Below are positions 1 through 64,000 of a stretch of DNA of 64,000 nucleotides, piece by piece (position 1 is the first letter of the stretch; each line of letters opens with the position of its first letter). The position numbers and the translations under genes were made by a program. Origin of the DNA: Trichuris trichiura (taxonomy: Eukaryota; Nematoda; Enoplea; Trichinellida; Trichuridae). The notes beneath the pieces were generated by a model that did no database searches, had not been told where the DNA came from, and saw nothing but the letters and a program-made list of their open reading frames with translations. The stretch covers positions 682,001 to 746,000 of the forward strand of contig JBAJFE010000045.1 in assembly GCA_037903355.1 (NCBI GenBank), given 5' to 3'.

Positions 1-397
1 AATTAACGAGTAAATAAAGTGGACAACTTGTTCAATCGGGCACACTACCCAGTGCACGCTTTAAGCGATTGAACTTTACAAAATCGCAAATAACACCGTC
101 GAAAAAGTTCGCTTTGTTGCAAACAGTAAACGTAAAAGAAAAGTAGGTGCAAAAATTGCGTCACGTCAGTCGCTACATGCTTGGTACAGGGTACAACGTG
201 AATTATTACTGCTAATAACATCCAGGAATGAAATCGGCGTTTAATGTTTAAAATTTTTTGAACGAATAAAAGTGTTGCTTCTTGCATGCCTTCCCTCTTC
301 TGCATCTTTCTTGAATTGACAAAATGAAAGGATGTTCAAGTAATTTTGCTAATTCGCACTCTATACTGTTTATCGTTACGAAATACTAAAATAAGAA

Positions 398-587
398 TAC
401 AGCAGAACCTCCGAAGTTAACCACCTCTCTATGTCGACCACCTCCCTAAGTTGACCGAATTTTGTCCACTTGGTTAGTCCGCACGTTAATAATATAATAT
501 ACCAACAACCTCTTATGTTGACCACCTCCTATGTTGACCAGTTTTTCCCGGTCCCTTAGGTGGTCAACTTATGGAGGTTCTACTGTA
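398..587. mobile_element. Short non-autonomous Tigger/pogo-type element (MITE)
   Basis: The element runs from 400 to 585 and is flanked on both sides by TA, the target duplication of the Tc1/mariner/pogo superfamily. Its ends are inverted copies, CAGCAGAACCTCC on the left and GGAGGTTCTACTG on the right. The interior repeats variants of a GTTGACCACCTC motif and has no coding capacity. The same end sequence type recurs at 2486, beside a Tigger transposase relic, which suggests that family as the source of transposase. The TIR/TA structure is seen directly; the family name is inferred from the terminal sequence. Confidence 0.75.
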
Positions 588-908
588 TGTTGTTCATCGC
601 GATGGAAGACGCGAAATACTAAAATGCTCAGCTGCCGAGAAAACAGGGCAGCTTTCAAAGCTCATGTTCAAACTATGACGCCTTACTGCCGAACAAGTCC
701 AATTAACCATCCTCTTGGTATCTCACACTTACGGCCACTGTAAATAGCAGAAAGCAGGCGCTTTAAAATTACGATTTCCTTGTTTAAAATAAAAGTGGCT
801 GACAACGGGAAAATGAAAACTGTAAGTATTTCGAATTGTTCTACCACAGTGAGACAGGTGTAGGTTAAGCAATCGATTTATACTAAAATATAGTTCGTTC
901 ATTTCGAC

Positions 909-1616
909 ATGGGCGATAAGCGAGTCAAAAAGCAGGTTGGGTTCTTCCAAATTTATCACGATGACCAACAATTTCGTGATATGGCAATGAATCAGGGGAA
1001 GGCGGCAAAAATGGGATGTGGACCCAGTCAGCGTCCGGTGGAACATGAAACTGTTTGGGCAACAGATCACCCAGCCGCTGGGCCATTGCTGGATGAACTA
1101 ATTGACGCACTTGTTTACGCTAAGTGTGATATCCAACGTGCCGATGATGCTGCGGCTCAAAGTGTAATGACCCTTCGCTCCTGTATGCAAAGTGATGCTC
1201 AAAACTTTCAATCTTGCGCTGGTGCAAGCATGAAATCAGTCGCCTTAGATCCTGAACGTATGAAAACTGTTCTTCAATCAATGCAAAAACAGCAACAACA
1301 AGGGGGTGCTCCTGGTGCAGGTGATAAAGAAGGCGTAGAAAAGGCATTAAAGATGCTTGAAGCGGTGAGCAAAGAGAAAAGAGCAACGAACATTGATGAA
1401 ATAGAGCAAATATTAAAAATGCTTGAGCAAAATGTCAGCCTGTCTGCTGATGGAATAAAACAAATGTTCGATAATTTGATAAAAGATAAAACAATTACTG
1501 AAGCTGAAGCGAAGGAGCTCCAAGAACAGCTTATGAAAAAGGCGGTTGACGGAAAAGTGCCAATGGTCGAAGTTCGTCAGGCTCTTAAGGAGTTCACTTC
1601 AAAGAAGAAAGCTTGA
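909..1616 (+). CDS. Unidentified 235-aa protein, inverted duplicate copy 1
   Basis: This is an intronless open frame from an ATG to TGA encoding a hydrophilic 235-residue protein. I do not recognise the family. The N-terminal third contains several cysteines, a Gln-rich Gly/Ala linker follows near residues 128-140, and the C-terminal 95 residues are charged, probably helical, and end in KKKA. There is no signal peptide or membrane segment. A second copy at 6442-7149 on the other strand differs at only five or six residues. The first eight codons differ at many synonymous sites yet keep MGDKR, which supports real protein-level selection. The shared sequence continues into the 3' flank to about 1760. 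The downstream site that reads AATAAA in copy 2 reads AGTAAA here (1743-1748). Lack of introns could mean retrocopy origin or a naturally single-exon gene. Confidence 0.8.
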   Translation: MGDKRVKKQVGFFQIYHDDQQFRDMAMNQGKAAKMGCGPSQRPVEHETVWATDHPAAGPLLDELIDALVYAKCDIQRADDAAAQSVMTLRSCMQSDAQNFQSCAGASMKSVALDPERMKTVLQSMQKQQQQGGAPGAGDKEGVEKALKMLEAVSKEKRATNIDEIEQILKMLEQNVSLSADGIKQMFDNLIKDKTITEAEAKELQEQLMKKAVDGKVPMVEVRQALKEFTSKKKA

Positions 1617-2863
1617 TGAACCGCTTTGCGAAAAAACTATAACATTTGCTCCACATAACCAATTTATAACGTGACACCTCTTTAGCTGATTATCTTTGTC
1701 AACTTTCGAGCCTTTGGAAGCACCTGATGCTTACATGTGATCAGTAAACTAATTTCCACCAAAGCGAATGTATGTTGAAATTCCAGAACGTAGTAGTTAA
1801 CACAAACCTATCGCAAACTGCTGAAAGAGTAATTCCCTTAAATTAGGCTTGAATATCATTGACTTTATCTCCACGTACATGTGCCTGATATGGATTTGCG
1901 TAAAAGTATTACAACTGATGTTCCCTACGAAACGTTCTGACCCAATTATGATGATAAAAGTACCTACCCGAGGTTTTCTAATAACATTAACAACGGATTT
2001 ATTGCTTGAAAAGTGGATGTCATGTAACTGGATTCCATTTATGCGGCTTCTGTTAGTTTGCCTGTACTGCCTGTTCTTTGAAAATGTACTTTACATCTAA
2101 CTGTTTCTCACTTACAGGTGTGCTTGTAAGTCACGAACGAGACATTTGAGCGCCGCTGTTCGATGCCCCGCTTCGATGTTGACGTAGGACTTTTGAGACT
2201 GCAAGTCAGCTCATGATAGGTTTAAGCTTAGGCTTAGGTTAATGGCTTAAATTCAGGATGTCCATGTCTACCACCGCAGCGTTGAAATAGCGGCACCAAA
2301 GCGACACCTATCTTTCTAATCTATTACACCGCACATTTCTACGTCGGGTATTTTGAAGAAATGGGATTGATATCACAGCCAAAATTTTATGAGGGCATGA
2401 CTCATTCACAAATTACTATCTTGCGTTCAAAAAATGCTTCTATCGTTCTTTCAGTCGTATAGGTTATATAATGCATCTATATGTTCAGTGGAACCTCTAA
2501 AGTTGACCACCTCCCTAAGCTGACCGAATTTTGACCACTTGGTTGGTCCGCACGTAAATAAGCGAAAGGACAACCTCTATAGGTCGACCACCTCCGAAAG
2601 TGGGAAGTTGACCGCTTCGGCCGTGATTTGGTATATGAACCCAATGCTAGTTTGCTCTCTATAAGTTGACTACTTCTGTTTACTCTGTGTCAGTCGCTAG
2701 GAGCTGTTAACCGTCAGTGCCTGAATGTGCTATCTATTACTTAACATAGCGAAGTTTTTCCTGACCGTGCATTGGAGATTCGTGACAACAGAACCGGTTT
2801 CGTCGCTTTGACGATGCTTCTTTTATGCTTGCCAGCGCGGCTTGCTCGTTTTTTCGTTTACAC

Positions 2864-3783
2864 CAGTGATTCCCAAAGGGGGTCCCAGGAGCCCCTTGGG
2901 GGTCCTGGGAAAGACTAGTGATTTAAGGGGGCCTCAAGGGATCCCTCGCAGTCGGTGCCGCAGGACGCGAACGATCCTGCCGTTCAGGATAGTGAGGCGA
3001 GTCGACCTGAGATTACTCCTGACGACTATCAAGCCGGACGTGGATAAATTAGTAGCACTGCATCATACCCAGTCGTCGCACTGAGGTAAGATCAAGCGAC
3101 TGTCGTCTTGCTCCGAGGAAATATTGAATTTAGATTCAGCGCTGCGTAGCCCTGAGAACAGCATCGTAGCCTGACTTACATATTGCGCTACCATCGCTAA
3201 CAACCCAAGAAATTAAAGAAGAGGGAACCCAGTGCGGCACTTGTACTATGAAGGCTCCCTGATCTGCAATTAGCCGGCTTAAGTCCAGCAATGCGAAAAG
3301 AACGCCTTCAGTGCCAACTAAAGAATTAAAGGTGTTAAAGATTTCGAATATCGTTAAGGAGCTTTCGCCGTATATGGCAGCCGGCTTCCTTACTAACCAT
3401 TTCGCTCTAGTGTAGAAAAGAAATTCAGCGTCGACTTCGCATTGCCAGGTTTTCCAGCCATTGGTCGCACACTCAACTTTCAGAGGGCAAACTATGGGAT
3501 CCTACTTGCGGCTGACAAGATCCGCAGGTTAATAAGGCTTTTAATGACGGCTCGGCTTAACTGTTTTTTCTTTGGCATACACGGTAGCCAGTGAAGTCAA
3601 TTCTACATCCTGCAGCCTGTTTCAGGTGTTGAACTACTTGTACAAATTGACAACAACCTAACCACAGTAGGCGCACCTGAGGATAACAGAAGCAGAAGAA
3701 TTACGTTGGAGAGAATGACGGGGCCCCGGCAAGTTGAAGGTCGCGAAAGAGGGCCCTGGCTCCAAAAAGGTTGGGAAACACTG
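2864..3783. mobile_element. Non-autonomous hAT element with imperfect 8-bp TSD
   Basis: Ends are CAGTGATTCCCAA and its inverted form TTGGGAAACACTG, a terminal type common in hAT transposons. The flanks are gtttacac (2856-2863) and gtttacat (3784-3791), an 8-bp duplication with one mismatch, the size expected for hAT. Near 2990-3084 on the plus strand a fragment of the hAT C-terminal dimerisation region survives (DLRLLLT, then KPDVDKLV); the same motif is present, better preserved, in the element at 34292. The rest of the transposase is gone, so the element could move only with help. It lies inside the older Tigger relic. Confidence 0.75.
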
Positions 3784-3982
3784 GTTTACATGACCTCCCA
3801 CTTAGGCGCCAACGGCATTCTCCCATGGCTCGAAATGTGACAAATCGATCCTAATTGTATTCGTTCACGTCTAGCCCAATTCTGTTCATTCGCTTTGCTG
3901 TACTCGTGCGGGAGGTGTCTTTGCGAGCAAACATATTCCGGCTTACGCAGTAATAGCTACCAAGCTGGTTACGGTTTGCACT

Positions 3983-4546
3983 ATGGCCGAACGAAAAGAA
4001 TCGAGAGAGTTTGCGTTGAGGGAAAAGGTAGATCTTATCCGCTTCCTCGAAACCAACAGTCAAAGGAAGACAGCGGAACGATTTCGTGTCAGCAAGACTA
4101 GCGTTAGCAGTATTCAGAGACGTAAACGAGAGTACTTGGAAAGACATGCTGAGAAAAGCAGTGACGCGTAGCGAAGGTAGAAAGCCTTCCTCAAACAAAT
4201 CAAGGCAACAGCGTTAAGTTGGTTTAAGCAAATGAGAACAGCTAAAGCACAGATCTGCGGCCCAGTGATTCAGAAAGTTGCTAGAAAATTCGCCGTGGAA
4301 TTCAGGTTGACATGTTTCCAAGCGTCAAAAAGTTGGCTCGAGAGGTTCAAGGTCCGTCATAAGATCTCTCAGAAAATTTTATGCGGCGAATCTAACGAAG
4401 TTTCCGTCGGGGTCTTGGAAGACTTCTTCGCGAAGTTTCGTTATTTTGCCAGTAGCTTCAAGAAGGAAGACATTTCCAACGCTGATGAATGCGGCTTGTT
4501 CTTCAAGCTGATGCCTGATAGAAGCCACAATCTGCGTGAAAACTGA
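3983..4546 (+). pseudogene. Tigger transposase, N-terminal DNA-binding half, broken
   Basis: The first open piece (3983-4171) starts at an ATG and looks like the psq/CENP-B-type N-terminal helix-turn-helix of Tigger transposases (REFALREKVDLIRFLE, then KTAERFRVSKTSVSSI). After a stop and frame change, 4232-4546 carries the second, CENPB-type helix-turn-helix (SWLERFKVRHKI) and the beginning of the DDE domain (NADECGLFFKLMPD, with the first catalytic Asp region). Coding then ends in a stop. The protein would normally exceed 400 residues, so this copy is inactive. Family assignment is from the order of domains and characteristic motifs. Confidence 0.75.
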
Positions 4547-4649
4547 CTGTTAGTATTAACAGTAATACCAGTGGAGAAAGACTAAGGAAGCTTTTGTTAG
4601 TATATTTGGCGCTTCTCGGTACGAGACTGTAGGTTTTCATGATTAATTT

Positions 4650-4826
4650 GTTTCTTTTTACGGAGTATGTCCCGTTAAGGATACAATAAACTTTTAATCT
4701 CCGAAGCTTTCGAGACGCGCGTGACCCGTCCGCTGAGTACCGCTGAGGACGGGCAATGCGCCCCGAAAGCTTCGGAGATTAAAAGTTTATTGTATATTTA
4801 ATGGGACATACTCCGTAAAAAGAAAC
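4650..4826. repeat. Fold-back repeat A with hammerhead-like core
   Basis: The arms begin GTTTCTTTTTACGGAGTATG and end with its complement at 4826; each arm is about 65 nt and includes CTTTTAATCTCCGAAGCTTTCG. On the plus strand the central part reads CTGAGGA (4743-4749), a C, a GGGC...GCCC stem, and GAAAGC (4765-4770). The same terminal box (ACGGANTATGTCCCGTT) and the same CTTTCGGGTC-like centre occur at the end of the Penelope-like element (54300) and in fold-back B (62915). It looks like two element ends fused tail to tail. There is no coding capacity. Confidence 0.75.
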
Positions 4827-5526
4827 ATACATTTGGCACAGCTAAAGCATCAACAGAGACAAAGAATTCGATGTCAACAAAATATAGTTGTCCATGCCCC
4901 AAAATTGCGAACTGATCTTAGACATTCAAAATATTGTGGGGCACTTGCGGTTAGCAGTCTGGCCTGCTAAACGAAGCCTTAACCTTCTTGCAAACGTGAA
5001 AGCAGTTCTATACAGATTGCAACGCCCTTTTTAACACGCTGACGGACAGAACAAGGTCAGACCCAGAAATTACGTTTATTCGTTTTGCTTATGCGATTGA
5101 AGTCTTCACGTCCTACAGACTGCTTAACAGGACAGATTCATAGATCGACAAAAGTGCTTGAAAACTCAGCACCTTGCACAACGAACAGGCTGTAAACCTT
5201 TGCGTCAAACTTTTACGGCTACTGCCCGTTTTTTAGCGTCAGTACTTGTCATTGAACGAACCGCCTAACAACGAAAACGGATTAGAGAAACAAAAGTTTA
5301 TTAACGCTTGAATTTCTTCGATTCCACAACCAGCCTTTTCCATCAACGGGCGTAAAAGTATTCAGACAAATATATGGAGTTCATTTTCAACATGGACCTA
5401 TTTGTTGGGACAAGACGTTTGGCTGCTGTAAATTCCATAGCTATCGTAAGTACTAGAAGAAGTTCTAACAAGGGATATAGATAAGTAAGAGCCTGAAGAC
5501 TGGATGCTTCTTAACGGGTCTGTGGA
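4827..5526. other. No gene recognised
   Basis: This AT-rich stretch between two fold-back repeats has no open frame of note, no convincing splice-bounded exon and no RNA gene that I can recognise. It is probably intergenic or decayed transposon sequence. Confidence 0.5.
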
Positions 5527-5792
5527 TTTTCATGATTTAAAATTCTTTATTGCGGCTTTATCTAGCGCGTTGATAATGGCTGAAATAAAACCGAAGCAAA
5601 TGCCATCATTACCATCATCACTGACGACGGGCCAAGGTTAGTCCTGAAAGCTCCGAATCTGCTAAGTGCTTGTTCTGAATTTTTCCTTAATAGTTGCTCA
5701 TCCATTCGTTGGTAGAGCATTTGCTTCGGTTTTATTTCAGCCATTATCAACGCGCTAGACAAGGCCGTAATAAGAATTTTCCATCATGAAAA
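5527..5792. repeat. Fold-back repeat E with degraded hammerhead-like core
   Basis: Two arms of about 80 nt (5527-5607 and 5713-5792) are inverted copies; each contains GCGCGTTGATAATGGCTG and GAAATAAAACCGAAGC or their complements, and the outer ends read TTTTCATGAT and its complement. The roughly 105-nt centre holds, on the plus strand, CTGACGA (5621-5627), a C, GGGCC, a loop, GTCCT and GAAAGC (5646-5651). That is the same motif order as in the other fold-backs, with one mismatch in the stem. Confidence 0.7.
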
Positions 5793-6269
5793 GTAAGAAG
5801 CTGATCTTATACGGCTGTCACTTTGGTTGGAAACACTGGTTCAGGACTTATTTTGCGCGAATTGGCCTCCTGCAAAGTCCTTATAGTAAAGTTATGGTTG
5901 ACAACTGTCGTAAGAACCAAACCCGGGGCTTTAATCAGCTAAGGAAAGCCATTAGAAAGCTGAAACAGAGACGGGATAGCTGCTACGCGGCAGCAGGGCA
6001 AAGCATACAGAAGGAATAGAACCACGCATAAAGGGAATGCAGGTACTTCAGGTACCAAATGACAAACAAACATATGACAGCAAAGCGAATAAGTTATCTA
6101 CTTACGCCCTTTGAACACAAATGTGTTCGGTTTACAGAGGCCAGAAGTGAAGTGGTAATATAAAATATCTGGTCGTTGAGAGGGTCGGATTAGTGACGTT
6201 TTGCTTTTTTAAGTGCAGGAAAAGTGAAGCATTCTCTCCTCTTTACGTAAGCAAGCATGAGGGGCTCAC
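5793..6269. other. No recognised gene
   Basis: A 77-codon open frame (5786-6019, plus) begins inside the fold-back E arm and has no recognisable domain. I treat it as chance. The rest is AT-rich and featureless. Confidence 0.4.
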
Positions 6270-6308
6270 TTCTATCGATGATAATATTTTGGTTTTGACA
6301 GAGAGTAC

Positions 6309-6314
6309 TTTATT
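6309..6314 (-). promoter_or_regulatory. Likely polyadenylation signal of duplicate copy 2
   Basis: AATAAA is present on the minus strand about 128 nt beyond the stop codon of the 6442-7149 gene, inside flank shared with copy 1. The equivalent site in copy 1 is AGTAAA (1743-1748). The sequence is seen; its use is inferred. Confidence 0.45.
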
Positions 6315-6441
6315 GATCACATGTAGACATCAGGTAACATCCAAAGGCATAGAAGTTCACAAAGATAGTCAGCTAAAGAGGTGTCACGTTATAAATTGAT
6401 TATGTAGAGCAAATGTTATAGTTTTTTCGCAAAGCAGTTCA

Positions 6442-7149
6442 TCAAGCTTTCTTCTTTGAAGTGAACTCCTTAAGAGCCTGACGAACTTCGACCATTGGCA
6501 CTTTTCCGTCAACCGCCTTTTTCATAAGCTGCTCTTGGAGCTCCTTCGCTTCAGCTTCAGTAATTGTTTTATCTTTTATCAAATTATCGAACATTTGTTT
6601 TATTCCATCAGCAGACAGGCTGACATTTTGCTCAAGCATTTTTAATATTTGCTCTATTTCATCAATGTTCGTTGCTCTTTTCTCTTTGCTCGCTGCTTCA
6701 AGCACTTTTAATGCTTTTTCTACACCTTCTTTATCACCTGCACCAGGAGCGCCTCCTTGTTGTTGCTGTTTTTGCATTGATTGAAGAACAGTTTTCATAC
6801 GTTCAGGATCTAAGGCGACTGATTTCATGCTTGCACCAGCGCAAGATTGAAAGTTTTGAGCATCACTTTGCATACAGGAGCGAAGGGTCATTACACTTTG
6901 AGCCGCAGCATCATCGGCACGTTGGATATCACACTTAGCGTAAACAAGTGCGTCAATTAGTTCATCCAGCAATGGTCCAGCGGCTGGGTGATCCGTTGCC
7001 CAAACAGTTTCATGTTCCACCGGACGTTGACTGGGTCCGCATCCCATTCTTGCCGCCTTGCCTTGATTCATTGCCATATCACGAAATTGTTGGTCATCGT
7101 GATAAATTTGGAAGAACCCAACCTGTTTTCTCTGTCTTTTGTCACCCAT
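6442..7149 (-). CDS. Unidentified 235-aa protein, inverted duplicate copy 2
   Basis: This is the second copy of the gene at 909-1616, on the opposite strand, full length and intronless. The residue changes are RVKK to RQRK at positions 5-8, K38 to R, M147 to V and V150 to A. From codon 9 to the 3' flank the nucleotide match is about 97 percent by eye. Codons 1-8 (7126-7149) and the upstream region are very different at the DNA level. The 3' flank retains a canonical AATAAA. The product is soluble and hydrophilic, with cysteines in the first half and charged helices in the second; no function can be assigned. The Gln-rich Gly/Ala linker is conserved. Either copy could be the better expressed one; this copy has the intact poly(A) signal. 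Confidence 0.8.
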   Translation of the reverse strand: MGDKRQRKQVGFFQIYHDDQQFRDMAMNQGKAARMGCGPSQRPVEHETVWATDHPAAGPLLDELIDALVYAKCDIQRADDAAAQSVMTLRSCMQSDAQNFQSCAGASMKSVALDPERMKTVLQSMQKQQQQGGAPGAGDKEGVEKALKVLEAASKEKRATNIDEIEQILKMLEQNVSLSADGIKQMFDNLIKDKTITEAEAKELQEQLMKKAVDGKVPMVEVRQALKEFTSKKKA

Positions 7150-10100
7150 CTTAGAGAAGCTATAAGGGATCCGCGCTAACCACGCAGCAGTGAGAATTAC
7201 AAAACAAAGGTAATCCAGACGGAGTTTCTGTTTTCCTGTTTGCTGTAAGTTTAAACAAGCATGTTGTAACTTTAAAGCAAGAAAACAGCGCTTTATTTTT
7301 CCAAACGTAGATTGGTTTTCTTTCAGTGTGGTAACACACCAACTTACGAACAGATGAAATAATAACCTTGCAGTGAAGTTAATGCTGTCTTGTTTCCCAT
7401 GGGAATCCCATTTCGTTCCATCTGGTTAGGCATTAAACCTAACAGAAAGTAAACCAGAATTATTAAACAGTGGTTAATGCGTCATATGATGAATTGCTTT
7501 ACGACTATGCTTAAAAGAACCAGACATCCGTCCAGAAGAATGATTTTAAACCAGAAACAGATAAAAACCGCAGCATTCGTTGATCGTGAATCGTACCTTT
7601 TGTCCAATGTCTGCCCTAAAAGTTCGAAAAATGAAACTTAAACTTGTCCAAAGAAGTTAAATTTTCAGTTTTTAACCGTTGCTGAAATTATTTTAGTACG
7701 GTTGGTTATTACTGTTAGATTGCACTAAACATTGCCTTACTTCCAAAAGTTTGTTTGCTCGGTACCTGTTTTGTTAATAAACTTTTTGGCGTTTTCTCTT
7801 TTCGATGGTAAAACGGGATTCTATCATAGCGAACGATGCATACCTGCATTCTTGTTCCAGGACGTCCATAATTTAATGACTTTTTTAACTGCAGCCCTTG
7901 CCGATATAAGAAGCAACAACCAGTGAAGACTGTAGGTTTGGACCAGCAGTGCGGCTTTTCACAAGTAGAAGCTTCGGTCACTCGGAAACTGACAAGACGG
8001 AACGAATGCTTTGGGTAATTATTAAGCCTCCCGAAAGACTGATTGTTGTTAAAACAATCTCTGAACCCTCTGAAATTTGCATCGCTGATTTTCAACGTTT
8101 TTAAGTGGAAGAAAGAGCAAGTTTTTATAATCATTTTTGGTGCTAATCTCCCTGCAACGTTAGGCAGCCCTAATAACAGTACCTATTTTGTGGATTGGTC
8201 TTTTCAGCGTACTATCGCTGTGCGCAATAGTCTTTCTATTGCACTTGATAGCCTAAGAAAAGTCCTATTCTTAAGCACAAGGCATGGCTTAACCCGTACC
8301 TTTTCATTTAAAATTTTAATTTACGGAATAAACCAGCAAAACCAATAGTAAAAAATGAAAATTAATCATTTTCATTTTTTGTCATTCTTTTAGCGGGCGA
8401 CGAAACAAACTAAACCCTCAAATAATCTTAAAAAAATAAAATGTACTGTTTTGTCATCAATTTGTTTTTCCGCGAAGTAAACTTCGAGGTGAAAGGCCTA
8501 ATCGTAACTAAACTGGGATTTTTAGAAAAGGGCATTTCAGGAATTTATTCACGTGGTAAAGCTTCACTGCACTTAAAAAAGGGAAGAAGTCAGAGAAATG
8601 CTGGAACGAGTTTTTTCGTCCAAGCCGCTGGCATTGGGACAGTTCAGAACCTTGTCGCTGGTTCTGAAAAAAGAAATTGTGTTGACAGGCCATTACGCAG
8701 CGAGAGTGCTTGCTGTGATGACTCAGAACGAGCCCTCAAGAAACTGGCTCTAATAAAATAAAAGCCCACCAAAAAATTGTGTTCGACGCGTTCTTCACTA
8801 AGGGAAACGACTTGACTTGACGCGTCCTTACAAAGGACAACCACAAGCACAAAGCTGAATTGCGTGAAATATTTTAAGAGAAAAAGTCAAAAAAGCGGTG
8901 ACTAGCGGAATTTATTGTCTGACGAAACGATGCTGAAACCTAGCTGTCATATAAATTGCTTACTGGCCTATTACGAATCCACCGATGGCACACAGAACGA
9001 GAAATGAACTTGTCTAGGGTTGCCACGTGAGTAGAGTTCGGTCTGGCAAACCCTGAAGCTTATCTCTTTCATAAATAACACGGCTGTTACTACCGCCTTT
9101 TGCTAGGATAGTAGAGGAAAGAATGGTGGCAAATGCTAAGGTTCATAGTCATTTGCTAATGGAAATAGAGAATCAATTCACTGCTCAGCAACTGGGTACA
9201 TTTATATTAACATGTTCTTGTATTCTGAATTGGAAGGAGGAGGAATATCGAACGGACATTGAGGAGCCTTTATTCTTCTCATTGGGATTTTCTGTGGTAT
9301 TATTTCATCAAAGATCAGATGTATGCCGAGAAGATTTACCACCGTGTCTAGTACGAAAGATAGTAGAACAGTAAATTTACGTGATTATTTTCGAAAGCGC
9401 GCGATTTCGACAGTAAGCGATCTACTATCTTCAAGGCAGAACAGTATTTAAACCAACTGCGTTCATGAACTTCCGTATTTCTTACGGCGTTTATTATGCT
9501 CCGTCTATAATAAAGTCGTTTAAATTTTCTGGTAAAAAATCAAGTCTCCCAAGGCCACATTGCCGTAAATGTATTGCAGTTACACTTTGACCACTCTGTG
9601 TATTGTTAACAGCGCCGACCTAGTCGTCAACAAAATTCGGTATTAGATTAACGTTTCTGTGATTTTGTTGCTTCCATTGAAATTGCACTTCGTTCACAAA
9701 CAATGCGCATAGCAGATGACAAATTACAAGTGAATGAATTTGAGTAGAAAAATACTTTAAGCTCTGGGTAAAGTTCATCAAGATAGTTAATAAAGTTGGA
9801 TTCCGGTTTAAAAAATTGTACTAGTTAAAGGGCTAAACAGATATAGCACTTAAAGACAGGCAAGTGAATAATGTAGGATTCCAGGAAAGACGAGTGCTTA
9901 GCTTAAATCACAGTCTCAAGAAAAGAAGTACAAAAAATGCTCAGAGAGTGAAATGAGTAGCTTACAGATGGATCACTTGTAGTAACGCTTCCACTTGTAT
10001 AAAACCTTTACGCATGCTGGTAAAAGGGTTTTCACCTAACCATATTAGGTGTTCATTAACGACCATACACTTCTTCTCTAGAAAAAGCTTTCCTTTGGAC

Positions 10101-13100
10101 TGTGATTATACTGATATATTGAAAATATGCAAATTTCAAGAACGAAATTAGAAATTAAATCGCTTTAGCATTATTTCCCCAGTTTCTCATTATCTTTATT
10201 AATGCAAATATTGTACATATTGGTGAAAAGCCTAATAGCAGTGCGCATTCGTCCTGAAACCTATAACTATAACAAATGAACAGCATTCACTCAAAAGGGA
10301 AAAGACCGCATAATTCAAAAATTAAATTTTTTATCTTACCTAAATGGTTCTGAAATTTGATGTCCAAAAGTATTAGCACCTGACTGATATGTCCATCATA
10401 CGCTGCGATACACGTTTACCTTTGTTCTGTCCCACAGCTTAAGGAATGTCCTGCACCTGAGATAGAACGAATTTCAGCAGACGTTAACTGCTAATGCGAT
10501 TTCATGCGATGAATCCCTATCATACAGTTTTCCTGTATTGTCTGTTAAATAAGCCTGAACGTAGAACAAGAAAACCTACTTTTTCGTCGTCTATTCGCAT
10601 AAATGTTCAGATTTCCCATACCACCTCTTTTCTTTAAAAAAGTGAGGTTATTTTTGTGTCATGCTAGCCACTATTTTTCTAGTGCGTCCCTGAGCGCTCT
10701 GATGCAATGGTAGTTCACTCACAGCAGTTGCTTAAGCTGAACACGTGACAGTCACTTTTTTATTCTGCTGATGTTCAAAGCAGAATGAACGCCTACGCAG
10801 TATAATCTAGTGCCAGCCAGCATGAACTCATGCGGATAAATAGATAAAATTTCACGCTGATTTAAGAGTCTAGTTTTCTCAGTATGAAAATATCACGTCA
10901 AGTTCTGAGCCCTCAGGGCAAGCAGTACGGATGACTACATAACTCAGCTTGTCGAACCTGCGTTTCTTATTTGCATAAAACGTGAAGGTAAGCCACAACT
11001 GAAGCCGTCGAAGCACATAAGATCTTAAAATTGAGTTATAATGAAAAAAGGTGGCAGTATTTTGGTGGACTTGCAGCCTACTCAGTTTTCAAGAACTTTC
11101 AGCTGTTCACTTTTTAATGTGTTGAACTAACAGCACCTGTCACTTTTTAGGTTAGTAAAGAGTCCGGCAAACTTTTTTTCAAAGAACTAACTTAGCCATG
11201 GTTTAAAAGTACTATTTAGCTTAATGTTTTATGTAGTTTACTGCTTTAGAAAACTGTATACGTTACACTTTCAAACGCTCAGTATACGATCTTGTTCTGT
11301 CATTGATGTACCTACCTACAGTGTTGAACATCTGCTGCGTGATTGCGAACTTGCAGGAAAAGTTCACGCGGAATCCAATCGCTTCAAATACCGCGAAAAC
11401 GTTAATGGTTGCTTTAATTTAAATGGAACACTTCAAAAGCAAAAATTACATTAATGCATTGCCGCGCGTACTCAACTTCCTATGAAAAAAATAGACAAAG
11501 CAAGCATTCCATACGGTAAGGAGAAGGACTTGTGTTGTACGATCGGAAAAGTGCGTAAACGTTTTTCAAACCGCATTGCCCAGACCGCGGCTTCGTTTAA
11601 ATCACGTACTGATGGCCTATTGCTCATGAGTTTCGACAATGCAGGGCAAATACTTTCTTGAAATGAACTTAACGTTTTTGTTATCCCTGAGATCAATAAC
11701 TTGTTGCGTACTCCAATAAATAAAAGCGTGACTCACAATAAGTATCAAAAATTCATAATAAAAAAATAACAACGCGTGTAACCCATCACTGCCCCGCTGG
11801 CGCAAAGAATGCCTGGCGTAAGTAATATTACGTGATTTAGTGGTCATAGCCAACTAAAGCGAGCTGGATAAATAAAGGCAAAAAACAGCTGTCGAAAAGG
11901 AAGATGTTAAAACTTTAACATTCCAAGGAATGCACAACTGATTCTACTAATAAAAAACTGATGCTGGAATCAAGTAGTAATGACATAGGAACATTAATGG
12001 GTCAGCAGTTAAAAATTACCAGTTAGTAAAAGTTGCGTAAATCATTGGCGTGGTCATACACTAAACCCGCAAACAGCTGCAATTTTGCAATGCCCACTTA
12101 GTGAAAACCCCTTTGAGTGCTACCGGCTTTTAGAAGGCGTTCTAAGAATTAGTGTTTTTTTGCTATTTTGGAATGAAAACATTTTTAAAGCTTATTCATC
12201 GCTTAGAAAACCGCCCGTATAAAAGGGCGCATTCGGTTTTCACCAAATGTACATTGCATAAAGCTATCGATTGCTAACCCTGCACTGATAGCAAGAGGAC
12301 AAAACGTAGGCAAGCGATCCTTAAAGGTCAGTTTGGATTAATTAAAACGTTGCTAGTTTGAACTGTACTAACTGAACACGTCCAGCCTGAGACTTGCTAT
12401 ATGTTGTGCATGTTGTATTGAACCTTACTTTTGGATTAATGAATTTTATATTCAACAACGTGTAAGAATGAAGCCGCCAGCAGAGTTCGTTAGTAAGGGT
12501 TCGCATAGTAAAATCTAGAAAGTAAAATGACCTATCAGAAAGAACAGGAAATTAATAAAAAGAGCCGTTTATTGTTTTCCCACCTTTTCACTGCACTATC
12601 AACGGAAAATTCGGAATGAATGAAATTGATTTCTACTTGCAATCTCTCTTTCGAGACAGCTTTACTCTTCGAAGCATGCACTACGTCACGTTGCTTTTAA
12701 AATTGCGTTTAGAGAGAATAGATACTCCAAGAGATTTGCCGCCATACTTCAGAGACAGATTAACCTGACAACGTATTGCAATTCTTGTTAAGCTAGGTCA
12801 TTTGTAACCCCGTAACGGAAACATAGTAATTCACGGCTTAAAACTGACTTAGTCAATAAATCCTACAATAGTGATTGGCTGCCACATTGTCAAGGTATCA
12901 TTTCTTGGTGTCCCCACTGGACCATTTCGAGACGGCCAACATATTTGCTTTACTTAGTAAATTCCCTCGCGTATTTCCGGTTCATAAAGCTTTTTCTATC
13001 GTTAAGAGATAAATTGGAATAGTAGATAATAATAGCTCCACCAGAAGTCACACGATTGAAAAATGTCATAATGCTATTGGCAAAATTCCCTAAACAAACT

Positions 13101-13520
13101 GGCGCAATGATTATCGCTCGTTCTGATGGAGCAATATTTCATGATTGCTTATTTGAAAGTGGCCAATAAAATTTGCACATTCCTTATTGACCGCTGGTGG
13201 TCTTGTAAGTTGGAGAAGTTAACAATAAAACATGCTCGAGTAGCGTTTGAAATGCTAGAGCACTGGTTGTCTTAATTGCCCACCCATTGATCCTTGGTTT
13301 TCCGTTACGCTGCAAGTTTTTTTGAAAAATCAATCTTTCAAAACGAGAATGCAACGACAATACGGTGACTTTAGACAAACCTGCCACTTTGGTCAGTCAA
13401 CGACGGACTTCATTAGCATTTCCTGGGTCGTCGTACGCGAATCGCCATGTGGTCAGGTTCTTCGCGGCATGATACGTGGAGGATGTTGACGGAAAAACAT
13501 TTCTGCCTCTTCAGATTTGC
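7150..13520. other. Gene-poor AT-rich region
   Basis: No exon series or conserved domain is recognisable on either strand over about 6.4 kb. Open frames of 60-140 codons occur (for example 7715-8134 minus and 8043-8348 plus) but overlap antisense to each other and show no family motif. A 13-bp perfect hairpin lies at 8350-8380. No tRNA or known ncRNA was seen. Decayed repeats may be present but cannot be classified by eye. Confidence 0.5.
8350..8380. repeat. 13-bp perfect hairpin
   Basis: AAAAAATGAAAAT and ATTTTCATTTTTT flank a 5-nt loop. It is AT-rich and may be a chance palindrome or the remnant of a small inverted repeat. Confidence 0.5.
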
Positions 13521-13977
13521 TCATTCTACTTTTCTCGCCATGTTACTCGCTGCTGCTTGAAGCCATTGAATTTGGCTGGAAGCAACAGAACTCTGTTGCA
13601 TGCCTACGCGCAGCTTACGTGTAAGCATTGTCGTCTTTTGTTCAACAATATCCATACGCGATGAAAGAAATCGCCATGGCATGATTTGAACTGTGCCTGT
13701 TAGTTCCATTACTCAATGTTGCAAATGCCTCTCGCACATTAACCAGAGGAGGGAGAGAGAGAGAGAGAGACGGAGTGGGAGGGAGAGAAGGAAGGGGTGA
13801 ATTTCCTGTGACAGCTGCTTTCGGCGCTTCCACGTCCGTAGCTGATTGCTGAGGGTGGTAAACTTGAATAACTACGTTCCAGCGTTTCAAATATTGCCTG
13901 CAAGTTCTACATCTTTTCCTTTGCATAGCACCTGGTTTAGTTCTATGACAAGAATTGCAGAGGTCAAATAGCAACAA
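13521..13977 (-). CDS. Candidate exons of an unidentified protein
   Basis: Two overlapping minus-strand frames look more protein-like than surrounding sequence. The upstream one (13642-13977) has paired cysteines (CNSC, then CRTC 13 residues on) suggesting a small zinc-binding motif, then a Pro/Ser run encoded by a GA/CT microsatellite at 13753-13770. The downstream one (13521-13709) reads as an amphipathic helix containing DIVEQKTTMLTRKLRVGMQQ. An intron or frameshift would be needed to connect them. I do not recognise the family. Confidence is low because the supporting signal is composition only. Confidence 0.3.
13753..13770. repeat. GA dinucleotide microsatellite
   Basis: A run of nine GA units lies in a longer purine-rich tract on the plus strand. 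It would encode the Ser/Leu run if the minus-strand candidate is real. Confidence 0.9.
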
Positions 13978-14339
13978 TAATTCAGCTTAAAGAATATTCC
14001 CTGGGCATGAAAAGCCTTTGACCAATTGAGACATTTGGAAAATTTATTCCGCACTTGGAAAACTTACTCACGTCAAGCGCTCTACCTCACAAAGAGGCTC
14101 AAGCAGAAAAGTAGTGCGTAGGCGACTTTCAGCCTTCTGCTCAACGGCACTGTTTAACCGGTCACTTTGTTTACACCAACAAACAGGCAGCCATGCCTTG
14201 CAATCAGCAGGCAATGACCAACTTGGCGAGTCAGTTTTATTTGCTATCCTCAGTTCATTTCAGGCATTTGCAACCAACCTCCAACCGGCGACCTTTTCGC
14301 ACGACGCCAGCAGCTGACACACTGCCAATGGAACAAGAA

Positions 14340-15162
14340 AATCTTGATGAACTGACGCAGCGCCAACAAAAAGCCTGTTGCAAAGATTCAATTCAAACGG
14401 GCGACCATAAATGGAATGCTAACCTGCCGGTATACTGCACAAGACCTTACAGGTCAGTTGCCTTCAAGACATGGACGGTTGGTTCAGCCAAGAGTCTGTA
14501 TGCGGACAGGCGTCCGAGATTGTCCTCCATTGGCTGCAATCAAGCGGACAAAACAGACTGCACATCACAAAGTATTAATAGATTATTACCAACGGCTCGC
14601 AGGTGTCATAGTTCAAGCGCTGTCGGCTTTCATTCCTGTTCACCTCTTCGTATAGTACATTGCGTTACGCCAACGTGGGATCAACGCCCAGCTTTAAGTA
14701 CAAGCTCGTCGGTGTCGTCAATGCGTCTTCCAAGAAGATTCGTAAAGCCTGACGTTCTGCTGGACAGAAGTAACTCCTACCAGTGGGACGCGCGGATAAA
14801 AATAGGCTCTCCATCCTTCGGCCAAAACGACTGTCGCCCTAGTCAGCAGAAGAAGTCATGTTGGAGCCGCCTCGTGATGACTATGCAAAAGCTGCATCCG
14901 AAAACCCAAAATGTTTTCTTCCCTAATTCCTCTACCACGATTCGCCCGCGTACGCCAATCCCTACGCAACTGTCCTCAAGCCCAGTGTTTTCAAGAGCAA
15001 GTGGTCATCTAGTGCCGAACAGATCAGGTTCACTTGGCGCAGTGAAATTGCCCTCAGACAGTTTCATAACCAAAAGAAGTCATATGGCATCTGATCTACA
15101 CCAGCTGGAGTTGCTGAAGGAACAAATGGTAAGCGAAAGATTGAGGCAACTTAATGATGCAA
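14340..15162 (+). CDS. Unidentified multi-exon gene, coding in alternating frames
   Basis: The region has the longest open frame of the window (350 codons, 14193-15245), but that frame is rich in Cys, Arg and Ser and probably is not the real one throughout. Other frames give more protein-like pieces that fit splicing: one around 14460-14570 containing DMDGWFSQESVCGQASEIVL, ending at a GTATTA donor; the next from 14657 after a pyrimidine-rich TATAG acceptor (LRYANVGSTPSFKYKLVGVV), joining in the same phase; then 14844-14905 (SAEEVMLEPPRDDYAKAAS) and 14940-15090 (DSPAYANPYATVLKPSVFKS). The last recognisable piece ends at GAACAAATG followed by the donor GTAAGCG near 15128. No domain is recognised. 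Coding potential is likely; the exon chain is tentative. Confidence 0.45.
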
Positions 15163-15245
15163 GGAAGAACGATAGGAAAAGTAAGCTTAGGAGTGAAAAA
15201 ATATTTTGCGTAAGGGGGGTATATTTTTGCGTTAATGCGAATTGA

Positions 15246-18200
15246 CATGTTGGGGAACTGAGAACTATCTCTGAATCGCAAACTATTGCCAGCACAATCT
15301 CAGACTCGTTTGTTCAACGCTGTAGTACGAGAAAAGTGAAAAGTTAATAATTTTTTGAAGAAGATGCCCAGCCAAAGCACTTGAGGAAAGGCGGCAGTTC
15401 TAATTACGAAAACGTGCCTCGTTTGAAGCGCAAAAGTCTAGCCTAATACTGGTTTGTGTAAATAAAGTACTTGTTACACTTGGAAAGTGAAGCAATAATC
15501 AAAATCCGCACAGTATCCGCGAGGCTTCAACTTACGATCTAATTAATAAAGCCCATAGCAAGACTAAAGTGATTTTTACTATTCTGTATGAAGAGGAGGT
15601 AATTCCTTTAATGTCTCCCTTACTATACGCTAACTAGGCTAAACGATCGACAAAAAAGTCGCAATCTTTTGGCGTCAATTTTCCACTGGTTTCCAAAAGG
15701 CTGACCACAGTTATCAGAGAAAATGACACCACATAATCTGTAATGACTTTAGCGACAACAGGAAAAATATTAAGCTCGTTTTGTAACGAGAGCACTTTTA
15801 TGTAAACAAGCAACAATCGATTAGCTTGAACAAAAAAGACGACCCCTTTATTGCTCTCTCAAATCTACCATCCGCAAAATCGTTTTTCCGCTGTTTGCTG
15901 ATGCGACAGTTCGGCTAATCCTTGCATTTTAAACGCGCAGTTCTGGTTTCGAAGTTACCCTATCGATTGGGACTCTTAACAAAACTTCTTTTCAGCGAAA
16001 TTCCGCTGTTATGGCTGTCGCCTTATCCATTTCTTTCAAGCGAAGTAGTTTAAGATGTCTTACTGAATTGATTAGTGGAAAAATCGTTTTGAGGATATTT
16101 CGCGTAATATCGGGTCGGCAGAATGAAAGGAAACGGAAGATCAGTCTTTACACAGACGGAGAAGCTTAATGGTATAGTAGCAATATTTAAGCAGTTTAAC
16201 GTAGAAACCAACTGGAAGAATCTATAACGGGCAGATTACATCTCTACGTTAAGAACACGTCTTTACTAAAACAGTTTTCACGTGCGTACTCCTCGCATAA
16301 AAAAACTTCATTCATCAAACCGCTCGTATATTGGAAATTAATAGCTTTCTGTCCGTGTCGCGCGTCTTCATCCCCTTTAAGTAGCATGAAGTTCTACTTT
16401 GCTTCTACCGTTAGTTGGTGGAAGAAAGTAAAAGTTGTTACTCCTTTTCAAACATTCGCTAAAGTATCAATTTATAAAACAAAAGAACTGTTCAGTCACT
16501 ACGCTTCTGACTGAAAATAGTTTAACTAAGTATGGAATGGAACTTAGCATTTCAAGTAGAACAAGAAAGGCCTACCGTAACGGTTTAAGAAAAAATGTAA
16601 AAACTGCTGGATTCATGATGACGTGAAGACATAGCACATTTAACAGTTAGCAGCAAACAATGACCTTTACGGAATGAAACGATGCATTCGAAACTGTTCC
16701 TACTAGGCTTGAAGCAGCCACGCAGTTAACTTATGCGACGAGTACTCAAATCGAAGAGAGTTGTTTACTTTCAGGCTTGCGTTCGAAGAAACGACTTTAT
16801 TCTTATAAACCGACTTCATCAGTTGGAAGGTGAAATCAGCTCAGGTAAATCGTAAGGTTGTCAGAAAGCATTTTCACCTTCGTTTGAAATTTAGGTCAGC
16901 AAAAAACCCGGAGCTGCCCAGGCGACTCAGATCAACGAACATGTTTTACCATTCCTCGCTGCCTGAGAGGCAAAGTGCAGTCGTTTGACACGTGATAAGA
17001 GTTTCGTGGAATTCAGCTACAAAATTTGAATTTTTGACCATTCCACATTGTCCAATAAAAATGGTAGGAGTCCACGTGACTGTAGAAGACTAAAGCTGAC
17101 GTAGTAGCAACTGCGAACCCATCCTGACTGAGTTCTAACGTCAAACAGGTAAAATAAGTTTGAGAGTACAACACCATAAAAGGGTATACAATCCACTGTT
17201 AATCGATTATCGCATCAGCGCTCCCGTATAATAATAATTTTAAAGAAAATAATAATAAGCTCTATGACAGTATCCCAAGTGTCAAATTACAAAGGGAAGA
17301 AAGTTTGAACATTTTCATCTTTTAGATAATATTTTTTGAAACAGCTGAGTTCAGCGTAGTGCTATTGCCTGTTAGGCCTGCAATAGCGATGTCTAGCTCT
17401 GCAAAAGAAAATGAGAATAACAAAATTAATGTAAAATACAGAATAGAATAATCTGCTAAGAAATATGCGATGTACACACAAACTTGTAAAGAATTAACTA
17501 CAAACGGTGCTGGCAACTCCGAGATGTTGGCCACTTTCCTATTTTTGAAAAAAACGCGATGACTCACTGATCCTTCGATGAGTTCTTTACCCTTCACGTG
17601 CCAGGCTTGACAAGTCGCTTGGATTGCTGCAGAGAAGAAAAGCTTTTTGATTATAGGAGTTACAAAGAGAAATTGATTTCGCGTGGGCTTCATGATAGTG
17701 ACGTGTCACATCAATTCCAATCTTTCGGAACATTAAATGCTTCTATGGTCAGTGCCGTCACTTTCAAAGGTGCAACCGCCCTATGCGCTTACATAGAGCG
17801 CAGATTTGTGCCCAGAAACGGGGGGACAAACAATTGCACAGGAAGTTTTCTTATTTCCTTAGGAGAATAATTGAGCGAGAACGAGCCTTACTTATTACAG
17901 TTGCCTTGCTAGCTTTTACCTGCTTTTTGTGGTTGCAACCCAACAAATCTTCTTTTGCTATTAATGGTTTTCCTTAGAGAACCATTTTGGTATAAATGTT
18001 TACTAGTTATTTTAAAGATTTTAAAAATTCAGCCGAGTTGTGAGCACCAATGAAATTTCACAGCTTTAAAAAGCGGTCGGTCGTTTCGCGGAACTAACCA
18101 AATATGGTAAGACGAGCAAGCCATCAGTAGGCGCCTGCCAGCGTATTAATTCGAAGCTGCACCGAAGAAGAGGTCAACATAGCGGTATAGTCAAGCCCAC

Positions 18201-20649
18201 AGAGTGTTCTTCTGCTAAGTTAAAGCTTGGACTAAAGAAACCCGCAACTACATATAGCTGCAGCCATACTAAGCAGTTTCTTTGTCATTTGTGACGTCAC
18301 GAAACAAGTAGCGTGATAAAACCGAAGTTTCCAGCAGAACGGATCCATATTAGGCGCGCTGAGGTTTCCAAGCTATCAACGCTTGTGATATTAATAATTA
18401 GAACATACGGGAAGGGAGACATTTGCTTGCATTTCACTTGATAAAAGTGGCTTACTTGAGCAAGATTCCAGCTGACGTTTCCACATTCTACAATGTAAAA
18501 ATTCGATGCGCCACGAAATCCCATAACGCGCAATCCCGAAGCACAAAATTTCGATACACAAAAAGCTGAGAATGTGACGCCGACGAGAAAAGGCTAAGGA
18601 TATACCACATACGATGCCTCGCGCTACATCAAACGTTAGCCTGGAAGTATAATTTTGAAAGTGAGAAACCCTCGAAGGTCGAGTTCTTGAACCAGACTAG
18701 GCCTCAAAAATGCAAGAAGTGGCGACTGCACTGAAATGCATAGTGAAGACAAACAGTGACATGCCGAAGGAGCAGCAGTCAGAAAAGGTGTAACGGTTGA
18801 GGGATCAAAGTGTAGAAACAAGTCGAACAACTAAATAATCATTTCAGAAAGTCTTATATTTTTTGATTTCAGTCCTTGTTTTTTTATTCTGAAATATGAA
18901 AACAATGAGACCACGGACGCAATTTTTGAGCAGTCTTGACGCATCGCACCTTTTTATATCCCTGCACCTTTGGTCTTCGAAAACTCATTCCGAAATGTTG
19001 GTTTCGCAGTTTGATTTTTAATAGAACACTCAACCTTAATTAGAGTTATACAAAAGATCTGGAACAGGCACGCAACACAGAAAATTAATACGTTTTGCTC
19101 TTGCCGCACAACACTAACCGTAGGAACTAGTAAGCACCTCCATCGTTAAAAGAAATTCCGTTTCAAAAACTTGTTGATTCTTTTGTTTACTTGCAAGTAT
19201 ACTTTGACTACCTGTAGGATTTTACACCATCGCGATACAATCCCTAAGCCTAAGCAAGCGAACTATTAAGCTGCGATATATTGTGCAAAGTCATTAGACG
19301 GTAATAAAAGGAGAAACAATAAAAAGAGTAGAAAAATAAGCCAAGCAGCTACTGCGAGACTGCAATACAAGAATACATTACAATTCAAATGCACCCATTT
19401 TTTAGCAGCTCAGAAAGAAAAGGTCTTCAGGTCGGGTCCGCGGGTCGTCTTCGCTTTTAGAAATCATGATTTCGGGACTCTATGGTTTGGAATTTCGCGC
19501 TAAGCCCGTCAAAATTCTATCTTGTAATAGTAGAGAAAAAATATGAACATCCTCTAAAAAAGCCGGTCGTTTTTTTACGGAGTAAAAGCTGTTAATTTTA
19601 CGAAGTTCACTATTGACGACTCAGGATTTTTTGTGTGGAATTTCCAGTAGCCACAGTTGGCAGAATGCAAATTTTGCTGCCAACAAATTCCAACTCAGAA
19701 AAAGCGTTTGCAGGTTACCTAAACATACGAACGGCGATTGAAAGCTTGACATCCCATTCCTTTAAATGTCTCCATCTTGTACTGCAGTCTTTTAGACTCT
19801 ATACGTAAAGCTCCAAGGTAAGTAGAGCAACGACTTCCAGTTTAAGGTAGACTGGGAACGAACGAGAAATTATAAGATTTCCTTTCCTTTTTACAATACG
19901 TTATAATGGAAAGAAAAGCAAGCTGGCAATTGGCTACTTACTCGTAAAGAAAACTGACCAAGTCAAAAATCTGAACATAGGAAAACAGAGCGGAAAAGCA
20001 ATTCTACTTTGCTGACAAGCGAAGTGAACTGCGGCATTGCCAGATGGCTGAAAGGGATGTTTACCCAGAAAAAATAAACTTTTCAGGCAAGTTTATTCCC
20101 GTCTTGTGATTACACGGCTTAGAAACAGCAAAGTTGGACTCGAAACTGTTATTTGCTGGCAGCAGAACGTTTAACCGTTCTCCAATGCATGAGTAATCAG
20201 TACATCATTGGCACTGAGTACAAATACTGATATATTAACATCAAACCATAAAAACCACTTTTCCACGTTCCGACGCTGCTTACTAAAGTGACTGGCTCAA
20301 AGGCTGGTCTAAATTTTTATTCGTGCGACAACTGCTAAGAGAAATCGAAAAATTTCTGCGCAAGTCATGATTACTTTTAAATAGCCGTTTTTTAAAACGA
20401 TGGAAAGTTAGGCAAACATTTTATAGCAGCACTTTGGCTATCAAAAGTGGTACCTTTGGAGTGCCTGCTTTGGAAAACATTTTCCCTCCAACTTATTGCT
20501 GAAGAGTTGATTTTACTTGCTAAATGACTGAACGGAATAAAATTGAACATGCCAACAGTTTTCAGAATTCACATGTCCGCTAACCTGGAGAACTTATTTC
20601 CTCGTAGAAATAATCGACGTCGCTAATTTTCAAAATATCTGTTTCTATG
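15246..20649. other. No gene recognised
   Basis: About 5.4 kb of AT-rich sequence with no domain-bearing open frame. A 123-codon minus frame (17322-17693) and overlapping plus frames (17598-17977) have no recognisable motif. The region upstream of 20650 is the 3' flank of the minus-strand metalloproteinase gene. Confidence 0.5.
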
Positions 20650-23600
20650 CTATGGCTCTTCAATTGATTTCCCATCGTTGCAACCAAACCACCATTCCCC
20701 CGTCGATCGAGGATAACCCGGTAACACCTGAAAAGCAAAATCATTACAAAGAAATTTCAAGCAGCAATGGAGCAAAAGGGGTAGGCGAAAAGTTGGAATA
20801 AAAGCAATCGCAAATAATCGGTGCCAACAAAACAAAGGTGCCCCAACCTTCATTACTCTCCACCCGCTGAGGCGATAATAGTAAGGTCCGGCGAAAATGT
20901 AATTTTTTCCATTCGTCCACGTAAACGCTGCGTCAATTTTGCTTGTAAAATTGGACGAAATCGTTTTGATCAATCGAGGCCAAAGGGCTCTTTCGCTTGA
21001 GGTTAAATGCTGCCAAAAAAATTTGCCTAAACAAAGAAAAGCAGCGTCTGCCCCCGCCGGCGTACGGGACGCCAACATCCTCAATGCTACCTTTAAAAAA
21101 GTAAAAGCGTTGATCGTACGCCCATATCATAGCGGCGTCCAAATTTTCTGGCGTGTCCGGAAAAGCGGATGACATATTTTTCGGGTTATTTGCAGCCGCT
21201 TTTCCTTCAGCGTCGTACTGCCAATACTTGTCCTCCTACATACCTCGTTTGTTATTCATCATGTCAGAAATTTCGCAAAATGATTAACACTTTCCTAACG
21301 TTTCTATCTATCATCGAAGCGCACCTTGAAAAAGTAGGTGTTCCCGAGCTTGTCCGTTACAGCCGCATCTATATGGTCCGGCAGGCCGTCCCAGTCATCG
21401 GCAATTCGTCTTGGATAGCCTTCGTCATAGGATAGTTGGTTCAATCGCCAGTACCATTTACCTATAATAAAGAGTTTATCGTAGACTTAAAATTCAACAC
21501 AGTTTGCTATCAACCCTGAAAAGCGTAAGTTGATCCATTTCCAATAACAGTAATGGTATCAAGAACCGCATTTTTGCATATGTCAACTTTGTTCAGCAGT
21601 GAATTAGGCTGCTGATTAAAGTAACCACTTCCATCGTCGGTTACTTTGTTCGATGGCCAAATAGTCTCGTCTGCAGGCGATCCTGTTCACAAAAGACAGC
21701 GGTTTAAGTTAGGCGCTGAATTTGCATATTAAAGTTGCACCAACTACCGTACAAATAGTGAAGTGCATCCACATCGTCCGAATGTAATCTTATTTCGTTG
21801 CTTAGGTGAGATTGATAAAACGGGGCCATCAACGCATTACTGTTCATTGAGTGCTTCAACCCCAATGAATGTCCAATTTCGTGGGCAGCTACCGCGTATA
21901 AGTCTAGCCCTGCAAAGGGATAGAGAAACGGAAACAATATGCAAGGAAAACTTTTCTTTGACTTGTCACCTTTAGCGGGTCCAGGATTCCAAGCTTCGTC
22001 ATCATCAAAATGAATACTGCCACCATATTGGGGAAAGAATGCGTGGGCCAAAATTCCGCCTATAACATAAAATGACACATCCGTAGCCTTGTTAAGTTTA
22101 TCAAGCCTGTAGCATTGGCCGACATGGCTTAACTACAATTATTACAAGACTGAAGAAGGTAGACCTTAATGATAGCGGCTTCACAAAGACAATGTGCCGT
22201 ACCTCGTCCATCGAAGGGTTCACCATCACCATGCATCTTCTTAACAAAAGCTATGTCGATGTTGGCCGTACGAGAGGGCACCTGTTTGAATCGAAGCAGC
22301 GAATGCTGCTCCCATACCTGTACGAGGAAAAAATTATCACAATTTGTATTCGCATAAATGAGCTCACTCAGGTCGATGTATCAGTTTATTTTAGAGAAAA
22401 CAAGAATATAAATTAGAGATCAAACATTAACTGCGAACGATTACTGTTCAGCATTTCGTGTTCTCCAAAGGCGTGCATATACTCCTCTAATTAAAATTTT
22501 AAACAATGCGCGCTGTGTGAATCTTTTCCACAACGTTTTAAGTTCTTGTCAACATAAAGAGTTACAGCTTTTTAAGTCGCTAATGTTGAAACAACGTAAA
22601 TAAACTTTAATGTCCGCCGGTGTGCCCTATTTGAGTCAATGTCAACCAGCAAATCACAAGCGTGATTTATTCTGAACCAATGTATTGCCGGGATGCGACT
22701 GAAGAAAATATTTTCTTTTCGTCAAGTTTCCTTTGGAAACCTCCGCGAGGGCGGATGCCTGCGAACTCGCTATGAAGGAATACAACTGCTTTTCTTCGCG
22801 CAGAAAGATGCTGGCTCGACGATATGGTGAAGACTTTACTTCAGATGTTCTGGAAATCCCGACTCGTTAAAAAGTAAAGCACAGGGAGACCCTGACTTAC
22901 GCTGGGTTCAACATCAACACACATTCGCTTCGAAATGTTTATTTTGTTCCTTTCTAACGCTACCGACTAGCAGTACAGTATTTTTAAATCCTACAACTCA
23001 GCACTAGAATGAACAATCGACGTCAACGGAACGCGCCGTGCCGCTTATGTTTATTATATATATATTCTGCTTTACAGTTCTCCATTCCGTTATGGTTGAA
23101 CATACCGGTTACATCTTAATGGGTCAGCAAAGTTTCCCTGCGTTTACGACATTCGTTTTTCCTTGCTAATAACTCATGGCTAAACTAACGGACGACGAAC
23201 AGATATGATTTAGAGAATGATGGTCATAAGTTAAACGCATTACAGAGTCCAGAACACATCTGTCACCTTCGTGTGCATGTTCCATCTGATTTTCACACTC
23301 TTACAGACGTTCATGTTGATAGATAGGGACAGTAAACCTTGAATGCTCTTATGATTTAAATATGCAAAACGAAAGTTCTCATCCTTACTCATAACCGTCA
23401 ATTCGTCTGTTCTTTTGTTACCAATACCGCTTGTTTTGTTCTGATCTTTTTTTTAGCGGGATTTTTGCCCATTTTTTAGTAACGTTTATTTTATGTCTAT
23501 ATTAGACGTATTTGCGAAGCTTTCAAGCATTGCCGTGGCCCATCATCAGCGGTTCAGCCGGAGACCTCGGCCGTCAGGTCTATCTTGACCCGTCGGGCCT

Positions 23601-26102
23601 TGGTCTCACCTAGTCAGTTAGACTTCGCAGCTAGCACTCAACGGACCTTCCACGAGGGCGGCACATTAACAAAATAGGAGCAACGAGCAAACCAAACGAC
23701 ATGTACCCGTCAGTTTTAAGCAAACGGGTTTTAAACCCTTTTTTTCCCGCCACTCCGTCTTCTTTCTTCTCCATCGTTGTCCACTTTTTCTTCGTGCCCG
23801 CTTGCACTCGATTTAGTTTTCTTTTTCCTTTTTCTTCTCCTGTAACGGGCGTTCAGAGATTTTGTTCTGATCTTTTTTTGGCGAGATTTCAAGAGAAGAA
23901 AAAGGAAAAAAGAAAACTAAATCGAGTACAAGCGGGCACGAAGAAAAGGAGAACAACGATGGAGAAGAAAGAAGACGGAGTGGCGGGAAAGAAGAGGGTT
24001 TAAAACAAACGGGTATAGGTCGGTTGGGTGCTCGCTGCGAAGTCTAACTGACTTGGTGGGACCGAAACCTGATGGCTCAAGACAGAGCTGACGGCTGACG
24101 TCTTTGCCAAGGTTGGTCGGATGGGGCAGCTTGCTACCATAAAGATCGACCCAACGGGCGACACAAAGTGCGCTGATGACGGGCCACGGAAAGGCCTGAA
24201 GGCTTTGCAAATACGTTTATAAAATAAGCGTTACTAAAACCCGGCCAGAAATCTCGCTAAAAAAGAAGTGAGATTTCTGGCCGGGTTTTAGTAACGTTTT
24301 CCTTTCTGAACGCCCATTACAAGAGAAGAAAAAGAAAAAAGAAAATTAATACCGTTTGTTGTCAAAGGCAATACGTCATCACAGGTGTTAACAGTACAGA
24401 ACTCTACAATATCGGCGAAGATCCTGCCACGTCTTCTACTTCTGTTGAAAAGAATAAACGTAAGAGGCAGGTGATTACTTTCGAGACAAAGGACAACGTA
24501 ATTACACTGCAAAAAATGGCAAACCGGTAACGCACTTTGCATGTAAGCTACGTCTTCCGCAATCGATGATCTCAACGATTTTGAGTCTCAAAAGCAAACC
24601 TCTGTTGAAATGAAAATGTCACATTTGTTGTTGCCTATCGTACGGATAAAGTGATAGATGCGGAAGAACGTTCCTCTTAGCCTTGTGACAGTCCAGGCAA
24701 CTGGTCAGAGGCGCAGGAAAGAATTGTATCTGAAAGAGTTCACAGCGAAAAAATTGGCAGAGGGCTTTGCTACTATAAGCAGCAGCGTACAGGTCTTAGA
24801 AGAAATGAATGACAATTGCGAAAGACTTGCAAAAGTTGATTGGCATATTCAAAATGCTCTCGCTTGCTCCTGTGAAATAAACAAAAAAACAGAGAAGAGT
24901 GTATGAACAAAACTCGATGCCATCCTAGAGTTGTTTACGCCTGGTACACGATCAGTCACCAAAAGACTGCCTTCTACCAGCTACCATTGAGTCAAGCAGG
25001 AAAAGAAGTTCATGGCATTGACGCTGTATTATTATTATTATTATTATTTTTTCTGCAATATCAGTTGGGTGCATCGAACATTGTTACGAATGAGTGTTCT
25101 CATAAGTTTATGTACACTAATAGCTGCCATTAACAGAGTTACATTTTGTTAACGGGAACCCCTGTATACATAAGCTTGTTAACTGCAGGAGAACGCAGTA
25201 TGTTGAATGAAGAGTGTTCTTACTTCTACTTAAGAGGAGCAACTGTGACAGTTAAACTTAGGGAAAAAGAATTCAAATACAGTTGCATCACTCCCTGTAG
25301 TACCGTGAATTCCATACTCCTGTATATCCATCTATTCGATTCAACGAATGTTGATTTAATTAAGCAGAGAAGAAATTTATATTAAACAAAGGTTTTTTCT
25401 TACCCGGAAAGCCTTCTTTACGGCATCCTCTATGGATACGGGGTCAGACGATGTGCTGTAGCGACTAATTGAGTAGGTTAGGTTGCTGGATGCCCAATAA
25501 GAACCTGTAAAAGCCTATCCACTTTCAAACATATTCAATACATTAGTAAAAGACGTGCCTTCTACTACGTAACGTTTTTTTCGATTTTTACTCAATTGCT
25601 CGTTGTCGGAAAGGTAGATGTCAGGAGCAGGACAACGGGGTTGAGACATTCTTTCAATTGTTTTGGCGCAGAGGACACCTTAAAAAGCACCTCACTATTG
25701 TTATTATGCTTGTGAACTCCGAGGCATTTCACTGGAGAACTGACCAGTCACCGGCAGTGAAGCAACTTGCTGGAAAACCTTTAACGCTTCAGCGAGCTGC
25801 GCATCAGTTGTGCTAACGTCGGCGCCAACGTTCAAATAACCGTAACGCTTTAGGTAGCGCTGAAAAGAAAAAAAGGTATGAGAAGATTTCACTTTTTCAA
25901 TTATTGCATAGCGATTAGAAATTTGGCCAAAATGGTATACACATACATAGGCTGCCTTATTAGTGGCATTTAAACCAATGCTGGAGAGGTGCCTTTGGAT
26001 GAACGGCTTAGGTAGCGGAACAGAAAGACAACATTCTTTCAAAAATATAAACGTCACGGCGGCGGCAGTTAAGGCCATTGCTTGTATGGCACCTTGAACC
26101 AT
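20650..26102 (-). CDS. Secreted matrix metalloproteinase (matrixin with hemopexin domain)
   Basis: A zinc endopeptidase of extracellular matrix. Exons on the minus strand, with phase-consistent splice joins: 26102-25947 (signal peptide, hydrophobic after Met-9), 25859 to about 25705 (prodomain, RYLKRYGYL), 22317-22203 (HGDGEPFDGRG), 22059-21970 (GGILAHAFFP, calcium-binding HFDDDEAWN), 21909-21748 (zinc site AAHEIGHSLGLKHS with the later Met-turn NALMAP), 21682-21515 (linker and first hemopexin Cys), 21461-21325 (GKWYWRLNQ), 21235-21091 (DKYWQYD), 21026-20848 (GKFFWQ, KIDAAFTW) and 20727-20650 (WWFGC, closing Cys, stop). Order and length match typical MMPs. I could not find the exon carrying the cysteine switch (PRCGVPD type) or the first catalytic strand; it must lie in 22.3-25.7 kb or be missing. 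That gap holds a composite palindrome and a Tigger relic. Confidence 0.88.
23441..24296. repeat. Composite nested fold-back C, two hammerhead-like cores
   Basis: Outer arms (about 23453-23550 and 24170-24266) are inverted copies. Each carries a hammerhead-like core directed toward the outer end: minus strand CTGATGA (23543-23549) with GAAAGC at 23524-23519, and plus strand CTGATGA (24173-24179) with GAAGGC at 24198. Inside is a second long inverted repeat (about 23704-23847 against 23888-24017, purine-rich on one arm). The right side ends in a 27-bp perfect palindrome. The phrase TTCTGATCTTTTTTT occurs twice (near 23440 and 23864), suggesting rearranged copies of one unit. It sits in a large intron of the metalloproteinase gene. 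Open frames on both strands here mirror each other and are not genes. Confidence 0.75.
24229..24296. repeat. 27-bp perfect palindrome with 14-nt loop
   Basis: The left arm 24229-24255 begins CGTTACTAAAACCCGGCC and is exactly complementary to 24270-24296. It marks the right edge of the composite fold-back and contains the same CGTTACTAAAA box found at its left edge. Confidence 0.9.
24430..24906 (+). pseudogene. Tigger transposase relic: N- and C-terminal ends only
   Basis: Around 24450-24510 the plus strand encodes a piece like the Tigger N-terminal psq helix-turn-helix (KRKRQVITFETKDNVITLQK). From 24658 to 24906 it encodes a piece like the Tigger C-terminus (FTAKKLAEGFATISSSVQVL, then ERLAKVDWHIQNAL). 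The DDE catalytic core expected between them is absent, so this is an internally deleted, non-functional copy of a different Tigger subfamily from that at 3983. It lies in the metalloproteinase intron, antisense to that gene. Confidence 0.6.
25027..25048. repeat. ATT trinucleotide microsatellite
   Basis: Seven tandem ATT/TAT units followed by a T run. It lies within the large metalloproteinase intron. Confidence 0.9.
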
Positions 26103-29100
26103 TGTTGTTCTGCTTCTTTGTTTGTTGACAATCAGCAGGGAAGCGGCAAGTTAATGCATATGTTCACAGACTAAGTATGAAAGCTTATATTGAGAGAGGT
26201 GCTTCTGAAGGCAGACGGCCAAGCAGACAGACAGAAAACAACAAATGCTTACTACTTACGCGAACGATTGGCCCGAGAAGATGGACAACCGTGGTCGTCG
26301 ATACGGCAGCAGCGCGGACCCTTCCAAGGAGGTCCACTGGAAGCAAATGTATAACATGTCATTGTTCGCCCTTTGACAGCGAAAGACCCATTCAGCAGAA
26401 AACATAATAGTTCATTCACTAAGGGCGACCTTGAACGACACTTTTACTATATCTGTACCCTCTCTCCTTAAATGACCTTATTTTACGGTTCTTGCCAGCA
26501 GCTGCATTTGAATATTCTTCAAATTTAACGCTTATTTCTGTGAACAACCTTTCTTAGACGTGTTGGCAATCAATAAATCTCCTACCCCGGCGACTAACTT
26601 TTCTATGGACAATGGATACTGGATTTTCATCTGCCCCATTGAAAGCACTTCCAACACAAAGCCTTTACGTAAGACTAAACTAATCAATACGACCATTGAT
26701 TGCGAGCTATTTTCGCGGATAAAGTAAAGCTGTTAGGTGAATTGCAACCCATTTAATGGTACAGAGCGAAGTCGTTAAGATTCGGAAGACTTTTCAGCGC
26801 ACATTTCTTTGTACTTCCTGAATGAAGAGAAAACCTAACAACTATTTCCAATTGCAAAGCCATCTACCTGATCCGATTGTATATAAAATCGAGATTGCGC
26901 TTCATCTCTGTCAGTAGCTGCACGTAGGAGAGGAGTTCCTTCCTGATCGGTTCTATGCGAGTGGACGAAAGTTGGAAAAAGTGCTCCAACATTTCATTGG
27001 TTTTCTCGAGACGAGCCAGCCTGCAACAAACAAAACCTACGTATCTTCAAGCACTGAGCATTCAACCAAAGCAACTGTTCTCGTCATTCGCAACGTCACA
27101 AAAGATTACGGTCGTCAGCAGTAACTGGTTGAAATTTACATCGGCCTGTTCATTTATTTAAATTTTCAAATTTAATCACCAACGCAATGTTTACATGAGA
27201 AGAGAGAAGATTACACAACGGATCTTTCCCCCTTAAGAAAAGACAATCACTGCCTGTTGTTGCGCGGTCAATTTAAAATAAACTTCAAAAAAAAGCATCA
27301 CTGGTTGATGTATTTTTAAATAATGCTAAAATGCAAGGAATGGTATGCACGTAAATGACTATAAGATTTACGTCAATGCAAGAAGGCAGAAAGCGATTCT
27401 GCTTTAAAAACCTACAGCTAATCCGGAACGAAATAACCGACCTTAACAAGGATAACTTATGCTAAAACCTAGCGGCAAGGCAGTAAATATATGCGCACAA
27501 AAACAGGAATTGCTAAAGATATTAGCGTGACCTATTAAGGAAAAAAGTAAGCGGCTACACGGTTTATATTCCTATCGGAATTTCGCAGCAGAAGCAATAG
27601 GCAAGAGATCAGTTTCTAAAAATTTTCTCCAACGAAAGAAACGCGTTTCGACGCGATGAACCTTCTGCTTGAGTATCTTCTTCAGGGAGGCTAAAGACAA
27701 AAAAGCCAGTGAGCGCATATCCAGCCCGAAACATTTGGCCGCAACGCCTTCTGAAAACCGGGCAAGCCACCTTGTGAACTCAACTTTCGTACGGCTGCTT
27801 CGACCGCATCTTTCCTATCCGCTTAGAAATTTGTTAGAGTAAAAAATGAAACAACTTCGGCGACTCTTTCTTGGACGATGAGTAAAATTAGTGGTATTTT
27901 ATACTCATTGTCTTGCCGCTCCAAATTTGCGTACTTTAACCTAACCTGAAAATCAGATATAAAGGATTACGATAGCCTCAAGCACTAAATGTCTAGCCAA
28001 AGACTGCTTTCTTCTTCAATTTCATCACAAGTGTTGGTACAGCTGTTTACAAAAACTTGCCAAATAAAAATAACCGCTTTGAAGAACAATCAGCAGATAT
28101 TTTGTTAGCAGCGTCGACATGAAGCAACATCAATAGCGTAAAAGCTGATACAAAGCAACGATAAGTGCCGATGAGTGTGAAAAAATAAAGTCACTGCCAC
28201 TAAAATTAATACATACAAATCAGATACCACTTTTCGATTTAATGCCAGAGAAATTAGCCATAATAAACGCTGCCTCTGCCGGGTAAGCAATAGGTTTTAA
28301 ACAAATTAATTTTCGCGCGGACTTTGCGATCACGTAAAGAAAGTATGCTGCAGCAAGGTTGGAATGAAAGAAGAAAAGACAACCTGTTCACTTTTTGCCT
28401 CTCCCGTTCCTTATTATATCCATTTCGTTATTGCTTTGATTTTATTCTGCTCTTTATACTAACTTTTTTTTCGTCGTTACTTCAATTTGTTTCCATTTTC
28501 TGCTAGTATTTATTCTTTTAACTTTTCTAAAAAACTTTTATCGTTTGATTTTACTATTTTTAGCTTTTCTTTAGCTTTCTAAATTTCTATAACAACATAA
28601 AAGTTTCAACTTATTGTAGACTATCGCGAGGCAACTTAGAAGTAGCAATCAATTGGACCGAACCTTAACTGTTTGTTGGAGTTGTCTAGCAAACATACGG
28701 TAACCTAAAGAGTCAAATGCACCTGCGAATCGTTAATGAAAGGAATAAGGCGAAAATGGGCACCACTAAGGTACTAATAGCCTTGTAAGCTGCAGCACTG
28801 AATAAAAGTGATTGGATAAATTGAAATGGTGTCATTTACGTGTATTATGAAAAAAAGATTAAAAATCCGTTACAAAAATAAAATTAGACGAAACGAACAT
28901 CTTGCAAAATAAAGTTTACTGAAAAAGCTGCTTGTAAAATTGCAAAAGGTACGTACGCATGTCGCTGCCTGCTCGTTATTTCTTCGAATAACTGGCTGTC
29001 CCACTGGTCTGACAAACGTTTTCCGGGAACTGAAGGAGTCTTCTCCACCATTGCTCCAGTGGCCGCCAGTAAAAATTACGAAACGAAAAGGTAAAGTTTT

Positions 29101-30474
29101 TTGAAAGAGGAAGACGACCCTTGCGAATAGACGCAAAGAACAGCCCTCGACAAAGGCCTTTGCAACTCACAAGCAGGTAGGTTACTGTAACAGTGTTGCA
29201 TTTATTGCTTATAGTAATTTACAGAAGCGGCTCCAGGTCAAAAAAAGTTACACATGAAACAAATTTCTTTTTAAGCTGTTATTTTTCGGCATATAATTCT
29301 TTGCCACTCATTCTGCGGTACGGGAGAGAAAAATGCTATTAAAGATAATCAGGTTGTTCGAATGACAGTAGTAGTTGCCCATCTAAAATCAACAGCTGCT
29401 GCTTTTCGCTTTTGCAAGAAATGATACGCCTTACTCAGCACCAGAAACGCTTTCGGATAGTAATAGAGGGCAACGTCGTCCAGCTCGTGGATTGTTTTGT
29501 AAATAGGGCGGTTGGTAGCTCGTAGCATTCGGGCTTGCCAATGGGAATAAGTCTGAAAAGTGAAGTGACCCTATAAGCTTGACCTACTGACACTGGGAAG
29601 GACTGAAAGGCATGAACGACTAACATCCGCTGACGATGACCGCTTGGAAACGATTTTCAGCGAACTGTACAATTCCCGCAGTTTCAAGACGTAACACCCT
29701 TTCCGCCTGACCTGCAATCAACTAGCCAAGAAGAGTAAAAATTAGAGCGGCATTTAATGTTCCGATCCCCCCGTAATCTTTGAGTAACTCTCATTGCTTT
29801 GCTAGAAATTTTTTCTTGTTGCTAGCAGGAACAAACCGAGTGATCAGAATTCAGCCTCCTCTACGTGAGGCAACTTAAGAAATAGTAATCTATTAATCGT
29901 TTTATATCGCTACTGAGACATACTAAATGGAATACCGATGAGCAGGGTTAAGTGAGAAAAACGCTGCCGCCCGAAATCGACTATCATCGTCCAACAAGAT
30001 GCCGCCAACCTGCAACAAAAGCGAAACTTGACTTATCGCCAGCTCGAATTGAAGGGAGGAGGATAACCAATTTTATTACGGTAATTGTATTTCAAATTTC
30101 TTCCTAAAAGGCGCCTTCAAGATGGGCAATGCGCATTAAAATGACTAATAAAAAGTTTAAAAAACGGCAACGCATGGGAGCCTTTGAAAATTCGTAATAA
30201 GAACAAGAAACGTTGGAACTTCGCCACGTCGGAAATTTACACGTAAAAACTTCGCACTGCCAAGCAATGGGAACAACAAACGGCGAAATCGGTGAACTTC
30301 TGTAAATGTGGAGCAAACAGGAAAATGAACATCGTCAGCCGACAAGATAGCCGCTAATGACTGTCGGCATCATGCTTTTACCCGAACAATCAAATGGAGG
30401 CGCTGAAAGAGAACTAGCTGCATGAAAGGGTTTAAAAAAGGGAAAATGAACAGACAATACCACAAATTTTTGGA
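26103..30474. other. Intergenic region, no gene recognised
   Basis: AT-rich sequence between the start of the minus-strand metalloproteinase gene and the 3' end of the minus-strand MEC-8-like gene. The first few hundred bases upstream of 26102 presumably hold the metalloproteinase promoter, but no specific site is identifiable. Short open frames (under 90 codons) carry no motif. Confidence 0.5.
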
Positions 30475-32648
30475 TTAAGCAGAGAAGTTCGACCCCGGAG
30501 AACAGGAGTCGCCATTCAATTCCGTCTCTTGCTTCTGTGTCTACAAGATAAACACCGTAACCACCTTAAAGGGTAAGCTAACGTGTTGGCAACCTCAGGC
30601 ATTCGGCTGCGAGCATACTCGATTCGAAGCGGACCACGGTCAGAGGAAAGCAGCACGAATCCTTGTAAGGCATTCATGGCATGCGTAGCTTCGTTAATGG
30701 TCTGCAAAAATAAAAATAAAAATTCGTCATGCTCGCTCCAGGAAAAGTAAGCTAAGCAAACGGACTGCGTATTCGGCAAAAGCTATGGGGTAGCCTTGCT
30801 TGCAAAGCATCTTTAAGCGCTGGAAGCCTGGGAAGCTACCAAACACTTCGCGAAGCTCGGTCTCTTTTACATCGGCGCTCAGGTTTGCTACGAACAACGT
30901 GGAACACGGCGTCGATTGGTTGTTGCTGTTATTATAATTTATTCGTCCACTACCAGTCGCTGGTAGCGCTACGTGGGGTAGATTTGCCGCGAAAATTGGA
31001 TGACCAGTCACCGACCCATAAGGCTAAACGAATCGCTGCAAACAACCGTGCAATGGTGAAAGCATCACATGTACTTGGAATGCCTGCAAGCCCTGAAGGA
31101 ACGCTTGAGTTGAAAAGGCAGATGAAGAACCCAGTTCCGCGGCGTAGGATGCCAAGGCAGTTTGATTGAACAAGTCATGACCCATCGTGGGCAAGTAAGA
31201 ACCGACGAAATCAGCTAACAACCAAACATCAGAACAAAAGACGGACGATCACCATCATCGATGGTCACTTACGGTTTGGATAAACATTCAGGAATGGGAG
31301 CGACGGGTTGGCCGGAGATGCTTGCTTCTGGCGACTAACCTTGGTGTTGCTTCTTGCAAATTCTAAACGAATCGCCTGCGGCAAATCTGGATCGAATTTA
31401 ACGCCCTGAATGGAAAAAAAAATTGTGTAAAGATTTTCCAACTTCCTACTTCGCCAATTGAACGCGCCTGCATCATTAATCTTGCTTCTTCGGCGCTTTG
31501 GCGACTTGTAAATGTGACAAAGCCGATGGGCTTTAAGGGAAAGAGCACAATAAACGAAGACATAAAATACCAACAAGTGGAAAAATACCGCTGTCAGCTT
31601 GCTGCTGGACTTCTGCGTCACCTTCAGCAGCGAACTTTCGTAGCCCTTCATTATTAAGTCTTCCGTTAGGTCGGTCAACAAAAAGCACGCTTACCTGACA
31701 TCCGCGGAACAGTAAGTACAATTCTCGTGGTTTGGTATCCAAAGGCAGGCCGCTAACGAACAAAGTACGAACCTAAAACAGCAGCTGGCACAATCGGATA
31801 ACCACAGTTAGCTCATTTGGACGATATTACGTTGATTCTTTATTTAAAAAAAAAAGCTGTATAACCGGCAGCTTAGCGTCAGGTCACATTCAATGGGAAA
31901 TAGGCGCGCGAAAACAAGCGATACAAACCAACTACAGTAACTGAATACCTGCGCACCATTTAAAAAGGGAAACGCATGCCTATACTGCCGCCGGCAAACA
32001 AAAAGCCATCCGAAACGTTAACATCAAAGAAGCCCGGAGGAAATAATCAATTAGAGCTTATGCTAATTATTTGTCCAGGGTGCCTAGCAAAGATACAGTA
32101 ATTCAAAAAATCAAATGCGCCTGCGAATCATTAATGACAAAGGGCAGACGCGTCGAGAATGTGCAAAACACGCGCGGCAGTACGGGAACAATAAGCCGGA
32201 AAGGATGGTTTGGCGCTTTTCGACAGGCTGAAAACATACGCAAAGTGCACCGGCGTAATCGGACTGCGACGAAAGGCGTCTTAATTTACCAAATACGCTG
32301 AGGTAGGCAAGTTACGGGAATTAAAAAGCACCGATAAAGCTGGTGTTAATGCCGACTAATGGCTATTCAAATGGATGGAGCGGATTTGAAGAAGCGTCGG
32401 GCGGAACAGCCTATCGACGGTGATGGTAAGCGTCGGGCGCGCACTTTGAAGCGATTACATAGCGTCGTGACACAATGAAGATTAATCAGCGACCTCCGAA
32501 GGGTTCGCTTGATTGCATCCTATATTCAACGGGCGACAGACGAACTAATCGACACCGGAAAGGCAAACAAAGGGGCAATCCTTACTTCCTCCTCGACGTT
32601 GATGTTCACGGAGTCCATGCTTTGGCTAGTGGTCAGCGTGCCGTTCAT
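30475..32648 (-). CDS. mec-8: MEC-8/RBPMS-type RNA-binding protein with two RRMs
   Basis: A nuclear RNA-binding protein; C. elegans MEC-8 regulates alternative splicing and vertebrate RBPMS is its one-RRM relative. Exons (minus): 32648-32586 (starts [10 protein letters not shown], ends EEE before GTAAGG), 31772-31695 ([21 protein letters not shown]2), 31645-31589, 31530-31468 or -31450 ([19 protein letters not shown]1), 31405-31273 ([17 protein letters not shown], then SNTKVSRQK), 31214-31075 (Ala/Gln/Ser linker), 31023-30766 (second [22 protein letters not shown]), 30701 to about 30594 ([16 protein letters not shown]) and a final exon from 30540, stop at 30477-30475 if the second-RRM exon splices at GAG/GTTGCC. 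Introns can be as short as 49 nt. The two-RRM layout with the conserved SNTK tail after RRM1 is the MEC-8 form. An earlier in-frame Met exists, so the true start may differ. Confidence 0.88.
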
Positions 32649-34283
32649 GTCGAGCAGTGGATTTGTAATATCGCGAGTGAAGAGATGAGTGGAGAAAGTG
32701 ATCAGTGAGGCAGACGCTAAGGATGAGCCGAATACAGTGCTGCTGCAATCAATCGAGCTTTGTGCACGGTGCTCTAAGTCGAGCGCCCGAAGCCGCCACC
32801 GCAACGACGCGTCAGTGGCCAACACAACAGAAAGATCGGCAGTAACAGTGAGTGCGCGCTAAAACGCGCAGCTGTAAGAAGATAGAAAGCGCTGTTCGCG
32901 AACAATGGCGCACGGAAAGTTAGCAGCCGTTACAGCTGCCGCCTTGCGACTAAAGGCTGTCTCGATACTATGTGCACCGACTGCTGGTGGGTTAGCTCAG
33001 GCCAAAGTGCGTATTGGTCGACGCATGGAGTCGGTAAGGACTAGTGACCTACGGCGCACTAATCATTCCTGCACGCTCGTTCGCTTGCTCAAGCACTATC
33101 TCTAGTTCCCCTGTGCGCTGTACAAGTTGGAGTCATCGTCACGCAGAGCCATAACGAACACCTCACGGCACAGCGTCGTTGTTGGCAAGAGTAACCAACC
33201 AACCTAACCATGGCCAGCTGCTGCGTCACCATGCACTGCCGTCTTGTTGAGCATTGTGTTAATCATTGACCAATTACTACCCGACCAGGCTAGTTCACGT
33301 GACTTAGCCATGAGAGTAGAGAGAGGAGAGAGAGAACAATGACGTCGCGCGAGCTGGCAAGGCCGACCTTGTCTGCCTGCCTCTGAACATGCTTCTGTCA
33401 AATGGTTGACCCATTTTTGCGCTCCGCTCGTCAAGGCGGCGCACACGTTCGCTGTTTTTGCATTTATCTCCAAAACTGTCTGCTCTGTCTCTCTTTCTCT
33501 CAACACTAACTTACTTGTACCATGTTAGTCCATTTAGTTAGCTGCCGACCACTCGGCCGCCGGTTAAGCAAACTTTTGCAGTGCAGGAAGTCGACGGCAT
33601 GTGCGTGCACCGTTTGGTCATCATCGACTTTGCAGCATGCTGGCAGCAACATTCCCTTCTTGCTCGCCAGCGGCAGTCGCGTATGTCGGCAGTCTTCATC
33701 CTTCCCTTGTTGTTTACCATTTGCTCGGTCAGTCATCTCCGCGCGTTGGCGTGCGCCTGTCGCCGGTTCAGAAGTTCAAATCTTACTGTAACCTGAAAAT
33801 CATAAATCCACGCAGCGGCTCATTGGTTTGCATTTTCTCGCCAAAATGGAAATACGAATTTTTTCGCGGAAAAGGGGGGAAAATTTAAATTTGCAACATT
33901 GCCAAAAGTAAACGATTCGTCTGGCCAAACCCAACTTTGCCCTTGTTAGGCGTTCCTATTGGGCTTTGAACCAAAGCGACGGTTCTAAGGCGAACAAAGT
34001 AATTAAATGGAATTGTCGTTCCTATAGACTGCGCGCGTTGACGTGCTCCGACGAATTCAATCGACGACGGCTGCTGTTCCGTTGCTCTAAATTCGCTGAG
34101 TAGCCAACGATGGAAAGCGACCATTCAACAGCTCCATTCTTCGACATTGCTTTTTTTGCAGCTTAGTTTTCAAATTGTTTCCTCACGTCACTTCGACGCG
34201 TACGTCAGTTTGAAAGAGAATCCGCCAAGGCGAATCTCTCGACGGCAATTCGCAAAGTTTGGTTACCATTCCGGGCTCGCTCC
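32649..34283. other. GC-richer 5' flank of the MEC-8-like gene
   Basis: Base composition rises here and CG dinucleotides are frequent, unlike neighbouring AT-rich DNA. Many overlapping open frames on both strands follow from the composition and show no domain. A promoter or untranslated first exon of the minus-strand RNA-binding gene is the simplest reading. No core promoter element is clear. Confidence 0.4.
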
Positions 34284-34368
34284 GCATAAAACAGTCATTC
34301 CCAACGGAGGCCCTGGGGGAGTCCAAGGGGGTCCTGAATGCTAAGGGGGCCCTTGGGGGTCCCCGGTT

Positions 34369-34752
34369 GTGAAAATGAGAATACCAGCCTGGATTTTGGA
34401 TCCATATTCAAACGCTAACGAAGCAGAGACATTTTTGCAAGAAGAGCTGATTGAGTTGCAAGCCAATGAAGAACTGAAGCCTAAGTTTAAGAGTGGCTAC
34501 AGTCATTTCTGGTTGCAGCATCAAATTGCGACACTTTACCCTGAATTATGGAAGATCGTTAAAAAGTACCTCGTACCGTTTCCTTCCTCTTATTTGGTTG
34601 AACGTGGGTTCAGTGCCGCAACAGATCTTTTGGTTAAAAAAAGAAACAGGCTACAAATAGCGCAGCGTGGAGACTTAAGATTGCTGCTAACGAATATTGA
34701 ACCTGACGTGGAAAAATTGGTATTAGGGCACCAGCTTCAGCCACCACACTGA
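34369..34752 (+). pseudogene. hAT transposase C-terminal dimerisation domain, truncated
   Basis: This 127-codon frame to a stop contains the hallmark hAT dimerisation segment: YLVERGFSAATDLLVKKRN followed by GDLRLLLTNIEPDVEKLV. The motif order resembles ZBED5/SCAND3-like domesticated and mobile hAT proteins. The BED finger and the RNase-H-like catalytic core that should precede it are absent because the element has an internal deletion. A domesticated small gene is unlikely given its place inside an element with intact ends. Confidence 0.8.
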
Positions 34753-35050
34753 TTTGCCAACATAGCCAACTTTTCCTACTTGTTAAAGTCAAATAGTAAA
34801 CTTGAATGCAATAATACGGAGTTCGGAGAACCGACGTCCAGCATGATCAACGCATAATACTGTTGTTGTTAACAAGGCGACAAGTACAACAAAAAACAGA
34901 CGTAGAATTTGACCGTGTGCGGTAAAAGCGCGTTGAAGTTTCTAACAAACCATTTTCATACACTGCGACTGAAGCGTTAAGTGCCAGTTAGTCACAAGAG
35001 AAAAAGAGCGGTTTACTCCCGTTGTAAATAAGAGAACGCAGCAGTACCCA

Positions 35051-35209
35051 AACGATCAGGGCTTTCACAACCCAACTGGATCCGTCGTCAGCGATAGGAC
35101 ACAAGCCCTGGGCGAAAGGGAGCACTTATCTAGTTTCATCGTTAGCGACAGGCCTTGTACCCTGTTGCTGACGACGGAACCAGTTGAGTTCCGAAAGCTC
35201 CTATCGTTT
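35051..35209. repeat. Fold-back repeat D with hammerhead-like core, inside hAT
   Basis: Arms of about 60 nt, 35051-35108 and 35148-35209, are inverted copies with several mismatches (AACGAT...GCTTTC and complement). The right arm, plus strand, reads CTGACGA (35168-35174), C, GGAAC, loop CAGTTGA, GTTCC, GAAAGC (35193-35198). The 5-bp stem is perfect. The left arm has the same core on the minus strand (35091-35085, GAAA at 35066-35063) with a broken stem. It has been carried or captured by the hAT element. Confidence 0.75.
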
Positions 35210-37720
35210 GTATGCTCTTACCTTCTTTGACTTACAATGGGAATAAACGACTCTTTTTTCTTATGATAAAACTGCTAGACCGTATAAAGACGTTCCATCT
35301 TCATGTGAGGTAGTCTTTGCAAATCTTGACTACAAATCCAATAAATCTTAATAGGAAACTTTTGTCACACAAACCCATTTTCAAGACGAAAGTTTGGCAG
35401 CTGAGCGTGGAAGAAGTTTCGACCAATTCCATATGACTAAGGAACCTTTTTGACCTACGTTCATTCACTCGGCAAAGAAGAGCAGTTACAGGTCGTCTGA
35501 AATACTTAGACCACGCGACTGAAAAACACTGCACACGTGTCAGGAATTAGATTTAGATTCGTTACTGCCTTTTCCATATGGCACAGACCAGTGCAAAAAT
35601 CGAACTTTTAAATTGAAGAGTTTTAAAATGCAGATTAAAAGTTCGTTGTCCGGTTTTCACCAGATCGAAAAGACAACAGCAAATTCATTGTTGAAATCTT
35701 CGGTAAACTGCGTGTCACAGGTACTCTGATAAACGCGAAAGAACCTAGGGCGAGAAAAGAGAAGAGCACAACCACGCAAGAACGGGAGGGGGCCCTGAGG
35801 AGATGTGCGTCTCGAAAGGGGGCCCTGGCGCAGAAAAGGTTGGGAATCACTGGCATAAAAGGACAGCCTGTCAATGGCTTGCTGGTTTTTTTGCCGAATA
35901 TTTTAAGAGAATTCGGAAATCCTAAGTAGAGCGGTCGGGGAGTGGACAATTGAACTAACTGTGTTTACTATTTTCATTGTGCAGCGTTAGGGTTACTGAG
36001 GCCTCCGCGCCATCGTGTATGTCGCGACGTTTTGAGCTGCAATCCTAACGGACATCGTAGATTAAACAATTGAACCATCTTGCTTGCGCTTAAGCCTGCT
36101 TATTCCGTTGCTGCTAAACAAGGCTTAGGCAAAGTCATTGCTTTTTTAGGAAATTGAAAATTATCAACAAGAAGCGTAGTACGGTAATGAAGCGCGTCTG
36201 TATTTTTTTAAAAAAATTCATCTCACCCAATTCAAGCGCATCCTGACGATCGCTGCTTTATGTTATTTTTTTGCTGCGTGAATTTCTCTCTTTCCTAGCT
36301 ACAGTTTAGAACAGAACTTTAAAAGTGGCGAACTCTTGTCGGCCGTCTCTGAAAGTAATGGGCGCAGGTTGAAATACGAACTTTTTGCCTATGGCATAGA
36401 CGCACTTCGCTGAGAGGTTTGCAATGATGAACTTTTAATACGATTAAAACAGGAAGCTTTTCTTGCTACGAAATGACTCATCCATAGACGGTAGTAAACA
36501 GGAAATTAATAACGCTTCAATGGGTCCCTGTTTAGTCATTTATAGTGTCTCTTGTTGCAATGTAAACCCTGTTGAGCCGCATTTGCCGCGCGCATAAATT
36601 TTTACTTCATTCTTGCATATCTTTCGTGTTTTTGTCTTAGCGCGGGACGCGATTGTCTTCTTGTCGGCGAACTATGCAACATTTAGAAACGACCTGACAA
36701 CTTTATCGATCAGAATGAATTTTCGGCGCTACAACATGGCCAAGAAAGACTGGCTGAACGCTTTGAAAGAGGGAGAACCTACCGAGTTCCATTGTGAGCA
36801 ACTGCAAACGTTCTGCGCACAACGAAAGAGAAAAATTCACCGGCAACTACGTGCCACCAATTGTGTCCCCTTTAGCCAGCCTGCTATTCCAGCGTTATTT
36901 CGAACCTTATCGACTAGTCTGTTTTGATCAGAAGCTTCTCTAAAGGCACGCGACTCCGTTCGGCAGCAATACTGTTAAACCATAAAAAGAAGTCAGCCTT
37001 TACTATCTGATCTCGCGCGATTATTAGATGAATAAAAGCTGAGATAGCGCATTTTTCATTTTCGAATGAAGTCTCCATTGATAAAAAAAAAAGAGTTTAA
37101 TACTCGCGAAAGCGAATGGCTATTCTGTTGCTACCGAAGAATGCATTCGCGATCTTCTCACTTTTCTGGCTTGCTTCGATGTTCATACGCGCCGACATTG
37201 CTATACGCACCTAATCAGCTGGTTTATAAAAGCCACGGTAGTTATAATAATAAAGATAAGAGCAATTTCGCCTAAGTCTGCTTCGTAATATTTTCTTTTC
37301 TTCAAGGGTATGGCTCGCAGTTCTCAGGCGTCCGGACGGTATGCTTTTGATTGCCTATTAACCGTTAATACGCGCACAATTTTCTTGCTCAGAGAAGCAG
37401 CGATCCTTCCTACCGTCGTAAGAGGATTTTTCATCAATATTCTCACAGCGAGCTAGCAGGAACACTGCGTCAGCTTTGTACACGCTTAAAATTGATCTTC
37501 ATCGGAATTAATTGAAATTAATGTGAAATGTGAAAAAAACAGTCAACTATTTATGGCGCAGTGGACATTTTGAAAGATGTTCATTCGCCATTGATTTTTT
37601 TGAATGTACCATCAATAGGTTGGGGAAATTGGAATAATGTTGCGCGCTCTCGGCGTCTGCCGACTTCTTGCGAATTTATTAATAGCAAAATTTGAATCCC
37701 CACGTTTAGACGCCCAGTTC

Positions 37721-37762
37721 GCGCTTCCACTATACTTACAGGCGCTTCCACTATACTTACAG
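37721..37762. repeat. Perfect 21-nt tandem duplication
   Basis: The unit GCGCTTCCACTATACTTACAG is present twice, end to end, without a mismatch. The unit ends in CTTACAG, which looks like a splice acceptor, but no exon is visible next to it. Confidence 0.9.
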
Positions 37763-38710
37763 TCTTTGTTCTAATATATCTTCGGATAAAGTCGAGTTTT
37801 TTGTGTCCCTTTTAAGGCCATGAAGACTAGGCTTCTATAGGCCACTTGAACAGGGAACAACGTTGTTGGCGGTTATATTAAAGCTAGTGCAAATAACTGA
37901 TGAACGATCTGTGAACCGCGCCAATACAACTTGCAGTCGGAACGAGGGGACAACTGGTTGGAAGTCCGTTAATCTGGAAGGCACCGCAATGAATAGCTTC
38001 CTTTTTCTCGAAATCTAGTTTCACTTTTCGTCGCCCGGTCCGCTGTAGCCATGGTCAACATGGAAGCGGAAACAATGCGTTACAAAGAGAAAGCACGCTC
38101 TACTTTTTCCTCACTTAAGTGAACTTTACAAAGGGGCCTATAAGCTCAATATTTAACAACAGCAAGGTTACTATCCAAGAAATGGTGCGAACAGCGAACT
38201 GTGCAATGTTTGCTTGCCCACATGCGCATTGCTAGCAGCTCGGAAACCAAACAAACGTAAGGAAAGATTTCTTTCATGCTGACAGCTAGTGAGACCTTTT
38301 CCCGCCAGAATAGCAACCGTAGCTAGTGGCTTACTTTGCAAAACATAATTACGTAAGAAGTGTAGAGTCAATATCGCTATGCGGCGCATTGGATGTAACA
38401 TCCTTTCCGGACTATCCCGAATACAGGAGAAAAGCCTTTTTTGAAATTAAAACAGTATAATTCACTATGTAACGAACTGGGCAAATTAAAGGGTCCATCG
38501 CTTAGCGGAAGGTTTAGTAGTCATGCGACAAGAATGGTGTGACCTACCGTCAACAATGATTATTAGAAATGAAAGCAAAGAAAATATATTTTTAAAAAAC
38601 ATAGCTTCGAAGCTGTACTTACGAAACAGACGCTACTGCTTCACCGCACAAAGATGGATTGTTCCGGCGAAAATGCATTATCTTTCCGTTTGTCATGTTC
38701 GAACAGTTTA

Positions 38711-38744
38711 TTAAAATAATCAAGACGTAGCTTGATTATTTTAA
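38711..38744. repeat. 14-bp perfect hairpin with 6-nt loop
   Basis: TTAAAATAATCAAG and its exact complement flank ACGTAG. It is AT-rich. It could be a small inverted repeat or part of an RNA; nothing nearby decides. Confidence 0.7.
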
Positions 38745-40619
38745 TTCTTTCTCAGTCTGTCATTAGTCTGTACGATTATACGCTAACGAAGGATCGAGAA
38801 AGACGCGAAAACTATGTCTGAGTCATTTAAACAAATTATTCAAATTCGGCAAGAAGAATAACGCGGTACCTACGAAGGAGGTTTCATTAACCAGCCTATC
38901 TTCAAAAATCCCTCAAGATTGGCAACTGCTTAAAGGAGTACCAACGCAATAGGCGCTGAACTTTTTCGTGCACACAGTGGTCGTAAAACGGACGTTGACG
39001 TTATTGCAATCATATCATGAAATGTAGTTGTTAAACTTTCAGTTCTCGAAAAAAGAAACGGGGCAGAATTCAAAGCGCATTGTCATTATGTAAATATGGA
39101 CGGCAGACAAAGACTTCTTAGCTGACGGCAGTCCGCTAGAACGATACGCCTTCATTCTCCAAAAAATCTGTATGCAAGTATGACCGTACAAGGAAAGTCT
39201 AACGTGGCAAAAATCTCAAATTCAAAACAAGCACGAACACGGGACATTTAAAAGGAGCATTTCGGGTACACGCTCGGCTGTTTTTCGATAAACATACTTC
39301 GACAGAAGAATAAAGAAAAAAAACGTTTTTTCAATTTTTAGAGTACCAATAAACAATAGTAAGACAAACTTAACTCGTCAAAATTCCTTGGAAGCTTGGC
39401 GGGAAAGTACGAGATCGAAATAGTTCTCTTTGAGCTAACAGTTTGCAAGTACAACAACAAAAGTCAGTTCTACCATGGAATCAGTGAATGATCTTACAAG
39501 TCTTTAACGCTTTGGCTGAAGACTATATGGTAGATGATTTTACTTTACCAAGGGAGTCTCTAGAAGCTTTTATTTTGATATTTTAAACTATGGCTTTGTG
39601 GTGACTTCTTATAAGAAAACCTACCTTATATTAATGGAATGTGATTTTGGGCACTTGTTGGCCTTGTTGTTAGCATTTTCCCCGTAATTATGGGGTTATG
39701 CGAGTATCAAAAGGGACAGTGAACGTTTTCGAAGGCAACGTATTCCACAGCAAGCATTTTACGTCGAAAATTTTTGGAAAGATTCAGAGCTTGAACTGCG
39801 CTATTGTATAGAGCACCAGTTTTCAGGAATTTCTGGAAGGATTTTATAGACAAAAAGGTTAACAATAGCGCACTGACTTCGACTTTCGCGAATTTGCAAA
39901 CTAATGGATCGATGGCCGCTTTGGATTGCTTCGCTTGGAGACAGAGTTCGCTTACAGCAAGACGGTGAGGCATTCAAAAGTCACGAAAGGCAAAATAAAA
40001 AAATTCCATCAATGGGATGCTTAGTTTAGAAGTGCTTACATTAATGACGTGTATTCAAGAAAGAAATGTATGCTTAACCAATCTCAACGACGCAAAGCAC
40101 TAAGCCTGAAAGCACGCATGGATGGTCTCTGTTTTCTTAAACGACTTGTACAAAGCGTACTACTATTCGATAAGCAACACGAGCTTGCTGGCAATGAAAA
40201 AACAAGTCGCCCCGCAATCCCTCAATACTATCAATTCGAAAAAATGGTTTATTTTAAGAAGACGCGAAGAGTTCGACATAATTCTTTGGCTTATAAGGAA
40301 GCGCTCGAAGTGAAACTCTAAGTGCTATTTATTTAAAACGACTTTCATTTAGCCGTCAGTTCCTTAGCATAACAGTGGTCATTCTCTGAAAAGCGTTTGC
40401 AAAACTGAGCATTCAATAGACAATCAATAAGCGCGTAATGCTTTGCGTGATCGTCGAAGCACTTCTTTAGAAGGCAAAGCTTGCTTGCTTACTGTTAAAA
40501 TTGTAATTAGCATAATTTTAAAATAACGACTCGTATCTGGAAAACAATCGATTTCGAGATTGACTAGACTGAGCGGGGTCAGGTCGAAGCAGCGAAAATT
40601 CTATAGCTTATGATGTTTA

Positions 40620-43440
40620 ACCTTGCCAGCACGACGCGACGAACCGTGGTAACCATTTTCAATTTGGTCAGCAACAAATACTTGGCCGCAGGTCTGTCGA
40701 TGCACATATTTGGAATTGCCAACCAATTGGAGTTGTTTATTCTTCAAATCACCCTTGCATCGATTCAGCTCGGCTCGTAGTTCGTAATTCTTGAAAGAGT
40801 AAAAACGAAATAATGAAACGGCATTCGTAACTTAAATGGCGACCTCGTGCACTAGCATGGTGACACTGCCGTCGGTACGTCGAAGACGGCTGCCCATCAA
40901 TACGCTGTCGTTACGCACATTCGCTAAAGCTCTGTTTAGATTGTGCAATATCCAGCCGAGTTTACCTTCGTTGACGCGAGCCTAAACAATAAATAATGTA
41001 ATGGCAAAAACAAAATGCTGCTCAACTTTTTGGACATTAATATTTAAAAAACTGGATGCTTCGTGACTATATTACGAGCTTATGGCACTCGCCCAGCCGA
41101 AGGAATTTACATACCTATACAACTACAGTAGGTCTTTAATTCTTCCAGTGAATGCGGGACGTGAAAAGTTCCGGAGTAAACAAGTTTTCTTAGGCTTTCA
41201 GTCAAGAAATTAAAGAAAAAGGAATTTAAAAAAGTCTGCATTTATTGCGGGAATGCCTTGAACTATCAGTCAAACCAGTAAAAGATTACTTGAAACAAAA
41301 AGACGCTTAAAAGATTTAAAAAAAGAAACAACTACGTAGCGTTCAGACGATATGGCTTTACCTACGAGCCGAGACAGTTATGCAAGGATCTGACGAATAA
41401 TTTATTGCATTGAATCGAATCCCGTAGTTCACCACTTTCACCATGGATATTGACAAAATGTTGCTGTCAGCCCGCCTTTACCGTTTGAAAATTTAGCAGA
41501 TGGGGCAAGGACCGAACAATCTCGACTTCCTTTTGGATGGCCAAGTTTGGACAATTGTTTTTGGGCAATTTTTCTCCAGCTTTCGCGCTGGCTACCTGGA
41601 CAAGCTTACAATAACTTGCTTATCAAGCATTGGTAACGAGTTATCACCGAAACCCGGGTTATCAACAACTTTTAACAAAACCATTTACCCCAATAGCCAA
41701 CTTACGCCTCAGCGGTTACGCAGACGTCTGCGGATCCGGCTAAAATATGACAAATGAATGCGGCAGCGTAACTAACAACTAGGCATGATTCTATCCGAAC
41801 AGAACGAAGCAACATGCACTTACATTGTCGTTGGCGAGCCTCACTTTGTTCATGTTGAATAGTAGGGCTTCTGCAAAGTCTACTGCCAATTGGAGGCACG
41901 GTAAAACAATGTTCAAGCGCCGTTTAAGGCTGCTCCCATTTTGCGACTAAATGACCAAGTCAGAGGAGGTGTAACAATGCAAAAGTACGCGCAGCGCCTA
42001 CCTGCTGAATTGCGCGCAGCAAATGCAGCGCATACTTGATCTGACTGTGCAAATTAAATACCATTTGTGATCCGTAACGTAAGTCAAATGCAACGGCTGC
42101 CGTTGGCGATTTAGGCTGCACTTGGTGGTGGCTTGTTTCCTCAGAGCTGTTGACATTGCTGACCGAACTGATCTTGCCTTCAGCGTATGATTCTGCCGCT
42201 TGTTCGCGCTCCGATAAGGCCACGTTTTGTTCTTCTTCGTTAGCCTTTATGGTAGGGCTAACCGGCAACTTTTCCGCGGCTCAAATGAAGATGTTTTCAT
42301 TAATTTGCATACTAGGCGATCCTGCAAGCGCAAGCCACACCTAAGGAGTGAAAAATGGGCAACACATTTTCGCGAAAGAGATCGCACGAAGCCAGAATAA
42401 ACGGCTCCTTTTCGTCCTCGGTGAAATTACTCTGCAGCACATCCACGACACTATCGAGAAAAGTGAAACAATTGAAAGTGAGCTTCTTTAGCCACGGGAA
42501 GTTCGTCAGCATCGGTTTTGACAGATAGAACTTTTCAATATCAAAAGCCCTTTGACACTGAACACCCACATCACTGCAATGGATATTCGCAGTCTGAGTC
42601 GCCTGAAGTGAGTAGAAAAAAACGATGATGGAGGCGCTTCGAAATTTAAAGCCATAAAAAGCAATGGTTACACAATCTTCGCGAGGACGATCAGCCAGAC
42701 TGTTGCTCCCTGTTTCCTTACTCTTGCGGATTGTTTCTCTGAATGAAAAAATAAAAAAACGAAAAGAGGAGTCGTTTTCACTTTAACTTTTTGGCATTCG
42801 CAGCTGAAGCCCCGGTCGAGCTTCCGTAAGAGCTCGGCGATTTCGACCCGTCGTCACTTGGCACTTTGGAGCGTGTGGTCAACTCTTCTTGTTCGCGGAA
42901 TTCGTCCGCAGCGAAGTTTGTGTCGCTTGGCAAGCGAACTGCAATTAGTTATTTCGCGTCGAAGTATTTACCATCAAGAAGACATTTGCTACCTTCCAAT
43001 TCCCTTACTAGCGAATGAATGCGACCCAAGTCGTCCAACATGCTGTCATAAAACGTGGACAATTTCTTCAGTTCGCTACTAGCGGAAACGTTCGGCGTAA
43101 CCTTCTGCAATTGAACACGATGGAGAAAAGTTCAAATGCAAATCCGTGCACCCAACCGTGAGCATTAAAGAAGATTGTTGCGCGCGCCTACGCAAACGAC
43201 TGTTGATCTTGTAGAGGCTGGAGAACTTAAGCCTCATTTCGTCTTTCTCTTCTAGAGACGATAGATGCTTCAAGAGCCAGCGGATGGCCAACCTGTCGGG
43301 TAAAACAAAGCGTTGCGCATTCTCGTTTTCGTAACGGCTCCATTGGCCAGGAATGCTTCTTCCAATTGCCGCTAAAGCACGCTCGTAGTTCTCGCACTTC
43401 ATGCAAACTTGCTGTGGCGCTTCCACGTTGTCCTTCTAAA
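40620..43440 (-). CDS. Unidentified multi-exon protein, partly coiled coil
   Basis: A string of phase-compatible minus-strand exon candidates with good splice sites: about 43433-43150 (contains CMKCENYERALAAI and LPDRLAIRWLLKHL), 43108 to about 42985 (LKKLSTFYDSMLDDLGRIH) spliced at GTAAAT, 42950-42790 (acidic, Ser-rich), 42598-42342 (LKKLTFNCFTFLDSVVDVLQ), about 42280-42003 (SQIKYALHLLRAIQQ before GTAGGC), 41871-41826 (FAEALLFNMNKVRLANDN), about 41611-41484 (IQKEVEIVRSLPHLLNFQT), 40985-40834 (LGWILHNLNRALANVRNDSV) and 40797-40620 (YELRAELNRCKGDLKNKQ). Leucine-rich helical character dominates. I do not recognise the family. It lies directly downstream of, and on the same strand as, the CM1-like exons at 44.5-45.9 kb, so it may be the rest of that gene. 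Confidence 0.5.
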
Positions 43441-43505
43441 ACCGCAAGGGAACATTTAACAAATCTACGGATGCCGATAAGGGGTGCCTTGTAGCCGCCC
43501 CATTG

Positions 43506-43640
43506 TCAGAGTGTGAGTTTACTGGCCGTCCTGTTCTCTCCTTATCTAAGTCTAAGCCAAAATGTTAGCTTTCCATTTTGGCTTAGGCTTAGATAAGGCT
43601 GGAACATGAAGGGTTGTATGCATTTTTTCCGGTGACGGTC
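43506..43640. repeat. Dispersed inverted repeat with TTAGGCTTAGATAA box
   Basis: It contains two facing copies of a CTTATCTAAG(C/T)CTAAGCC box (43546-43563 and 43577-43598) and then GGGTTGTATGCAT. Related sequence occurs near 53480-53575, 54176-54245 and 56395-56470. It interrupts the minus-strand coding region or its intron. Confidence 0.55.
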
Positions 43641-43719
43641 AAAATCTCGAATAGATCGAAAATGCACTTTAAAGTTTGGCTTCGTGGCTGTTGCGCATTG
43701 GCATCTCCTAGATAAGAAA

Positions 43720-43812
43720 TGTACCTGAGTAGAAGCGTTATTGTACTAAACTTGTTTTTTAGATCACTAACTTTGAAGAAGACCAGTACAATAACGCCTC
43801 TATTCAAGTACA
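43720..43812. repeat. 28-nt imperfect inverted repeat around GCGTTATTGTACT
   Basis: 43720-43747 and 43785-43812 are inverted copies with about four mismatches, separated by 37 nt. Open frames on both strands read through it, so apparent coding here is probably a by-product of the palindrome. Confidence 0.65.
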
Positions 43813-44533
43813 GTCCTTGCCAATGCACAACAGACCATAAAGCCAAGCTACGCAGCGTGTCTTCAACCTATTCGGGATTCGACCTATCAGGATTTGGACC
43901 CTAAACCTATTTTTCTTGTGATGGGACGAGCACGAGAAAATCAAATCTCAAACAGGTATTATTAATAAAAAATTTTAACCTCCTCATATAAGCTTTTGGC
44001 TTATAGGCTACAAGGCCTAAGTAAGCATTTTTTGTGATAACCGAACTAAGTCGATTGGATAGAGAGAGCGCGCTCAGTTGTTTTAAAGGATAAAACACCA
44101 AGCGAAAACGCAGATTGAAACCCTTGGCCTTACTACAAGCATGCGTGTAATGTACTGCGCTTCTCTCGGCTTCGGTGGGTCGTCAGAGGAGAGAAAACTG
44201 TCCCTTGAAAAAGTTAGCCGAAAAAAGCAAAACAAAAGGCCTCGTTGCTACTTGGTTGCCGCTGCCTTTAAATGCGCACTTACAGTGGGCACAACAATTT
44301 TTTAGGACTGAACGTGTTCGCTAGCAAAAATGTACATTCATTGCGGATGGTAAATACCAAAAAACAATATTCTACGTGAAAAAAAACAAGTGAAGCGTAA
44401 AGTGAATATTTTACATACAATACATGCTAACTTCGAAATTAAATTATTACTCTCAAGCCTGCTCATGCTAGCAATAAGCTATCATTTAGAATTAATTTCA
44501 AAAGTGAAGTAACTTTCAGCCATTGACAACAGC

Positions 44534-45800
44534 TCAATCAGCACTACGGTCGGAAAAATGAAAAGACTGAGATCTCAATGAAGCTACAGCTTTTTCAAGG
44601 TTGGATATCAGCACGCGTCTATTGATTCGATATTCTGTATTCGGTACTATTTTCACGTGGTTAGTATTTATAACTTTTCTTTCTTTTTTTCTATAAGTGA
44701 GGCGTTTTTCAGCCGCTCTCAAACCCAACGCTTGCCATACTGTACACGCCTATAGCATTTGCACGAGGACTGCTACATACCGTTGGTAACCTTCTTGAAC
44801 TTGAACTTGTAGAAGCTGCAATACTTGCTGGCAATTCGGCTTTTTGAACTTTGTTGAAATCTTGAGACAAAGAGCTCGCTTGCCCATTGGCAATTGCGTT
44901 AACGCTTGCTTGGCTATCCTAAGGGAAAAGTTGCAAAATAGGTAAACAAAAGTTAGCCAAAGGCTTTTTACTTGACAGCCATTCATGCTTGTCGATACCG
45001 CAGTTTCCCTTTGCTCTACTGCGTCGGTAGGGTTTTGCCACATTTTCAAAAGTGCTTCCATTCGCAGCAGTTCAGATTTCAGTTTTGAAATTTCTCTGCA
45101 TATAAAAAATAGTAAGTTGGCCTGCTGTCAGTTCATGCTATTACGAATGAAACGTACTTATCCTTTTCATTAATCAAATTTTCGTTACTTTCGGGAGCGA
45201 ACTCGTTCATAACCGCCAAAGCATCTTTTAAAAGCATGTTATCCCTATTTGCTTGGCTTAAAGCGGTAACCATTTCTTTGTTCGCCTCTTCAAGCTCTTC
45301 GCATTTCTTCAAAAAAAATTTAAACTAATTAGAAAACAGTTTCGACGTTAGCTTCTAATTTACCAGACGGAAAGAGTCGAGAATCTTATTTTTGTTATGA
45401 GCTCGTTCCAGTTGGTTTCTCAAATGCCGGATATCTTCCGCCAGACCAATTTTTGCTAGCTGCATTTCGTCCCTTAAAGATCAACCGTAGAAAAGAGTAT
45501 TACAAGAGAGCACAATGCTTGCCTCAACGAGCTCAACTGCTTTTCTTTCTCTTCCAACTTCTGCTTGAAGATAACGGCATCTAGTTTGTACTGTTCCGGA
45601 TCCGGAGAACGAAAAGTTATGCCCGCTTCGTGCAAACGCGTCTTCAAGTAGTAGACCTCAACGCGGAGGCTAAAGTTTTCCCTTTTAAATGCTTCAACAG
45701 TTCTTTCCAGATTACGTGGCCGATAGGCAGCATTTAAGTCAAACGATGGTGACAACAGGTCACCGATCGATTGACTATCTGTGGAATTTTCATCATTCAT
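44534..45800 (-). CDS. Coiled-coil protein with centrosomin CM1-like motif
   Basis: The first recognised coding exon (45800-45529) starts MNDENSTDSQ after an AACTTTTCAG acceptor. It has near residues 34-52 the segment VEAFKRENFSLRVEVYYLKT, which matches the centrosomin motif 1 pattern (LkkENFnLKlrIYfLe) of Cnn, CDK5RAP2 and myomegalin; in those proteins the motif recruits and activates gamma-tubulin complexes at centrosomes. Further exons with good junctions are 45472-45364, 45306-45158, 45095-44972 and 44918-44781; all are heptad-rich except the last, which is Ser/Ala-rich. The 3' end is unclear: the open frame 44728-44534 does not join in phase. Known CM1 proteins are long, so the exons at 40.6-43.4 kb may continue the same gene. 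Confidence 0.6.
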
Positions 45801-45872
45801 TCCTGACAGTTCTGAAAAGTTAAAAATGACTAACCGCACAAAAGCGAAGCACAGCGAGGTGGATTGTTGCAT

Positions 45873-47894
45873 ATGTGCTAATCCACGCCTTACTTATTGT
45901 GCTACATACACAACTTTACTTAAGTTTTATGCGGCTATGCGAAAGCCTTCGAGGCCACTTTTTTGCGGATTAATAAAGCGTGCTTCGCTCTCAAAAGGTT
46001 GTCAGCGAGTTCGTTGAGCGAAGTACAAAAGCATACTTACAACTGTCGTGGCCTGTGGCTAACGGCATAACAAAATTAGCTTTTAAAAATATTAAGAAAC
46101 TTGCTCATCAATAGACAGTATACTTGCCACAGATCGACTAGGGCGCTTCAAGAGAAACTGCAAAGCTCTAACGTTCTTGGGCACGAGCTTGACGTATTAA
46201 AAGCTTATGAAGAAATGCCAACTGCTGCTCAACTGCCGAACACTCACTTTGACAAGAAAGGGCCAATTTCATCGACCAATTAAAAGTACCATTTAAAGCT
46301 AATGAAAGTTTAAATTCATCGAACACGCACTACTTCGATAAAGAATTCGAACAGAAAGCTAAGGGAATGCGGAAAATGTTGCTGTAAAGTACAATCGTAC
46401 TGCGTAGAAACGCTTTAAACTCGCACGGCTATAAAGGCTAACACAAAACCTGGCATCGACGCGTGTGCACGATATGAACTTCTTTCCAATGCTCCTATTG
46501 ACGCCGGCTGATGATTATCCATGTTGTTCGTCGATGTGAAGAGACGGCCAATTCACTAACCACCGCTAACACTACAAGCACAGATAACGAGTAAAATCAA
46601 TTAAAAGTATTCCCTCAGGCGTTAAAGATTTTCAGGTACGAAGCGAAAGAATACTTGCCCGCACGCTTTGTTTGAGGTCGCGCATTCGGAAATTTGAAAG
46701 CCTGATTTTAGTCGTCTTAACTTGGTGAGTAGACAAAATTAGCTAGCGCGAAGAAGAACTGTTTCAACCAAAAATGAACGAGTTTGTCCCGTTACTTAAC
46801 AGACTAAGCAAGCTGACATAATATTTCCGCTCAGTTAGCTCTGCAGGCAAAATTTAATGCTGAAAATAAAACAGATATTATGGGATTTGAGCCTGGGGGG
46901 ATAACGGGGAGTCCAAGGGGGTCCTGAATGCTAAGGGAATGACTGGGTTGGGCGGAATGTTTTCCAGGAAAGAACCTGCATTTTTAGCATACAGTATGAC
47001 TGGCGGGCGCATAATAAACAAGCTTAGACGAATGCATTTATAAAAAAAAAAAGAAGTGCTTGAAAAGTAAAGTGCTGCGCTGTTGCAGAATAAAGCAATT
47101 TTCTTTTCGGTTGCAAGTTGCTTTTCAAAATAACTGAGCGTCGCATTTCTCGGTTTTGGCTTTAACTCCTTAAGAAATCCTACTATACATAATTTTGAGT
47201 TTGCGCGTACGGACTGGGCGAGAAGATTTTCCTTTGTGCAGGCATAATTCAGCCAGACATACGTTCGCAGTAAGCGGAAAGGTGCGGTAGGGTTCACCGT
47301 TTTAAAACGACGCGTTGATACAAATACTGAATTCTGGAAAAAAAATAACGCCATTCTCATTTCTTGTTCCCATTTACAGCGCCTCTTCGGTATTTGGTGA
47401 TTATAAAACTAAGGTTCTTGTTAAACAGTTTGCTGAAGGACCACCAGAGTCGTTTTTGCAGCAGAGAGATGGAGCGTTAGGATCTACAATTTCCGTGTCA
47501 GCTCCTCAATCTGGCCGGTATTTTAAAGCCTTTTGCGAAAAAATGACCGTTTCGAAACGCGGGAAGAACCGACCGTATACACTTGTACTTGCGCGCTTCC
47601 TAAGTCTGTAGTGTTTGTGTACACTTATCGGTTTTGGGTTTTGGTGGCGCAATGGCGTGCAACCTTTTTAATGAATCGAAATTTTGCAGGCTTACGCTTT
47701 CGCTGCCATTTATTCTAGCAGCATACTTCGTCGTGCATTGAAGTTTGGCGATGTTGTTGCATAATAAAAGAATTTTTGTTTAAATGATAATTTTTTCGTC
47801 CAACTTTTTGGCTTTGGCTTTACATGGAGTTACGTTTAGGATCGTTTGCCATTGGCGTTCATTCGGTTTGGCTGTTGCAATATCTTTGAGCGTA
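45873..47894. other. Intergenic region with hAT fragment
   Basis: Between the CM1-like gene (minus) and cereblon (plus), this is a divergent promoter region of about 2 kb. It holds a hAT remnant at about 46890-46945. A plus-strand open frame of 98 codons (47315-47611) has no recognisable motif; it could be an exon but nothing supports that. Confidence 0.4.
46890..46945. mobile_element. Fragment of the hAT family seen at 34292
   Basis: The block GGAGTCCAAGGGGGTCCTGA and the following ATGCTAAGGG match 34317-34346 inside the intact hAT element. No terminal repeats remain, so it is a truncated copy. Confidence 0.6.
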
Positions 47895-50800
47895 ATGTCG
47901 GATCAATTTGCTCCTGCGCTGGATGACATTTTGGATACGTCTGAGCCGCGAGAGGTTGACTTTAACTGGCGTCCTTGTCGCTGGAGTCTCAGGAGTCTCC
48001 AAACGAAAATTCACGAGGTAGTATACCTTCAAATAATCTTGAATGTAGGAATGGTCCTTTAGTTTCCAAAAAAAAATTAATGTGTTTATCCTTAGGCCTA
48101 ATGTCTGCTTTGTAGCTTGTAGGCAGAATTGTGTTGTGGTTTTCGGTGTTTACCAAGGCACCGACTGCACATGCCTTTTTCAGTATTAGGTCTCCTTCCC
48201 CTGCCATTCCGTGTCTTTCGTTCATCTTGCAAAACCCCGGGTTTTTTCTAGCTGTACCGTATCCATTGTTTACTTCGTCCTGAGCTTTTGCAGCTAGTGC
48301 ATCTAATCTTGTTTTCCTTCACTTTTTTCATCTTTGGCGCACTCGCCAATGCACAGCGATAGAACTGCGCTCTATTACAGGATTCGCTAAAGGTAGCACT
48401 GCAGAAAGTTCTATTTCGTTGCATCTGTAAAGTCCGCGCAAATTATTTGGTCATTTTTGGCGGGCTAATTTGGGAAAGTCGTTTGCAAACTCGTACGATG
48501 TTTTATTAATGCTTTAATTGTAGTAATTTGCCTCAGTTTAGTTCCGTTAACTTTTTAACTTATTCTTGGCTTATTCTGACCCTTTACTGGTGGAAGGTAC
48601 ATTTTTGGTCTGCTTTGATATGTACAAATGAAGCCTTAGCGCGGTAACCGAATTTCTGTTAGTGCGACACGGTTTGACGCACTACTGATTTCGTACTAAT
48701 CGAGTCCGGCGTCTGCCGCGGACCATTGTTTAGGTTGTGCCCCTCACGATCAATGGTAGCTGCGAAATACTGTGTATGCTTCCGCTCTCTTCTCAGATTA
48801 CCCTAAGGTTTGGTCTCTTTACATAGCTGGAGCGAGGAACTGCCTATCCGTCCTTGTTTGCCAGACGTGACTGTGTTGCTAATGCTGGCAGCGGTCCCTG
48901 CCGCTAAGCTGCTCACTACTCAACCCTTCGACTTACTAGTAGGCAGAAAATGTGGTAAACTTAATATTTCGGGATAGTAACATTAAAAACATGTACTCCG
49001 CTGAAAATACCCCGCAGGAAAGAAACACTTCGGAAACGAAGTTTGAAGTCGTATTCCCTTAGTTGCATTCAAACGCATTCCATGTAAAAGGAAGAATGCA
49101 GGTCCGTACTCTGTGCTGTGCAATCATATTTGAAGCACCCAACCAACAGGATCCCGGACCGGCCAAGCGAATGACCGCTTGCACGTGACCCCATGCGTAC
49201 GCATGACCTAAGGAAAGTTGGATTCTCCGAAATGTATAGCCACAGACTAGTGAAAGGGTGCCCCGAGGAAGCGTAATGGCATGAAAAACGAAGCTGCCAC
49301 TGAAGAAAAGCCTTAGAAACAGGTTCAGCGAAATGCAGTGGACCCTGAGATGATTTAAGAGGAGATTGTCCGTTGGCGGCAGTCGTAAGTACTCGATTTG
49401 TACGAATAAGCCCTGGGGTCGAGGTTCGGCTCCAAATTTCTATTCATTTGGACGTGAGTACCGGACATTAACGATTAGCAGGTTCGTAGGCCAAACTTTT
49501 ACCAGAGCGTGAGGTTTAGAAGAAACGCGGGCGCTTCTTCGGCGAATGCATTCACTTGGTGGATGAAGTAAAAAAATATTTCTGCGAGTCCACTGTCAGC
49601 AGCTGTCCATTCGACAAGTTTGAAAATGGATTGCTTAGTAGCGGAGCGGCAAAATTTCATTGAACTCTTTTTCCCCCGAAAACATTTTTTGAAGCATATA
49701 TATATATATACAGGTGGCCCTCGTTATACGCGAACAATTCGTCCAAGATTTTGAGAATTTTACCGCGTAAAACGAATTTCGCGTTATATAGGGTACCCTA
49801 TGAAAAAAGGCTAAATAGCTTGTATTCCAGCTGCGTATTTCGTCCTGTCCTCTTGAATTCCTTCCGGAACGATTGTCATCATACCTAGTGATCCTTTGAA
49901 GCTTGGTACTACGGAATCTAGTTACGAGATAATGACATCAGTGAGACTGCGCTTGTCCAATGGGGTTAGGCATCAGAGTCCAGGATGTTAGATAGAAAAA
50001 AGCGTAAAAGTAAAATGCTCTTTTCTTAAACGCCTTGGAAACACCTTGCTTTAATTAGCTAAACGATGTACTGGTGCGCATAACAGGTACAGAGCAGAAG
50101 AAATAAAAAATACATACACGTATTTAAGCAGGAATAGTGAACACCACATAGAACCCATCTACATAGAACAAAACGTCTACGAGAGAAACGTTTGGGGCAT
50201 CACGAATCAATTTACGCACTTTCTGTAGGTGAGCGCAAATTCCCAGAAGAACGGCCGGTTTTACGGTTTCTTGAACTTGTTGGTTGCATAGCCTCTCGCC
50301 TTAAAGTGTTAGACTACCCAGCTGCCGGAGCTTTATTTAAAAACATTGTTATAGGGAGCTGTATCTGCCTTTTCTTCGCTTCATCGAATAAATCTTGCAG
50401 CGGCTTCAACGTAGCCGTTATTCCTCGTGTAAGCGTAATGCCACGTTCCATGGACGGATCGTGTTCAACAATCATATCCTTCAGGACCTGCGCTTGCTGG
50501 AAAATACTGGCAAGCTTTTGCAGCGTCCAATCCGAGGGTGTTTGAGCCTCCGTATCTTCCATAACGTCGTCATCACTGGCCGTAGGTGATTGCATCAGTT
50601 CTTCGAGTTCCTTGTTGGTGAACGGTTCTCCACAATCTTCTATGCGCTCTCTGATATCGTCTTCTATCATGTCGTTGGCAATATTCACTATGTCCATGAC
50701 TTCTTCATCGATAGCACCTAAGTCGTCGCATTTACTGACTGCGTCTCTCTACAACCGCTGACTGTTCTAGGTTTTATCGCGTGTACTGCCTCCGCAATGT

Positions 50801-52626
50801 GGAAGATAGCGTCTGCAATTGAGAAACGTTTCCACAGGCTGGTTAGATCGCAATCAGGATTAGCATGGAGGGTATCACGAAGCTTCCCAAATACGAGACG
50901 AGTATAAGTAGCCTTAACGCATCTTATGACGCCCTGATCCAGTGGCTGTAGTAGTGATGTCGAGTTAGCGGGCAAAAATTTTACCTCGACGTTCTCATTA
51001 GCAAAGCAAAGGCTATACCACTTGAATGCAGTGCTAATTACTAGTTGTTTATTCGCACGTTCTTTGTGGGAAATTAAAATTAAGGTTGAGTTCGTATCCT
51101 GTTCAATTGTTTCAGTATCTTGGCAATGACTTGGCCTTGGTCAACAAACCGGAAAGAATATTCCCGGTGGATACGGTTATTGATGGGTTGCCATTGATGA
51201 GATTCAACAACTTTACGCTCATGCCGGGACAGATGCTCCCATTGCATTTTTCTTCGCCGAGCGAGATGGGCGTTTTCCGAGTTCTACAGGCGAACAACTA
51301 CTTCTTCGGCATCCTTAACACCGAGTACATTTCTTTGAAAAATGAGTGCAGCCAAGTTGTTGCTATTGGAATCTATGTTTTGCAAGGTTCTCGTCTATGA
51401 CGCATACACAAAATACGGAGGAGCAGGAAGAGGATAAAGAATTTGGCGTCATTGCCCAGATTGTTTCTTTCAAAGTGACAAGGGATCGCGTTCCATTTCC
51501 ATCGGTTCGTTTCATTTGCACCGCCCTACAACGTTTCGTCTTGGTATCCCAACGCACGGACCATCGCAGGTAGGCAATTGCCAGTTTTGCTTGTAGCTCT
51601 TATTCAAATCAGCAAACCTTTAATTAGTATCTACATCGGTTCCGTACGCATTTTACGAGATTTGGTACCGCGTGATCCGCTGTGCCTGTTGCGTCCAGCA
51701 AGAAAAAAATGCTACCTTTACAGCAAATGGAGGTTAGCTCCTGATGGTTCGTTGAGCAAAGATTACGGAATAGTAATATTATTTCTTTGAGCTTATCACG
51801 GCTAATGATTGCTATTTTTTGTAGCCGTTGAAGTACTTGGAGTCTATGTGGACTTCGATACCGTACACAGCTTTGCATGCGTGCAGCTTGGTGGGTTGCC
51901 GTTGCGTATTGACATTCAATTTTTAATTTTTCGTTTGCATCGTTTCAAGGAGAAAGCAATGGATGATTTGACTCAAATGGCGAAACGTTGGTTCTCTCCG
52001 GAGGAGGCTTACTGTATCCCGACCGATCCAACGAAGTTGAGCTTTTGGATTGCTTCGAAAATTCTGATCACCGACATGGAGAAGGTCCATCTTTTCGTCA
52101 TGAAAAACGTTCTCGAGCGTTTGCAGTTGGAGTACAGATTAGTTAAGGGGGTAAGCTACTTGAACTCTTTTCTTCTCATGAATGCCTGTTTCAAAAATTA
52201 TAAACACTTTAGTTGACTAAAATATGTTGTCGCGATTGCAACGCCGACGTTGGGTCGGTAAGTGACGTATTCAGCATGAATAAAGAGGGACCTATGGGCA
52301 TATTCGTAAATTCTCGCGGAGTCGCTCACGAGATTGTCACATTGCGCAATTTGCGAAACGTGTTTGGTTTTGGACGTCCGGCTAGTGAAATGACTTGGTT
52401 CAGAGGGTAAGTGGGCAACAATATCCGGGCAATAATTGCTTAGAAATTTTTTTTTTCGAAAATTAGCTACCAGTGGACTATATTGTTGTGCTCCTCTTGT
52501 ACTACGCATTTGGGTTGGAAATTCACGGCGGAAGAGGAAAACTTGGAACCTGAGTGCTTTTACGCGTGTACTCGCATGGCCATCACCGCAAGTGCAGAGA
52601 GCGGACCAGCAGAACGAGCGAATTGA
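47895..52626 (+). CDS. CRBN: Cereblon, substrate receptor of a CRL4 ubiquitin ligase
   Basis: Cereblon binds DDB1 through its middle helical part and presents substrates bound to its C-terminal CULT domain. Exons: 47895-48017 (acidic start), 51116-51376 (YLGNDLALV; Lon-like LMPGQMLPLHFSSPSE), 51421-51569 (DKEFGVIAQIVSFKV), 51628-51732 (GSVRILRDLVPRDPL), a short one near 51826-51865 whose phase I could not settle, 51950-52150 (DDB1-binding helices, MDDLTQMAKRWF), 52213-52406 and 52467-52626. The CULT domain keeps its zinc cysteines (CCRDC, CSSC) and all three pocket tryptophans (TWFRGYQW and LGWKF). Human His378 is Met here and human Val388 is Ile. Order and length match the family, though the human protein is a little longer at both ends. 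Intron 1 is 3.1 kb and contains an antisense Tigger remnant. Confidence 0.9.
49696..49710. repeat. TA dinucleotide microsatellite
   Basis: Seven or more TA units directly abut the Tigger end at 49711, consistent with insertion into a TA target. Confidence 0.85.
49711..51066 (-). mobile_element. 5'-truncated Tigger element in cereblon intron 1
   Basis: The preserved end at 49711 reads CAGGTGGCCCTCGTTATACG, a typical Tigger/mariner terminal repeat, preceded by TA. The coding sequence runs toward this end on the minus strand (50314-50975), so only the 3' half of the element remains. The other terminus is missing; recognisable sequence stops shortly before the cereblon exon at 51116. Confidence 0.75.
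50314..51040 (-). pseudogene. Tigger transposase C-terminal part, broken
   Basis: The upstream piece carries the DDE-superfamily signature FLPANSTSLLQPLDQGVIRC, which follows the second catalytic Asp region in Tigger proteins. After a frame break near 50715 the second piece (50697-50314) is the acidic C-terminal region (FTNKELEELM) ending in a helical tail. The N-terminal helix-turn-helix domains and most of the catalytic core are missing. It lies antisense to the host gene cereblon. Confidence 0.8.
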
Positions 52627-54297
52627 GCGACTTGGTTAAAGCGAAAGACGGCATTTCTTTTTTCGGATCATCGCAATAATGCCTGCTCATAATCGAATGT
52701 TTTATTCATCACTTTTCGGTTGCCACTTACAGTACATATGCACATCTCATTTCGTGTGGATCACCTTTGCATAGGGAAAGCGAGATTTTCAGGCATTTCG
52801 TACGTGTTGACTCTTCTGAAACATCTGTTTAGCTTTAAAAAAAGCTGTCACCATTATCAAGATACAAAGTATGACACTTCGGTTGCATTAAAGTTTTGCT
52901 CTTCTCCACGTGAGTTAAAATTTCGCGCTAAGCCTTTGGAGCCGTCTTTCATAATTTAACCTCAAGGATTATGCACATAACGCGAGGAGATTAAGATTAG
53001 AACTTTAGTGTAGAAATAAGCCGCAGGGATACTTTGTTGTCAAAACATTAGGCTCGTATGGAGTTGAGCTGTTTTCCGCTCCATGAAATTAAAGAAGCAC
53101 CTTACGGAGGTCGCATTTGCCTCGTCGATTCGGGCAGTGCCATTGTAATTGGTGAAATTTAGACGTACTCCGCAATTTTTGCTTTGCAAAACTGTTTTTG
53201 CCACATTAACGCCCATCCCGCTACGAAAGGTTATGGTGAGGTACGTTGTGCCCAGGAAATGAGAAAGTTAAAAAAATTTTCTTTAGTCTTAAGAAACGAA
53301 TATAGTCTGCTTACTTCATCTTAGAAATGAGTGAACGAAAAGACGAAAATAATTTTTTTATTGGCTGGTGCTATTCTTGGGTCCTGTCTTTTGTGGGCCC
53401 CATCGTCATACTGTAACTTTGGTGCGCATACTGTTCCGCAGTATTCTAAGCCTAGCCGTAAACTTAAGGCTTGTATTTAGGTTTAGGCTTAGATAAAGGT
53501 GGAATAAGCTGGCCAGCATGCTCTCAAGTAAGGACAGAACAGAATGGTTGTATGCTTAACAGAAAGAAACCTGCATTCCTCAAACTACGAGACGCGCAGC
53601 CAAAAAGACTACTATCCTTGTACAGTATAACGTAATCAACTATGGCGGTTGTTTTATTTCTCCACCCCTACAACTACCCACGATCAGTTGTAGGTTCAAC
53701 GTTTAAGTTATTTTTCTCGTGTTTGAATCTTCTCGAAAACGGTACACGTTGTTATGTATGAAACAACCAACTGCCTGCCACGCGATATTCACATCTGAAC
53801 TTCTAAATTAGCCCATGCTTAAACCGTTTAATAATTAAGGTTTATTTTCCAACTGTAGAGTGCTAATGTACTCGATAGCGCTCTTTTCATTTCAGCAGCT
53901 TTGATCCGTTGACCTGTCGATGCTAGCTGATTTTTGCTTCTATTAGTCGATTGTGCATTTGTTTCTCGGCTGCTTGCACTGCTGGCAATCGACAGAGCAA
54001 TGGTATAGTTGTTGCTCGCTATTCTTTCACGTGCCGCTTGACCATATGAAAAAACGCTGCTTGTTTATTCAATTGTTTAAAATGGAATACGCTTGCTAGC
54101 GTGCGCAAGAAATAATTGTTACAACAGAGCCTCGCATGGCAAATATCCTTTGTGTAGAGGTTATTCAAATAGCAATGAAGAATGCAGGTTCCTTACTCGC
54201 ATGCTAACAACCATTCTGTTTTCCTGTTATCGCTAGGCTAAGTGGCAATCCTGTTTTGCCTTTTCTTAATTCTTTTCATGATGAAGAAATTTATTAC
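52627..54297. repeat. Intergenic region with dispersed inverted repeat
   Basis: After cereblon no further gene is seen; a plus open frame of 79 codons (52720-52959) lacks motifs. Two arms, about 53525-53577 and 54176-54232, are inverted copies: ACAGAATGGTTGT...AACCTGCATTC and complement. Between 53445 and 53505 lie CTAAGCC and TTAGGCTTAGATAA boxes like those at 43.5 kb. The Penelope-like element begins immediately beyond the right arm. Confidence 0.5.
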
Positions 54298-54339
54298 GGA
54301 TGTGTCCCGTTTGTATTCTATATAAAGAGGCTCCGGAGC

Positions 54340-54367
54340 TTTCGGGTCATTCGAGACCCATCATCAG
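54340..54367 (-). ncRNA. Hammerhead-like RNA core at Penelope-like element end
   Basis: On the minus strand: CTGATGA (54367-54361), T, GGGTC, loop TCGAAT, GACCC, GAAA (54343-54340), then GCTCCGGAGC, a 10-nt palindrome that could form stem III alone or in a dimer. Penelope-like elements are known to carry hammerhead ribozymes in their terminal repeats. The extra nucleotide after CUGAUGA and the absence of an obvious UH cleavage site directly after stem III are departures from the canonical motif, so activity is uncertain. Confidence 0.55.
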
Positions 54368-54489
54368 CGGTCTTAAGTGTAAATATGAATTGTGCCAGCG
54401 AGTGCCATCTATCGATTCTGAGGATTTTAAAGCGGGTATTTTAAAGCCTTCTGTTTGTAGGTTTTTGTATTTGAGTCTGTCAGCGCACT

Positions 54490-54535
54490 TCTTTTTTTTC
54501 TTTCTTTCTTTTTCTTTTTCTTTCTTTGTTCCATT
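54490..54535. repeat. Polypyrimidine CTTT-rich tract
   Basis: Repeated TTTC/CTTT units lie between the Penelope-like coding region and its terminal block; on the element's strand this is a purine-rich stretch of its 3' untranslated region. Confidence 0.8.
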
Positions 54536-54605
54536 TATATTGCAGTTTTGTCCATTTCTGTTTGTTCTAATTATTTGTTTTTTCTTCTTTCCCGGCTATT
54601 GTATT

Positions 54606-56370
54606 TCATCTGGTTAGTGAGCAACAATTATACCGCGTCACAATATTTGTCCAAATCCCACTTATGTCCACTCCTTGATCGCGGTTGTATGTCGTATTGT
54701 GTCTGATATATAGTGCTTCCTTAATTCTTCTTAACCGTAAATTGTTTTCGTAACATAAAACTTTTCGGTGGAGTGCTTGAGTGCATTGCGTCGCGTGTTC
54801 CACTACAGCAGAGGCTTGTTTGGCTTTTTCCATTGTAATTTTTGGGTCCACGATTGGTCTGCCTCGCTGTGTGGTTAGATTGGTGCCATTGTTAAGAATG
54901 GCTTTCGCGTTATTGTAACTTGTGAGTTTTTTTATGTGTTCGTTAAATCTATGCTCTAGGGTGTTTCCGGTTTCACCAATATAAATCCCTGAGCAAGAAC
55001 ATTCAACCGCGTATACTAATCCTGTCTTTTTGTTTGCGGGGATTTTAGTTTTGTCTGCGCGAAGGATTGCCCTGAGGTTGGGCGAACTTTTGAAAAAGAC
55101 TCTGAAGCCTAATCTTTTTCTTAATTGGACAATCTTTTCGCCTAAGCCTGCCACATAAGGAATAACCAGACAAGTGTCCTGCGGAGTGTTTTGCTCTGGA
55201 GACTCACGTGTGCGAAGCTTGTGGTTGAGCACTTGGTTGATAAAGGATTTAGGATAACCGTTTTTGTAGAAGATTTTTCTAATGTAGTTAATTTCTGGCT
55301 GAAGATATTCGGGACTGCATAAGTTGAATGCTCTGTCTATCATTCCAAAGAGGATACCACGCATTACTGATCGTGGGTGATGTGATGAAAAATTAAGGTA
55401 CTGATATGTGTGCGTGGGTTTCCTATACACTCTGGTTTTAAGGCCTTCGCTTGAGCGAATAATTAAGGCGTCTAGAAAGGGCAAAGTTTTGTTATCTTCT
55501 TTTTCCATTGTGAAGACTATTTGGTTAGGACGGACGTTGTTGAGGAATTGTAGAAATTGTTCTTCTTTTCCAGCTTTTATAATGACAAAGATGTCGTCTA
55601 CGTATCTTTTAAAAAGGCGTGGAGCTATGTGTCTGTCTATAGTTCTGAACATTTGTCTTTCAAAGTTTTCCATAAAAATTTCCGCTAATACAGGGGATAG
55701 GGGGCTTCCCATAGGTACTCCGTTAGATTGTTTATAGAACTTGTTATCAAAAGTGAAGTAATTGCCTTCTTGCATGCAAAACGAGACCAGCTTGACAATG
55801 TGAAAGGGATTTAATTTAGTTCTGCTGGGTAGATTTGTGTCCGTGTGGAGGAGATTGTGTAAGGTCTCTAGGGTGTCTGATATTGGGATGCTGGGAAATA
55901 AGTCTTTTACATCATAGCTGACTAAAATCTCGTCGGGTTCCAAACAATAGTTCCTTATTTCGTTGACGAGCGTTTTGCCGTTTTTGACAAACGATGGTTC
56001 CTTGCCTGTTAGAGGTTTGATGATCTTACTTAAGTATCAACTGAGTTCAGTGGTGATGCTGTTAATTGTGGAGACTATCGGTCTAGCGGGATATCTGGTT
56101 TGTGTACTTTTGGGAGACCATAGAGCTCGGGGGGTCTGAAGTTCGATGCAAACTTAAGATATGTTGTCATTTTGGTGATAGCAGGTTCTTTGGTTTCTGT
56201 GGCATATGTGATGAGAAGAGATCGGAGATTTTTTCGGGAAACTTCTGTAGGGTCGGTTGGTAGGGAGGTATAATTGCTGGTGTTCAAGATAGCTGTCAAC
56301 TTTTCGATGTAGGTGCTTCTGTCAAGTAAGACGATTCTATTCCCTTTGTCTGCTTTGGTTATGATTCTGT
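54606..56370 (-). pseudogene. Penelope-like RT/GIY-YIG polyprotein, two lesions
   Basis: The intact part (55943-54606, 445 codons) has the RT fingers/palm motif SYDVKDLFPSIP, primer-grip region NGVPMGSPLSPVLAEI, the catalytic box RYVDDIFV and, in the C-terminal third, a GIY-YIG nuclease (GLVYAVECSCSGIYIGET with a downstream Arg/His helix EHRFNEHIKKL). Upstream sequence to about 56370 continues the family (ITKADKGN; then YGLPKVHKPDIP) but is separated by an in-frame TGA at 56039-56037 and a one-base frameshift near 56085. The canonical protein is longer at the N-terminus. All catalytic residues are otherwise retained, suggesting recent inactivation. Confidence 0.88.
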
Positions 56371-56390
56371 TGGGTTGCTTCTGGTTTCTT

Positions 56391-58744
56391 AATTCTAAGC
56401 CGAAATCTTTGCCTACCGTTTAGGCTTACATCTAGAAAAGGGCAGAACAGGATGTTCGGCAAACTACAGTATGACGGTTAGTCGTCTAAGCGACAAATAT
56501 GTCGTCACTTTTTCTTGAAATATATTGCAGGTAGTTGGTTTCGCTTTACAACTGACAAGCTATTTATTATAAACCTACAGAAGCGTTTGTAATAACGCTG
56601 TTACACCAATGAATGAGTGTTGAAATCTAGCCTTCCATTAGTGCTCTGTCGATTGGTCTATAGCCGACATTTGCGCGTTTCCTGCAAGAGTATGTTTTAA
56701 ATAAGCATGCGTAGTAGTAATCTGGGGATTTTTAAGGCTAATTCGGCCAATAAAAACAAGTTGATGAAAACTGCGTTAGAGAAACTTGCGTTCGTCCGTA
56801 AGCGTGCTCATGTTTGTACGCTCAGGGATAGTTGGCTTTTTTGCGCAACTTCTCGCTCCAACTTTATAAATAAAGATTTTCTCATTTTTTCAAAATATTT
56901 AGCGACAGAATTTAATTGTCCGCCTGTCTCATCCGTTGGCAACGGTTGAGAGGCGTGGCTTTATAATAAAGCGGTAATGGTAAATTATATGAACAAATTC
57001 GAAGAGGAATAGAGATTGCTAAGCTGGCCAAAAATTGCGAGCATAGCAAAACGTGCTCATAATCCCGACAGGTGACGCACGTAAAAGAGAAGGATGAAAT
57101 TGCGACGTCAAACGAAGGCAATATATCCAAGTAATTAATTGGCTGAAAAAGTTGACGTCAATCGAATTGCAATGGTACCAAAGAAGCTTTGTATTTTTCT
57201 AATCAGAAGCTAAAATTAGTTGCGTAGAATCAGAAAGTATAAGGCCATTCGATTTTCCTTTTTAAGATATCGAAAACTACGATAAGCCCTGTGACTGCAT
57301 ACTTGTGCTGAGGCACGAAGCTCATTCAATGTACACTTGTTAAAGCATGCTGAGATGCGTGGGCGTAGGGCAGCTTCACGAAGTGAACGTGATCACGCAT
57401 AGCTGTTTCACGTTCTTTACATACTCCTGCCTGCTTGGTATTGACAAAAAATCAACCTACTTCCTTGCTTCGTCGAGGAAACCATTAGTCTAGAATTTAT
57501 GACTTCACGGAAAGCTTTGGTATTATTCGTAAACTTTGCATTTTGGAAACTGCAATTTCTTTGATTCTAGCCTTACTTCGCATCAACATTGTTTTGCGAG
57601 CGATAAATGAAAGCACTCGAAGTTAATAATTCAAATCTACTGCGTGGAAAGGAGTTAAGCACTACTGAACGTTGCAAGACTTGACACTGGAAGGAATTAA
57701 TTTCATTTTGACGTGCTCAGCTGGACCTGACAGCAATGCTTTAAGTCTAGCAGGTCGTAAAAGTCATTAGTGAATGGCAAAGCATTTGCTATCTTATCAA
57801 AGGCAGCGTAGGAACAGCAGTAATTTCTTTACTAGTAGCTTTGCCGGGCATTCCAGCCTACAGCCTGCATTATCTATGCTCAGGTCAGTTGCATCATGTA
57901 CCAAACCGAGCTGCTAAAGGCAGTTATGACCAAAGGACAAGCCATAACGGGAATTTAAAATCTGCAATAACCAGGAGTTCAACCTGAATTGCTAAAACGG
58001 TTACGGCAGTCTATCTATCTTCTCTGGCTATCCATGAACTAAATTAAGCACTTGCGAATGCATTAAAGTACTTAAAAGGTGTTTAGCAATATTGACAGAG
58101 TCCAACTAGCTTCCCTTAGTTGCAGCAGAGAAGAAAACCGTCCAAACAGCGCCTAATAGAAGCTATTGTTTGGAATTCGCTAAAACCACAATGGTATTGG
58201 GCCTCCTTGTAACGTACACTCAGCAAAAGATCCTATTTTGGTCTGCTTGCCGCTGACCCTTGGCACTGTTAATCCCTGATAACACACGCTTAAATGCGTG
58301 GAGCTAGCGGATAATTTTGGAAACAGAATGTTTGAACGTCAGCTGCATAATGATGGGTCGATATGTTTACATTCTCTACCCAGATCGTTTATGAGCGAAG
58401 AATGAGACATTTTCAATAGTAAAAGCGATTACCGTATGACTTTCGCTTGCTGAAACACACGTGCAAAAGTCACGATTGTACATAGAAGATTGGCTAGCAA
58501 ATATGCCAGCCATCTGTCACCTTTTCGGCGGAGAGATAAGCACGGCTGGAAAACTTTCGTAAGCCTTAAAGTTTTACATTGAGGATAACAACTTTTTAAG
58601 CAGCTTGTGATTTTTGTTCTTTTGGCTTAATTCTATTTTTCCCATTTCTTCAAGTCTGGAGCAACCAACGCCTGGAAATATAGGTTGATCAGTAGGCCCC
58701 AACGTATAGCAGCAAACAGAATTCAAACGTGCCAAAACCAATAA
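56391..58744. other. No gene recognised
   Basis: The first 90 nt carry a CGTTTAGGCTTACATCTAG box and CAGAACAGGATG, related to the repeats at 43.5 and 53.5 kb. The remainder is AT-rich. A plus open frame of 80 codons (56707-56949) shows no motif. Nothing else can be supported. Confidence 0.45.
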
Positions 58745-59203
58745 TTAGCTCATTATAATAGCCTGACGATAATTTTCTTCTTTCTGCCTTGAGCGATCTA
58801 TTAATATTTGCCGACCGTCAAGTTCAAGGCAAACCTGAGTTTCCCGCCTCCTTTTCTGCATTTCTTCCCAAGGACCTCGAGAACCTAACTTGTGCTCATC
58901 GTTACGTTCATTAAATTTACAATGAATGATTTGCCGGATAGATAAAACGCCTAACATTAGATACAACGCACAGTATAGCGCGTTTCGAAGTAAAAGAAGA
59001 AAGCAACGAATGGACAGTGTGAAATTTTGCCTTAAAAAAACATATGACTTTAAGTTTATCCATCTGTAGAAATTTCCATAGTTGGATAGCTCGCATTGCT
59101 CGGTTAGAATAGTCAAGCAATCTTCGAATACCGAGCCGACAGAGCCGAACGCATTAAAGACCGGTTTTTGTTCGCTCTTGGTATCTTGCAACAGCCGTCG
59201 CAT
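58745..59203 (-). CDS. Candidate small protein, possibly two exons
   Basis: An open frame of 152 codons on the minus strand. The first third (MRRLLQDTKSEQKPVFNAFG) and the last third (charged, GPWEEMQKRRRETQVCLELD and beyond) look protein-like, while the hydrophobic, lysine-poor middle could be either a membrane segment or an unspliced intron. I do not recognise a family. Its ATG lies about 0.9 kb from the start of the plus-strand Rabin8-like gene, so the two could share a bidirectional promoter region. It may be a chance frame. Confidence 0.35.
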   Translation of the reverse strand: MRRLLQDTKSEQKPVFNAFGSVGSVFEDCLTILTEQCELSNYGNFYRWINLKSYVFLRQNFTLSIRCFLLLLRNALYCALYLMLGVLSIRQIIHCKFNERNDEHKLGSRGPWEEMQKRRRETQVCLELDGRQILIDRSRQKEENYRQAIIMS

Positions 59204-59639
59204 GCACTTATGGCGGCTTTCTTATCAGTAATTTTATCTGGACTATTTGAACCTGTTCTTTTCTTTATTTAGCTAATTAAGCACTTATTGGCAAATCATA
59301 TTACTTATTCAAGAAAAGACGTCTCGGCTTCTTGATGACAGAAAGAAAATAAGACCGAAGGACAGTTGCCAAAAGGCAAGTTAATACGCGCGCAAGAAAA
59401 GATGTCCAATACTCGCTTCCAATTCTTTCTGGTGAAATGCGTACGTCGAATAATACTGCTCTTTTCTTAAATAATACCTGAGAATCGCAGTCGAGATTCC
59501 CTTAGGTTATCTCTTCGACTTGCCTTGTCGGCGTTAATTTTCCTCGTTGAGCTTCAGTGGCGGTTGTTCGCGCGCTAAGTCGCCCTGTGGTAGACTGAGA
59601 TTTTAAGAAGTTTATTTTGGCACTGTACAATTAAAAATC

Positions 59640-59850
59640 TGTCGTTCTTGCGAATGGATGGCGATCGATGGCGCGCTGGTTTCGAACCCGCACCTATTGG
59701 CAACGAAGACCTCGAGCACTATCTCATCGATGCGGAGACAAGTGGACATTCGAGCAGTGGTCAGCGGATCGAAGGCCATATGCTTACTCGGTTCGGCCGT
59801 TCCGCGCGCACGGCCGAACTCGCTATCGGTTTGTCGTTGAATTTGTAAAA
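59640..59850. other. GC-rich block upstream of the Rabin8-like gene
   Basis: A short CpG-rich stretch open in several frames on the plus strand. It may be a 5' untranslated exon or promoter of the following gene; no protein family is recognisable in any frame. Confidence 0.35.
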
Positions 59851-60086
59851 ATGCTCGAAATAGGAGTCACCCGGGCTCTGCTAGTTGTCAGTCGGTTCAT
59901 TTCGGTGGCGGCTTTTTCTTGCTGCTTAATCATTGGTGAACGGGTCCGATATAGTGATAGCGAATGCTTTGGTGAACGGAAGCACCGGCGCGCCGTTGGC
60001 TCGATAGGTAAATCATGTTGTAGTTCCATTTCAGCCGTCTTCCAAAACAATGTGCCAAAGTGTTCGTTGTACGTGTTTGAACTAAA

Positions 60087-61404
60087 ATGCTCAGCGAAAA
60101 GGATGAAAAGAAGCCGCTTTGCTCGGAAGCTACCTCGGACCATTGCCAACTGGCGGCCAATGGCGAGGATGTCAAACTGGTTCCCATCATCCCGTAAGCA
60201 TACGTTGCAACTCCCCGTTTTATTTGTTGCATTGCACATTGGAAATCCTGCAGCGAAGATATCCCGGAAGAGTCCATTTTGCAAGCGAGCAGTTCGGACT
60301 TGCTAGTCAGCGACGCATTGCTGGAAAAAGACCGAGTTATCGAATCCTTGCAACTGCAACTACTTAATGCCCGCCAGGTTTGTGTTAAGTAAAATAAACG
60401 GGTTGTATCCGTAAACAAGCATGAAAAGCTATGCACCCATTACGAAATGTTGCCTGTTTAAAGTTACGCAAACTTCTGTTGCTGACAGGAGTTGTCCGCG
60501 TACTACGAAAAGTGCGCCAAGTTAAAAAAGATGCAAGACTCAGTGGACGGAGAAATACACGAACTGACGGCTAGTCTATTTCAAGTATTGTAGTCACGTT
60601 TTACTGCTTGAAAAACCTGCATCATTTAAGGAAGCATACAGAATTGCTAAGGAAGCGCATGACAAACGCGTCTACGCCGAAAGGTTACTCCACGAAGCTA
60701 ATGGAAAAGTCTATTTGTTGTCATTCTCTTTTTAACAAATAATATACACTTTTTCGACTCGTTAGGTGGACATGCTGCAGGCTGAAGTAAAAGCCTTGAA
60801 GGTGCTTCAATTCTCTTCAACCAATTCCTTCAAAAGCGTGCGTAGCTATTCACCGGTCAAGTTGTTCAGGAAGTTGTCCCTTTCGGAAGGTTGGCTGACC
60901 AGACGAAGCGTTGCAATTTAATCTAAGCTTTATCAACCGTTTGCAGGCAAACGTAGCAGCAGTTTTTCCTTTCTAAGTCATCGCCGAAATCTTAGCGATG
61001 GTACGACGAATAAAGCAACCGGTTATGAGGACGATTCTTTGTCATTCGCTGACTGCATCGAGGTACAATTGTCGTTCATGAAGGAAAGAAAGCTTCCAAC
61101 ATATTCCAAGGTCTTTTTTTTTGTTAGATTGATCCTATATGCCATTGTGAATTTGCGTCATGGCGAGAAACCTACGACATTACCAATACTGAACACCCAT
61201 TTTTGAAGCGTATCTTTGTTGAAGACGTGCAGCCATGTTTGACCTTTAGCAACGTTGAAGTAAGTATCCTTTTTTGTTATTACGTGTGTTGTTTATTTTA
61301 GCCAAAATTTTCATTGTTTGTCAGTTGGCGTCCAAGGTTCGTCAATCGATTTTGAGCAACACCATTTTGTTGGAAAAGTTGTGCTGCGACCGACCGCAGA
61401 CCAA
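60087..61404 (+). CDS. Rabin8/GRAB-like Rab guanine-nucleotide exchange factor (Sec2 domain)
   Basis: Relatives (RAB3IP, RAB3IL1, yeast Sec2) activate Rab8/Sec4 on exocytic and ciliary vesicles through a parallel coiled coil. Eight exons join in phase: 60087-60193, 60254-60377, 60489-60584, 60631-60708, 60766-60889, 60947-61062, 61128-61259 and 61325-61404. The Sec2 coiled coil spans exons 3-5: VDGEIHELTASLFQ, EAYRIAKEAHDKRVYAERLL and VDMLQAEVKALKVL, which is the Rab-binding groove segment. Exon 7 carries the second conserved block, CHCEFASWRETYDI and HPFLKRIFVEDVQPCL. Start is the ATG beginning MLSEKDEKK. In vertebrates a further conserved C-terminal region with CRHRI and FFTYIRYIQQG follows; I cannot find it. 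A short in-phase exon 61476-61539 to a stop is possible. Confidence 0.85.
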
Positions 61405-61475
61405 GTAAGTTGATTTTCTAACGGTCCGTCTTAGCGCACGCGGTTCAAAGACGTTCTCCTCTTTTGGGCTTAAAG

Positions 61476-62220
61476 CGAAGGCAGATTTCGGAAGATCAAT
61501 AGGCGCAGTCGCATGCTATTAATTCAATCGTCCACTTGAAAACAATGGGATAAATCGATTTTGTTTTTCGCACACACTGTCTGTTTAGCATATATTTGGA
61601 CCAGACCGAGCTGATCCATTCGCTTAAAATTTATTAAGGGATATTCCAAGTAGCCAATCGGCTTCCACTTTGCTGCAGAGCGGTAAAGCAGCCGAAGGGG
61701 AGTTGTATATTAATCGCCGATGGGTGTTGCAACTTCAGACGACGCTAAGGCGAAAATATTCAAATATCCATTTGAGCGAAAGTTTTTGTTTTGCTGCCGC
61801 GAACTTTATGGCCGGCGTTTGCTGCGCGACATTTGCCGTTGCCGACGCTTGCAGCAGCATCTCTGTCAGTTGGCTTTGAAAGAATTAGAAGAACTATTGA
61901 TCAAGTGACAGATTGAGTTCTGATGATTTGCAGTTACGCAGTGAAAGCATTTTTGGCATCTCATTGAAGCATTGTTGGCAGGCCGAATTGCTTCAATTCG
62001 CTTCGTTCTTGTTGTCCATCCTCCATTACGCATTTACTTAAACGCCATGTTCAATCTGCTGCTGATCGAAATGGCCTTCTTTGAGGGGCTGTTTGTTTGT
62101 CAAAGTATTCTTCGATCGCTTGACAATCTGCTCGATGATTCGCGGTCATTTGAGAAACCATCGTTAGAGCAATTGATACCCTTTAAATTCCAGCCATTCT
62201 GTCATCGTAGCCATTAGCCG
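61476..62220 (+). other. Possible terminal exons after the Rabin8-like gene
   Basis: Several open segments follow exon 8 (61476-61539, 61589-61638, 61670-61908, 61972-62217). Their reading frames look partly protein-like (KYPFERKFLFCCRELYGRRL near 61760; a hydrophobic piece near 62040) but no family or consistent splice chain could be settled. They may be the divergent end of the exchange factor or a separate gene. Confidence 0.3.
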
Positions 62221-62914
62221 CAATGTAAATAACTTCTTATTTTGCTAGACCATCAATAGCTTATGCCCGCGTTTTTCGGCTTTAAAAGTTGATCACCAGA
62301 CGCGGCTAGAAAACAAGCCCGCCTATAGGTTGCAATTGCTTTAGTTGACTTGAAAATCTTTAGTCTACCGGCATTTCCTTTCTTTGTTGCCTCCCCGAAT
62401 AATGCCACCGTTCGGCAAAATGACAAATGCTCTGTTTTCATTGGTACGAACGCCTCGAATTCGTTGATTTTATTTTTTAAAGAAACAACTTTTCCATAGC
62501 CGTTCAATGGGCGCTGGTTGTTTTAACAGTCTGAAAGCTGCGCTCGCGTTGTGGCGCCATAAAGCGGCTGTTGTTTTGTTCCCGGTTGGCAGCAGTTGCT
62601 GAAAGCAGTAGAAACTGTTTTCAGTAGACAGTGTTGACACGACGTAATGTTTACGATTGCTTTAAAGGTTAAAAAACTTGCGAACTGACGCACGCGCGCA
62701 CGTTTCTCATTTTATGTAAACAGTATAGAAACTAAAGATGTTACACTGATGATGAAGTCCAACGCAGATTGAGACATTTCCTTGTTAGATTCAGTCAGCA
62801 TGTTAATTACAGGCTTTGCTTTGATTCTGGACGTTGGGTTCTTCCTGGCTGGCGGTTTATTTTGTTTTGTTCTATGCGTTAGGCTTATTTCCATGATTGG
62901 TAGTAAGTGTAGGT
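62221..62914. other. No clear gene
   Basis: Minus open frames at 62253-62507 and 62712-62894 are short and without motif. The second is basic (KQNKPPARKNPTSR) and might be the tail of an element or a gene exon; nothing confirms either. Confidence 0.35.
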
Positions 62915-63148
62915 GATTTTCATGTTAAACTGTTTCTTTTACGGAATGTATGTCCCGTTTAAAAATTTTTATTTCTCCTGAGCTTTCGGGTCACTCGTGA
63001 CCCGTCTTCAGCGGTATAATATAATAATAATTATTTCTAATTTGAGACCGCCGAAGTCGGGTTACGAGTGGCCCGAAAGCTCAGGAGAAATAAAAAGTTT
63101 TTAAACGGGACATACATTCCGTATAAGAAACAGTTTAACATGAAAATC
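62915..63148. repeat. Fold-back repeat B with the best hammerhead-like core
   Basis: Arms begin GATTTTCATGTTAAACTG and end with its complement at 63148; each arm is about 100 nt and contains the ACGGAATGTATGTCCCGTTT box and CTCCTGAGCTTTCGGG. The left arm keeps a perfect core on the minus strand; the right arm core, plus strand, is mutated (CCGAAGT). A TAA-rich spacer separates the arms. It is built like fold-back A and carries the same terminal box as the Penelope-like element. Confidence 0.8.
62984..63011 (-). ncRNA. Hammerhead-like RNA core in fold-back B
   Basis: Minus strand: CTGAAGA (63011-63005), C, GGGTCAC, loop GA, GTGACCC, GAAA (62987-62984), GCTCAGGAG. Stem II is seven perfect base pairs. 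CUGANGA and GAAA are the invariant hammerhead strands. The mate of stem III, CTCCTGAGCTTT, is available in the opposite arm of the fold-back. Activity is not established. Confidence 0.5.
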
Positions 63149-64000
63149 CGCAGTCCCGTACCAAGAAGTTACATCTACAATATAGGTGATTCTTCTTATC
63201 CGCGGATATTAACAGTCCCACTGCATACTATGCTATTACTTGTTCGGAAGTGCCCGAGGCAATGTCAGTTTCTTAAACAACCGTATGAAATTAAATTATT
63301 AACGCTTAGAAAAATTAAAGGGGGCATTCTTCATAAAACGCAGTATAACGATTAACCGTTTACAAGGGAAAGAAGTCAGCGAAATATAGGCATACATGAT
63401 CAATTAATTTGAATGTTTTTCATAATGAGACGACATGTTTACTTGGGAATTCCTTTGCAGAACTTCAAAACTAACTTATTATTGGTATGGGTACGGGTAC
63501 TATACCTTCTTAGTTTTATCAATGGTCACTATTCTTTATAGGGGATAAAAATGTTATTCAAATAACAAACTAAAACAATTACAGTACCATGCCTTAATAA
63601 AACTTGCGAAAACTATGTGCCTCTTCGTGTGGAAACGATTTGACAATGCCTACGTGACAAGTCGAGCTAAAGCGAATGACGCAGGCAGCGTGATATAGCG
63701 TTAGGCTCTTACTGGCTTTCCGCAGTGGGCGGAAAAAGAATGTCATCCAACTTAGCAATGTTCACGGCTGGCTGTTAGGAGCAGAAGATATCGATGCTTT
63801 TGGGTATCTCTGATAATTGGCATTTTTTTTGTCGGAGCTTCTTGAAAACACATTGTTATTGTCATTTGTCATTCTTTCTTTTAGGCCATAAATGAGATGT
63901 TGCAGTCCTTCACTGATCATTCGGCTGACTGCGTTGCTGCGTCCCGTATAAGTTTCCTAGACTACAGTTTTCTCCTTTAATATTATCTATGCAACTCGAA
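63149..64000. other. No gene recognised
   Basis: AT-rich sequence to the window end. The 95-codon plus frame 63068-63355 starts inside the fold-back arm and is probably chance. A segment after a pyrimidine-rich TTTCTTTTAG at about 63882 could begin an exon that continues beyond the window. Confidence 0.4.

Follow-up and report, generated by a model that had tools for sequence, protein, structure and literature searches.

Small hammerhead variants of Penelope-like elements (PLEs) were reportedly described by Cervera and De la Pena in 2014 and by Lunse, Weinberg and Breaker in 2017. PLEs carry minimal hammerheads that usually lack helix III (PMC6155905), and these perhaps act as dimers (PMC7761336); here and below, papers are cited by PMC number. 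In PAc, a Poseidon element of Anolis, the hammerhead lies at the junction of the pseudo-LTR (pLTR) and the ORF, the start codon is located at the start of stem II, and the cut is 26 bp after the start codon (PMC11167929). According to the same source, the PLE protein cuts and extends both DNA strands, hammerhead cleavage depended on this protein, and insertion, which used mainly unprocessed RNA as its substrate, went on in vitro unaffected by hammerhead mutations; the ends of RNA-seq reads did not coincide with the cut. In Adineta vaga, Penelope insertions contain head-to-head inverted pLTRs with palindromes at the joint, 8–10 bp target duplications and an ORF-start tail, and self-priming was proposed for their formation (PMC3846280). 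Outside PLEs, the plus-strand hammerhead of the viroid CChMVd carries an extra A between A9 and G10.1; a change of this base to C or G was strongly detrimental, while a change to U made the reaction 3–4 times faster (PMC3705267).

We analyzed a 64,000-nucleotide stretch of the Trichuris trichiura genome (the window), and found that an RNA motif repeated in it is most likely the small hammerhead ribozyme of an abundant PLE family. The full motif is CCG-CUGANGA-Y-stem II-GAA-AGCU-H-CGG. CCG directly 5′ of CUGANGA and CGG directly 3′ of GAAAGCU-H make up stem I, for which other families have GCG/CGC, UCG/CGA, UACG/CGUA or UCA/UGA; between them are CUGANGA, a single additional base, stem II from G10.1:C11.1 onward, GAA, AGCU, and the predicted cut after H17. 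Judged from its sequence, the motif reads as a type I hammerhead, a predicted ribozyme whose stem III has shrunk to a self-complementary AGCU. Several of the features that define this type were found: both core blocks (CUGANGA and GAAA), covarying stems I and II with the open end at stem I, and NUH before the cut. An earlier note on the window had described a motif resembling a divergent hammerhead. Its hammerhead-like RNA was confirmed; the divergence was not, because the core, both stems and the NUH rule are in place once stem I and the cut site, which the note had missed together with the flanking repeat, are read. The motif shares with the small PLE hammerheads the core, the type I order, a nearly absent stem III, a location in the PLE pseudo-LTR, and many dispersed copies, and may differ from them in the extra pyrimidine that follows CUGANGA in nearly all copies. 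The features of the window are as follows.

62915–63148, unstranded: fold-back, a head-to-head inverted pseudo-LTR pair (inverted arms)
62910–62918, unstranded: TAGGTGATT, the repeat on the left flank of the fold-back, probably a target-site duplication (direct repeat)
63183–63191, unstranded: TAGGTGATT, the repeat on the right flank of the fold-back, probably a target-site duplication (direct repeat)
63140–63178, plus: PLE ORF-start tail, reading MKIRSPVPRSYIY (sequence)
62982–63011, minus: core of the hammerhead in the left arm of the 63-kb fold-back, CUGAAGA-C-stem II-GAAAGC, with cleavage predicted between 62980 and 62979
63051–63080, plus: hammerhead copy in the right arm of the same fold-back, with an altered core (CCGAAGU) and a retained stem II; cleavage predicted at 63082/63083
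54609–56036, minus: PLE open frame with RVT_1 and GIY-YIG (domain matches)
54338–54367, minus: hammerhead 3′ of the PLE frame; predicted cut 54336/54335
35061–35091, minus: decayed hammerhead copy, stem II broken, GCC for GCU (covariance model)
35168–35198, plus: hammerhead copy, partner arm of fold-back 34992–35266 (covariance model, inverted arms)
23519–23549, minus: hammerhead copy, stem II GGGC/GCUU (covariance model)
24165–24215, plus: copy with stem II GGGCC/GGCCU and GAAGGC in place of GAAAGC, partner of the 23.5-kb hammerhead (between the two are inverted arms at 23562–23648 and 24017–24103)
4743–4770, plus: hammerhead copy in fold-back 4649–4827 (covariance model, inverted arms)
4694–4738, minus: decayed partner of the 4.7-kb hammerhead (covariance model)
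5621–5651, plus: hammerhead copy in fold-back 5527–5792 (covariance model, inverted arms)

Both arms of the fold-back at 62915–63148 contain the motif (minus 62982–63011 and plus 63051–63080), as had been proposed. A covariance model built from eight window loci, a check that the earlier note suggested, scored ten places in the 64-kb window, comprising the PLE end and fold-back arms. The eight model-building copies were recovered at E values of 3.5e-15 to 9.8e-12, a match by construction; the two places beyond the building set were decayed partner arms at 24165–24215, plus strand (5.1e-9), and 4694–4738, minus strand (1.9e-4). The motif is dispersed, as claimed for six loci, with the correction that some arms have an altered core or a broken stem II. 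Likewise, the GGGCC/GGCCU stem reported at 24 kb is present, but belongs to the 24.17-kb arm with GAAGGC instead of GAAAGC, its 23.5-kb partner having GGGC/GCUU. No Rfam hammerhead family matched in the window at the gathering threshold, and none did so with an E-value limit of 10 in four loci and in two short stretches of the window, as is expected for a motif without stem III; a match to this library helps in identification and is not part of hammerhead structure. Matches of fold-backs to Rfam microRNA families were below gathering, reflected the long hairpin, and were rejected.

Across the 62 contigs of the 72.7-Mb genome, CUGANGA-Y-(8–24)-GAAAGCU-Y had 3,989 matches (1,980 + 2,009), and the reversed-pattern control had 13 (3 + 10). 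The abundance of the motif is therefore not due to chance, and corresponds to ca. one strict copy per 18 kb. A fixed-length pattern with 14 nt between the core blocks was at chance level (30 matches versus 38 in the control), and loop length thus matters. Position 17 provides a test specific for ribozymes. With a pyrimidine following CUGANGA, the base after AGCU was C or U in 3,989 matches, A in 611, and G in 114 (13, 4, and 5 in the reversed-pattern controls), so that the NUH rule at position 17 was obeyed in 4,600 out of 4,714 copies, or 97.6% (4,600 U-H versus 114 U-G). A single repeat contributed 28 of 100 G-at-17 copies among the matches listed. This repeat contains GAAAGCUG, has G at position 17, and is probably a dead ribozyme. 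It was seen on contigs C6, C7, C8, C11, C13, C30, and others, in several cases no more than 20 kb from the start of the contig; no obvious telomere repeat was found in the first or last 160 bases, or among the commonest hexamers, of ten contig-end stretches.

Covariation was evaluated on 203 regular-expression matches, which were reduced to 48 non-redundant sequences. Ten of these were dropped for missing stems or for origin in the chance-level fixed-length pattern, giving a 38-copy set whose selection leans toward structure. In that set, 87.4% of 301 cells paired, and 34 cells changed on both sides. Shuffles reached the observed pairing, number of changed cells, and score in 0 out of 500 cases, the seven pairs changed on both sides in 16, and the number of pair types in one. 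When all 48 copies were used, 75.1% of 381 cells paired and 49 changed on both sides; among 500 shuffles, none reached the pairing, the number of changed cells, or the score, 123 reached the pairs changed on both sides, and eight the pair types. Sliding the structure along the 48 copies gave at most 55.8% pairing, with a score of 0.235 versus 0.366 for the real structure. Since the aligned rows are related by descent, the shuffles overstate independence, yet pair types differ between whole families. When only the eight copies of the window were counted, pairing was seen in 82.8% of cells (three of 500 shuffles were as high) and seven cells changed on both sides (8/500), while pairs changed on both sides (204/500) and further pair types (424/500) were not above shuffles. 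The larger sets settle covariation of stem pairing. Compensatory change, described earlier for stem II, is supported for stems I and II in the 38- and 48-copy sets, the eight window copies alone being weaker. The earlier note had made its reading depend on further genomic copies with covarying stems, and the 3,989 genome copies, together with the covariation of stems I and II in the 38- and 48-copy sets, supply them.

The constant nucleotide after CUGANGA, which had been called unusual, is the one feature that stays so: a pyrimidine, mostly C, is fixed between A9 and stem II. Genome counts were 3,989 for Y (C 3,654, U 335) and 132 for R (18 in the control for R), and no copy lacking the extra base was present among 103 distinct copies from sampled loci filtered for both stems. 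The base is unusual in its fixation and not in its kind, since the viroid hammerhead has one extra nucleotide at the same place (PMC3705267); there, however, it is A, and C is detrimental, whereas the T. trichiura motif has mostly C. Our literature search found no report of a fixed extra base in PLE hammerheads, a weak negative because most subscription papers lay outside the search. The spacing from A9 to the cut is 26 nt here, equal to the 26 bp from start codon to cut in PAc, which hints that the Anolis hammerhead may contain the same extra base (PMC11167929). Pairing of the extra Y with G12, giving a longer stem II, was considered and is not preferred, though the folding program favors this pair and the sequence alone is compatible with both arrangements. 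G12 hardly varies, and the only copy with an extra G retains G12. We prefer G10.1:C11.1 with a bulged Y, as it keeps the hammerhead core. It is conceivable, if unlikely, that a hammerhead subclass with a fixed pyrimidine has multiplied beyond 4,000 copies, the extra base acting as a selected brake. Single copies would then be silenced and cleavage restricted to ribozymes that are paired or bound by protein, and RNAs destined for reverse transcription would stay whole. The fixed pyrimidine provides a concrete handle on the question of whether PLE ribozymes are deliberately restrained.

The GC after GAAA, also described as unusual, is explained as the center of AGCU, the self-complementary remnant of stem III. 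AGCU is nearly invariant (GC in 102 of 103 filtered copies) and, because it hardly varies, stem III and the dimer receive no support from covariation. As stem III is cut down to a self-complementary sequence, the active form would most likely be a dimer. Two copies, from separate RNAs or from a single transcript of a tandem pLTR-ORF-pLTR unit, would associate through AGCU–AGCU and CCG–CGG pairing, and so may form two cores that cut after U-H. In the folding prediction, the monomer had a minimum of −13.8 kcal/mol, with stem I prolonged by an AAGA/UCUU extension, stem II, and the extra U paired with G12. The dimer hammerhead had −24.5 kcal/mol; the free cofold minimum was a longer duplex at −41.5 kcal/mol, and not the dimer hammerhead.

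The association of the motif with PLEs, claimed earlier, was evident in 30 sampled PLE relatives (95 of 3,331 candidates were scored). In 26 of these loci, a strict hammerhead core was located on the same strand, 202–361 nt 3′ of the reverse transcriptase (RT)/GIY-YIG match; the other four (L050, L059, L064, L065) had no strict same-strand core downstream of the match. The hammerhead is followed by a short UTR and then, in many copies, by ATGAAA..GGTCCCGTACCAAGA, which we read as the putative start of the ORF of the next unit. The core is 83–100 nt upstream of the element's ATG, within the pseudo-LTR, unlike in PAc, where the start codon coincides with the start of stem II (PMC11167929). At one locus (L040), direct hammerhead copies flank the ORF on both sides. 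These copies, and the short UTR with the next ORF start, correspond to the pLTR-ORF-pLTR layout of PLEs. Further PLE features were found as well: RT with a GIY-YIG endonuclease, a pseudo-LTR with an ORF-start tail in direct and inverted copies, and a short, variable target duplication. A conserved ACGGGA...UCCGUAAUAAA stretch was also seen downstream of the hammerhead, e.g., in L010, L012, and L026.

The fold-backs are most likely short insertions of solo, head-to-head inverted pseudo-LTR pairs of the same PLEs. The spread of the motif in coding-free fold-backs, which had seemed unusual, is explained in this way, inverted head-to-head pLTRs having been published for Adineta vaga (PMC3846280). 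Here, ORF-less pseudo-LTR pairs are common, and the word "hammerhead" is absent from the main text of that paper. When places were anchored on the ORF start, with no hammerhead required, 401 were found (control 0), and 80 of the 100 matches listed were examined. A strict core was upstream in 52 of the 80 and a relaxed core in 54, the rest being mutated or cut short; an inverted partner was within 280 nt in 53. Among 25 hammerhead fold-backs with enough flank, ten had a direct repeat of at least 9 bp near the outer arm ends (null from mismatched flanks, 4.8%), nine had one of at least 11 bp (null 0.8%), and 15 had no flanking repeat of 9 bp. The repeats span 9 to 16 bp. At L032, 35 nt separate the repeat from the outer side of its arm, which makes a target duplication unlikely there. 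The right arm was 32–54 nt longer in nine of the ten repeat-flanked units, and the longer arm read as a PLE-like ORF start in six (L009, L011, L024, L025, L026, and the 63-kb unit of the window) and not in L021, L032, L033, and L035.

Structure and flanking repeats suggest that the pseudo-LTR alone would be inserted, by joining, head to head, two cDNA ends that start in or near the ORF start. Self-priming of nascent cDNA on the stem II hairpin would leave the joint there, and the center of the fold-back was within this hairpin in three of the 80 copies (L083, L088, L137). The RNA of the 63-kb fold-back folds at −156 kcal/mol (z −27.7). The near-perfect hairpin of such a transcript would bury the ribozyme, and fold-back copies are probably inactive passengers. 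Fold-backs without a recognizable hammerhead were also observed in the window, at 43526–43612, 43643–43879, and 24226–24299.

If cleaved RNA were copied, its cDNA would be expected to begin one nucleotide past the cut, leaving a genomic fossil. Copied segments clear of sequence edges numbered 217, in a set where part of the loci had been chosen for holding a hammerhead, which favors upstream ends. Of these segments, 146 began at least 46 nt upstream of the predicted cut, and 69 within 45 nt on either side. Eight were within 6 nt, and none of the 69 was within 2 nt, where ~3.8 would be expected from an even distribution (the ends given by BLAST have an accuracy of a few bases). In the 80 ORF-start-anchored stretches alone, 39 of 132 ends were within 45 nt of the predicted cut, five within 6, and none within 2. 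Thus, there is no sign that cleaved RNA gets copied, in agreement with unprocessed RNA being the main insertion substrate of PAc and with the dependence of its hammerhead cleavage on the protein (PMC11167929). The same lack of excess at the cut fits a different explanation, namely that the motif persists because it serves the PLE protein or reverse transcription as a structure for binding or priming, catalysis being lost or irrelevant. The insertion-neutral hammerhead mutants and the RNA-seq reads not ending at the cut (PMC11167929) point the same way, as does an extra base that is mostly C, strongly detrimental in the CChMVd hammerhead (PMC3705267). However, the bias at position 17 (4,600 to 114) and a fixed core would hardly be expected if there were no stage at which catalysis took place, and we consider this explanation rather doubtful. 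As a separate observation, copied 5′ ends also cluster 20–22 nt after the predicted cut (10 segments).

We are highly confident that the motif is best explained as the type I hammerhead of a large GIY-YIG PLE family, located in the pseudo-LTR, with a dimer as the likely active form and the fold-backs as solo pseudo-LTR insertions. The motif and the fold-backs are thereby explained as one known system, which offers an unusually dense set of copies in which the role of PLE hammerheads can be tested. Long inverted repeats, flanking repeats, and a 63-kb unit that folds as stably as given above would also be seen if the fold-backs were MITE-like DNA transposons, with the palindrome acting as DNA, but their arms hold PLE pseudo-LTR sequence, a PLE-like ORF start ends six of the ten units with a flanking repeat, and both the variable repeat length (9 to 16 bp) and the one-sided 32–54-nt excess of an arm in nine of ten make such an origin highly improbable. 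Spread of some copies as non-autonomous retrozymes through circular RNA is also improbable, though to a lesser degree: three hammerhead copies exactly 475 bp apart on C1 (2085522, 2085997, 2086472) resemble a retrozyme-like tandem, while most copies in the sampled loci stand alone or are arranged head to head.

Elsewhere in the window, two nearly identical 235-aa frames are inverted relative to each other (909–1616, plus strand, and 6442–7149, minus strand); no Pfam match was found for the former. Hemopexin and matrixin matches at 20653–21126 and 21707–22132, both on the minus strand, probably mark a matrix metalloproteinase gene.
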